Below are positions 1 to 40,741 of a stretch of 40,741 nt of DNA, piece after piece. The position numbers and the translations under genes were made by a program. The first letter of the stretch is position 1; every line of letters begins with the position of its first letter. Source of the stretch: Clostridiales bacterium (GTDB lineage: Bacteria > Bacillota > Clostridia > Lachnospirales > Lachnospiraceae); assembly GCA_029012085.1 (NCBI GenBank), contig JAQXLK010000072.1, positions 1-40,741 on the forward strand, written 5' to 3'. The notes under the pieces are model-generated. The model saw only the letters and a list, made by a program, of their open reading frames with translations, was not told the DNA's origin and made no database searches.

Positions 1-2
1 AA

Positions 3-911
3 CAAAAGGTAGTGCAGGATGTTTCCTTTCAGATTAGGGAGGGAATGATTTGTGGTCTGATTGGTACAAATGGTGCAGGAAAAACAACGATTATGAAAAT
101 GTTAGGAGGACTGATACTTCCAACAAATGGGAGCATTTCTATTTATGGAGAAACGACAGAAAAAGGACTGGCAAAGTCGAGAAGTCGTATGAGCTTTATG
201 ATTGAAACGCCATACGTGAAAGAAAAGATGTCTGCCAGAGAGAATCTGGAGAAGCAGCGGCTGCAAAAGGGAATTCCGGATAAGAATCGTGTGGATGAGG
301 TGTTAGAGCTTGTGGGACTTTCCGATACCGGAAAGAAGAATGCGAAGAATTTTTCTCTTGGTATGCGACAGCGGCTTGGGATTGCCAATGCACTGTTGAC
401 TAAGCCGGAGATTATGGTGTTGGATGAGCCCATCAATGGATTAGACCCGGAAGGAATTGTGGAAATTCGTGAACTGCTTCTAAAGTTAAACAGGGAAGAG
501 CATATTACCATTATCATTTCGTCCCACATTTTAAGCGAATTATCTCTTCTTTGCACGGATTATCTCTTTATTCATCATGGCAAACTTGTTCAGGAGATAT
601 CGGCATTTGAACTGAAAAAAATGTGCAAGGAGTATTATCATATCCATACGGATAACGATGCAATGGCATTGGCCATATTGCAGGAAAAGCTTGGGGTGAA
701 GGATTATGATGTGGAAGAGGATGGAAGCATCCGTCTGTATGAGCAGATGAATCAGATTAGAGAGGTATCAAAGACCTTGTACGAAGGTGGTGTTATCCCG
801 CTTTCCTTGGGTGTAAGGGAAGCAAATTTGGAACAGTATTATATGGATATGGTAGGTGGGAAGAATGTGGAATATAATGAAAGCAATGAATTATCAGGTG
901 AGAAGAGATAA
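3..911 (+). CDS. ABC transporter ATP-binding protein, BcrA/LanF-like (5' partial)
   Basis: This is the nucleotide-binding subunit of an ABC-2 type exporter; it hydrolyses ATP on the cytoplasmic face to drive the two permeases encoded just downstream. The reading frame is open back to the window edge, and the codons before the GTG at 12 already read as ABC sequence (QKVVQDVSF), so the true start lies outside the window. Walker A is GTNGAGKTT, the signature is FSLGMRQR (an S-L-G-M form of LSGGQ, common in bacitracin/lantibiotic exporters), Walker B is IMVLDEPINGLDP, and the switch histidine is in SSHILSE. About 100 residues follow the ATPase core, as usual in the BcrA/CcmA-type group. The 3' end overlaps the next gene by 47 nt, which implies translational coupling. 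The substrate is not visible; LanFEG-like immunity or efflux of a peptide antibiotic is inferred from the ATPase plus two-permease layout. Confidence 0.93.
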   Translation, partial: QKVVQDVSFQIREGMICGLIGTNGAGKTTIMKMLGGLILPTNGSISIYGETTEKGLAKSRSRMSFMIETPYVKEKMSARENLEKQRLQKGIPDKNRVDEVLELVGLSDTGKKNAKNFSLGMRQRLGIANALLTKPEIMVLDEPINGLDPEGIVEIRELLLKLNREEHITIIISSHILSELSLLCTDYLFIHHGKLVQEISAFELKKMCKEYYHIHTDNDAMALAILQEKLGVKDYDVEEDGSIRLYEQMNQIREVSKTLYEGGVIPLSLGVREANLEQYYMDMVGGKNVEYNESNELSGEKR

Positions 912-1653
912 CGTTGTAATATATGCTTTGGTAGTGGGTATTTTTTTACCGTTTCTCAATGTAATCATAGAGACGGGTTTCGATTTGGATGCGTTATGTG
1001 GTGGTTTGTTTGTTGCACGATTTGGAACAACATATACGATTGTGTTGGCTATTGTTTTTGTGATTCTGGTTCCGAGAATCTGTGGCTGGGATGCAACAGA
1101 TAAGACCTTGAATTATGAGATTATGGCAGGACACTCCAGAAAGGAAGTGTATTTTGGAAGGGTAATTGTAAGCAGTATATGGAGTATGGTGAGTGGAATT
1201 GTAATAATGGTGCTTCCGGTGCTGGTGCTGACCATGATGAATGGATGGGGAGAGAATGTAAATGTATTGGATGTAGTGATTCGATATCTGCTTGTTTTGT
1301 TTCCTATGTTCCGCCTTATATGTGAATTAGTATTGCTTACATTTTTGCTTCGGAATTGTTATGCGGCAATGTTGATAGGATGGATGTTTTTTGGTGTATC
1401 CTTGATTGGAAGTATGGTGTATGTGGAATTGACTGAGAAGAAACTGACGGTACAACTGGCAGTTCCAAACCTGACAGCCCTGTTTGGGCTTGATAATTAT
1501 AAGCTGGAGTATATCGGGGGTGAGGATATCACGGTGTACAGTGCAGGGCTTAGTTCTTCTATGATAGGAAACACCATGCTGGTATCGTTACTTGTGGGCG
1601 GAGCATGTCTTGCTATTGGTTATGTAGTGTTTCGGAAGCGGGACATGAGTTAA
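865..1653 (+). CDS. ABC-2 type permease, first subunit
   Basis: A membrane permease of about 262 residues that should pair with the ATPase upstream. Hydrophobic stretches are visible near residues 20-40 and 55-80 and in several further segments, ending in a last helix followed by the basic tail FRKRDMS. I chose ATG 865 over GTG 856 because its first residues (MWNIMKAMNYQVRRDN) align with the start of the neighbouring paralogue (MINIMKAQLYQLKRTR), and GGTGGG lies just upstream. Both permeases share the pattern of a cytoplasmic loop, GWDATDKTLNYEIMAGHSRKEVYFGR here and ADFGDKTTNYELMGGHLRKEVYFSR in the second, so they are tandem duplicates. The gene overlaps the ATPase by 47 nt and is 24 nt from the next gene. 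Substrate unknown. Confidence 0.88.
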   Translation: MWNIMKAMNYQVRRDNVVIYALVVGIFLPFLNVIIETGFDLDALCGGLFVARFGTTYTIVLAIVFVILVPRICGWDATDKTLNYEIMAGHSRKEVYFGRVIVSSIWSMVSGIVIMVLPVLVLTMMNGWGENVNVLDVVIRYLLVLFPMFRLICELVLLTFLLRNCYAAMLIGWMFFGVSLIGSMVYVELTEKKLTVQLAVPNLTALFGLDNYKLEYIGGEDITVYSAGLSSSMIGNTMLVSLLVGGACLAIGYVVFRKRDMS

Positions 1654-1677
1654 GTATTTACGAGAAGGGAGAAGAGT

Positions 1678-2457
1678 ATGATAAATATTATGAAGGCACA
1701 GCTTTATCAGCTTAAAAGAACCAGATTAATTTATATTGTGTTTGTCTGTGTGTTGATTATACAGTTTACTACTATGATGGGAGAAATGGACTTTTTGAAT
1801 TCTACCATTACAGCTGGAAAGTATGTGGCAGAGAATGGAACTGCGGTTGCTTTTGTTTCGTTGATTTTTGCACTGGTTTTTACCGGTGAGGTCTGTGGAG
1901 CTGATTTTGGCGATAAAACAACAAATTATGAACTGATGGGAGGGCATTTAAGAAAAGAAGTATATTTTAGCAGAGCTATTTTAAGTCTTGGAATCGGTAC
2001 GGGTGGGGCGCTTATTCTGAATGCTTTTCCAGTTGTGATTGCATGTATCCTTGGAGACTGGGGAAATGAAGTTCGTCTTTTAGATATATTTTTACGGTAT
2101 TTATTATCTGTATTTTCGATTGCCAGAATCATCTGCGAGTTTATATTTTTAAGTTATATTATTAAGAATGCCTATATCGTTATGGCAACTGGTGTAGTGA
2201 TTTCACTTGCAGGAAGCGGTTGGTCGGAAATGTTTCCAAATGGCAGTCCCCAATATACGGGTATGGGAAGTTTGTCTGAAATATTTAACATTCCATGTTG
2301 GGCAACTTATACATTGGTAGGAGAGAAGAACATTGTAGTATATGATGCAGCCCTTTCGGCAAGAAATGTGGCAGGTACTATTCTGTCATCCGTCTTGTTT
2401 GGTGGTTTGTTTTTACTGCTGGGATATTTGTATTTTAAAAAGGATGATCTGAATTAG
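1678..2457 (+). CDS. ABC-2 type permease, second subunit
   Basis: A 259-residue membrane protein, paralogous to the permease immediately upstream. The start codon follows AAGGGAG at a normal distance. Six or so hydrophobic segments can be read, with a conserved cytoplasmic motif DKTTNYELMGGHLRKEVYFSR shared with the upstream copy and a short charged tail (FKKDDLN). Two different permeases behind one ATPase is the LanE/LanG arrangement of lantibiotic immunity exporters; that parallel is inference from layout, not from a precursor peptide or LanI protein, neither of which is present here. It is 11 nt from the S41 gene and so probably co-transcribed with it. Confidence 0.87.
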   Translation: MINIMKAQLYQLKRTRLIYIVFVCVLIIQFTTMMGEMDFLNSTITAGKYVAENGTAVAFVSLIFALVFTGEVCGADFGDKTTNYELMGGHLRKEVYFSRAILSLGIGTGGALILNAFPVVIACILGDWGNEVRLLDIFLRYLLSVFSIARIICEFIFLSYIIKNAYIVMATGVVISLAGSGWSEMFPNGSPQYTGMGSLSEIFNIPCWATYTLVGEKNIVVYDAALSARNVAGTILSSVLFGGLFLLLGYLYFKKDDLN

Positions 2458-2468
2458 GGAGGTGCAGT

Positions 2469-4118
2469 ATGCTTTACGAAGATTTAGCCTTAGTTATATT
2501 AGAACTAATATTTACAATCGGTCTTTATCTGCTTGCAGGTTATGCCCAAAAGAATGTCAGCCCGAAATGGAGGCTTTGTTATGCAGTTCCTGTTATTGTA
2601 TGTATGTTTGTGATAGCAGTTTTTGGATTCGAGTTATCTATGCTTGGAGCCTATTTGGGTGCTGTTTTACTCTTAGTAGGATTTGTGAAAGAGGAAGTAC
2701 GGACAAGAAAGCTTGTAAGTGGAATTGCAGGGCTGGGGGTTCTTTTATCGGTTGTGGTTTGTAATGTGAATCCGGGTTACCGGGCACCGGATTATGTGGA
2801 AGATTTTAACAGAGCTTTTGAGGAAATGAAAGCGCATTATGTGCTTACGGAACATAAGGAAATTAATTGGGATGCACTATATGAAAAATACCTGACACAG
2901 TTTGAAAAGGCAGAAAAAAACCATGATGAGATTGCAGATTTTCTGGCGTGGAGTGCTTTTACGGCAGAGTTTCATGATGGACATGTGGCATATGCGCCAA
3001 CGGACGAGGAGGTTATGAAGCAGGCACTGGAGCAGGTGTGTGGCAATGATTACGGATTATCCCTTATGACGCTTTCTGGTGGAGAAACTGTGGCAATAAA
3101 TGTAGAGAAGGATAGTTCTATAGCAAAAGCCGGTATTCACAATGGTACGGTGATTACAGCATGGGATGGAAAGGAGATAGAAGAGGCTGTTAAAGAAGCA
3201 GAGGAAAATGGTGTGAAACTGCAAGGTTATGCAAGTAAAGAAAATGAAGCATTTTATCGTGCACTTCCCGCTGCCGGAATGGGAGGAAACAGTATTACAA
3301 TCTCTTTTTTGGATGATAATGGTAAGGAGCAGAGTGTTAAGGCAGGGAAGATAGGATCCTATAAAGAACGTTGGGAGAACAGTATGGAAGTCATTAATCA
3401 GGGAAGGGAGATTTCCAATCTCGAATGGGAAGAGATAGATGAAAATACAGCATTAATGCGCATGCGGTTTATGAATTATGATGCACAGGGAAACTTTGAT
3501 CAGATGGAGGAAGATATCTGGAATAAGCTGGTGGAATTAAAGGAAGCAGGTGTGGAAAATCTGATATTTGACTTAAGAAGCAATGGCGGCGGCTCCGGTG
3601 CTTACGTAAAGCATATTGTAAAGCTGATTGCTCCGGAGGGAGAACATGTATATGCCTATGACGGAGTCTTTGATACGGAGACTCTTACATATAAAAAAGA
3701 TGCTGGGAATGGGACATATGAGGTAGGTGAATGTGAAACCTATCAGGGAGAGAATCTGTGGGGACACGGAAAGATTATAATTTTGGTAAATGCTGCAACA
3801 GGCAGTGCTGGAGATCATTTTACGCAGCTTATAAGTGCATTCCCCAATGTGACGGTAATGGGATTTACCCATTCGGGTTGTTCTGCGCAAGGTATGCATG
3901 GTGTGGAGTTTGTATATGGAACTTTAACCTATTCGGCAGTATTACTCTTAAACGAGGATGGTACCATTTTTATTGATGCCGATAGCAGTAGGGATTCTAC
4001 TGTACCGCTGGATGTACAGATTCCTTTTGATGAGGAGGCGGTGGAAGGATTGTTTGACCAGGGAGAGGACTATGTACTGCAGTATGTAATGACGTATTTG
4101 AAACGTAACAATAATTAG
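2469..4118 (+). CDS. S41 family peptidase-like membrane protein
   Basis: A 549-residue protein with about three hydrophobic segments in the first 100 residues, then an extracytoplasmic part containing a PDZ-like stretch (about 180-275, with SIAKAGIHNGTVITAWDGKEI) and a C-terminal S41 tail-specific-protease domain. Recognisable S41 motifs are LIFDLRSNGGGSG (about 365-377) and NAATGSAGDHFTQL (about 440-453), where the Ser of GSAGD is in the usual nucleophile position. The expected lysine of the Ser/Lys dyad is not obvious: QGMHGVEFVYG stands where GKG-type motifs often occur, so activity is uncertain. The start follows GGGAGGTG by 5 nt. It directly follows the exporter genes, suggesting a role in processing or sensing an exported or imported peptide; this is inference. 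Confidence 0.82.
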   Translation: MLYEDLALVILELIFTIGLYLLAGYAQKNVSPKWRLCYAVPVIVCMFVIAVFGFELSMLGAYLGAVLLLVGFVKEEVRTRKLVSGIAGLGVLLSVVVCNVNPGYRAPDYVEDFNRAFEEMKAHYVLTEHKEINWDALYEKYLTQFEKAEKNHDEIADFLAWSAFTAEFHDGHVAYAPTDEEVMKQALEQVCGNDYGLSLMTLSGGETVAINVEKDSSIAKAGIHNGTVITAWDGKEIEEAVKEAEENGVKLQGYASKENEAFYRALPAAGMGGNSITISFLDDNGKEQSVKAGKIGSYKERWENSMEVINQGREISNLEWEEIDENTALMRMRFMNYDAQGNFDQMEEDIWNKLVELKEAGVENLIFDLRSNGGGSGAYVKHIVKLIAPEGEHVYAYDGVFDTETLTYKKDAGNGTYEVGECETYQGENLWGHGKIIILVNAATGSAGDHFTQLISAFPNVTVMGFTHSGCSAQGMHGVEFVYGTLTYSAVLLLNEDGTIFIDADSSRDSTVPLDVQIPFDEEAVEGLFDQGEDYVLQYVMTYLKRNNN

Positions 4119-4178
4119 TAAATTTTAGTATTTTTTGCTCTTTTTCTGTAAATTTAGGATGAATAAATTTTATTATTA

Positions 4179-4187
4179 TGGTATAAT
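4179..4187 (+). promoter_or_regulatory. Extended -10 promoter for the GGDEF/EAL gene
   Basis: TGGTATAAT, a TGn extended -10 with a perfect TATAAT hexamer, about 50 nt before the start codon. No good -35 is seen 16-18 nt upstream, which extended -10 promoters can tolerate. No convincing terminator separates it from the S41 gene. Confidence 0.5.
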
Positions 4188-4237
4188 TTGAAAAGATAAT
4201 GTTTTTGTTTGGGTAAAATGGAGAGGGGCAAATATAG

Positions 4238-6862
4238 ATGATGGATATGTTACGACGATATACGGAAGGAAATCTGAATACAGAGGAAGAAGATTCGAAG
4301 GCTTTATTGGAGCGTTTGGCATATTGGGATGTGCTTACAGAACTGGGGAATCGTGCAGCCTTTTCTAAAATGCTCTCTGAGTGCGGACAGATGCAGAACG
4401 TCTCTTGTGTTGTATTTGATATCAACAATTTGAAAATGTGCAATGACCGTTACGGTCATAGTGAAGGTGATAAAATGATTGTTGATATAGCAGAATGTAT
4501 AAAGAGTGCGTTTGGAAGTATTGGTGATTGTTTTCGGATTGGTGGAGATGAGTTTTCTGTCTTGCTTCAGAATAAAGAAGAACAAGAGTTATTAGAGGCA
4601 ATAGAGTATTTGAATAAACTTATTTCTGAGAAAAATAAACAAAGAAAAATGCCGGTATCCATTGCTTTTGGATATGCTATGCGTGAGGGAACAGAGGAAG
4701 ATATGGAGCATCTTTTCAATAGAAGTGATGAAAGGATGTATGAGATGAAGTACAGGATGAAGAATGAATTTCCTGTATATTGTGAAGAGAGAATTCACAA
4801 TTATCTGAATGTTTTGGAGATTCTTAGCAAAAGTACGGATGATTATTTATTTCTATGGAATATTGTTGCAAAGGATGAAATCTATTTTTTAGGTGATATA
4901 TGCAGTAAATACGCTGTAGGGGAAGGCATTTTAACCAGAATTACGACAGATGATTTGAATTCGATTGTCTATGAAGAGGATCGTAGTTTAATTCAGAATG
5001 ATTTAGCTGAATTAATGGAAGGAAAGAAAAAAGTACATAATTTGAATTACCGGTGGCTGAATCGGAAAGGTGAGATTGTATGGATTAACTGCCGAGGAAG
5101 AGTGATTGATGATGACAAGGGAAAACCGTTTGTTATGATCGGAAGAGTATCCGAAACAGAAATGAACCTTCTCATTAATCCATTAACCAGTTTGTTTAAC
5201 AGAACAAAGATGATGAAGGATTTAAAAGAAACCTTTATGCCGGAAAATAAAGGTTATTTTATGTTGGTTGATATCGATAATCTGGGAGACATCAATATCA
5301 AATTCGGAAGACAATATGGTGATAATCTCTTGAAGGAGTTTGCAAAAGTATTAGAGAACACGATATCTTTTCAATCTGTGTATCATGTGGAACATGACTG
5401 CTTTGCCATTATGCTGGATGCGGAGTCTGAACAGGAAGTGTATGATATATATGCAAAGCTTCAGGAGGCTATTTCGGGTAAATATACCATATCAGTGGGT
5501 GTTGTACCAAATAATAGCAGTATGTTTGTGGACGCCAGTAATTTAGTTGACTGTGCAAAACAGACACTGAACAAATCAAAAAAAAGTGGAAAGGATACAA
5601 TGTCTTTCTTTTCAGAAGAGGATTTTGCAAAAAGAATTGCAAATATTGAGTTGTTTACAGAGTTAAAAGACAGTGTGAATAATGGCTTTGAAGGATTTTA
5701 TCTGTGCTATCAGCCGCAGGTAAAATCAGGAAATTACAATCTGTATGCAGCGGAAGCATTACTTCGTTACAAGTCTAAGAAAAGAGGAAAAGTATTTCCG
5801 GATGAATTTATCTTCATATTGGAAAAGTCGCATCTGATTAATAAAGTGGGAATGTGGGTTCTTGAAACTGCATTAATGCAGTGTAAACATTGGAGAGAGA
5901 CCATAAAAGATATGCGTATCAGCGTTAATTTTTCAACGGTACAGTTAGAGGAGCCGGATATAGTAGAGAAGGTGTTACAGGTTCTTGAAAAGACAGGAAT
6001 GCCAGGCAATGTACTTACAATAGAGATTACAGAATCCATACAATTACAGGATATTCCACATTTTAGTAAGATATTTGAAAGTTGGAATGCTGTCGGTATT
6101 GAAATATCCATTGATGATTTTGGAACCGGATACTCCAATATGGGGTATTTGGAACAGTTAAATGTGGATGAAATCAAGATTGACAGAATGTTTGTGAGCC
6201 GGATTGATGAAGGAACATATAACTATAGATTGATTTATAATATGGTTGAGTTTGCAAAGACGAATTCTATTCGGATTTGCTGCGAAGGTGTTGAGGATAT
6301 GCATGAGCTGGCAGTATTAGAGGGGCTGTCACCAAATCTTCTGCAGGGATATTTATTTGATAAGCCTTGTGAAATTGAGGAATTTGAGGAGTTATATATT
6401 GACAAAGAAACAAATAAATACAAACAGAAAATGGAATTTGTTCAGAAGATATACGACTACAAGGAAAAGATGCATGTGATTCATTTCAATCCAAAGGATA
6501 TTTTACGGATAACAGATGTAGGACTTTGGATTATACGAATTAATGAAGAGGAACAATATTACGAAATGCATGCAGATGAGACAATGGAACGTATTATGGC
6601 AACGGATAAAAGATATACGCCACAGGAGTGCTATCAATTTTGGTATGACAGAATAAAAGATGAATACTATGAGTACGTTCAGAAAAATGTTAAATTAATG
6701 ATGGAGATTGATAAAGTTGTACAGCTTGAATATCCATGGATACATCCAACGCTGGGTGAAGTCATTGTCCGCTGTAGTGGTCGAAGAGTAGAGGATAGTG
6801 ATGGTATGATTGTTTTGGAAGGATATCATAGAATCATTAGCAACATTGAAGCAACAGTGTGA
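4238..6862 (+). CDS. GGDEF-PAS-GGDEF-EAL cyclic-di-GMP signalling protein
   Basis: An 874-residue cytoplasmic protein without membrane segments. Domain order: an N-terminal GGDEF domain with an intact active site (FRIGGDEF, about 100-107); a PAS domain (about 195-310, with YRWLNRKGEIVWINCRGRV); a second GGDEF-like domain whose signature is degenerate (VEHDCF, about 384-389); an EAL domain (about 475-735) carrying EALLRY, ITES, DDFGTGYS, KIDR and QGYLFDKP, the residues expected of an active phosphodiesterase; and a C-terminal PAS-like region (about 750-874). It may therefore both make and degrade c-di-GMP, with the degenerate GGDEF acting as a GTP or c-di-GMP sensor as in related proteins. GAGAGGGG precedes the start; the ATG at 4241 is an alternative. 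It is a single-gene unit ending at a strong hairpin. A motility or adhesion role is inferred. Confidence 0.92.
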   Translation: MMDMLRRYTEGNLNTEEEDSKALLERLAYWDVLTELGNRAAFSKMLSECGQMQNVSCVVFDINNLKMCNDRYGHSEGDKMIVDIAECIKSAFGSIGDCFRIGGDEFSVLLQNKEEQELLEAIEYLNKLISEKNKQRKMPVSIAFGYAMREGTEEDMEHLFNRSDERMYEMKYRMKNEFPVYCEERIHNYLNVLEILSKSTDDYLFLWNIVAKDEIYFLGDICSKYAVGEGILTRITTDDLNSIVYEEDRSLIQNDLAELMEGKKKVHNLNYRWLNRKGEIVWINCRGRVIDDDKGKPFVMIGRVSETEMNLLINPLTSLFNRTKMMKDLKETFMPENKGYFMLVDIDNLGDINIKFGRQYGDNLLKEFAKVLENTISFQSVYHVEHDCFAIMLDAESEQEVYDIYAKLQEAISGKYTISVGVVPNNSSMFVDASNLVDCAKQTLNKSKKSGKDTMSFFSEEDFAKRIANIELFTELKDSVNNGFEGFYLCYQPQVKSGNYNLYAAEALLRYKSKKRGKVFPDEFIFILEKSHLINKVGMWVLETALMQCKHWRETIKDMRISVNFSTVQLEEPDIVEKVLQVLEKTGMPGNVLTIEITESIQLQDIPHFSKIFESWNAVGIEISIDDFGTGYSNMGYLEQLNVDEIKIDRMFVSRIDEGTYNYRLIYNMVEFAKTNSIRICCEGVEDMHELAVLEGLSPNLLQGYLFDKPCEIEEFEELYIDKETNKYKQKMEFVQKIYDYKEKMHVIHFNPKDILRITDVGLWIIRINEEEQYYEMHADETMERIMATDKRYTPQECYQFWYDRIKDEYYEYVQKNVKLMMEIDKVVQLEYPWIHPTLGEVIVRCSGRRVEDSDGMIVLEGYHRIISNIEATV

Positions 6863-6879
6863 TGAGATAGGGAGAACAA

Positions 6880-6921
6880 AACAAATCGGATTTCGTTAGA
6901 CATGAAATCCGATTTGTTCTT
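6880..6921. terminator. Bidirectional terminator between the c-di-GMP gene and tetR
   Basis: A 15-bp perfect stem (AACAAATCGGATTTC and its complement) around a 9-nt loop, followed by TTCTTTT on the plus strand. The stop codon of the minus-strand TetR gene is in the loop, so one arm of the stem encodes that protein's last residues. Confidence 0.75.
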
Positions 6922-7525
6922 TTATGCCTGTGGTCATAATGGAAAAGTAAGTTTGATATGGTAAGAGGGCATCTTTTTTCTTTATATCTTCTGAATCGGA
7001 GTGCATCACAAAACCGCAAATGGCGGCAAACATGGTTTCCTCAAGGACAAAAATTTCCTTTGCGGATAAAGAACGGGTGGAAAGATTACGCCGCATCAGT
7101 TCGTTATAAAAGCCAAGGGTAAAAATAGTGCGGGTAGTGAGATAGGAGTGCTTCATATTTTCAATGTAGGAAGCATTTCCTGCTAAGAGAAGGCTTTTCA
7201 TTAATTCAAATTGAGGGAGCAGATGCGTTAAGATTTCAAAGGATGAATGGGTATAGAACAAATCTATCAGCTCCTGGTTCGTAAGTTCACTTAGCTTATC
7301 TGGCTGAAGGCTTTTTTCTAATTGTAATAAATTCTGTACAAACTCATCAAAAATAGCATGATATAAATCTTCCTTGTTTTGAAAAAATTTGTATAGAGCT
7401 CCTGCCGTAACACCAGCGCCGGAAGCAATAGCACGCATAGAGGTTTTTTCGTAACCGATATTCATAAAAAGAGTTTTTGCGCTGTTTTTAATATTTGTAA
7501 TGGTAGTTTTTGTTTGTTCTCTCAT
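6896..7525 (-). CDS. TetR/AcrR family transcriptional regulator
   Basis: A 209-residue regulator. The N-terminal 60 residues form the TetR helix-turn-helix: NSAKTLFMNIGYEKTSMRAIASGAGVTAGALYKFFQNKEDLYHAIF, matching the family pattern closely. The C-terminal ligand domain is not diagnostic. It is transcribed away from the flavoprotein/fabF pair, and two palindromes lie in the 200-nt divergent intergenic region, one only 40 nt upstream of its own start (possible autoregulation) and one just upstream of the -35 of the opposite promoter. A repressor of the adjacent lipid-type genes is the simplest reading. The end of the coding sequence overlaps a terminator hairpin. Confidence 0.93.
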   Translation of the reverse strand: MREQTKTTITNIKNSAKTLFMNIGYEKTSMRAIASGAGVTAGALYKFFQNKEDLYHAIFDEFVQNLLQLEKSLQPDKLSELTNQELIDLFYTHSSFEILTHLLPQFELMKSLLLAGNASYIENMKHSYLTTRTIFTLGFYNELMRRNLSTRSLSAKEIFVLEETMFAAICGFVMHSDSEDIKKKDALLPYQTYFSIMTTGIKEQIGFHV

Positions 7526-7564
7526 AAGTTCTCCCGATATTTATATGGAATACAGTTGAAAATG

Positions 7565-7579
7565 TTGTTTACAAAACAA
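7565..7579. promoter_or_regulatory. Palindrome upstream of tetR, candidate autoregulatory operator
   Basis: TTGTTT-ACA-AAACAA, a perfect 6-bp inverted repeat about 40 nt upstream of the TetR start codon, in the position expected for an operator in its 5' region. Binding is inferred. Confidence 0.4.
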
Positions 7580-7627
7580 TAGAGCAAATAAAGGGAAAAG
7601 TCAAGCTGTCAGACAAAGTTGTAGGCT

Positions 7628-7652
7628 TTATGTAGTAATGAATACTACATAA
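7628..7652. promoter_or_regulatory. 25-bp palindrome, candidate operator for the flavoprotein-fabF operon
   Basis: TTATGTAGTA-ATGAA-TACTACATAA: perfect 10-bp arms with a 5-bp centre, ending 2 nt before the TTGACA box of the promoter that reads into the nitronate-monooxygenase-like gene. The divergent TetR protein is the obvious candidate ligand; the two palindromes in this gap do not share a sequence, so they may bind different proteins. Confidence 0.6.
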
Positions 7653-7654
7653 TA

Positions 7655-7683
7655 TTGACAAATGTACTATATAATGGTATGGT
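7655..7683 (+). promoter_or_regulatory. Promoter of the flavoprotein-fabF operon
   Basis: TTGACA, 17-nt spacer, TATGGT. The TATAAT at 7670 is only 9 nt from the -35 and would need a different -35. The first transcribed base would be about 35-40 nt before the chosen start codon. Confidence 0.5.
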
Positions 7684-7727
7684 GAATAAAGTTGTAAGCA
7701 TCGGAAAAGATGGAAAGGATTAATATT

Positions 7728-8807
7728 ATGAGAGAATTAAGGATTGGTGATAAAGTAGCGAAAGTTCCTGTAATACAGGGTGGTATGGGTGTTGGCGTAA
7801 GCCGGAGCAGTCTTGCCGGAGCAGTGGCAAAGGCTGGTGGTATTGGAATCATTTCCACTGCCCAGATTGGATATGATGAACCGGACTTTTTAAAAAATCA
7901 CTGTGAAGCGAATAACCGTGCCATTGAAAAGCATGTAAAGCTTGCAAAGGCACAGGCAGATGGTGGCCTTGTAGGTGTGAATGTGATGGTAGCATTAAAA
8001 GATTATGAGGAGCATGTCCGGGTGGCTGCAAAGGCTGGAGCAGATGTTGTAATCTGTGGCGCAGGGCTTCCGGTTACCTTGCCAGGATTGTTAGAAGGAA
8101 CGGATACCAAATTTGCACCGATTGTGTCTACAGAGAAAGCATTAATGGTATTGTTTAAAATGTGGGATAAGAAGTATAATAAAACGGCAGACTTTGTAGT
8201 AATTGAGGGTCCGAAGGCAGGAGGCCATCTGGGATTTTCAGTGGAGCAGCTTAGCGAAGATGCAGCGGGAAGTTTGGATTATGATACAGAGATTCGAAAT
8301 ATAATTGCAAGAGTGCGCCAACAGGAGGAGAAGTACAACAAAAAAATTCCTGTCATTGTAGCAGGTGGTATTTTTGATGCAGATGATGTAGCGCATGTAA
8401 TGAGTCTTGGTGCAGATGGTGTACAGGTAGCAAGTCGTTTTGTGGCAACACAAGAGTGCGATGCGGATATGCGGTATAAGCAGGCTTATGTAGATGCAAA
8501 AGAAGAGGATGTTCGTATTATAAAAAGTCCGGTGGGGATGCCGGGACGTGCTGTACAAAATGTATTTTTGGAGGAGGCAGAAAGTGGAAAATGCAAGGTA
8601 GAACGTTGTCTTGGCTGTCTTGCAAAATGCAATCCGGCAGAGATTCCATATTGTATTACAGACGCACTGATTCGTGCAGTGCAGGGGGATGTGGAGCATG
8701 GTCTTATTTTCTGTGGTGCGAATGTAGGGAAAATTACGGAGATTACCACTGTGCCGGAAATCATGGATGATTTGAAACGTGGTTTCATGAAAGGTGAGAA
8801 TGATTAA
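7728..8807 (+). CDS. Nitronate monooxygenase / FabK-like FMN-dependent oxidoreductase
   Basis: A 359-residue TIM-barrel flavoprotein of the 2-nitropropane dioxygenase/FabK superfamily. FMN-binding stretches are IQGGMGVGVSRSSLAGAVAKAG (about 14-35), GPKAGGHLG (about 165-173, containing the family histidine) and IVAGGIFDADDVAHVMSLGADGVQVASRF. A cysteine-rich segment near the C-terminus (CKVERCLGCLAKCNPAEIPYC) is an addition seen in many clostridial members and might hold a metal; that is inference. ATG 7728 is preferred over 7710 because AAAGGA lies 8 nt upstream. It is 35 nt before fabF in the same operon, so an enoyl-ACP reductase-like or other acyl-thioester role is as likely as nitronate oxidation. 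Confidence 0.85.
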   Translation: MRELRIGDKVAKVPVIQGGMGVGVSRSSLAGAVAKAGGIGIISTAQIGYDEPDFLKNHCEANNRAIEKHVKLAKAQADGGLVGVNVMVALKDYEEHVRVAAKAGADVVICGAGLPVTLPGLLEGTDTKFAPIVSTEKALMVLFKMWDKKYNKTADFVVIEGPKAGGHLGFSVEQLSEDAAGSLDYDTEIRNIIARVRQQEEKYNKKIPVIVAGGIFDADDVAHVMSLGADGVQVASRFVATQECDADMRYKQAYVDAKEEDVRIIKSPVGMPGRAVQNVFLEEAESGKCKVERCLGCLAKCNPAEIPYCITDALIRAVQGDVEHGLIFCGANVGKITEITTVPEIMDDLKRGFMKGEND

Positions 8808-8842
8808 AATCAAAAGAATTGACGAAAGAAAGGGATTCATAT

Positions 8843-10078
8843 ATGAAAAGGGTAGTAGTGACCGGAATGGGTGTAGTGACACCGATTGGCATTGGTGTTT
8901 CTGCATTCTGGAACAGTATATTACAAAATCGGGTTGGAATTGATGTAATACAGAATTTTGACACAACAGATTATAAGGCGAAACTATCTGCTGAGGTAAA
9001 AGACTTTAATGTGAAGGATTATCTTGAACCGAAGGCAGCAAAACGTATGGACAGATTCAGCCAGTTTGCTGCTGTGGCGGCAAAGGAGGCTATGGAAGAT
9101 AGTGGTATTGATGTAAAAGAAGAAGACAGTTACCGATTGGGAGTCAGCATTGGTTCCGGCGTAGGAAGTCTGATGGGAATTGAACGGGAATATGACAAGC
9201 TGCTTGCAAAAGGACCGGGAAAAATTCACCCTCTTACCGCACCACTGATTCTTGGAAATATGGCTGCAGCAAATGTTGCAATGATGTATGGATTTCAGGG
9301 AAAATGCATTGATGTGGTGACAGCGTGTGCCACGGGAACGAACTCCATTGGAGAAGCATTTCGTAGTATCCAGCATGGCGAAGCGGATGTGATTTTAGCC
9401 GGTGGAGTGGATAGTTCTGTGAGTCGTTTTGGCGTGGCATCTTTCCAGGCATTGACGGCGCTTACGACATCGGAAGACCCATTATGTGCTTCCATTCCGT
9501 TTGACAAGCGAAGAAATGGATTTGTAACCGGAGAAGGTGCCGGTGTTTTGGTATTAGAAGAATTAGAGCATGCGAAAAAGAGAGGAGCACACATTTATGC
9601 GGAAATTGGAGGCTATGGGGCAACCTGTGATGCAAATCATGTGACAACTCCGCTTGAGGATGGTTCCGCAGCGGCAAGAGCCATGACGATGGCAATGGAG
9701 GATGCAGGAGTCTCACCAGAGCAGGTGGATTATATCAATGCGCATGGAACGAGTACGGTCTATAATGATATGTATGAGACGAGAGCAATCAAGCGTGCAT
9801 TTGGAAAATCTGCTTATGATGTGCACATTAATTCTACAAAATCTATGATTGGCCATATGTTTGCCGGTGGAGGTGCCGTAGAGTTGATTACCTGTATCCA
9901 GTCAATAATGGAAAGCTATATCCATCCGACTGTAGGATTGATGGAGGATGATCCGGAATGTGATTTGGATTATACGAAGGGAGAAGGCATTCATGTGCCG
10001 GTAAATATTGCAATCAGTAATTCTTTGGGTTTTGGTGGACATAATGCAACCGTGCTGGTGAAAAAATATATGGATTAA
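8843..10078 (+). CDS. fabF: Beta-ketoacyl-ACP synthase II
   Basis: A 411-residue condensing enzyme that elongates acyl-ACP with malonyl-ACP in type II fatty acid synthesis. The catalytic triad is visible: Cys162 in TACATGTNSIG, His301 in NAHGTSTVYND, and His338 in KSMIGHMFAGGGA. The glycine-rich C-terminus SNSLGFGGHNATVLVKK is typical. The start at 8843 gives the canonical N-terminus MKRVVVTGMGVVTPIG and has AAAGGG upstream; an earlier in-frame start at 8819 lacks support. It is not inside a full fab cluster (no fabD, fabG, acpP or acc genes next to it), so it is probably an additional copy acting with the adjacent FMN enzyme, under the TetR-flanked promoter. Confidence 0.95.
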   Translation: MKRVVVTGMGVVTPIGIGVSAFWNSILQNRVGIDVIQNFDTTDYKAKLSAEVKDFNVKDYLEPKAAKRMDRFSQFAAVAAKEAMEDSGIDVKEEDSYRLGVSIGSGVGSLMGIEREYDKLLAKGPGKIHPLTAPLILGNMAAANVAMMYGFQGKCIDVVTACATGTNSIGEAFRSIQHGEADVILAGGVDSSVSRFGVASFQALTALTTSEDPLCASIPFDKRRNGFVTGEGAGVLVLEELEHAKKRGAHIYAEIGGYGATCDANHVTTPLEDGSAAARAMTMAMEDAGVSPEQVDYINAHGTSTVYNDMYETRAIKRAFGKSAYDVHINSTKSMIGHMFAGGGAVELITCIQSIMESYIHPTVGLMEDDPECDLDYTKGEGIHVPVNIAISNSLGFGGHNATVLVKKYMD

Positions 10079-10118
10079 GCTTTATCCTATCTCAGGTAGA
10101 AGGATTGAAAAAACTTGG

Positions 10119-10147
10119 TTGTATGCTTCTGTAAAGTATGGTACAAT
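10119..10147 (+). promoter_or_regulatory. Promoter of thrH
   Basis: TTGTAT, 17-nt spacer, TACAAT, with a TGG extension just before the -10. It lies about 45 nt upstream of the start codon. Confidence 0.55.
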
Positions 10148-10192
10148 CGGGATGTTAGTGAAAATTTATTGAATACATACGGAGGAACAATT

Positions 10193-10714
10193 ATGTACAT
10201 AACATGTTTAGATTTGGAAGGCGTATTGGTACCGGAGATTTGGATTGCTTTTGCAGAAGAGACGGGGATTCCGGAGTTAAAGAAAACAACACGAGATGAG
10301 CCGGATTATGATAAGTTAATGAATTACAGAATTGGTATTTTAAAGGAGCATGGTTTAGGTCTTAAGGAGATTCAGGAGACGATTGCAAAGATTGATCCGA
10401 TTCCAGGTGCAAAGGAGTTTTTAGATGAGCTTCGTTCTATTTGTCAGGTTATTATCATCAGCGATACATTTGCACAGTTTGCAGGTCCGCTTATGAAGAA
10501 GTTAGGTTATCCTACTATCTTCTGTAATGAGTTGGTTGTTGCAGATAGTGGAGAGATTACGGGATTTAAGATGCGTTGCGAGCAGTCTAAGCTTACAACG
10601 GTTAAGGCATTACAGTCTATCGGATATGATACCATTGCAAGTGGTGACAGTCATAATGACCTTGGTATGATTGGAGCCAGCAAGGCAGGATTTTTATTTA
10701 AGAGTACCGCTTAG
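10193..10714 (+). CDS. thrH: HAD phosphatase ThrH (phosphoserine/homoserine), truncated by an in-frame TAG
   Basis: The N-terminus MYITCLDLEGVLVPEIWIAFAEETG and the rest of the frame match the ThrH subgroup of HAD enzymes (phosphoserine phosphatase / homoserine phosphotransferase). Motif I is DLEG, motif II is the ISDT serine/threonine, and motif IV is SGDSHNDLGM. GGAGGA is 6 nt before ATG 10193. The frame stops at TAG 10712, but the same frame continues for 27 more codons (IKADYPQYPAYETYDELMEAIKKEIAK) to a second TAG at 10796. That extension matches the usual ThrH C-terminus (FPQFPA-x-TY-x-x-L) and would give the normal length of about 201 residues. The TAG therefore looks like a nonsense mutation, or less likely a sequencing error or readthrough. 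The core catalytic motifs are upstream of it. Confidence 0.85.
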   Translation: MYITCLDLEGVLVPEIWIAFAEETGIPELKKTTRDEPDYDKLMNYRIGILKEHGLGLKEIQETIAKIDPIPGAKEFLDELRSICQVIIISDTFAQFAGPLMKKLGYPTIFCNELVVADSGEITGFKMRCEQSKLTTVKALQSIGYDTIASGDSHNDLGMIGASKAGFLFKSTA

Positions 10715-10853
10715 ATTAAGGCAGATTATCCACAGTATCCGGCTTATGAGACTTATGATGAGTTGATGGAAGCTATTAAGAAAGAAATTGCCAAGTAGGG
10801 TTTGCGTAATGATTTTAGATTATATTGATTGGTAAAAATAGCGCAATGATGGC

Positions 10854-10890
10854 AAGGACAGGATTTAGTAAATTGAATCCTGTCCTTTTT
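10854..10890 (+). terminator. Terminator after thrH
   Basis: AAGGACAGGATT and its exact complement form a 12-bp stem with a 10-nt loop, followed by TTTTT. Confidence 0.85.
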
Positions 10891-10933
10891 ATAATCAGAT
10901 TACGGATAAATGCAATGAATTGATGTATAAGGG

Positions 10934-10960
10934 TTAAGAATCATGCGAGGATACCGATAT
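10934..10960 (+). promoter_or_regulatory. Sigma-28 (SigD/FliA)-like promoter
   Basis: ACCGATAT matches 7 of 8 bases of the SigD -10 (GCCGATAT), with TTAAG placed 14-15 nt upstream where TAAA is expected. No sigma-A promoter of similar quality is seen before the downstream gene, whose product resembles a flagellar cap protein. Confidence 0.5.
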
Positions 10961-11006
10961 ACTATATGAAAGAGTGTTTCTTTAAATGCTTTTTTATATA
11001 GTATAT
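10957..11006. repeat. Inverted repeat in the leader of the FliD-like gene
   Basis: ATATACTATAT and its exact complement ATATAGTATAT, 28 nt apart. The left arm overlaps the sigma-28-like -10, so it could be an operator or a 5' mRNA hairpin. It sits 70 nt upstream of the start codon. Confidence 0.45.
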
Positions 11007-11076
11007 TTACTGGCAAATGGATTTGCAGGTAGGAAAAGGTGGCAGTCGCCAAAACAAAGAAAAGGAGGTCATGAAT

Positions 11077-11820
11077 ATGTCAACAATTAATTCGGGTTAC
11101 AATGCAGCGTCGGATATTTCATCTTTGTTTTCTAGTATGACGAATTCAAGCAAGCAGAGCAGAGGCTTAGATCTTACAGATTATGCCGCAATTAAGAATG
11201 GGAGTTATGGTAAGCTGATGAAGGCATATTATCGTAACATGGATTCTGAAAAAGAAGCTGTGAACAGTAATAGTGATGCAAAGAAAGAATCACTATTGAT
11301 GAAAAGCAATTCAGATGCATTACAAAACTCTGTGAAAGCATTGATGGAGGATTCTTTGTGGGAAAAAAAGACAATTACAAAGAAAGACGAGAAGACGGGA
11401 GAGACCACCGAGACAAAAGATTATGACTGGGATGCAATAACGAAGGCAGTAAAGTCTTTTGTTGAGGATTATAATTCTACAATCGAAAAAGCCGCAAAGT
11501 CCAATAGTAAGGGCGTGTTAAGTAATGCAGCCAGAATGACAAGTGCTGCAACGGAGATGTCAAAGCTATTAGGTGAGGTAGGAATCAAGATTGGAAAAGA
11601 GAACAAATTAGAGGTAGATGAGGATAAATTGAAGAGTGCTTCTGTTGGAACCTTAAAGACATTGTTCACAGGAATGCATTCATTTGCGGATAAAGTATTA
11701 CAAAAGTCAACTGCAATCAGCAGAGCTGCAGCAGGAAGTGATAAAACTTATACAAACAATGCAATCTATTCGGATACACTTTCAAAATTGGTATCCGGTA
11801 CTGTGGATGAGGAAGCATAG
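11077..11820 (+). CDS. Flagellar-cap-like protein (resembles the FliD C-terminus)
   Basis: A 247-residue protein rich in Ser, Lys and Asp, with no signal peptide or membrane segment. The C-terminal half resembles FliD_C: a Phe-x-x-x-Tyr helix (AVKSFVEDYNSTIEKA), then EMSKLLGEVGIKIGKENKLEVDEDKLKSA, where FliD proteins have G-I-x-x-x-x-x-G-x-L-x-x-D-x-x-x-L, then a long helix that includes FADKVLQKSTAISRAA. The N-terminal FliD parts are missing, so it is not a full cap protein. AAAGGAGG is 8 nt before ATG 11077, while the ATG at 11071 is too close. It is followed 34 nt later by a second small gene and preceded by a sigma-28-like promoter. A role in flagellar export or assembly is inferred, not shown. 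Confidence 0.7.
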   Translation: MSTINSGYNAASDISSLFSSMTNSSKQSRGLDLTDYAAIKNGSYGKLMKAYYRNMDSEKEAVNSNSDAKKESLLMKSNSDALQNSVKALMEDSLWEKKTITKKDEKTGETTETKDYDWDAITKAVKSFVEDYNSTIEKAAKSNSKGVLSNAARMTSAATEMSKLLGEVGIKIGKENKLEVDEDKLKSASVGTLKTLFTGMHSFADKVLQKSTAISRAAAGSDKTYTNNAIYSDTLSKLVSGTVDEEA

Positions 11821-11854
11821 GTTTTGGAACAAGGGAATAGAAAGGGGAATCAAT

Positions 11855-12475
11855 ATGAGCGTAAGTAATGTATCAACAACACAGACAAAAGATGTGTATA
11901 ATAATTATAGTAATACAGCTGTTAAGGGTGATACGAAGGCGGCTGATGTGCAGACTTCTGAATCAGCGGTAGTTTATGAGAAGTCTGATAATGGCAGTGA
12001 TAAGAAGGCAACGTATTCTGTTAATAAAATGAGTGCCAAAGAGCGGGAAACACTTGTGAAACAGTTAAAAGCGGATCAGGAATCCAGACAGCAGAGCCTT
12101 GTAAATCTTGTGCAGAACATGATGGGTGGACAGGCAAAAACAGCAGTGTTTGCAAGTGGTGATAAAGACTCTATATGGAAGTTCCTTGCCAGTGGTGAGT
12201 ATACTGTAGATGAAGCTACAAAAAAGCAGGCAGAGGAAGATATTTCAGAAGATGGCTATTGGGGAGTAAAACAGACTTCTCAGAGGATGTTTGATTTTGC
12301 CAGTGCATTAGCAGGCGATGATGTTGAGAAAATGAAAGAGATGCAAAAAGCAGTAGAAGAGGGATATAAGCTTGCTGAAAAGGCATGGGGTGGTGAGCTT
12401 CCTGAGATAAGCAAGAATACATATGATGCAACGAATAAATTGTTTGAGGAGTACTATAAGAGTAAGGAAGTATAA
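11855..12475 (+). CDS. Hypothetical protein, possibly flagellum-associated
   Basis: A 206-residue hydrophilic protein. The first 60 residues are low-complexity (Ser, Thr, Asp, Lys), followed by a predicted helical region (SAKERETLVKQLKADQESRQQSLVNLVQNMM) and a conserved-looking C-terminus with YWGVKQTSQRMFDFASALAGDD and EKAWGGELPEIS. I recognise this C-terminal pattern from uncharacterised clostridial proteins but cannot name a function. AAAGGGG precedes ATG 11855 by 7 nt, and an upstream in-frame extension overlaps the previous gene and is not supported. It shares a transcript with the FliD-like gene and ends at a strong hairpin. Confidence 0.72.
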   Translation: MSVSNVSTTQTKDVYNNYSNTAVKGDTKAADVQTSESAVVYEKSDNGSDKKATYSVNKMSAKERETLVKQLKADQESRQQSLVNLVQNMMGGQAKTAVFASGDKDSIWKFLASGEYTVDEATKKQAEEDISEDGYWGVKQTSQRMFDFASALAGDDVEKMKEMQKAVEEGYKLAEKAWGGELPEISKNTYDATNKLFEEYYKSKEV

Positions 12476-12612
12476 TAAATTATAAAAATAAGGTAATAAC
12501 AATTTCTTTGGATTTAGATAATGCATATTTCGAGCTTATGGTTTATTACTTGCGAAAAAAGAGGTTTGTCTGGTAGGCATTGTTTGCAAGTGAATAAGAA
12601 TAGATATTAAAC

Positions 12613-12663
12613 GGAGCATATCACACTAGAAAACAGTTAGTGTGATATGCTCCATTCATTTTT
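12613..12663. terminator. Terminator between the FliD-like pair and the convergent amylase
   Basis: A 16-bp perfect stem (GGAGCATATCACACTA and its complement) with a 9-nt loop and ATTCATTTTT downstream on the plus strand. It probably serves both converging transcripts. The 130 nt before it hold nothing else I can identify. Confidence 0.8.
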
Positions 12664-12726
12664 GCTTGAGATTTATTTGTGTGAATCTTAGCAAAGTGTT
12701 TTAGTTAGTTGTCTGTGGTGCTAAGT

Positions 12727-14484
12727 TTATCGGAAACTCTTTACCCAGTTGATTAAGGAATCGTGATATACATTCGCTTCAACATCTTTTCTCATCTGCT
12801 CTGTAACCGGACCGTTCTTCTCCATAATGGCAAGAATTGCTTCCTGAAGACCGGCAATTTTACCCTTTTCGAATGCAAGCTGTTCTGAGTCAAAGACACT
12901 GTTGCTAGTATTCGTTTCAGCCGCAGGTGAAACTGAAGATGTCTCCTGCTTTTCTTCAGTAGAGTTGTCTGTGTTGTCAGATGAAGCATTCGCTGTTGTA
13001 TCCTGTGGAGCGGTTGCTGCCTCGACAGCAGTATCTTTGGTTTCGTCAGCAGGAGTGCTGTCTGGAGTAATATCAGCTACTGCGTCAGATACATTTAACT
13101 CAACCGGAGAGATATCCTCGGTTTTGCCACTGCCATCCGTAACAGGCATCCAGATTTCACCGTAGTTTGCCTTTATAGTTACAACAATATTACCGTTATT
13201 TACTGAAACTTTTTCGCCGGAAAGTGCACCGATGTATTCTGCTGCATTACCGACTGGAAGTGTCATGGTGTAATCGCTGTCATCATTATTCACAGCCACG
13301 ACAACAGATTCGCCGTTATAGTTTCTGGAAAATGCATACTGGCGGTTCATCAAAATAAGCTCCTTGTAATCACCATAAGAAAGAGCCTTGCAGTTCTGAC
13401 GTGTTTTGCCGAGGGCTGCAATCAGGCGTGTAAAGGAATTGTTGGTAACCGCATCTTTATAATCCTCTAAATTGAGTGCCGGACGTAATGAGGCATCAGA
13501 AAACTTCTCCTTGCGTCCTTCTATACCGAATTCTGAGCCATAGTAGATGGATGGTATACCCGGAAGGGTATATTCTAAGATGTGAACCGGTGCAAAATGA
13601 GCTTTGTTGTTCAGTTTTGTATAGATACGTTCCACATCATGGTTATCTGTAAAATTGTAAAGCTTAAGTCCATCCGGTTTGTTACCGCCCATTTCATAAA
13701 GACGTTTTACAGTGTGAGCAATTTCAAAATAGTTGTGGTCATTATGACCGGAATAAAGCGCTTTGTGTAATTGATAGTTGGTAACAGAGTGTAAGGTACC
13801 CTCATTGACCCATTTGCTGTAGTCACCATGAATAACTTCGCCCATTAACCAGAAGTCAGGCTTTACTTCATTGGCAACCTGACGAAGCGCCTTCATATAG
13901 TTAAAGTCCAAAACATCAGCTGCATCTAAACGAATTCCGTCGATATCATACTCACTTACCCAGAAGCGGATAACGTCGCAGATATAGTCACGAACTGCTG
14001 GGTTTTGCTGGTTCAACTTCACAAGAAGATTGTAGCCGCCCCAGTTCTCGTAGGAAAAACCGTCATTGTATTCTGTATTGCCGGAGAAATTCACGTTACA
14101 GTACCAGTCTTTATATTGGGAATTCTCTCTGTTTTTCTGAATGTCCTTAAATGCAAAGAAATCCCGGCCGGTGTGGTTAAATACACCATCTAATATTACC
14201 TTGATTCCCTGCTTATGGCATTCAGCCACAAAGTTTGTCAAATCTTTATTATCGCCGAGTCTGTTGTCCAATTTCTTGTAATCCGTCGTTTCGTAACCAT
14301 GTCCTACAGATTCAAAAAGTGGTCCGATGTAAAGGGCGTTACATCCGATTTCTTTAATGTGTGCAATCCAGGGAATTAAAGTGTTTAGTCGGTGTTCCAC
14401 CTCACCATAAGAATTTTCCATTGGTGCACCGGTAAGTCCTAGTGGATAAATGTGATAAAATACTGCCTCATCATACCAAGCCAT
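12727..14484 (-). CDS. Intracellular GH13 alpha-amylase family enzyme with acidic linker and C-terminal helix
   Basis: A 585-residue glycoside hydrolase without signal peptide. The GH13 conserved regions are all present: GVFNHTG (region I), GIRLDAAD (nucleophile Asp about 184), LMGEVIHG (acid/base Glu about 217) and FTDNHDVER (third Asp about 282). The barrel and C-terminal beta domain end near residue 450. Then comes a disordered linker of about 75 residues rich in Asp, Glu, Ser, Thr and Ala, and a last segment of about 55 residues (SEQLAFEKGKIAGLQEAILAIMEKNG ... SLINWVKSFR) predicted to be helical. This tail is outside the catalytic fold and has no known carbohydrate-binding motif. It probably acts on intracellular malto-oligosaccharides; exact specificity cannot be read. 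AGGAGG precedes the start. Confidence 0.92.
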   Translation of the reverse strand: MAWYDEAVFYHIYPLGLTGAPMENSYGEVEHRLNTLIPWIAHIKEIGCNALYIGPLFESVGHGYETTDYKKLDNRLGDNKDLTNFVAECHKQGIKVILDGVFNHTGRDFFAFKDIQKNRENSQYKDWYCNVNFSGNTEYNDGFSYENWGGYNLLVKLNQQNPAVRDYICDVIRFWVSEYDIDGIRLDAADVLDFNYMKALRQVANEVKPDFWLMGEVIHGDYSKWVNEGTLHSVTNYQLHKALYSGHNDHNYFEIAHTVKRLYEMGGNKPDGLKLYNFTDNHDVERIYTKLNNKAHFAPVHILEYTLPGIPSIYYGSEFGIEGRKEKFSDASLRPALNLEDYKDAVTNNSFTRLIAALGKTRQNCKALSYGDYKELILMNRQYAFSRNYNGESVVVAVNNDDSDYTMTLPVGNAAEYIGALSGEKVSVNNGNIVVTIKANYGEIWMPVTDGSGKTEDISPVELNVSDAVADITPDSTPADETKDTAVEAATAPQDTTANASSDNTDNSTEEKQETSSVSPAAETNTSNSVFDSEQLAFEKGKIAGLQEAILAIMEKNGPVTEQMRKDVEANVYHDSLINWVKSFR

Positions 14485-14585
14485 GTTGTAATCCTCCTAT
14501 TGTAGATATTCTGGTAACAATTCAGAGCAACTCCGGGAATATTCCGCATTGCTATACAATGAACAGTTACATATTTAGTGCTTTT

Positions 14586-14614
14586 AGTATATCATATCTG
14601 GAAGTTTGTGACAA
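14586..14614 (-). promoter_or_regulatory. Promoter of the GH13 gene
   Basis: On the minus strand: TTGTCA, 17-nt spacer, TATACT, with TGA just before the -10 (extended -10). It is about 100 nt upstream of the amylase start. Confidence 0.65.
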
Positions 14615-14772
14615 GGAAGGTCATGATAATTGACTAAAACATCAAAATTCAACATTTAGTGGCGGCTAACTGAAAAGTGAAAATAGTGCAATTTTTATGT
14701 TAAATAATGCAAGATTTTTAGGATTTTGTGTAGTAAAATGTAGATAAAAACGAATGAAAAGGAGGGGAAACC

Positions 14773-16098
14773 ATGAAAGACGAAAGAAAAAGTTTAACAC
14801 AGCTATTTGTTCCGATTTGTTTTGAAACTTTATGCTATATGCTGGCGGGTATGGTAGATACGTTAATGCTGTCTTCTGTAAATGACCAGGCAGTTGGAGC
14901 GGTTGGAACAGCCAATACATATATTGGAGTTTTTATTATCATGTTTTCAGTAGTATCTTCAGGTATGATTGCTGTTATGACCCAGTACATTGGAGCAGGA
15001 AGAAATGGTGTGGCATATCAGGCAAAGCAGCTTGGACTTGTTTTTAGTGCAATTTTAGGTATTGTTCTTTCTTTTTTTCTTTTCTTTTGTGCAGAACCGG
15101 TGCTTAAAGTTGTTGGTGTAGCAGATTTGCTTTTGAATTATGCTGTAACTTACATGAAAATTGTTGGCGGCAGTTGTATTTTGAATGCATTGATTCCCAT
15201 TTTTTCCAGTTATCTGCGGGCATTTGGATATACAAAAGAACCATTAATAGCAACGCTTACAGGAAATGTTTTAAACTTTATTTTAAATGCAGTGTTTTTG
15301 TTTGTACTTGATATGGGAGTAACCGGAGTTGCAATCGCAACTGTGATATCCCGTGTTGTCAACTTGATTATCGTAATATTTGCTGGAATGCATTTGATTC
15401 ATGCAGGGAAGGAGAAAGACAGACTACCGAACAAAGTAGTGTTGGGACAGATTATCCGGGTGGGACTTCCTTCAGCAATGGAGTCAGCATTGTATAATTT
15501 AGCAATGACAATCATTATTCGTTTCCTAAATCAAATGGATGCAGATGGACTTAATGTAACAGCACGTTCCTATGCTGTGCAGATTACGAATTTTTCCTTT
15601 AGTGTCGGTGCGGCATTGGCGCAGGCAAATGCGATTTTGACAGGTTGGCGGATTGGTGCAGGAGAATATGATGAATGCGATAAGGGAACAAAGAAGGCTG
15701 CATTGATTGGGATTGTGGTGGCGACTTTGGTGGAAACGTTGTTTGCAGTTTTTTCAGGTGTATTAATGGGCTTCTTTACAGATGATGCAGTAATGATTGA
15801 GCTAGTTGGTAAATTGATGGTGATTGATATTGTATTGGAAATGGGGCGTGTCAGCAATCTGGTATTTGGTAATGCTTTAAAGACCAGTGGAGATGCGGTA
15901 TTTACTACGGTGATAGCGGCAATATTTATGTATGCCTGTGCTGTTGGAGGAACATACATTTTGGGAATTCGGCTTGGAATGCTGGTGATTGGCGCATATA
16001 TTGGTATGGCACTGGATGAATGTGCACGAGCAGTCTGTATGTTTTTACGTTGGAGGAGCGGAAAATGGCGGGAGAAGGAATTGATTCAAAAAAGTTAG
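14773..16098 (+). CDS. MATE family efflux transporter
   Basis: A 441-residue polytopic protein with about twelve hydrophobic segments in two homologous halves. The N-terminal half carries MATE landmarks: FETLCYMLAGMVDTLMLSSVNDQAVGAVGTANTY (helix 1-2 region) and GMIAVMTQYIGAGR. The second half has GLPSAMESALYN and the conserved GWRIGAGEYDE loop. It exports cationic compounds or drugs in exchange for Na+ or H+; the substrate cannot be inferred. AGGAGGGG is upstream of the start. It ends 15 nt before the convergent end of the AGCS gene, with no separate terminator visible, so the two transcripts probably overlap at their 3' ends. Confidence 0.93.
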   Translation: MKDERKSLTQLFVPICFETLCYMLAGMVDTLMLSSVNDQAVGAVGTANTYIGVFIIMFSVVSSGMIAVMTQYIGAGRNGVAYQAKQLGLVFSAILGIVLSFFLFFCAEPVLKVVGVADLLLNYAVTYMKIVGGSCILNALIPIFSSYLRAFGYTKEPLIATLTGNVLNFILNAVFLFVLDMGVTGVAIATVISRVVNLIIVIFAGMHLIHAGKEKDRLPNKVVLGQIIRVGLPSAMESALYNLAMTIIIRFLNQMDADGLNVTARSYAVQITNFSFSVGAALAQANAILTGWRIGAGEYDECDKGTKKAALIGIVVATLVETLFAVFSGVLMGFFTDDAVMIELVGKLMVIDIVLEMGRVSNLVFGNALKTSGDAVFTTVIAAIFMYACAVGGTYILGIRLGMLVIGAYIGMALDECARAVCMFLRWRSGKWREKELIQKS

Positions 16099-16113
16099 AA
16101 AGAATCAATGAAT

Positions 16114-17433
16114 TTAAGGATTTTCATAATAAGAAATTTTGTTTCTCAACAGCCAAAGACAGATTAGATTGGGAATGGTCATCAGGGAGTTTAGTAAGTC
16201 AGATAGTTCCCAAACAAGCTGAAGAGGGATAACCATACCTAAATAGATGAACACAATGTATAGAAGCTGGTAAATCTGGCTTCCACGTCCACCACTTAGA
16301 AAATGCACACAGCATTCTCCGTAATAGCACCAGCCAATAATAGTAGCAAATGCAAATAAAACAAGCGAGAGGGATAGAATTTCTCCTCCCCAAAATGGAA
16401 GTTTGGAAAATGCAGCAAAGCATAAGCGGTCAGCGGCAATATTAGTATATTCGAAAGGATAGTGGAGCATACTGCTTACGATTACAATACCGGTAATGGC
16501 ACAGATAATGACCGTATCCCAGAAAGGACCGGTCATGGATATGAGTCCCTGGCGGCTTGGAGAATCACATCCAGAGGCAGCAGAAGTCATAGGGATGGAA
16601 CCGAGTCCTGCCTCGTTGGTAAATAATCCTCTTGAGATACCGGTGCGGATTCCAATGGTGACAGCGGTTCCGGCTATTCCACCAATAAAAGATTTTGACG
16701 AAAAGGCAGATTGAATGATAACAAGGATGGCGTCCAGCACAAAATTCCGGTTCAATACAAGCAAATAAACACAACCTAAAAGGTAAAATATACTCATAAA
16801 TGGTACAAGCCAGGTACAGAACTTTGCGATTTGTTTGACTCCTCCTAGTACAACAAATCCTGCGGTAATGGCAGTAACCATTCCGAGTATATGTGGAGAA
16901 ATAGAAAAGTGTTCCGTGATAGCGGCGCAGATAGAGTTAGCTTGTACACTGCTTCCGATTCCGAAGGAAGCAAGGGCAGCAAACAAGGCAAACGCATTTG
17001 CGGTAAATTTCATATGAAGCACATTTTTAAGGACATACATAGGACCGCCGGTGTATTGTCCTTCTTTGTTTTTTATATGGTATTTTGAGGATAAAAAGGC
17101 TTCTGCATAACAGGTGGCAATACCAAATACACCGGTAATCCAGCACCAGAACACAGCACCGGGACCTCCGATGGCAATGGCGGTGGAGATGCCGATAATA
17201 TTTCCCGTGCCGATAGTGGCTGCCAGGGCGGTGGAGAGAGCTGCATAAGGTGTAATACCATTTTCAGTATTTGTCTGCTTAGAAAAGCTTAATTTAATAC
17301 CTCTTGGCAGTAACCGCTGGATGAATCCTGATTTTACGGTAAAGTATATATGGGTACCAAGCAATAAGAATAGCATCGGAAAGTTCCATAAAAAGGTATT
17401 AAGTTGTTTGAGGATATTGGAAAGGATAGCCAT
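16114..17433 (-). CDS. AGCS family sodium:alanine/glycine symporter
   Basis: A 439-residue membrane transporter that imports alanine or glycine with Na+. Family signatures are clear: ALSTALAATIGTGNIIGISTAIAIGGPGAVFW (about 65-97), the GGPMYVLKN loop, TNEAGLGSIPMTSAAS, and WGGEILSLSLVLFAFATIIGWCYYGE near the end. Length and the roughly ten hydrophobic helices fit the family. AGAGGA precedes the start. It is transcribed alone and converges with the MATE gene. The 240-nt gap to thiC should contain its promoter, but I could not identify a convincing one. Confidence 0.94.
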   Translation of the reverse strand: MAILSNILKQLNTFLWNFPMLFLLLGTHIYFTVKSGFIQRLLPRGIKLSFSKQTNTENGITPYAALSTALAATIGTGNIIGISTAIAIGGPGAVFWCWITGVFGIATCYAEAFLSSKYHIKNKEGQYTGGPMYVLKNVLHMKFTANAFALFAALASFGIGSSVQANSICAAITEHFSISPHILGMVTAITAGFVVLGGVKQIAKFCTWLVPFMSIFYLLGCVYLLVLNRNFVLDAILVIIQSAFSSKSFIGGIAGTAVTIGIRTGISRGLFTNEAGLGSIPMTSAASGCDSPSRQGLISMTGPFWDTVIICAITGIVIVSSMLHYPFEYTNIAADRLCFAAFSKLPFWGGEILSLSLVLFAFATIIGWCYYGECCVHFLSGGRGSQIYQLLYIVFIYLGMVIPLQLVWELSDLLNSLMTIPNLICLWLLRNKISYYENP

Positions 17434-17556
17434 GATTTCCTCTTATATTTAAAAAGAAATGTTAATTATTTATATGAATAAAGGGAAATAACTATTCAGA
17501 AAATGAGCGTGTTTTTATTTTGGAGAATAATTTTACTGGTATCTAGGGGAGAAGCA

Positions 17557-17636
17557 TGTTAAAATGAACAAGGCATGATTGAATAGAGATTTTGTAAAAT
17601 CCATTGGAATTATCTATACATCAAAATTCCATTTTA
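17557..17636 (+). promoter_or_regulatory. thiC leader: extended -10 and hairpin, no TPP aptamer
   Basis: TGTTAAAAT at 17557-17565 is an extended -10 without a good -35. A bulged hairpin (TAAAAT...GGAATT paired with AATTCC ATTTTA, 17595-17636) lies 37 nt before the start codon. The conserved TPP-riboswitch strings (CTGAGA, ACCTGATCTGGATAAT) are absent from the 240-nt gap, although thiC is usually under that control. Confidence 0.35.
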
Positions 17637-17673
17637 GTTATGCAATTGCGAAAGGATAGTAAGGAGATAAGAT

Positions 17674-18978
17674 ATGGAATACACAACGCAGATGGATGCC
17701 GCAAGAAAGGGCATAATAACAAAAGAGATGCAGGCAGTAGCAGAGTATGAGAATATTGCAGCGGAAGAGATCAGAGAACTGGTAGCAAAGGGACAGGTTG
17801 CAATACCGGCAAATAAGAATCATAAATGTCTGAAACCATATGGAATCGGAACGAAGCTTAAGACAAAGATTAATGTCAATCTTGGAACATCGAAGGATTG
17901 TCTTGATATGGATGTAGAGATGGAAAAGGTAAAAGAGTCTATCCGGTTAGGGGCAGAATCGATTATGGATCTGAGTTCTTTTGGAGATACAAGAAAGTTC
18001 CGTACGAAACTCACATCAGAGTGTTCTGCTATTATCGGAACGGTACCAATCTATGATGCAGTGGTATATTATAATCGTGCATTAAAATCCATCACCTCCA
18101 GAGAATGGATTGATATAGTGCGGATGCATGCAGAAGATGGCGTGGATTTTATGACCATTCACTGTGGAATTAATAAGGCAACAGCGGAGCGTTTTAAGAA
18201 GGCGAAGCGCCATACCAATATTGTATCCCGGGGTGGTTCCATCATTTTTGCATGGATGGAGCTTACAGGAAATGAGAATCCATTTTATGAGTATTACGAT
18301 GAGATTTTAGATATCTGTAACGAGTATGATGTAACGTTAAGTTTAGGGGACGCCTGTCGTCCGGGCAGTATCGAGGATGCAGGAGATATTTCACAGATTG
18401 AGGAGCTTGTAACCCTTGGAGAGCTTACCCAGCGTGCATGGGATAGAAATGTACAGGTTATGATTGAGGGACCGGGACATATGCCGCTTAACCAGATTCG
18501 CGCCAATATGGAGATTGAGCAGACAATCTGTAAAGGAGCACCATTTTATGTATTAGGACCTTTGGTTACGGATGTAGCTCCGGGATATGACCATATTACC
18601 GCTGCTATTGGTGGAGCTATTGCTGCAACTTATGGTGCGTCATTCCTTTGTTATGTTACACCGGCAGAGCATTTGCGTCTTCCGACTGTAGAAGATGTAA
18701 AAGAGGGTATCATTGCTTCTAAGATTGCTGCCCATGCCGCTGATATTGCGAAGGGTGTACCGGGAGCAAAGGAATGGGATTATGAAATGAGCCAGGCACG
18801 TCGTGAGCTTGACTGGGAGAAGCAGTTCTCGCTTGCCATGGACGAAGAAAAAGCAAGACGTTATCGTGCAGAATCCACTCCTGAGCGTGAAGATACCTGT
18901 ACTATGTGTGGTAAAATGTGTGCCGTAAGAAACATCAACAAAATACTCCGCGGCGAGGACGTTGACATCATGGATTAA
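17674..18978 (+). CDS. thiC: Phosphomethylpyrimidine synthase ThiC
   Basis: A 434-residue radical-SAM-type enzyme that rearranges 5-aminoimidazole ribotide into hydroxymethylpyrimidine phosphate (HMP-P), the pyrimidine half of thiamin. The barrel has the expected [32 protein letters not shown] and [21 protein letters not shown] motifs. The C-terminal cluster motif C-x2-C-x4-C (Cys409, Cys412, Cys417, in CTMCGKMC) binds the 4Fe-4S centre. Length fits the short clostridial form. AAGGAG is upstream of the start. It is 48 nt before thiE. Confidence 0.97.
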
Positions 18979-19026
18979 GCTAAAGCAGAGCGGAAGCGAG
19001 ATGGGCACGGCTGAGGAGGAATATAT

Positions 19027-19683
19027 ATGCAAAAATTTACAAAAAAAGAACTGAAAGAAGCCATGTGTTTATATGCTGTCACCGACTCCACCTGGTTAAA
19101 AGAAAGAACTTTACCAGAGGTTGTGGAAGAAGCTTTAGAAGGCGGTGCTACATTTATTCAAATCCGGGAGAAACATTTAGAATATGAGGATTTTGTAACA
19201 TTAGCAAAAGGGGTAAAGGCAGTGACAGACCGATATCATGTTCCATACGTTATTAATGATGAAGTCGGGATTGCAAAATTGATTGATGCGGATGGAGTCC
19301 ATCTTGGACAAAATGATGAGGAACTTACGAAGGCAAGAGAGATTCTCGGACCGGATAAAATTATCGGAGTATCTGCCCATACTGTGGAAGAGGCAGTTAC
19401 GGCAGAAAAAAATGGTGCAGATTATCTTGGTGTGGGTGCTGTATTTAATACTTCCACAAAAACAGATGTGACTGATATGTCTGGAGAAACCCTGAAGGCA
19501 ATTTGTGATGCAGTGTCTATTCCGGTTGTGGCAATTGGAGGAATTAAAGCAGATAATATTTTAGAGTTAAAAGGCAGTCATATTGATGGTGTAGCAGTTG
19601 TATCTGCTATTTTTGCCGCAGAGGATATTAAAGAAGCAACAAAGGACTTGCTTGAAAAAGTTAAAAAGATTGTAAAACAGTGA
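19027..19683 (+). CDS. thiE: Thiamin phosphate synthase ThiE
   Basis: A 218-residue TIM-barrel enzyme that joins HMP pyrophosphate to the thiazole phosphate to make thiamin monophosphate. Family motifs are GGATFIQIREKHLEYEDF (pyrophosphate site), VINDEVGIAKLIDADGVHLGQND, IGVSAHTVEEA, YLGVGAVFNTSTKTD and VVAIGGIKADNI. GAGGAGG precedes the start at a normal distance. It is the second gene of the thiamin cluster. No thiazole-branch gene (thiG, thiH, thiS, thiF, thiM) occurs in this window, so that half must come from elsewhere or be salvaged. Confidence 0.96.
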   Translation: MQKFTKKELKEAMCLYAVTDSTWLKERTLPEVVEEALEGGATFIQIREKHLEYEDFVTLAKGVKAVTDRYHVPYVINDEVGIAKLIDADGVHLGQNDEELTKAREILGPDKIIGVSAHTVEEAVTAEKNGADYLGVGAVFNTSTKTDVTDMSGETLKAICDAVSIPVVAIGGIKADNILELKGSHIDGVAVVSAIFAAEDIKEATKDLLEKVKKIVKQ

Positions 19684-19747
19684 TGAAAGAAATTCTGCTT
19701 TGAGAAAATACATATTCTTGTGAAAAGAATAAATGAGGTTAAGTGAA

Positions 19748-20401
19748 ATGAAACAATATAAAAATATCGTATTTGATGTGGATGGTGTATTACTTGATAC
19801 CATGTCTATCTGGGCAAATTCTGCCAATCAGTATTTGAAAATAGTTTTTGATATTGACGCACCGGAAGAGCTTGACCGTACCTGTGCAACAATGAGTCTT
19901 ATGGAGGCAGGAGAATATGTAAAAGAGTTATATCCACAGATACCGTTGTCAGCGGAACAATTAGCTGAGAATGTGGCAGCATTTATACGGGAACAGTATG
20001 TAAAAGCACCTGCTACAGAGGGAATGATGGAGGTCATACGGGAACTAAAGGCTAGAGGATATCATCTATTCTTAGCTACGGCATCGGATGAGAAAAATGT
20101 CCGGGAAGCTTTGAGCCATCATAATGTGTGGGAATACTTTGAAGCAATCTATACCTGTACAGAGATTGGGTATAGTAAGAACTATGTGGAATATTTTGAA
20201 GGAGTGGCAGCAAGGATTGGTATACCTTGTGAAGAACTTGTTATGATAGAAGATTCCGTACATTCGGTGGTGACGGCAAAAAAGGCTGGATTTTTGACCG
20301 TCGGCGTATACGAGAAGTCTTCTGCTGATAAATGGCAGCAAATGCAGGAACAGTGTGATATCTGTGTAAAGAATCTGGCTGGGTTGTTGACAATATTTTA
20401 G
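19748..20401 (+). CDS. HAD-superfamily phosphatase in the thiamin cluster
   Basis: A 217-residue HAD hydrolase with a helical cap domain (subclass IA). Motif I is FDVDGVLLDT, motif II is LATASDEKN, the motif III lysine lies near SKNYVEYFEG, and motif IV is MIEDSVHSVVTAKKAG. ATG 19748 is chosen because GAGGT lies 8 nt upstream; ATG 19733 has no ribosome site. It sits between thiE and thiD, 64 nt after thiE. The context suggests dephosphorylation of thiamin monophosphate, or of HMP phosphate, but general phosphoglycolate phosphatase or phosphoglucomutase activity cannot be excluded from sequence. Confidence 0.88.
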   Translation: MKQYKNIVFDVDGVLLDTMSIWANSANQYLKIVFDIDAPEELDRTCATMSLMEAGEYVKELYPQIPLSAEQLAENVAAFIREQYVKAPATEGMMEVIRELKARGYHLFLATASDEKNVREALSHHNVWEYFEAIYTCTEIGYSKNYVEYFEGVAARIGIPCEELVMIEDSVHSVVTAKKAGFLTVGVYEKSSADKWQQMQEQCDICVKNLAGLLTIF

Positions 20402-20449
20402 AGTTGTTTGAAATATTGTTTTTTTAGATGGAGCAGTCTGTTTATGATT

Positions 20450-20481
20450 TGACACAGAACACTTGTGACTTAAGTCATAAG
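20450..20481. promoter_or_regulatory. TTGACA box and 20-bp near-palindrome upstream of thiD
   Basis: TTGACA at 20450-20455 is followed by CTTGTGACTTAAGTCATAAG (20462-20481), self-complementary at 9 of 10 positions per arm. It could be an internal promoter with an operator in the 154-nt HAD-thiD gap. No good -10 was found at 17 nt. Confidence 0.35.
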
Positions 20482-20555
20482 AAGAATGCTGATAGAGAGT
20501 GAACAGAAAAAGATGATTGGAAATCGTATTAAAGTTTAGGAAGAGAGGTAGCAAA

Positions 20556-21335
20556 ATGCATACAGTATTATCGATTGCAGGCTCGGATTCCAGCGGTGGT
20601 GCAGGGATTCAGGCGGATTTAAAAACCATTACTTGTTTAGGTGAATATGGAATGACAGTGATTACGGCTCTTACCGCGCAGAATACCATGGGAGTTGAAG
20701 GGGTGGAAGCAGTTTCTGTTCAAATGGTACGTTCCCAGATGGATGCTGTGTTTTCGGATATCTGCCCAGAAGCGGTGAAGCTTGGGATGATCGCGACACC
20801 AGATATTATGGAAGCAGTTTGTGAGAAACTTAAAGAATATAAGGCAGAGAATATCGTTGTAGACCCGGTGATGGCTGCTACCAGCGGAAGTTCGCTGATG
20901 GAGAACCGTACGGTGCGGACATTGAAGGAAAAAATGATTCCGATGGCAGATATCATCACTCCAAATATACTTGAAGCAGAAGTGCTTTCCGGTATAGAAA
21001 TTCATGGAAAAGAGGGTATGATAAAAGCAGCAGAAGTAATTGCTGACTATGGAAAGGGTGCTGTCTTAATTAAAGGCGGGCATTTGGAAGAGAGTGCAGA
21101 TGATTTGCTGTATAAGGAGGGGAAAGCAGTCTGGTTTTCCGGAAAACGGTTTGATAATCCGAATACACATGGAACCGGTTGTACGTTATCATCAGCCATT
21201 GCAACATTTCTTGCAAAGGGCTGCAGCATGGAAGAAAGCGTGGAGAAAGCAAAAGCATATGTGGCTGGTGCCATTGAAGCCAATCTGGATTTGGGAAAGG
21301 GAAGAGGACCGCTTAAGCATAATTATAAGATCTGA
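20556..21335 (+). CDS. thiD: Hydroxymethylpyrimidine/phosphomethylpyrimidine kinase ThiD
   Basis: A 259-residue ribokinase-fold enzyme that phosphorylates HMP and HMP-P to HMP pyrophosphate, the co-substrate of ThiE. The N-terminus SIAGSDSSGGAGIQADLKT is the substrate site, DPVMAATSGSSLM follows, and the C-terminal THGTGCTLSSAIA contains the anion hole and catalytic Cys/Asp region. AGAGGT precedes ATG 20556 by about 6 nt; an upstream in-frame start at 20517 is not supported. It is the last gene of the cluster; an 80-nt gap separates it from the tRNA-Gly gene, which has its own promoter. Confidence 0.96.
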   Translation: MHTVLSIAGSDSSGGAGIQADLKTITCLGEYGMTVITALTAQNTMGVEGVEAVSVQMVRSQMDAVFSDICPEAVKLGMIATPDIMEAVCEKLKEYKAENIVVDPVMAATSGSSLMENRTVRTLKEKMIPMADIITPNILEAEVLSGIEIHGKEGMIKAAEVIADYGKGAVLIKGGHLEESADDLLYKEGKAVWFSGKRFDNPNTHGTGCTLSSAIATFLAKGCSMEESVEKAKAYVAGAIEANLDLGKGRGPLKHNYKI

Positions 21336-21375
21336 TACATGTTGATTAGTATGTTGATTATTGAGAAAGCTATAC

Positions 21376-21404
21376 TTGCAAATTTGTCTTAAGGCTAGTA
21401 TAAT
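21376..21404 (+). promoter_or_regulatory. Promoter of tRNA-Gly
   Basis: TTGCAA, 17-nt spacer, TATAAT, ending 11 nt before the mature tRNA 5' end. Confidence 0.8.
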
Positions 21405-21415
21405 ACCTATGTAAT

Positions 21416-21486
21416 GCGGATATGGTTCATCGGTAGAACGCTAGCCTCCCAAGCTGGAAAGGCGGGTTCGACTCCCGTTATCCGCT
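21416..21486 (+). tRNA. tRNA-Gly(CCC)
   Basis: A 71-nt cloverleaf. The acceptor stem GCGGATA pairs with TATCCGC (discriminator T), the anticodon stem CTAGC pairs with GCTGG around the loop CTCCCAA, giving anticodon CCC, and the T arm GCGGG/CCCGT encloses TTCGACT. The 3' CCA is not encoded. It is a single-gene unit with its own promoter and terminator. It decodes GGG, the rarer glycine codon in low-GC genomes. Confidence 0.96.
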
Positions 21487-21506
21487 TTTCTTAATCAATC
21501 TAGGAA

Positions 21507-21547
21507 AAACGGCAAACCTTTGAAAATCAATGGTTTGCCGTTTTTTT
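21507..21547 (+). terminator. Terminator after tRNA-Gly
   Basis: AAACGGCAAACC and its exact complement form a 12-bp stem with a 13-nt loop, and the stem runs into a seven-T tract. Confidence 0.9.
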
Positions 21548-21567
21548 GCAGATTTTTTGAGCTTCTT

Positions 21568-22113
21568 TTATTTAAGTAATTCAGAAATATTGATAATTAA
21601 GTCATCGTAGATACACACATTGATATCATCTTCAAAAGTGTATTGATCACTTAATTTCTCATTTTTCAAATCATAGACATTAACAGTATTTGTAAGTGGG
21701 TTTACAATCCAGTACTCCCGGACTCCTGCAGTACGGTATTTGAATAGTTTGATGCCATAATCTGTTCGTTTTGTACTAGGTGATGCAACTTCAATAATCC
21801 AATCTGGTGCACCATTAAACCCTTTGTCGTCTAGTTTGTCTTTGTTGCTAATAACAGAAATATCTGGTTCAACGTAGTTTCTATCGTCTTTATTCAGAAA
21901 AACCGCAAATGGGGAAGGAAATACCTCGCAGACTCCTTGCTTTTTTTTGATATAATTTCGTATTTCAGCAGACAAGTTCATGACAAGTCTCTGGTGAAGA
22001 GTATTGGGTGGTGCCATATCGTAGACAACACCGTCAATCAGTTCTGCGCGTTTCCCTTCAGGAAGAGAGTAGATGTAGTCAATTGTGTAATCATTTTGTT
22101 CTGGTAACGGCAT
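21568..22113 (-). CDS. Uma2 family (DUF820) restriction-endonuclease-like protein
   Basis: A 181-residue PD-(D/E)XK-fold protein. Family landmarks are AELIDGVVYDMAPPN, FPSPFAVFL, YVEPDISVISNKDKL and APDWIIEVASPSTKRTDYGIKLFKYRTAGVREYWIVNP, with the Asp/Glu of EPDIS and the Glu of IEVASPS as the probable metal ligands. ATG 22113 has AAAGGA 9 nt upstream, while the TTG at 22122 has no spacing at all. Uma2 proteins are widespread, often in many copies in cyanobacteria, and their biological role is mostly unknown. It is transcribed alone between the tRNA terminator and the transporter gene. Confidence 0.88.
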   Translation of the reverse strand: MPLPEQNDYTIDYIYSLPEGKRAELIDGVVYDMAPPNTLHQRLVMNLSAEIRNYIKKKQGVCEVFPSPFAVFLNKDDRNYVEPDISVISNKDKLDDKGFNGAPDWIIEVASPSTKRTDYGIKLFKYRTAGVREYWIVNPLTNTVNVYDLKNEKLSDQYTFEDDINVCIYDDLIINISELLK

Positions 22114-22169
22114 ACTAATCAATCCTTTCTATGTTTGATAATAAATATATTGTATTAGTTGTAATTATT

Positions 22170-22203
22170 ATAACCATTTTATCGATATCAACAAAATGGT
22201 TAT
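22170..22203. repeat. Hairpin in the Uma2-transporter gap
   Basis: ATAACCATTTT and its exact complement (11 bp, 12-nt loop). On the minus strand it follows the transporter gene but no T tract follows it, so it is only a possible terminator or mRNA-stabilising hairpin. Confidence 0.4.
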
Positions 22204-22307
22204 TCGTCTTTTTCTTTCTTCTTTAAAGCCATAAACGTTGTATTGATTATACTTAAAATGTAAACTTTTTTCAAGCAAAGCAGTAGAGGAATAGGGGTTA
22301 TCTGATA

Positions 22308-23450
22308 CTAATATAAAGCCAGAACAATACTTTGCACAATATATAGAATAATAAGAAATCCTACATTCAATGCAGTAAACTTTACAAAGTATTTCTTTAA
22401 CCCCTTCGGGTCATGAAGTCGGTATTCAGATATGGTAATAAGACTTGCAAGGGACGCAATAATTGTTCCGAGACCGCCAATATTTACTGCCGGCAACAGA
22501 CTCTGGTAATCGGTCGTAAAATGAGACAGCAGTACGGCACTTGGAACATTGCTGATTACCTGACAGGATAAAATACCAATCAGCAGTGTGTTTTTTGGTA
22601 GCAGCCAGGAGAAAAATTCACTGACGGCAGGTATTCTGGAAATGTTACCGCTAAAGATAAAGAATACACAAAAAGTAGCAAGAAGAGGGTAATTTACTTT
22701 CATTATTGCTTTTTTATCCAGCAGGAGAAGAAGTAATGTAATGATAAAGGTTCCGATAATATATGGAACAATCCGGAACACAATGAGAATGCTGGCGGTA
22801 AATAAAACAGAATAAATTAGTGTACGTTTATAATCTAAGGTATAGTTTTCCTCGTTTTCCAATGTTAAAGGTGTATTTTTGACAAAGAGACAAACTACAA
22901 CGATAAGGAGAGTGGCGGCAAGAAAGATTGGCAGCATAATCTGTACAAATTCTCTAGTTTCAATATGATAATAAGAGTACAGATAGAGGTTTTGCGGATT
23001 GCCAAAAGGAGTTACCATACCACCAAGGTTTGCTGCGATATTTTGCATAATGAAAGTAAATGCCAGCGCCTGCCGGTTGTTGGTGCTGTTTAGCACATAC
23101 CAGCCCAGTGGAAGAAAGGTTAATAATGCCATATCGTTGGCAAGTATCATGGAACCGATAAATGTGATAAATACAAGTCCTAATGTAGCATTACGTAAAG
23201 TGTGAAGCTTACGGACGATGTTCCGGCTGAGAATCTCAAATACGTGAATATGGGAAAATGCACATACTACCGCCAGGGTGCAAAACAGTGTGGCAAGGGT
23301 TCGCCAGTCAAAGTAGGAAAGATATTGTTTATCAATTGGTACAAAAATGCAGGTCACAAGTGTGGCAAGGACTGCAATGGTAAGGACAAATTGATTCATG
23401 GCAAAATAGAATATTTTCCATATGATTTTTTTGAAGTTTAAATGCTGCAT
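22308..23450 (-). CDS. SLC13/ArsB-NhaD superfamily ion transporter
   Basis: A 380-residue polytopic membrane protein with about ten hydrophobic segments. The two family hairpin motifs are visible: ANDMALLTFLPLGW with NIAANLGGMVTPFGNPQNLYLY in the first half, and SNVPSAVLLSHFTTDY in the second. This superfamily includes arsenite exporters, Na+/H+ antiporters and dicarboxylate or citrate transporters; the local sequence does not separate them. No arsR or arsenic genes are adjacent, so arsenic export is not favoured. GGAGAACGCC precedes the start. A strong promoter on the opposite strand, 80 nt upstream, belongs to the toxin-antitoxin locus. Confidence 0.85.
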   Translation of the reverse strand: MQHLNFKKIIWKIFYFAMNQFVLTIAVLATLVTCIFVPIDKQYLSYFDWRTLATLFCTLAVVCAFSHIHVFEILSRNIVRKLHTLRNATLGLVFITFIGSMILANDMALLTFLPLGWYVLNSTNNRQALAFTFIMQNIAANLGGMVTPFGNPQNLYLYSYYHIETREFVQIMLPIFLAATLLIVVVCLFVKNTPLTLENEENYTLDYKRTLIYSVLFTASILIVFRIVPYIIGTFIITLLLLLLDKKAIMKVNYPLLATFCVFFIFSGNISRIPAVSEFFSWLLPKNTLLIGILSCQVISNVPSAVLLSHFTTDYQSLLPAVNIGGLGTIIASLASLITISEYRLHDPKGLKKYFVKFTALNVGFLIILYIVQSIVLALY

Positions 23451-23532
23451 GGCGTTCTCCTTTGTGATATAAATTTACCGAAAATGATTGTAGCAGATAT
23501 GGAGTAGAATGCAAGAGAAAACTTTTTTGAAA

Positions 23533-23560
23533 TTGACATTTGGGTATATTCTGTTATAAT
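23533..23560 (+). promoter_or_regulatory. Strong promoter of the antitoxin RNA
   Basis: TTGACA, 16-nt spacer, TATAAT with a TG extension (TGTTATAAT). It is the closest match to the full consensus in the window and drives no protein-coding gene. Confidence 0.8.
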
Positions 23561-23589
23561 ATACTTAACAAGGCAGTCGGAGGGTGAGC

Positions 23590-23603
23590 GCACATCACCC
23601 GAC
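23590..23603 (+). repeat. Direct repeat copy in the antitoxin RNA
   Basis: GCACATCACCCGAC matches GCACATCCCCCGGC at 23787-23800 in 12 of 14 positions; partial similarity continues upstream (CGGA...GAG in both). Same-strand repeats read by opposite transcripts give complementary RNA. Confidence 0.6.
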
Positions 23604-23628
23604 CCGGCGAAAAACTAAATTGTGATTT

Positions 23629-23674
23629 AAAAAGTAGTCGTTATTCTCGCCAAAGAACAGGACGGCTACTTTTT
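23629..23674. terminator. Shared bidirectional terminator of the toxin-antitoxin locus
   Basis: AAAAAGTAGTCG pairs with CGGCTACTTTTT (one G-T wobble), with A and T tracts at the two ends, so it can stop both converging transcripts. The toxin stop codon is inside the right arm. Confidence 0.7.
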
Positions 23675-23749
23675 ATTTTTCATACTTATAATGTTAACAA
23701 TCAATATGCCTACGGTTAATATAACCATAAATTCTTCGTATGTACTCAT
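23666..23749 (-). CDS. Small hydrophobic type I toxin, holin-like (Hol_Tox/TxpA-like)
   Basis: A 27-residue peptide beginning MSTYEEFMVILTVGILIVN and ending MKNKK: a short polar N-terminus, one membrane-spanning segment, and a charged C-terminus. The MSTYE start followed by a hydrophobic helix is characteristic of the Gram-positive holin-like toxin family, whose members insert into the cytoplasmic membrane. A strong ribosome site (GGAAGGGGTGGT) lies just upstream, and a promoter with 17-nt spacing is about 80 nt further on. The gene faces a small RNA gene and shares its terminator. It is too short for most gene callers. The alternative is a chance ORF, which the ribosome site, promoter and repeats argue against. 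Confidence 0.72.
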   Translation of the reverse strand: MSTYEEFMVILTVGILIVNIISMKNKK

Positions 23750-23786
23750 AAATACCACCCCTTCCTAAAGGATCGGAACGGATGGA

Positions 23787-23800
23787 GCACATCCCCCGGC
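23787..23800 (+). repeat. Direct repeat copy in the toxin mRNA leader
   Basis: GCACATCCCCCGGC, the partner of the copy at 23590-23603. It is in the 5' untranslated region of the toxin mRNA (minus strand), and it also forms a small hairpin, GGATG/CATCC, with the adjacent bases. Confidence 0.6.
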
Positions 23801-23827
23801 TACCCAGTTAAATATATTATATATACA

Positions 23828-23856
23828 AATAGTATCATAACTATACTAATAAAGCA
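23828..23856 (-). promoter_or_regulatory. Promoter of the toxin mRNA
   Basis: On the minus strand: TTGCTT, 17-nt spacer, TACTAT preceded by TGA (extended -10). The predicted start is about 70 nt upstream of the toxin ATG. Confidence 0.6.
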
Positions 23857-23924
23857 AGCTTACACTTTATATTCCCCTTGACATCTTTAAAAGAACACGT
23901 CACAATATTTTTATACAAGAAGCA

Positions 23925-23933
23925 TGATATAAT
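23925..23933 (+). promoter_or_regulatory. Extended -10 promoter of the Crp/Fnr gene
   Basis: TGATATAAT, a TGn extended -10 with a perfect hexamer, 36 nt before the start codon. No clear -35 is present. Confidence 0.5.
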
Positions 23934-23969
23934 GTATGGAAGAGTGAAAGTATAGAGGAAGGTGAGCAC

Positions 23970-24638
23970 ATGATAACTTTAAAAGACACGGGTTTGTTTC
24001 ATGAGGTTGAGCCCTTTGAGATACAGAAAATGATGAAGTGTTCCGGGGCAGTTACGAAGGAGTACAAGACAGGAGATTATATTTTCCGGGAGGAGGATAT
24101 GCCACAGTTTCTTTACCTTATTTTGGAGGGCGAGGTTTCTATTGTGAAGGATTTTGCCACTGGCAGGCAGGATATTCTTTATGTAGCAGGAACAGGGGAA
24201 GTTTTTGGGGAAGACTTTTTCTGTCCTGAGCAAAAGCCTTACTGGTTTAATGCAGTTGCAAATGAGAAATCTATCATCCTGTTGTTTCCGTGGAAATTTT
24301 TCTTTGGTTTTTGCAGCAATGCCTGTGAGCATCACCAGCAGCTGATTCGGAATATGCTGGAGATTATGGCTGTACGCAGTTTTGATATGACGAAAAAAGC
24401 ACATATATTAAGCAGTACTACATTAAGGGAAAAGATTTCGGTTTGGCTTTTGGAATCTATGAAGGATGGTGTGGTAGATACCGGCATGAACCGGGAGCAG
24501 ATGGCGGCATATCTTGGTGTGACAAGACCTAGCCTTTCCCGTGAGTTGATGAAGATGCAAAAGGAAGGAATTATAGAGATTGACAAAGGAAAGATTGTAA
24601 TATGTGATGAAGAACGGCTATATAGTCCGGTAGAATGA
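23970..24638 (+). CDS. Crp/Fnr family transcriptional regulator
   Basis: A 222-residue protein with an N-terminal cyclic-nucleotide-binding-like beta barrel (about 15-115: GDYIFREEDMPQFLYLILEGEVSIV, GEVFGED) and a C-terminal winged helix-turn-helix (about 165-200: GMNREQMAAYLGVTRPSLSRELMKMQKEGII). The Fnr-type N-terminal Cys cluster is missing, and the cAMP phosphate-binding cassette is not conserved, so the signal is unknown. GAAGGTGAG precedes the start. The next gene is a glycyl-radical protein, and its promoter has a perfect palindrome centred 41.5 nt upstream of the predicted start, the classical class II position for Crp/Fnr activators. Activation of that gene by this protein is therefore inferred. 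Confidence 0.93.
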   Translation: MITLKDTGLFHEVEPFEIQKMMKCSGAVTKEYKTGDYIFREEDMPQFLYLILEGEVSIVKDFATGRQDILYVAGTGEVFGEDFFCPEQKPYWFNAVANEKSIILLFPWKFFFGFCSNACEHHQQLIRNMLEIMAVRSFDMTKKAHILSSTTLREKISVWLLESMKDGVVDTGMNREQMAAYLGVTRPSLSRELMKMQKEGIIEIDKGKIVICDEERLYSPVE

Positions 24639-24643
24639 TTGCT

Positions 24644-24674
24644 AGTATAACGAATAATTAATATTCGCTATACT
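24644..24674. repeat. Inverted repeat after the Crp/Fnr gene
   Basis: AGTATAACGAATA and TATTCGCTATACT pair at 12 of 13 positions around a 5-nt loop, directly after the stop codon. There is no T tract, so it is an atypical terminator, a stabilising hairpin or an operator. Confidence 0.45.
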
Positions 24675-24794
24675 GGGTAACAAGAGATTTCGGAATGTTA
24701 ATAATTATGGCAGGCGTGAAGAAAAAGCCATCCATCATTATTATTGCAGTTATTTGGAATTGTATAGAAAAAGATACAAGAATAACTTCAAACT

Positions 24795-24808
24795 GTAACA
24801 ATTGTTAC
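24795..24808. promoter_or_regulatory. Candidate Crp/Fnr-type activator site of the glycyl-radical gene
   Basis: GTAACAATTGTTAC is a perfect 14-bp palindrome of the form GTA-N8-TAC, which is the operator layout of the Crp-family regulator NtcA. Its centre is 41.5 nt upstream of the start predicted from the TATAAT at 24831. The -35 hexamer of that promoter is poor, as expected for an activator-dependent promoter. Confidence 0.6.
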
Positions 24809-24830
24809 GGAATAAAATAGTAATGGTTAC

Positions 24831-24836
24831 TATAAT
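24831..24836 (+). promoter_or_regulatory. -10 box of the glycyl-radical gene
   Basis: TATAAT, with no -35 match at 16-18 nt. The leader to the start codon is about 58 nt and holds AAAGGAGG. Confidence 0.5.
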
Positions 24837-24900
24837 AAAATCATCAAAGAAAACAACAGATTTTAATAACATATTTTAAATGTTAAAGGAGGTAATCATT

Positions 24901-25137
24901 ATGGCAAATGCACAGGTTGATAATTTAGTAAACATGTTAGACGGTTATGTAGACAAGGGTGGATATCATTTAAATGTCAATGTACTGAACAGAGACACAT
25001 TATTGGATGCACAGAAACATCCGGAGAATTATCCACAGCTTACCATCCGCGTATCTGGATACGCTGTAAACTTTGTCAAGCTTACACCAGAACAGCAGCA
25101 GGATGTAATTTCAAGAACATTCCACGAAGCTATGTAA
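24901..25137 (+). CDS. grcA: Autonomous glycyl-radical cofactor, GrcA/YfiD-like
   Basis: A 78-residue protein corresponding to the last part of pyruvate formate-lyase. The radical-bearing loop RVSGYAVNF contains the glycine that is activated by PFL activating enzyme, followed by the [17 protein letters not shown] tail that is nearly invariant in PFL. Upstream, [28 protein letters not shown] is also the PFL C-terminal sequence. It is shorter than E. coli YfiD (127 residues), with little beyond the PFL-like segment. Known GrcA proteins replace the C-terminal domain of oxygen-cleaved PFL; the same use is inferred here. AAAGGAGG precedes the start. It forms its own transcript, with a candidate Crp/Fnr site upstream and a terminator about 70 nt downstream. 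Confidence 0.9.
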
Positions 25138-25207
25138 GATTGTTTTATGATTTGACATAGAGGTGTTCTTGAAATACAAAAGAGAATTGATTAGATTGAT
25201 ATAACAG

Positions 25208-25245
25208 AGACTGCACATAAAAATGTGTGGTCTTTGTTTGTTTTT
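25208..25245 (+). terminator. Terminator after the glycyl-radical gene
   Basis: AGACTGCACAT pairs with ATGTGTGGTCT (two G-T wobbles) around AAAA, followed by TTTGTTTGTTTTT. Confidence 0.75.
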
Positions 25246-25250
25246 GGGGA

Positions 25251-25279
25251 TTGAGAAAATTGTTAAAATCAAGTATGAT
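25251..25279 (+). promoter_or_regulatory. Promoter of the amino-acid ABC transporter
   Basis: TTGAGA, 17-nt spacer, TATGAT. It lies about 140 nt before the start codon, leaving a long leader. Confidence 0.5.
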
Positions 25280-25297
25280 ATTACTTGTGTGCTGGGA

Positions 25298-25311
25298 AAA
25301 TGTATACATTT
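25298..25311. promoter_or_regulatory. Palindrome downstream of the transporter promoter, candidate operator
   Basis: AAATGTATACATTT, a perfect 14-bp palindrome enclosed by CTGG and CCAG. It begins about 12 nt after the predicted transcription start, where a repressor would block transcription. Confidence 0.45.
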
Positions 25312-25419
25312 GCACCAGGGAAAGGGTAATTAAAAACTCGTTTGGTTTAGGCAGTGAGTAGATTACACAGGGTGGAAATTATACATTATCAAATAAAAGA
25401 AAAAGAAGGGAGAACGATA

Positions 25420-26961
25420 TTGAAACAGATAAGTAAAAAGCAGTATGGCATTCCGTTCCTTGGCTTGCTCATTCTTATGATGGTTATGCTGTCAGGATGT
25501 GGCGGACAGAAAAAGGAAGAACAAACGGAACAGAAGATTATAACCTGTGTAGATGATTTGGAAGGAGCAAGGATTGGTGTTCAGTTAGGAACAACCGGGG
25601 ATATATATGCATCTGACTATGAGGGAGATGATGCGGGAACAAAGATTACCCGGTTTAATAAGGGTTCTGATGCCATTCAGGCATTGAAACAGAAAAAGGT
25701 TGACTGCGTTATCATTGATGAACAGCCGGCAATGGCTTATGTCAGCAAGAATCAGGAGCTTTCTATTTTAGAGGAAGAATTTGCAGAAGAAGAATATGCA
25801 ATGTGTGTGTCAAAGGATACACCGGAACTTACATTGCAGATGAATGAAGCGTTAAATGAATTGAAAGAAGATGGAACGCTTGACTCTATTATTAGTAACT
25901 ATATTGGCGAAGATACGGCAGGCAAGTCTCCATATATTTCACCGGAAGAGATTGAAAGAAATGGAACGCTGACCATGGCAACCAATGCCGAATTTCCACC
26001 TTATGAGTATCATGAAGGTGATGAGATTAAAGGTATTGATGTAGATATGGCTCGTGCAATAGCAGATAAACTTGGAAAAGAGCTTGTGATTTCCGATATG
26101 GCATTTGACTCCATTATCATTGCGGTGCAGTCGGGAAAAGCGGATTTTGGTGCTGCCGGTATGACGGTAACAGAGGATCGTTTAAAAAATATCGATTTTA
26201 CAGATTCCTATACTACAGCAAAACAGGTGATTATTGTTAAGTCCAGTGATTTAGCAGGAAAATTATCTATCAAAGACAAATTTTATCAGTCATTTATTGA
26301 GAAAGACCGTTGGAAATATATTCCAAAGGGACTGCTGAACACACTGATTATTACACTTGGTGCAGGTATATTTGGTATTATTTTGGGATTTATCCTTGCA
26401 ATCATTCGTGTGGCACATGACCGAAATGAAGAAAAAAGCAAGATGATTAAGATGTTAAATGGTATTGCAAAGGTTTATCTTACCATATTTCGTGGTACAC
26501 CGGTTGTGGTACAGCTTCTTATTATGTATTATGTAGTATTTGCCTCGGTAAATGTGAATCCGATTGTGGCAGCAGTGCTGGCATTTGGACTCAATTCAGC
26601 AGCCTATGTAGCAGAAGCTATACGAGCTGGAATTATGGCAATTGAGATTGGACAGTTTGAGGCGGGACGGAGTCTTGGTTTTACCTATGGACAGACCATG
26701 ATGTACATTATCATGCCACAGGCAGTTAAAAATGCATTACCGGCTATGTGTAATGAGTTCATTGCGTTGCTGAAGGAAAGCTCCATTGTTGGTTATATTG
26801 GTTTGGTGGATATTACAAAAGCAGGTGATATTATCCGTAGTAATACTTATGAAGCAACCATGCCATTATTTACGGTAGCTGTATTTTATTTGATTATTGT
26901 TATGATTTTAACCTCATTAGTTGGTCGTCTGGAAAGGAGGCTGAAAAAGGATGCAAGATAA
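25420..26961 (+). CDS. Polar amino-acid ABC transporter: permuted binding domain fused to permease
   Basis: A 513-residue lipoprotein-permease fusion. TTG 25420 is the best start: AAGGGAG is at the right distance, and the product begins directly with a signal peptide ending in the lipobox LSGC (Cys27). Residues about 44-168 are the second half of an SBP_bac_3 domain ([18 protein letters not shown] ... [15 protein letters not shown]). Residues about 184-277 are its first half ([17 protein letters not shown] ... [17 protein letters not shown]). In standard binding proteins these halves are in the opposite order, so the domain is circularly permuted. A HisM/GlnP-type permease follows (about 295-513), with the EAA loop in [29 protein letters not shown]. 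It overlaps the ATPase gene by 11 nt. Substrate: a polar amino acid, not further resolved. Confidence 0.9.
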
Positions 26962-27691
26962 AGAAGTGTTAATTGAAATTAAAGATTTATGTAAGTCTTA
27001 TGGAGAACATCTGGTATTAGACCGGATTAATACCCAGATTCGTAAGGGAGAAGTGATTGCGATTGTAGGACCTTCCGGATGTGGTAAATCCACTTTTCTT
27101 CGTTCTTTGAACCTTTTAGAAAAGCCGGAGTCCGGTTCTATCATTTTCGAGGGGACGGATATTATGGATAAAAATACAAATATCAATCAGGTACGGCAAA
27201 AGATTGGTATGGTATTTCAGCAGTTTAATCTGTTTCCGAATATGACGGTCAAAGAGAATATCATGCTTGCACCTGTAAAACTGAAAGTGATGAGTAAAAA
27301 AGATGCTTCTGATAAAGCAGATGAGCTGCTTGCCAGAGTGGGACTTGCGGATAAAGCGGATGCATATCCGGGAAATTTATCCGGTGGACAAAAGCAGCGT
27401 ATTGCCATTGCCAGAACCATGGCAATGAATCCGGATGTGATTTTGTTTGATGAGCCGACTTCTGCGCTTGACCCGGAAATGGTAGGTGAGGTACTAGAAA
27501 TTATGAAAGAGCTTGCAAAAGACGGTATGACCATGATTGTGGTGACCCATGAGATGGGCTTTGCAAAAGATGTGGCAACACGGGTACTCTTTATTGACGA
27601 GAAGAACATTCAGGAAGACAGTGAACCAAAAGCATTTTTTGAAAATCCGAAGAACCAAAGATTGAAAGAATTTTTATCAAAAGTACGGTAA
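26951..27691 (+). CDS. Polar amino-acid ABC transporter ATP-binding protein
   Basis: A 246-residue GlnQ/HisP-type ATPase that energises the fused binding-protein/permease encoded upstream. Walker A is GPSGCGKST, the Q loop is [14 protein letters not shown], the signature is LSGGQKQR, Walker B is [14 protein letters not shown], and the switch histidine is in VVTHEMGFA. Length and sequence are typical. AAAGGAGG lies inside the end of the previous gene and the two frames overlap by 11 nt, so translation is coupled. The nearest clear terminator is about 210 nt downstream. Confidence 0.96.
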
Positions 27692-27771
27692 ATGTCAATT
27701 GTAAGATTTGATAAATGTGACAAAATGACATGGATTTTTTGCCTTAGAATGTAGAAAAATCGTGTGGTTGA

Positions 27772-27799
27772 CAAAGAAAAAATGTGATGGTGCCGATTA
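27772..27799 (+). promoter_or_regulatory. Weak sigma-28-like promoter in a gene-free stretch
   Basis: CAAAGAAA, 12 nt, GCCGATTA, resembling TAAAGTTT-N11-GCCGATAA. It would drive a transcript of about 130 nt to the hairpin at 27900-27935. No coding sequence with a ribosome site lies between. Confidence 0.25.
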
Positions 27800-28100
27800 A
27801 AGGGGCTTTATGTAGGACTGAGAATTTGAATGGATGACAGAAGGATAAAAATGGAACCGGAAGGTTATCGTGGAAAAAAGAATAGTGAAAAGTATTATGA
27901 AATCCTCTGCTTTTGTAAAAGCGGGGGATTTTTATATATCAACAAAAATGTGATGGGTATGATTACGAAAATGTGATGAATATCGCAGGGGGAAAGAATG
28001 GTGCTGCGTAGAACTTACTATGAAAGCTGTTAGAATAGTATCTGATTTTTTAAGTGGAAGGGGTAAAAACATGTGGAAAAGAATAATTAAAAATGTGATG
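27779..28100 (+). repeat. Four copies of AAAATGTGATG
   Basis: Exact copies at 27779-27789, 27945-27955, 27968-27978 and 28090-28100. They share no longer context and are not evenly spaced. They occur in the 520-nt gap between two convergent transcription units, which otherwise holds two hairpins and one small candidate ORF. Confidence 0.6.
27900..27935 (+). terminator. Terminator downstream of the amino-acid transporter
   Basis: AAATCCTCTGCTTTT pairs with AAAAGCGGGGGATTT (two G-T wobbles) with a tiny loop, followed by a T tract. It is the first clear terminator after the ATPase gene. Confidence 0.75.
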
Positions 28101-28121
28101 GAAGGAGTTTTGCGTGGGTGA
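28071..28121 (+). CDS. Candidate 16-residue amphipathic peptide
   Basis: MWKRIIKNVMEGVLRG. GGAAGGGG lies 8 nt upstream, an extended -10 (TGTTAGAAT, 28028-28036) is about 35 nt further up, and a strong hairpin follows the stop. Hydrophobic residues fall at 2, 5, 6, 9, 10, 13 and 14, and the rest are cationic or polar, giving an ideal amphipathic helix with net positive charge. Peptides of this kind include membrane-active toxins, modulins and leader peptides. No exporter or processing gene is adjacent. A chance ORF remains quite possible given its length. Confidence 0.35.
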   Translation: MWKRIIKNVMEGVLRG

Positions 28122-28123
28122 AT

Positions 28124-28179
28124 ATAAAAAAGAGGACTGCCTCGCAATAAGTATGTACAATACTGAGCGAGGCAGTCCT
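28124..28179 (-). terminator. Terminator of the paaK-ACT-PH operon
   Basis: A 13-bp perfect stem (AGGACTGCCTCGC and its complement), extended by an inner AGTAT/ATACT pairing, with a T tract on the minus strand. It may also stop a plus-strand transcript. Confidence 0.85.
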
Positions 28180-28213
28180 TGTAAGGTTATGATTCGATTA
28201 TAAATATGGATAG

Positions 28214-28594
28214 TTATGAAAGCTCCTCATCCATATCATCATTGTCATCATGTTCCATATATTCCCGGTTGGAAACGCGCTTGGCATCTCTCTGGGCTTC
28301 TACAAGCTGTGATAATTGTTCTTTTACATCCCGCGGATGCTTCACACTCACAATGTCAAAGTCTTTTAAGGTTTTATCTGCGGAACAGCAATGAATGGTT
28401 CCGACACCAAAGAGTCTTTGACCGAAAGAGCGATTCAGTGAAATATCCATAATCCGGTATAAGCGAACTTCATCTTCCTGCTTATTGAGAAATCCTTTCT
28501 CAATGAAAAGACGTTCTTCTGATAAACTATATTTGGTAAATGATAGTGGTAGACCAAACAGAGTACGTTTTCTGTCATGCCATAAATAATCCAT
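28214..28594 (-). CDS. PH domain-containing protein (bPH_2/YdbS-like)
   Basis: A 126-residue protein that reads as a single bacterial PH-like domain: FTKYSLSEERLFIEKGFLNKQEDEVRLYRIMDISLNRSFGQRLFGVGTIHCCSADKTLKDFDIVSVKHPRDVKEQLSQLV, the DUF304/bPH_2 pattern with its VRLYRI-D and G-G-TI-C landmarks. Unlike YdbS it has no membrane segments. A very acidic tail follows (EHDDNDDMDEELS). AAGGAGG precedes the start. It is the last gene of a three-gene operon with an ACT protein and PaaK; a functional link with them is not obvious. Confidence 0.82.
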   Translation of the reverse strand: MDYLWHDRKRTLFGLPLSFTKYSLSEERLFIEKGFLNKQEDEVRLYRIMDISLNRSFGQRLFGVGTIHCCSADKTLKDFDIVSVKHPRDVKEQLSQLVEAQRDAKRVSNREYMEHDDNDDMDEELS

Positions 28595-28612
28595 AATAAA
28601 ATGCCTCCTTGA

Positions 28613-29047
28613 TTAATCGTTCATGGAATATGTTTCTTCCGTAGTAAATAGTTCAAATGAGGAAGATTGAATGGCTTCTAATGCCTTCTTCTGGTCGCTG
28701 GTTTTTACAACGATAGATGCGTTTTCATCACCGGAGGTTAAACCATACATATATTCAACATTTACGCCTACATTAGAAAAGATTGCCAATAGTTCTCCAA
28801 GCTTACCAACATGCTGTGTCAGTTTTACAGCAATGACATCGGTAATCATGGCGGAGAAACCATTATCCTTTAATACTTTAACAGCTTTATCCGGGTTGGA
28901 CAGGATTAACCGCAATAGTCCGTAGTCGCTGGTATCTGCTAAAGAAACAGATACGATATTGATATCGTTTTCTTTTAAAACCTGAGTTACCTGTTCCAGA
29001 CGGCCGGCACGGTTTTCGATAAATACAGTCAACTGCTTAATAAACAT
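28613..29047 (-). CDS. Tandem ACT domain protein
   Basis: A 144-residue protein made of two ACT domains. The first runs from KQLTVFIENRAGRLEQVTQVLKENDINIVSVSLADTSDYGLLRLIL, and the second from VIAVKLTQHVGKLGELLAIFSNVGVNVEYMYGLT. The ENRAGRL and HVGKLGEL turns are the usual ligand-contact glycines, and amino acids are the typical ligands. It lies 21 nt downstream of paaK, an association common in Firmicutes and archaea, where the pair probably senses aromatic amino acids while PaaK activates arylacetates. AAAGGAGG precedes the start. Confidence 0.9.
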   Translation of the reverse strand: MFIKQLTVFIENRAGRLEQVTQVLKENDINIVSVSLADTSDYGLLRLILSNPDKAVKVLKDNGFSAMITDVIAVKLTQHVGKLGELLAIFSNVGVNVEYMYGLTSGDENASIVVKTSDQKKALEAIQSSSFELFTTEETYSMND

Positions 29048-29068
29048 AAAAACTCCTCCTTTGTGAGA

Positions 29069-30367
29069 TTATACAAGTTTACGTTTGTCAATAACACGAA
29101 CAGCTTTGCCCATGCTTCTTTCGATGGTCTTAGGCTCAACCAGCTTAATTTTCGCATTCAGACCAATTCCCTGATGAACTGCATGTTCAATTTTCTTTTG
29201 AAGGTTCTCTAACTCACGAATTTCATCGGAGAAGAAACGTTCTTCCACTTCCACAAGAATAGCAAGTGTATCCTGATGGTTTACACGGTCAACGATAATC
29301 TGGTAATTTGGTGTAATTCCATCTACTGTAAGAAGTGCTGCTTCTACCTGACTTGGGAAAACATTTACACCGCGAATAATTAACATATCATCAGAACGTC
29401 CTGTGAAGCGGCTGATTCTGGCTGTTGTACGTCCGCATTCACATTTTTCATGTGTGATGCTTGTTAAGTCTTTTGTGCGGTAACGGATTAATGGGATACC
29501 CTCTTTGGTCAGGGTGGTAATGACTAATTCACCGGTTTCTCCATCGGCTACAGGCTCTAATGTATTAGGGTCAACGATTTCAGGATAGAAATAATCCTCA
29601 AAAATGTGTAATCCCTTATGTAAATGACAGTCAGCAGCAACACCCGGTCCCATGATTTCAGAAAGACCATAGATGTCATGGGCATGAATTCCAAGACGTT
29701 CTTCAATCTGCGTACGCATGTTTTCTGTCCAAGGCTCGGCACCATTTAAGGTTGCTTTTAATTTAATCTTATCTTTGAGTCCCTGCTCTTCAATTACTTC
29801 TGCAATATGCATCAGGTAAGATGGGGTACACATAAGACCTGTTGCACCAAAGTCAATCATCATGTCAATTAACTTCTGGGTGTTACCTGTAGACATTGGA
29901 ACAACTGTTGCACCAAGATGCTCTGCACCATAATGTCCGCCAAGACCACCGGTGAAAAGACCGTATCCATAAGCTACCTGAATAACATCATTTCTTCCAA
30001 GTCCTGCCATGGCACAGCATCGTGCCACACATTCTGACCAGACTTCAATATCTTTTCTTGTGTAACCAACTACAGTGGCTTTGCCGGTTGTACCGGAAGA
30101 GGCATGAATACGAACAATTTCGCTTAATGGGACTGCAAACAATCCAAAAGGATAATTGTCACGCAAATCATCTTTTGTGGTAAATGGAAGTTTTGTAATA
30201 TCTTCAATAGAATTGATATCACCTGTTTCCAATCCTGCTTCCTGCATTTTCTTGCGGTATGGCTCTACATTATGATAGACACGGCTTACCACCTTACGGA
30301 GACGGGCACTTTGCAGATTCGTAAGTTCGTCCCGGCTCATACATTCTCTTGCTTCATTCCAAATCAT
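29069..30367 (-). CDS. paaK: Phenylacetate-CoA ligase
   Basis: A 432-residue acyl-adenylate-forming enzyme that makes phenylacetyl-CoA (or a related arylacetyl-CoA) from the acid, CoA and ATP. Motifs: the P-loop [16 protein letters not shown] (about 90-105), the [12 protein letters not shown] region, [27 protein letters not shown], and the hinge [20 protein letters not shown], with the C-terminal catalytic lysine near [14 protein letters not shown]. The family length is normal. GGAG precedes the start. It is first in an operon with an ACT protein and a PH-domain protein. The iorAB genes often found next to it are absent. Confidence 0.95.
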
Positions 30368-30440
30368 ATGTCTTCTCCTTCATAAGTAATATGTGCATGA
30401 GATATTGCTTTTAGAACCATCATCTCACACGTGTATGCTA

Positions 30441-30449
30441 ATTGTACCA
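30441..30449 (-). promoter_or_regulatory. Extended -10 promoter of the paaK operon
   Basis: On the minus strand TGGTACAAT, about 75 nt before the paaK start. No clear -35 is seen. A TGAGAT/ATCTCA hairpin lies in the leader. Confidence 0.45.
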
Positions 30450-30529
30450 CGTTTTATGAAAAGAGAAAAGAAAAATGAATGTGACATTTATCATGTATGA
30501 ATATGCCGCTGGTAAAAAACGACATCTTT

Positions 30530-30538
30530 TGGTATAAT
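30530..30538 (+). promoter_or_regulatory. Extended -10 promoter of the DUF1015 gene
   Basis: TGGTATAAT with no clear -35, 65 nt before the start codon. It is divergent from the paaK promoter about 80 nt away. Confidence 0.5.
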
Positions 30539-30603
30539 GCATTTATAGGACGCAGGGGAAAGAAGACTTCTGCAAATTGATGATTTGGAAGGAGAAATGA
30601 CGG

Positions 30604-31920
30604 ATGAATTGTTTACATGTGCCAAAGATTATGATGCCAAAAGAGGGAACAGACTTATATAAATGGTCTGTTATCGCTTGTGATCAATATACGTCCCAGC
30701 CGGAGTACTGGCAGGAGACAGAAAAGATAGTGGGAGATGCACCGTCCACTTTAAAGCTTATACTTCCAGAGGTGTATTTGGAAGGGGAAGATGAAAAACA
30801 GCGTGTGGAGAATATTCATAAAACAATGAAGCAGTATGTGGAAGAAGGAACTTTGCAGGAAATGCCGGCAGGATTTATGCTGGTGGAAAGAAGCTATGGC
30901 AAAGCACTTTCACGGTGCGGACTTGTGGTGGAGATTGATTTAGAGACATATGAATATAAGAAGGGAGCCCATTCCCTGACGCGACCAACAGAGATGACCG
31001 TAGAGGAGCGGATTCCACCGCGTCTTAGAGTACGTCAGACAGCGACGGTAGAGCTTCCGCATATTATGCTGCTAATTGATGATCCGGAACGTACTGTAAT
31101 CGAGCCGTTGATGGCAAAAAAGGATTCTTTTCAAAAGATGTATGATACAGACCTTATGCAAAAGGGAGGTCATATTATCGGCTGGTTCATTCCGGAGGGA
31201 GAAGAGACAAGCCGGATTATGAAGTTAATTGAAAATCTTGCAGACCCGGATGCATTTAAGGAGAAATATCATTTACAGGAGGATTATCCACTGCTTAATT
31301 TTGCAGTAGGTGATGGCAATCATTCCATGGCAACTGCCAAGGCGGCATGGGAGAATATAAAGAAGGATTTACCGGAAACAGAATGGGAGAATCATCCTGC
31401 CAGATACTGTCTTTGTGAAATCGTGAATGTTCAGGATGAAAGTCTGGAAATAGAGCCGATTCACCGGGTTATGTTTGGTGTCGATAAAGAGGAGCTGTTT
31501 ACAGAAGCAAAGAGTTATTATGAGGCAAAGGCATGTAGTTTCTGTGTAGAAGAAGGTGTGTCTGAAAAGCCGTTTACAGATAATGATACCCATTGTTTTG
31601 CATTTTGCAGTAAAGATGGTGTCGGAATGATTAAGGTAAACCATCCGGCATGGGGGATTGCAGTAGCAACGTTACAGAATTTCTTAGATGAATTTTTAAG
31701 CAGCCATCCGGATTGTAAGATTGACTATATTCATGGAGAAGATGTGGTGGATTCTCTGGGAAAGAAAGCGGGGAATATAGGATTTTTGCTTCCGGATATT
31801 CATAAGGAAGATTTGTTTAAGGGCGTTATAGTGGACGGTGTATTACCGCGTAAAACCTTTTCAATGGGGGAGGCAAATGAAAAGCGTTACTACATGGAAT
31901 GTAAGCGGATTGAAAAATAA
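30604..31920 (+). CDS. DUF1015 family protein
   Basis: A 438-residue cytoplasmic protein of the DUF1015 family. Recognisable parts are the N-terminal KWSVIACDQYTSQPEYWQETE, RPTEMTVEERIPPRLRVRQTATVELPHIMLLIDDP, and the conserved NFAVGDGNHSMATAKAAWENIK motif, where other members have DGHHR-YETA. The C-terminal HGEDVVDSLGKKAGNIGFLLP and RKTFSMGEANEKRYYMECKRI are also typical. Archaeal relatives include free-serine kinases, but the function in Firmicutes is not established. GGAGAAATGACGG precedes the start. Confidence 0.88.
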   Translation: MNCLHVPKIMMPKEGTDLYKWSVIACDQYTSQPEYWQETEKIVGDAPSTLKLILPEVYLEGEDEKQRVENIHKTMKQYVEEGTLQEMPAGFMLVERSYGKALSRCGLVVEIDLETYEYKKGAHSLTRPTEMTVEERIPPRLRVRQTATVELPHIMLLIDDPERTVIEPLMAKKDSFQKMYDTDLMQKGGHIIGWFIPEGEETSRIMKLIENLADPDAFKEKYHLQEDYPLLNFAVGDGNHSMATAKAAWENIKKDLPETEWENHPARYCLCEIVNVQDESLEIEPIHRVMFGVDKEELFTEAKSYYEAKACSFCVEEGVSEKPFTDNDTHCFAFCSKDGVGMIKVNHPAWGIAVATLQNFLDEFLSSHPDCKIDYIHGEDVVDSLGKKAGNIGFLLPDIHKEDLFKGVIVDGVLPRKTFSMGEANEKRYYMECKRIEK

Positions 31921-31978
31921 AATGTTTCTCAAAATGTTAAAAAAAGACAAAGAATTGCTTTCGGATTTGTGCGATTTA

Positions 31979-31987
31979 TGGTAAAAT
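31979..31987 (+). promoter_or_regulatory. Extended -10 promoter of the kinase-tautomerase pair
   Basis: TGGTAAAAT. The -35 is weak (TTGCTT is 21 nt away). Transcription would start just before the hairpin described next. Confidence 0.35.
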
Positions 31988-31991
31988 AATG

Positions 31992-32036
31992 ACATATATG
32001 GAAGTACTCTTACATATGATAGAGTACCATATGTGT
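31992..32036 (+). repeat. 5' leader hairpin
   Basis: ATATGG-AAG-TACTCT pairs with AGAGTA-CCATAT, a 12-bp stem with a 3-nt bulge, at the predicted 5' end of the kinase mRNA. There is no T tract, so a stabilising or regulatory hairpin is more likely than a terminator. Confidence 0.4.
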
Positions 32037-32100
32037 GTTGGGAGATATACTGTAATGGCTGATGATGGAACAGGCACGGGGAAGAAAGAAGGTGTTACTT

Positions 32101-32703
32101 ATGGACAAACAGATTATTATTTCAATTGGAAGAGAATTTGGCAGTGGTGGTCATGAGATTGCGGAAGGTTTGGCTAAGCACTATGATATTCCGCTTTTTG
32201 ACAAGGAGATATTTGAACATATCGAAGAAAACGAAGCGATTAATGCGGAAGTGGCACAGTTTTACGATGAAAAGCCGATTAGTCCGATTTTTTATCCGGT
32301 AATGGTGGATGGAATGAGCCTGCCGTTAGAGCAGACTGTGGCAAATCATATTTTCAACTTTATTCGAACAAAGGGTGACAAAGAAAAGCAGTCTTTTGTT
32401 ATTGTTGGAAGATGTGCAGAGTATGTGCTTCGGGATAATCCGAACATGATTAGTATTTTCGTTTTGGGGGACAAAGAAGCAAAGTGTAAGCGTGTTATGG
32501 AGAAGTATGGTCTGGATGAAAAAGCAGCACTTAACCGTATGCGGAGAGAAGACAAGATGCGTAAGACGTATCACAATTTTTATGCAGATGGTAAGTGGGG
32601 AGATTCCAGAAGCTATGATATCTGCATCAACAGTTCCACGTTAGGTATGGATAAGACACTAGAGACGTTGATTGCATATATTGATAAGGCATTAGGTGAA
32701 TAA
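32101..32703 (+). CDS. Cytidylate kinase-like family protein
   Basis: A 200-residue P-loop nucleotide kinase-like protein. The N-terminus IISIGREFGSGGHEIAEGLAKHYDIPLFDKEIFE is the cytidylate-kinase-like pattern with a G-SGG P-loop variant, FVIVGRCAEYVLRDNPNMISIFVLGDKEAKCKRVMEKYGLDEKAALNRMRREDKMRKTYHNFYADGKWGD is the characteristic later segment, and DICINSSTLGMDKTLETLIAYI ends it. ATG 32101 gives the family N-terminus and has AAGGTG upstream; ATG 32062 is an alternative. The true substrate is unknown. It is 27 nt before the tautomerase gene. Confidence 0.88.
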   Translation: MDKQIIISIGREFGSGGHEIAEGLAKHYDIPLFDKEIFEHIEENEAINAEVAQFYDEKPISPIFYPVMVDGMSLPLEQTVANHIFNFIRTKGDKEKQSFVIVGRCAEYVLRDNPNMISIFVLGDKEAKCKRVMEKYGLDEKAALNRMRREDKMRKTYHNFYADGKWGDSRSYDICINSSTLGMDKTLETLIAYIDKALGE

Positions 32704-32730
32704 TAAAGATAATGAAGGAAGGTAAAGAAT

Positions 32731-33075
32731 ATGCCATTTATTGATTCAAAGGTAAGTGTTTCTATTAGTAAGGAACAGGAGACGGAGCTAAAGACAAGAC
32801 TGGGAGAGGCGATTTCTCTGATTCCTGGTAAGAGCGAGTCGTGGCTGATGACTGGTTTTCAGGATAATTATCATTTATATTTTAGGGGAGATAACAGCCA
32901 GCCAACTGCATTTGTTGAAGTGAAGGTGTTTGGCAGTGAGAATCCTTCTGCATTTGATGCATTGACTGCAAAGATTTGTGAGATTTTTGGTGATGTTTTA
33001 GGGATTGCACCGGACCACATTTATATAAAATATGAGGCAGTGGCGAACTGGGGCTGGAATGGTGGCAATTTCTAG
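32731..33075 (+). CDS. MIF/phenylpyruvate tautomerase-like protein
   Basis: A 114-residue protein, the same length as eukaryotic macrophage migration inhibitory factor. The catalytic N-terminal proline (MPFIDSKVSVSIS) is present, and the C-terminus DHIYIKYEAVANWGWNGGNF closely resembles the MIF pattern D-R-V-Y-I-N-Y-...-GWN-x-STF. The middle part GSENPSAFDALTAKICEIFGDVLGIAP also aligns with MIF. Keto-enol tautomerase activity is expected. There is no signal peptide. GAAGGTAAAG precedes the start. A hairpin terminator follows about 70 nt later. Confidence 0.88.
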   Translation: MPFIDSKVSVSISKEQETELKTRLGEAISLIPGKSESWLMTGFQDNYHLYFRGDNSQPTAFVEVKVFGSENPSAFDALTAKICEIFGDVLGIAPDHIYIKYEAVANWGWNGGNF

Positions 33076-33146
33076 TATAGCGTCTCTGTAGAAGGCATCA
33101 GGAAACAGGGCATTGTATCGCAAGGAAATAAAATATGGGAATGGAA

Positions 33147-33184
33147 AGACTGTCTGTTGCAGATTTGCTACAGGCGGTTTTTTC
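33147..33184 (+). terminator. Terminator after the tautomerase gene
   Basis: CTGTTGCA pairs with TGCTACAG (one mismatch), extended by wobble pairs with GACTGT/GGCGGT, followed by TTTTTT. Confidence 0.65.
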
Positions 33185-33201
33185 TATATTGACTGAATTG
33201 G

Positions 33202-33230
33202 TTGACATGGGGAAGAATATCTATTAAACT
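33202..33230 (+). promoter_or_regulatory. Promoter of the gatCAB operon
   Basis: TTGACA, 17-nt spacer, TAAACT. It starts transcription about 65 nt before gatC. Confidence 0.65.
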
Positions 33231-33301
33231 AATCATTGGGTTTTTGGGCAGATTTTTAAATGTTTTAAAATGCAATAAATATAGAATCAGGAGGAAATAA
33301 T

Positions 33302-33589
33302 ATGCAGATTACAGACGAGACAATTGATTACGTTGGAATTCTTGCAAAGCTGGAGCTTTCCGAAGAAGAGAAAGAGCAGGCAAAAAAGGATATGTCTAAT
33401 ATGCTGGAGTATGTTGGAAAATTAAATGAGTTAGATACGGAGGGTGTAGAGCCGATGAGTCATACATTTTCTGTGCATAATGTGTTCCGCGAGGACGTGG
33501 TGACAAACGGAGATGATAGAGAGAATATGCTGAAAAATGCACCAGAGAGCAAAGATGGAGCATATAAAGTACCGAAAACATTTGAATAG
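33302..33589 (+). CDS. gatC: Asp-tRNA(Asn)/Glu-tRNA(Gln) amidotransferase subunit C
   Basis: A 95-residue subunit that stabilises the GatAB complex, which converts misacylated Glu-tRNA(Gln) and Asp-tRNA(Asn) to the correct amides. Typical features are the N-terminal helices ([53 protein letters not shown]) and the extended C-terminal strap [42 protein letters not shown] is 7 nt upstream. Unusually, 224 nt separate it from gatA; the gap holds a structured repeat. Confidence 0.95.
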
Positions 33590-33595
33590 AAGGGT

Positions 33596-33750
33596 GACGC
33601 TCCTTACTTTGGAAACTGATTTCAAAGCCGGGGCCGTTCGCACTTAGTTGTGTGCGTAGCGGTACATAGGATTGCAAAGAACGCAATCCAAGTACCGACG
33701 GACACAAATGCCCCTATTTTGAGAATCAGTTTCCAAAGCAAGGAGCTGTG
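33596..33750 (+). repeat. Structured repeat element, copy 1 (between gatC and gatA)
   Basis: The outer arms (33599-33621 and 33724-33746) are complementary over 23 bp with one mismatch. Inside is a core stem in which TTGTGTGCGTAGCGGTAC (33648-33665) pairs with GTACCGACGGACACAA (33692-33707), leaving one G-G opposition and a two-base AG bulge, and capped by a GGATTGC/GCAATCC hairpin. The second copy at 40281-40468 shares the core almost base for base, differing at two paired positions that both change in a compensatory way, but its outer arms have an unrelated sequence. Short shared ends are GACGCT on the left and AGCTGTG on the right. Whether it acts as RNA or as folded single-stranded DNA is unknown. 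Confidence 0.75.
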
Positions 33751-33813
33751 TATGGAATAAATATAAGTATTGCAACTTCTTAAAGAATGTGGAAAAGAGG
33801 AAAGGAGAAAGAC

Positions 33814-35283
33814 ATGGATTTGAGTTTAACTGCCGTGGAACTCGGCAAAAAGATTAAGAATAAAGAAATATCCGTTGTGGAAGCTACAACTGCATTTTTG
33901 GATAGTATGGAAGCAAAGGAAAAAGATATCAATGCCTTTGTTACAGTGGATAGAGAGGGCGCATTAAAGCGTGCCGAAGAGGTACAGAAGCTGATTGATG
34001 AGGGAAAGCTTACCGGACCGCTTGCAGGTGTACCGGTTGCCATCAAAGACAATATGTGTATTGATGGTATGCTGACAACCTGTTCTTCCAAGATTTTATC
34101 GAATTTTAAGCCAACCTTTACTGCTACTGCGGTAGAGAAATTAGAGGCAGCGGGAGCAGTGATTGTTGGTAAGACCAATATGGATGAATTTGCCATGGGT
34201 TCTACTACAGAGACTTCTTATTATGGAGAAACAAAGAATCCTTGGGATTTGGAGAGAGTACCTGGTGGTTCTTCCGGTGGTTCTGCAGCAGCGGTTGCAG
34301 CAGAAGAGATTCCTTATGCATTAGGTTCCGATACCGGTGGAAGTATTCGTCAGCCGGCAGGTTTTTGTGGTGTAACAGGAATTAAGCCTACCTATGGAAG
34401 AGTTTCCCGTTACGGTCTGATTGCCTACGGTTCTTCCCTTGACCAGATTGGACCGCTGGCAAAGGATGTAACAGACTGTGCAACAATCCTCGAAGTGATT
34501 TGCGGTAAGGATGATAAGGATTCTACTTCTGTAAAGGAATCGGGAGATGATTTTACTTCTGCCCTTGTGGATGATGTAAAGGGTATGAAGATTGGTATTC
34601 CAAAAGACTATTTTGGCGAGGGATTAGACTCGGAGGTAAAGGAAAGTGTGATGGCAGCTGCAAAAGCTTTAGAGACTAAGGGTGCTATTGTAGAGGAGTT
34701 TGATTTAAGTCTGGTAGAGTATGCAATTCCGGCTTATTACATTATTGCTTCTGCTGAGGCAAGCTCAAATCTGGAGCGTTTTGATGGTGTAAAATATGGT
34801 TATCGTACAGAGGAATTTTCAGACCTTCATAATATGTATAAAAAGACCCGTTCCGAAGGATTTGGTGCAGAGGTTAAGAGAAGAATTATGCTAGGTTCCT
34901 TTGTACTTTCTTCCGGTTATTTTGATGCATATTATATGAAGGCACTTCGGACAAAGGCACTCATTAAGCAGGCATTTGATAAGGCATTTGAAAAATATGA
35001 TGTAATATTAGGTCCGGTTGCTCCGACTACAGCATTAAAGCTTGGAGAGTCTTTAAGTGACCCGATTAAGATGTATTTAGGTGATATTTATACCGTATCT
35101 GTAAACTTAGCAGGTTTGCCTGGTATTTCCTTACCATGCGGTTATGACAGCAAAGGGCTTCCGATTGGTTTACAGCTTTTAGGTAAGCATTTTGATGAAA
35201 AGAGTATTATTCGTGCGGCATACGCATTTGAACAGACAAAAGAGTACAAACGTCCTGCTTATGCAGTAGAAAGGGGGCTTTAA
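33814..35283 (+). CDS. gatA: Asp-tRNA(Asn)/Glu-tRNA(Gln) amidotransferase subunit A
   Basis: A 489-residue amidase-signature enzyme that releases ammonia from glutamine for GatB. The Ser-cisSer-Lys triad is visible: Lys78 in GVPVAIKDN, a Ser in GGSSGGSAAAVAA, and a Ser in GSDTGGSIRQPAGFCG. The C-terminal part includes GPVAPTTALKLGE and SLPCGYDSKGLPIGLQLLGKHFDEKSIIRAA. ATG 33814 has AAAGGAG 6 nt upstream and gives the family N-terminus; the in-frame ATG at 33787 is less likely. Only one base separates its stop from the gatB start. Confidence 0.96.
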   Translation: MDLSLTAVELGKKIKNKEISVVEATTAFLDSMEAKEKDINAFVTVDREGALKRAEEVQKLIDEGKLTGPLAGVPVAIKDNMCIDGMLTTCSSKILSNFKPTFTATAVEKLEAAGAVIVGKTNMDEFAMGSTTETSYYGETKNPWDLERVPGGSSGGSAAAVAAEEIPYALGSDTGGSIRQPAGFCGVTGIKPTYGRVSRYGLIAYGSSLDQIGPLAKDVTDCATILEVICGKDDKDSTSVKESGDDFTSALVDDVKGMKIGIPKDYFGEGLDSEVKESVMAAAKALETKGAIVEEFDLSLVEYAIPAYYIIASAEASSNLERFDGVKYGYRTEEFSDLHNMYKKTRSEGFGAEVKRRIMLGSFVLSSGYFDAYYMKALRTKALIKQAFDKAFEKYDVILGPVAPTTALKLGESLSDPIKMYLGDIYTVSVNLAGLPGISLPCGYDSKGLPIGLQLLGKHFDEKSIIRAAYAFEQTKEYKRPAYAVERGL

Positions 35284-35284
35284 A

Positions 35285-36715
35285 ATGAGTAAGGCATACG
35301 AAACAGTCATTGGTTTGGAAGTACATGTGGAATTAGCTACAAAGACAAAGATTTTCTGTGGATGCTCTACTGCATTTGGAGGAGCACCGAATACACATAC
35401 CTGTCCGGTTTGTACCGGTATGCCAGGTTCTTTACCAGTGCTCAATAAAGAAGTTGTAAATAAAGCCATTGCCGTAGGATTGGCTACAAACTGTAAGATT
35501 ACCCAGAACTGTAAATTTGACCGTAAGAATTATTTCTATCCGGATAATCCACAAAACTATCAGATTTCCCAGCTGTATTACCCAATCTGCCGGGATGGTA
35601 AGGTAGAGATTGAAGTGGATGGAAAGAAAAAATGGATTGGAATCCATGAGATTCATATGGAAGAGGATGCCGGAAAGCTGATTCATGATCCATATACTGA
35701 CAGTTCCCTGGTAGACTTTAACCGTTCCGGTGTGCCTTTGATTGAGATTGTGTCTGAGCCGGATATGCGTTCTGCAGATGAAGTTATTGCTTATCTTGAT
35801 AAGTTGAGAACAACGATTCAATATCTTGGTGCTTCAGATTGTAAGTTAAATGAAGGTTCTATGCGTGCTGATGTCAACCTGTCTATCCGTGAGGTTGGTG
35901 CAACGGAGTTTGGTACCCGTACTGAGATGAAGAACTTAAATTCCTTTAAGGCGATTGCAAGGGCTATCGAAAATGAGAGAGAGCGTCAGATTGACTTGTT
36001 AGAGGCAGGCAAAGAGGTTGTTCAGGAGACCAGAAGATGGGATGATACAAAGGAATATTCTTATGCAATGCGTTCGAAAGAGGATGCACAGGATTACCGG
36101 TATTTCCCAGACCCGGACCTTGTACCGATTGTTATTAGTGATGAATGGTTAGAGGATATTAAAAGCCGTCAGCCGGAATTTCGTGAAGAGAAGAAAGCTC
36201 GTTATCAGGAAGAGTATGGACTTCCGGAATATGATGCAGATATTTTAACAGGAACAAAGAAATTAGCGGATATCTTTGAGGAGACCATTGCTTTAGATGC
36301 AAATCCAAAGAAGGTTTCGAACTGGTTAATGGTAGAGACCATGCGTCTGTTAAAAGAAAAGGAAATGGAGCCGGAGGATATTACATTTTCTGCAGCAAAT
36401 CTCGCAAAACTGATTAAGCTTACAGATTCACAGGCAATCAATTCTACCGTGGCGAAAGAGGTGTTCGAGAAAATCTTTGCAGAGGATATCGACCCGGATC
36501 AGTATGTAGAAGAGAAAGGTCTTAAAACGGTTAATGATGAAGGTGCACTTCGTTCTACAATTGAGCAGGTTATTGCTGACAATCCGCAGTCTGTGGAAGA
36601 TTACAGAAATGGTAAGGAAAAAGCAATCGGGTTCTTGGTTGGACAGACCATGAAAGCTATGAAGGGCAAGGCAAATCCAGGAATGGTAAATCAGATATTG
36701 AAGGAATTATTATGA
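35285..36715 (+). CDS. gatB: Asp-tRNA(Asn)/Glu-tRNA(Gln) amidotransferase subunit B
   Basis: A 476-residue protein. The N-terminal kinase-like part carries TVIGLEVHVELATKTKIFCGCSTAFG, NTHTCPVCTGMPGSLPVLN, KNYFYPDNPQNYQISQLYYPI and HMEEDAGKLIHD, the signatures of GatB. The C-terminal YqeY-like tail domain ends in MKAMKGKANPGMVNQILKELL. It phosphorylates the Glu or Asp on the misacylated tRNA and then amidates it. The stop overlaps the next start (ATGA), so the accessory gene that follows is probably co-translated with the operon. Confidence 0.97.
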   Translation: MSKAYETVIGLEVHVELATKTKIFCGCSTAFGGAPNTHTCPVCTGMPGSLPVLNKEVVNKAIAVGLATNCKITQNCKFDRKNYFYPDNPQNYQISQLYYPICRDGKVEIEVDGKKKWIGIHEIHMEEDAGKLIHDPYTDSSLVDFNRSGVPLIEIVSEPDMRSADEVIAYLDKLRTTIQYLGASDCKLNEGSMRADVNLSIREVGATEFGTRTEMKNLNSFKAIARAIENERERQIDLLEAGKEVVQETRRWDDTKEYSYAMRSKEDAQDYRYFPDPDLVPIVISDEWLEDIKSRQPEFREEKKARYQEEYGLPEYDADILTGTKKLADIFEETIALDANPKKVSNWLMVETMRLLKEKEMEPEDITFSAANLAKLIKLTDSQAINSTVAKEVFEKIFAEDIDPDQYVEEKGLKTVNDEGALRSTIEQVIADNPQSVEDYRNGKEKAIGFLVGQTMKAMKGKANPGMVNQILKELL

Positions 36716-37491
36716 TACAACACCCTATTGAACCGGTATATAATGAACAATCAAAAATATTAATATTGGGAAGTTTCCCTTCTGTTAAGTCCAGAGAGGA
36801 AGGTTTCTTCTATGGACATCCACAAAACCGGTTCTGGCGTGTGGTGTCTGCGGTATGTAAAACAGATATACCTGTGGCGGTGGAGGAGAAAAAGCGTTTT
36901 TTGCTGGATAACCATATTGCTGTTTGGGATGTAATACAGTCTTGTGACATTACCGGGTCTTCGGATAGTAGTATTAAGAATGTTGTACCAAATGATTTGC
37001 ACATTATATTAGACCATGCTCCTATTGAAAAAATATTAGTCAATGGGAAAAAGGCAGAACAATTATATAAACGATATATTCAGCCGGACATTGGGAGAGA
37101 GGCTGTGTGTCTCCCCTCCACCAGTCCGGCTAATGCTGCATACAGTCTGGAAAAATTGATAGAGACATGGAAAAAGGAGATGGAAACCTTGCAGTTATAT
37201 CAGGATACAGGAATTAAACAACTTGTCATAGATGAGATTTGCCAGCTTGCAAAAACTTATAAGATAGAAAAGGTAATACTCTTTGGATCGAGAGCAAGAG
37301 GAGATTATAAAAGTCGAAGCGATATAGACCTGGCATGTACCGGTGGCGATTGTGTGCGGTTTATGTTGGCTGTGGATGAGGAAACATCTACCTTGTTAAA
37401 GTATGATATTGTGAATCTGGATAATTCTGTTCAGGAGAAATTATTACAGTCGATACAAAAGGAGGGGAGAGTGATTTATGAAAAAATTTGA
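36712..37491 (+). CDS. DNA-deoxyinosine glycosylase fused to MNT nucleotidyltransferase domain
   Basis: A 259-residue fusion. Residues 1 to about 155 are a UDG-superfamily DNA-deoxyinosine glycosylase (HPIEPVYNEQSKILILGSFPSVKSREEGFFYGHPQNRFW and the second motif CLPSTSPANAAYS), which removes hypoxanthine from deaminated DNA. Residues about 165-259 are a minimal nucleotidyltransferase with GSRARGDYKSRSDID, an exact GS-x10-D-x-D signature as in MntA antitoxins. Just before the second domain the DNA has AAGGAG 9 nt upstream of an in-frame TTG (codon 160, at 37189), so a separate MNT protein could also be made. The gene overlaps gatB by 4 nt and the HEPN gene by 14 nt. The function of the fusion is inferred. 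Confidence 0.88.
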   Translation: MIQHPIEPVYNEQSKILILGSFPSVKSREEGFFYGHPQNRFWRVVSAVCKTDIPVAVEEKKRFLLDNHIAVWDVIQSCDITGSSDSSIKNVVPNDLHIILDHAPIEKILVNGKKAEQLYKRYIQPDIGREAVCLPSTSPANAAYSLEKLIETWKKEMETLQLYQDTGIKQLVIDEICQLAKTYKIEKVILFGSRARGDYKSRSDIDLACTGGDCVRFMLAVDEETSTLLKYDIVNLDNSVQEKLLQSIQKEGRVIYEKI

Positions 37492-37870
37492 TAATTTTGT
37501 ATGTGCACTTGAGAATCTGAGTGAAATATATGATTATAACGAACCGTATGGAAATGTAATATTAACCGGATTGGTTGGTCTTTATGAAGTTTGTTTCGAA
37601 CAGTCATGGAAGACCATGAAGGAGATTTTAGAAGAAAATGGATTTGAAGAGAGCAGAACAGGCTCTCCAAAACTGATTTTAAAGACAGCGTTTCAGGCAG
37701 GTATGATAAAGGACGAAGATTTGTGGCTTGCAGCGTTTGTTTCAAGAAATAATGTAACACATGCCTATAATAAGGCGATTGCGATGGATATTGTGAAGAA
37801 TACGAAAGAAAAATATTATAAGATGTTTCAGGAATTAAAAGATGAGATAGAAAAAGAGTGGCTGCAGTAG
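37478..37870 (+). CDS. HEPN toxin / HI0074-family nucleotidyltransferase partner
   Basis: A 130-residue all-helical protein of the HI0074 nucleotidyltransferase substrate-binding family. It contains RNNVTHAY, an exact R-x4-H-x-Y motif as in HEPN RNase toxins whose tyrosine is AMPylated by the cognate MNT antitoxin. Other family marks are GLYEVCFEQSWKTMKEILEENGFEE, GSPKLILKTAFQAGMI and DLWLAAFVSRN. AAAGGAGGGG precedes the start, and the frame overlaps the upstream MNT domain by 14 nt, as expected for a two-gene toxin-antitoxin pair. Toxicity is inferred from the motif only. Confidence 0.88.
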   Translation: MKKFDNFVCALENLSEIYDYNEPYGNVILTGLVGLYEVCFEQSWKTMKEILEENGFEESRTGSPKLILKTAFQAGMIKDEDLWLAAFVSRNNVTHAYNKAIAMDIVKNTKEKYYKMFQELKDEIEKEWLQ

Positions 37871-37898
37871 GAAGATACGAAAGAAAAAGGGGTCATTT

Positions 37899-38335
37899 AT
37901 GAATTTAGAAGATGTGAAATATGATGCATTTATCAGTTATCGTCATTGTGAGCTTGATAAATTTGTAGCAGAGAATCTGCACAGGCATTAGAGCATTCGG
38001 ACTATTTGATTGTTATCTGTTCGCCGAGGCTTCCGAAATCAAAATGGTGTCAAAAGGAAATAGAGACATTTATCAAGATGCATGGAAGAGAGCATATTCT
38101 GGCGGTGCTTGTTGAAGGGGAACCGGTAGATTCATTTCCGGATATTCTTCGCTTTGAGGAACGAGAGGTGACAGATGCAGAGGGTAATGTACACATAGAA
38201 AAAATAGAAGTGGAGCCTTTGGCTGCCGACGTACGTGGAAAAGATAAAAAAGAGGTGCTTAAGCAGATCAAGAGTGAATTGCTGAGGCTTGTTGCACCGA
38301 TTCTTGGTTGTAATTATGATGCGATAAGGACCGCG
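37899..38335 (+). pseudogene. TIR-domain protein, internally deleted and 3' truncated
   Basis: AAAAAGGGG precedes ATG 37899, and the first codons give MNLEDVKYDAFISYRHCELDKFVAENLH, the start of a bacterial TIR domain (DAFISYRH). The frame is closed by TAG at 37989. The continuation in another frame, QALEHSDYLIVICSPRLPKSKWCQKEIETF, is the TIR beta-D/box 3 region and runs on as EILAV-type sequence to about 38328. The middle of the TIR domain, including the catalytic glutamate segment, is missing, so a deletion has joined the two ends out of frame. The expected C-terminal partner domain is also lost. TIR proteins in this setting are often NADase effectors of immune systems. Confidence 0.8.
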
Positions 38336-38359
38336 TTCTGCTTTTTCAAATGGAATCGG

Positions 38360-38572
38360 TTATTCTCTCCAAAAGAGTCTTGCTGCCTGTATAAAACCAT
38401 TGATTTCATCGGGCATATCCGCATCCATGCCGTAAAGTCGGCAGGAGGTATGTGCGGCACTGATGATATCCCCTCCATTTACTTTGCTAAAACCGATGGT
38501 TCCAAGTATGACCGGTGAAAGGATAAATAGAACCTGTACCAGACGTAGAAGTATCTTTTGTATTTTTTTCAT
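38360..38572 (-). pseudogene. Truncated membrane-protein gene (N-terminal fragment)
   Basis: A 70-residue ORF with a good ribosome site (AAGGGAG) and an N-terminal membrane segment (MKKIQKILLRLVQVLFILSPVILGTIGFSK), then ISAAHTSCRLYGMDADMPDEINGFIQAARLFWRE and a stop. It resembles the beginning of larger clostridial membrane proteins in which a channel-like helix pair follows; that family call is tentative. It stops where the truncated TIR sequence of the opposite strand ends, so one rearrangement probably cut both genes. Its own promoter (38602-38630) is intact, so the fragment may be expressed. Confidence 0.55.
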
Positions 38573-38601
38573 ATGTCTCTCCCTTGTACTATTTTCCTTA
38601 T

Positions 38602-38630
38602 AGTGTAGCTTGTTTTATAATGAAAGACAA
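38602..38630 (-). promoter_or_regulatory. Promoter of the truncated membrane-protein gene
   Basis: On the minus strand TTGTCT, 17-nt spacer, TACACT, about 30 nt before the start codon. Confidence 0.5.
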
Positions 38631-38710
38631 GTGATTTATCAGTAAAACTGTAGAGATTTAGGTTCTTTTTTCAGATTAAGAAAAATAAACAAAAAATATT
38701 AGAAAACATA

Positions 38711-38739
38711 TTGACATAGTAGGAATTAAGGTGTATATT
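38711..38739 (+). promoter_or_regulatory. Promoter of the leader peptide-metY transcript
   Basis: TTGACA, 17-nt spacer, TATATT. The leader that follows is about 190 nt long, contains an ACCTA/TAGGT hairpin (38754-38768), and carries the leader peptide ORF. I see no SAM riboswitch or T-box elements in it. Confidence 0.75.
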
Positions 38740-38786
38740 AATAATCACATTAAACCTAGAGAATAGGTAGGAAAGGAAACGAGGAT

Positions 38787-38849
38787 ATGAAGCGTCTATT
38801 AAAAAAAGGGATTTATTATTTGGCAGGAGAGCGAATGTGTTGTATGTAG
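38787..38849 (+). CDS. Cys/Met leader peptide upstream of metY
   Basis: A 20-residue ORF beginning MKRLLKKGIYY and ending with Met-Cys-Cys-Met immediately before the stop. AAAGGA lies 9 nt upstream of the ATG. Clustered codons for the pathway's amino acids next to the stop are the hallmark of translation-dependent attenuation. The next gene makes homocysteine from O-acetylhomoserine and sulfide, or cysteine from O-acetylserine. A 13-bp palindrome (TATGTA-G-TACATA) overlaps the stop codon. The 90 nt between the stop and metY have no classic terminator, so control could be through ribosome stalling or Rho. Confidence 0.55.
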   Translation: MKRLLKKGIYYLAGERMCCM

Positions 38850-38939
38850 TACATATAGAAGTAAGTAAAAGAACATGATAATCGATGTATAGATATAGAA
38901 ATAAAGATAAAACAAAGAGATTTTAGGAGGATAATGATT

Positions 38940-40253
38940 ATGAGTAAAAAGATTGAAAGAAAAGATAGAGAGTTAAAGTTTGAAACACTGCAGTTACATG
39001 TTGGACAGGAGACACCGGATCCGGTTACTGATGCCAGAGCTGTACCGATTTACCAGTCATCATCTTATGTGTTTAAAAATTGCGATCATGCAGCTGCAAG
39101 GTTTGGACTTTCTGATGCAGGTAATATTTATGGACGTCTGACAAATCCAACAGAGGATGTATTTGAAAAGAGAATAGCAGCTCTTGAAGGCGGAGTGGCA
39201 GCCCTTGCAGTGGCAAGTGGTGCAGCGGCAATTGCCTATACGATTGAAAACCTTGCAAAAAATGGTGACCATGTGGTGGCTGCAAAGAATATATATGGCG
39301 GAACCTATAATTTGTTAGCACATACTTTGGTAGACTATGGTGTAACAACCACTTTCGTTGATATCTTTAATGAGGATGAGGTAAAGGCTGCAATTAAAGA
39401 GAATACAAAGGCAATCTTTATTGAGACATTGGGCAACCCAAATTCAGATGTGGTAGATATTGAAAGTATTGCTAAGATTGCACATGATGCAAAGATTCCA
39501 CTGGTTGTAGATAATACATTTGCAACTCCGTATCTGGTAAGACCAATTGAATATGGTGCCGATATCGTAGTTCATTCTGCAACCAAGTTTATTGGTGGCC
39601 ACGGAACTACAATCGGAGGTGTTATTGTTGACAGTGGTAAGTTTGACTGGGAAGCATCCGGTAAATTCGAAGACCTTGTGAAACCGAACCCAAGTTACCA
39701 TGGTGTCAGCTTTGTTAAGGATGTAGGAGCAGCAGCTTTTGTTACAAAGATTCGTGCAATTTTACTTCGCGATACAGGAGCAACCCTTTCACCATTCCAT
39801 GCATTTTTCTTCCTGCAGGGACTTGAAACATTGTCTTTACGTGTAGAGCGTCATGTAGAGAATGCACTTAAGGTAGTAGAATATCTTAATAATCATCCAT
39901 TGGTTGAAAAGGTTCATCATCCATCCGTGTCTGAGGATGCAAGTCAGCAGGCATTATATAAGAAATATTTCCCAAATGGTGGTGGTTCTATTTTTACCTT
40001 CGAGATTAAGGGAGATGACAACACTGCAAAGAAGTTTATTGATAATTTGGAATTGTTCTCATTGCTTGCAAATGTGGCAGATGTGAAGTCTTTGGTGATT
40101 CATCCAGCATCAACTACTCATGCGCAGTTAACAGAGGCAGAACTTCTTGATCAGGGAATTAAGCCAAATACCATTCGTCTTTCTATTGGAACAGAGCATG
40201 TGGATGATATTATTCAGGATTTGGAGGAAGCATTTAAGGTGGTGGCAGAATAG
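38940..40253 (+). CDS. metY: O-acetylhomoserine aminocarboxypropyltransferase / cysteine synthase
   Basis: A 437-residue PLP enzyme of the Cys/Met metabolism family that makes homocysteine from O-acetylhomoserine and sulfide; some members also use O-acetylserine. It has FETLQLHVGQETPDPVTDARAVPIYQSSSYVF (typical MetY N-terminus), YGRLTNPTEDVFEKRIAALEGG, the PLP lysine in HSATKFIGGHGTTIGG, and a C-terminus ending in IRLSIGTEHVDDIIQDLEEAF. ATG 38940 is 9 nt from AGGAGG, while ATG 38934 is too close. A long leader with a Cys/Met peptide precedes it, and a structured repeat and terminator follow it. Confidence 0.95.
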   Translation: MSKKIERKDRELKFETLQLHVGQETPDPVTDARAVPIYQSSSYVFKNCDHAAARFGLSDAGNIYGRLTNPTEDVFEKRIAALEGGVAALAVASGAAAIAYTIENLAKNGDHVVAAKNIYGGTYNLLAHTLVDYGVTTTFVDIFNEDEVKAAIKENTKAIFIETLGNPNSDVVDIESIAKIAHDAKIPLVVDNTFATPYLVRPIEYGADIVVHSATKFIGGHGTTIGGVIVDSGKFDWEASGKFEDLVKPNPSYHGVSFVKDVGAAAFVTKIRAILLRDTGATLSPFHAFFFLQGLETLSLRVERHVENALKVVEYLNNHPLVEKVHHPSVSEDASQQALYKKYFPNGGGSIFTFEIKGDDNTAKKFIDNLELFSLLANVADVKSLVIHPASTTHAQLTEAELLDQGIKPNTIRLSIGTEHVDDIIQDLEEAFKVVAE

Positions 40254-40280
40254 AGTTACCTTTCATGTGTTGGTCAGGCG

Positions 40281-40468
40281 GACGCTTCGGATTTGATAAA
40301 ATTATTTCCCGTCGGGTCCGCTTTCGCTTAGTTGCGTGCGTAGTGGTACGTAAGCAAAGTAACACTATGCCCACTAGGTTCGAAAGTACCTCGCTAAGTA
40401 CTCAATGCAAGTACCAACGGACGCAAATAAACCTTTGGGAAAACAATTTTATCAAATCCGAAGCTGTG
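40281..40468 (+). repeat. Structured repeat element, copy 2 (downstream of metY)
   Basis: Outer arms GCTTCGGATTTGATAAAATT (40284-40303) and its exact complement (40445-40464) are 20 bp and perfect, with TTTCCC/GGGAAA just inside. The core stem is TTGCGTGCGTAGTGGTAC (40332-40349) with GTACCAACGGACGCAA (40411-40426), showing the same G-G opposition and AG bulge as copy 1. Relative to copy 1, T-A becomes C-G at one pair and C-G becomes T-A at another. The apical region is longer here (61 nt) and contains an AGTAC/GTACT hairpin. The boundary sequences GACGCT and AGCTGTG are shared. The outer arms are not similar to those of copy 1. Confidence 0.75.
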
Positions 40469-40544
40469 AACTGGCGAAGATGTAAAGTTTAATAGCAGAA
40501 TAGGTCTGATAGTTTTCGTTAGGAAATGTCAGGGAATATTATAT

Positions 40545-40607
40545 AAGGGGATTTCCGAAAGACAGTGTCTTGAATAAGAGATGCTGTCTGAGGAAGTCCC
40601 CTTTTTT
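40545..40607 (+). terminator. Terminator of the metY transcript
   Basis: A long stem, AAGGGGATTTCC pairing with GGAAGTCCCCTT (one mismatch) and then AAGACAG/CTGTCT, followed by six T residues. It may be bidirectional. Confidence 0.85.
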
Positions 40608-40644
40608 GCTTTATAGGAAAGACCGCCTGCGGCGCTCTCCTGAA

Positions 40645-40671
40645 TGAAAAAGAGCCCGCAGATATGCGGGC
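40645..40671 (-). terminator. Terminator of the minus-strand gene at the window end
   Basis: GCCCGCA/TGCGGGC stem with a four-base loop, followed on the minus strand by TCTTTTT. It supports a real gene ending at 40695. Confidence 0.75.
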
Positions 40672-40694
40672 ACGACAAACAGACGGTTTGGGAT

Positions 40695-40741
40695 TTAAAA
40701 GATATAAAAACCTTCTTCTCCAAAATCGTCATCAAGTTCAT
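40695..40741 (-). CDS. C-terminal end of an unidentified gene (partial)
   Basis: The minus strand reads ELDDDFGEEGFYIF and then stops, just before a good terminator. The gene body lies beyond the window. An acidic tail ending in aromatic and hydrophobic residues is all that can be seen, so I do not assign a function. The overlapping longer minus-strand frame through this stretch runs across the terminator and is less likely to be coding. Confidence 0.5.
   Translation of the reverse strand, partial: ELDDDFGEEGFYIF

Follow-up and report, generated by a model that had tools for sequence, protein, structure and literature searches.

Hairpins of the window

The window (the whole stretch of 40,741 nucleotides analysed here) carries two long hairpins, copy 1 between gatC and gatA and copy 2 near 40.3 kb, both of which had been described in an earlier note made from the letters alone. 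An inverted-repeat search, folding, and the core model find them as described: the outer arms are complementary over 23 nt (96%) in copy 1 and over 27 nt (93%) in copy 2; copy 1 possesses both its AG bulge and, at 33654/33701, its G-G opposition; and the two stem differences between the copies, T-A to C-G and C-G to T-A, are compensated. By the model designated R2 the window holds exactly two cores, which stand among the following features:

33594..33600, + strand: left foot of copy 1, GTGACGC versus the usual CGGACGC, recognized by eye against other copies and kept despite the different arms
33599..33621, + strand: left outer arm of copy 1, private in sequence (inverted repeat I2, 96% complementary)
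33628..33716, + strand: core of copy 1 (model R2, 98.4 bits, E 1.6e-23; copy 1 is among the 52 model members)
33636..33643, + strand: small side hairpin P2 of the three-way junction of copy 1 (columns 9-16 and 10-15 paired in 100% of the cells of alignment A3)
33658..33659, + strand: conserved A-R bulge of copy 1 (AG or AA in 52/52 aligned cores)
33724..33746, + strand: right outer arm of copy 1 (inverted repeat I2)
33745..33750, + strand: right foot of copy 1, GCTGTG, retained in many copies beyond the variable arms
40255..40267, + strand: probable decayed left terminal repeat of copy 2, GTTACCTTTCATG, cf. GTTACTGTTCATG, by eye against the copies L013, L015, and L022
40284..40310, + strand: left outer arm of copy 2, of the majority type of its genome (inverted repeat I1, 93% complementary)
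40312..40435, + strand: core of copy 2 with 35 extra apical nt (model R2, 65.6 bits, E 5.9e-15; not a model member)
40438..40464, + strand: right outer arm of copy 2 (inverted repeat I1)
40463..40468, + strand: right foot of copy 2, GCTGTG, by comparison with other copies

As RNA, both copies fold better than all of their 200 dinucleotide shuffles (z −8.3 for copy 1, −7.5 for copy 2); as DNA, copy 1 likewise surpasses all 200 on each of the two strands (z −11.5 and −11.7). The 35 extra nt of copy 2, as read from alignment A1, constitute an enlargement of its apical hairpin, which hairpin has a stretch resembling the apical loop of copy L026. Intact terminal repeats are absent from both copies, and no target duplication was seen at either.

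The earlier note had remarked that copy 1 interrupts the gatC-gatA pair, and had proposed a comparison with homologous loci without the element: among the loci compared, the full element stands there only in the window's genome. At 19 related loci R2 detected no core between gatC and gatA, its sole match among them being in L106 and outside that spacer; partial remnants were recognized by eye directly after the gatC stop in the genomes G003 (L112) and G009 (L099). The gatC-gatA spacer upstream of gatA in L104 and L108, from two related genomes, contains short repeats around AACCGG(C/T)GC(G/A)AG, apparently unrelated to the hairpin.

Extent of the family and pairing of its parts

Both hairpins are members of a dispersed repeat family, as had been supposed, of which the genome of the window holds 30 places or more. 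A blastn search of that genome with copy 1 gave 24 matches, a count that includes copy 1 matching itself and its own reverse; the covariance model R1, made from 15 cores of the same genome, gave 39 matches, of which 30 are listed as distinct places and the rest may represent the opposite strand of the same palindromes, the count used being that of at least 30. Within the genus R1 matched in 25 of the 26 genomes, counting the window's own. The model R2 was made from the 52 cores of alignment A3, which were selected from among the hits, near-identical and most long cores being left out; at an E of 1e-6 or better it matched in 141 of 397 genomes drawn evenly from the family, representing 126 of 334 genera, under strict filters and with at most 11 candidates scored per genome, so that copy numbers from this search are minima. 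Of 398 genomes drawn across the phylum, 5 matched: the window's own, three more from its family, and one outside the family with a weak match (E 4e-7). A core-pattern scan of named genome contigs gave at least 108 stretches; among the 80 matches listed, the titles, apart from one assembly titled Bacteroidales, were those of Clostridia and for the most part of Lachnospiraceae, among them Roseburia, Kineothrix, Herbinix, Butyrivibrio, Anaerocolumna, and Acetatifactor; from such titles we gather that the family in question is the Lachnospiraceae. That scan pattern fixes core positions, and its loci are therefore excluded from all claims about conserved bases. Butyrivibrio sp. NC3005 had 83 matches and Anaerocolumna sedimenticola 27. 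Rfam at the gathering score found in the window only a tRNA and nothing for the element, and at E up to 5 gave no match to seven element loci; copy L022 had no blastn match in phage and plasmid records, nor did the core pattern match viral contigs. A literature search found no published description of the element, and a term search for clostridial names in the accessible part of PMC3733652 gave no match.

The core, 89 nt in length, forms a three-way junction of a closing stem, a side hairpin of two base pairs, and a main stem. Throughout the 52 aligned cores the unpaired bases C8 and T17 are constant, and the main stem bears an A-R bulge (AG or AA in 52/52, AA in 24/52); an AA internal loop is present in 51/52, and in 42/52 a G lies opposite an A in the main stem. 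Of the two irregularities that the earlier note had found common to both copies, the bulge is general and the G-G opposition is not, its position being G-G in 21/52, a paired A-T in 14/52, and something else in 17/52. The covariance-model search suggested in that note revealed a covariation of the core far above both the shuffled and the slid controls: in a structure-blind MAFFT alignment of the 52 cores, 27 of the 29 core pairs had changes on both sides, 91.0% of 1493 cells were paired, and the two-sided cells numbered 301, versus 84.3 after shuffling and 22-51 with the partners slid. A further measure of covariation, the number of further pair types, showed no excess (56 versus 56.6 shuffled). 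The conserved unpaired bases of the core, judged from the alignment, look like recognition points.

The tolerance for G.U pairs expected of a structured RNA was not found. The ratio of G.T to A.C was 20:19 in the cores and 31:48 in 51 arm representatives, as opposed to 238:5 in the RNase P RNA of the same genus (arms versus RNase P, Fisher p 3e-30), and G.U made up 20/1358 of the standard pairs in the cores (1.5%) versus 238/2169 in RNase P (11%); which RNA, represented by 22 of 25 genus hits after leaving out three near contig starts, is a single and more conserved control (mean identity 90% versus 65% for the element) and thus a control of kind, not of divergence. If the hairpin were a cis-acting RNA, moreover, G.T should be in excess in the copies co-directional with the flanking genes, and no such excess appeared when 128 copies were classified by flanking-gene direction (62:66 versus 23:28, p 0.74). 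Since G.T is tolerated no better than A.C, regardless of that direction, the pairing would seem to be kept at the DNA level; these comparisons of sequence suggest that the constraint acts on DNA rather than on RNA.

With respect to the outer arms, the contention that they are unrelated between copies though complementary within each holds for the family at large: the left arms of 191 copies fell into 51 similarity clusters and usually matched their own partner. The median score of a left arm was 20 against its own right arm and 7 against a stranger's (90th percentile 10), only four of the 191 copies scoring below 10 with the own partner; from which set six copies with large insertions, L322, and the copies with cut flanks had been omitted. 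Within the window's genome one arm type is common to most of the copies read, copy 2 having this usual type and copy 1 private arms; arms clearly unlike it were seen by eye only in L009, L026, and L039. Because most copies there have one arm type, arm replacement in that genome is rarer than the two copies of the window had suggested. In the 26 genomes of the genus a 15-nt motif of the copy 1 arm had no exact match apart from the two arms of copy 1 themselves; with one mismatch it occurred at 21 other loci, one of which has a core, some 600 nt away from the motif.

Some copies carry outside the arms a pair of feet, which in one subfamily are CGGACGC and GCTGTG. Both were recognized in 32 of the 191 copies, about half of those 32 being related copies of the window's own genome, and the left arm measured 29-31 nt in 26 of the 32. 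Copy 1 has kept a near form of the feet around arms unlike all others. The earlier note had allowed that the arms might be merely the insertion site; the conserved feet beyond them speak otherwise, as does the lack of a core by R2 in the spacer of the 19 related loci, and it was on account of the feet that a target origin of the arms was rejected. Pairing and length are apparently all that counts in the arms.

The variants among recent copies differed from genome to genome. In Butyrivibrio sp. NC3005, for which 15 distinct copies of 17 were aligned and a variant in two or more copies was counted as shared, the shared variants were 7 two-sided and 3 one-sided, and the private ones 3 two-sided, 12 one-sided, and 2 of other kinds. 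The 17 copies of the window's genome had 2 two-sided and 3 one-sided shared variants, along with 15 two-sided, 12 one-sided, and 1 other private variants, so that there, unlike in Butyrivibrio, the two-sided variants are mostly private (15/17). In one Anaerocolumna family all 12 variant types were one-sided; another had 40 one-sided, 11 two-sided, and 5 others (the Anaerocolumna count leaving out L320-L322, L291, L293, and L297). Selection on the multiplying copies followed by decay fits the Butyrivibrio variants best. Those of the window's genome are compatible with template switching too, which has room there because the private two-sided variants are as common as the one-sided. A structural constraint was upheld, and either of the two causes offered in the earlier note, selection on structure or template switching, may underlie the paired changes; an obligatory arm-from-arm copying at each move was not supported, and against it are the one-sided variants common in Butyrivibrio and Anaerocolumna and the survival of the bulge.

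Ends, derivatives, and surroundings of the elements

Many elements are bounded by terminal repeats, of which we distinguish series a, GTTACTGTTCA, and series b, AGGTAATTGCGAAACTC; further kinds of outer ends occur in other genomes. Direct repeats of at least 7 bp were present on both sides of 14 of the 33 series-a pairs (exactly 8 bp long in 10 of the 14), as compared with 1.7% of shuffled pairings, and of 26 of the 57 series-b pairs (10-14 bp long in 20 of the 26), as compared with 1.1%; where the 33 and 57 include many chance pairs or pairs without a core, small offsets from the repeat were allowed, and lengths were cut at 14 bp. The family accordingly exhibits the terminal inverted repeats with target duplications that characterize MITEs (miniature inverted-repeat transposable elements). 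Core-bearing elements were found in both series (L021, L022, L239, and L248 in series a; L084, L166, L169, and L253 in series b), and from the two ranges of duplication around one core we gather that different transposition systems seem to carry it. The series-a ends are, we assume, like those of IS6-type elements, and the long duplications presumably like those of IS4-type elements.

Between the same terminal repeats there are also stubs of 49-59 bp from which the hairpin is entirely gone; three such stubs have 8-bp duplications. Stubs of 49-55 bp without a hairpin lie at L327:1501-1554, L331:1501-1555, L345:1501-1555, L146:113-162, and L147:118-166; several stubs have one deletion form in common, suggesting that stubs move too. 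Hairpin elements with the same terminal repeats and another interior, devoid of a core, occur at L292:168-316 and L210:6129-6273. From the hairpin-less stubs and the core-less hairpins it follows that movement by the terminal repeats needs no hairpin, and the core looks like a module under a constraint of its own. No gene was present inside the elements read; a search by eye for an autonomous partner, by way of the terminal repeats in the fetched loci, encountered only small elements and unrelated genes, and the reading frames around six loci, likewise inspected by eye, suggested no common partner gene.

Several variants of this architecture were observed. A giant version of 574 bp (L143:160-733) has series-b terminal repeats and longer side hairpins, similar modules being recognized by eye in L031 and L144. 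Inverted pairs of cores within about 280-430 bp occur in four genomes—at L184:2999-3377, L199:3920-4285, L211:1554-1919, and L230:799-1137 in one, and at L198:144-427, L067:715-1089, and L069:1001-1427 in the others—each hairpin with its own arms and several pairs with a further palindrome between, as a composite that recalls BIMEs. One subfamily in Anaerocolumna sedimenticola has an extra conserved layer of flank with a GC-rich hairpin beside a T run, terminator-like in appearance, just before position 1501 in L354 and L360 and just after 1514 in L367, L373, and L382.

As to the genes around the element, 60 of the 86 copies of the broad family sample could be classified with mechanically called reading frames, of which 59 were between open reading frames and one inside, at median distances of 92 and 162 nt. 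The flanking genes of that sample were oriented ++ in 22 copies, -- in 20, -+ in 12, and +- in 5. In the pooled 128 copies the corresponding figures were 67, 31, 23, and 7, the 67 versus 31 indicating a direction bias in the genus sample.

Nature of the element

The earlier note was right about the pattern, and right in its doubt of a simple transposition of one fixed sequence. We favor the view that the family consists of non-autonomous mobile DNA elements that function as folded DNA hairpins, a view that we hold with confidence and doubt in about equal parts. From the outside in come terminal inverted repeats, short feet, two arms, each about 29-31 nt long, whose sequence is free although they must pair, and the conserved core. 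The hairpin would form on single-stranded DNA or as a cruciform; a putative transposon or host protein would read it at the unpaired bases; the arms would act as a rod of fixed length; and copies whose pairing had decayed would stop multiplying, with template switching in replication perhaps supplying part of the paired changes. That movement by the terminal repeats needs no hairpin counts against this reading of a mobile hairpin, as do the one-sided variants of Anaerocolumna, the private two-sided variants of the window's own genome, the lack of intact terminal repeats at both window copies, the single and more conserved RNase P control, and the one measure of covariation that showed no excess; nor did the inspection by eye reveal a transposase or a hairpin-binding protein. 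A wider proposal, which we put forward tentatively and would not yet wager upon, is that of a portable DNA-structure module, one protein-readable hairpin that would have reached more than 100 genera of one family on unrelated transposons differing in their terminal repeats and target duplications; in which proposal, equally tentative, only the unpaired bases and the rod length would be fixed and the stem would drift provided that the DNA pairing were kept.

Among the other explanations, a neutral palindromic MITE, with functionless arms paired solely by template-switch (quasipalindrome) correction and a core that is simply the slowest-changing part, strikes us as unlikely, although deserving serious consideration. 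According to the available portion of PMC8794818, template switching makes and repairs stems and generates two-sided changes without a G-U step; moreover, the arms have wholly diverged and are still paired, the private two-sided variants of the window's genome (15) are as common as the one-sided (12), and hairpin-less derivatives persist between intact repeats. Such a correction, however, would tend to erase the A-R bulge and the AA loop, which were retained in 52/52 and 51/52 cores; one-sided variants are common in Butyrivibrio and Anaerocolumna; and the core is recognizable in 126 of 334 sampled genera, whose arms are not alike. Should the element be a structured RNA instead—a non-coding RNA that is mobile, or a hairpin that acts in cis within the leaders or trailers of mRNAs—its very stable RNA fold, the location of 59 of 60 copies between open reading frames at medians of 92 and 162 nt, and the favored flanking direction (++ 67 versus -- 31 among 128 copies) would be accounted for; but we regard this idea as distinctly improbable in that G.U is tolerated no better than A.C, independently of gene direction, that Rfam had no match to the element in the window or to the seven loci, and that the direction is even in the broad family sample (++ 22, -- 20).

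That the element is REP/BIME-like and is moved by a Y1 (HUH) transposase working on single-stranded DNA in its folded form also seems improbable to us, despite the dispersed, intergenic hairpins with a conserved bulge, the inverted core pairs in four genomes, and the need of the E. coli TnpA-REP for the REP bulge, as reported in the accessible part of PMC8266576. The foot of the stem is without GTAG, and no common partner gene was suggested by the frames viewed around six loci. In addition, the terminal repeats come with target duplications of 8 bp or of 10-14 bp, and HUH transposition, to our knowledge, makes none. We can give the least credence, and very little at that, to a core that is mobile by itself and inserts into the loops of existing hairpins, the arms being target sequence; which notion would account for the unrelated arms, and the short terminal-repeat elements are themselves palindromes, but it is contradicted by the feet outside the variable arms in copy 1, L026, L039, and others, by the lack of any other exact match to the copy 1 arm motif in 26 genomes, and by the arms common to many copies of one genome.

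If the functional form is indeed a DNA hairpin, the element would point to a putative protein of gut bacteria that reads the hairpin. A strong covariation is ordinarily taken for the mark of a functional RNA; here it comes without G.U tolerance, the constraint thus being apparently on DNA pairing, and the comparison of G.T with A.C is a simple test that is applicable to other orphan RNA motifs. The hundreds of copies, furthermore, provide a way to ask how long palindromes stay paired, be it by selection or by template switching.

Among known systems, the bacterial MITEs are likewise short, non-coding, and dispersed, with terminal inverted repeats, target duplications, a palindromic fold, and deletion derivatives; the present element differs from them in that its one structured core spans different terminal repeats and lengths of duplication, its arms are highly variable yet paired, and its core has conserved unpaired bases. 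With the REP/BIME (REPIN) sequences and their RAYT/TnpA-REP, it has in common intergenic folded palindromes with a conserved bulge, sometimes in inverted pairs. The parallel that the earlier note had drawn with REP/RAYT is nevertheless as weak as that note had said: the GTAG belongs to an internal bulge in which 24 of 52 cores have AA instead of AG, target duplications accompany the terminal repeats, and in the 52 cores no GTAG was found at the foot of a 20-40 nt hairpin. The hairpin of the element measures about 155 nt versus the 20-40 nt given for REP in the accessible part of PMC3733652, and has terminal repeats and target duplications and no GTAG foot. The integron attC sites, as characterized in the part of PMC2727003 at hand, resemble the element in conserving structure while the sequence varies, and when they fold as single-stranded DNA it is the unpaired bases that serve as marks for recognition; unlike them, the element has target duplications and terminal repeats. 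Finally, the element shares two-sided changes and long stems with the hairpins maintained by template switching, to the extent that the available text of PMC8794818 describes these, and departs from them in its conserved unpaired bases and core, which seem to need selection as well.
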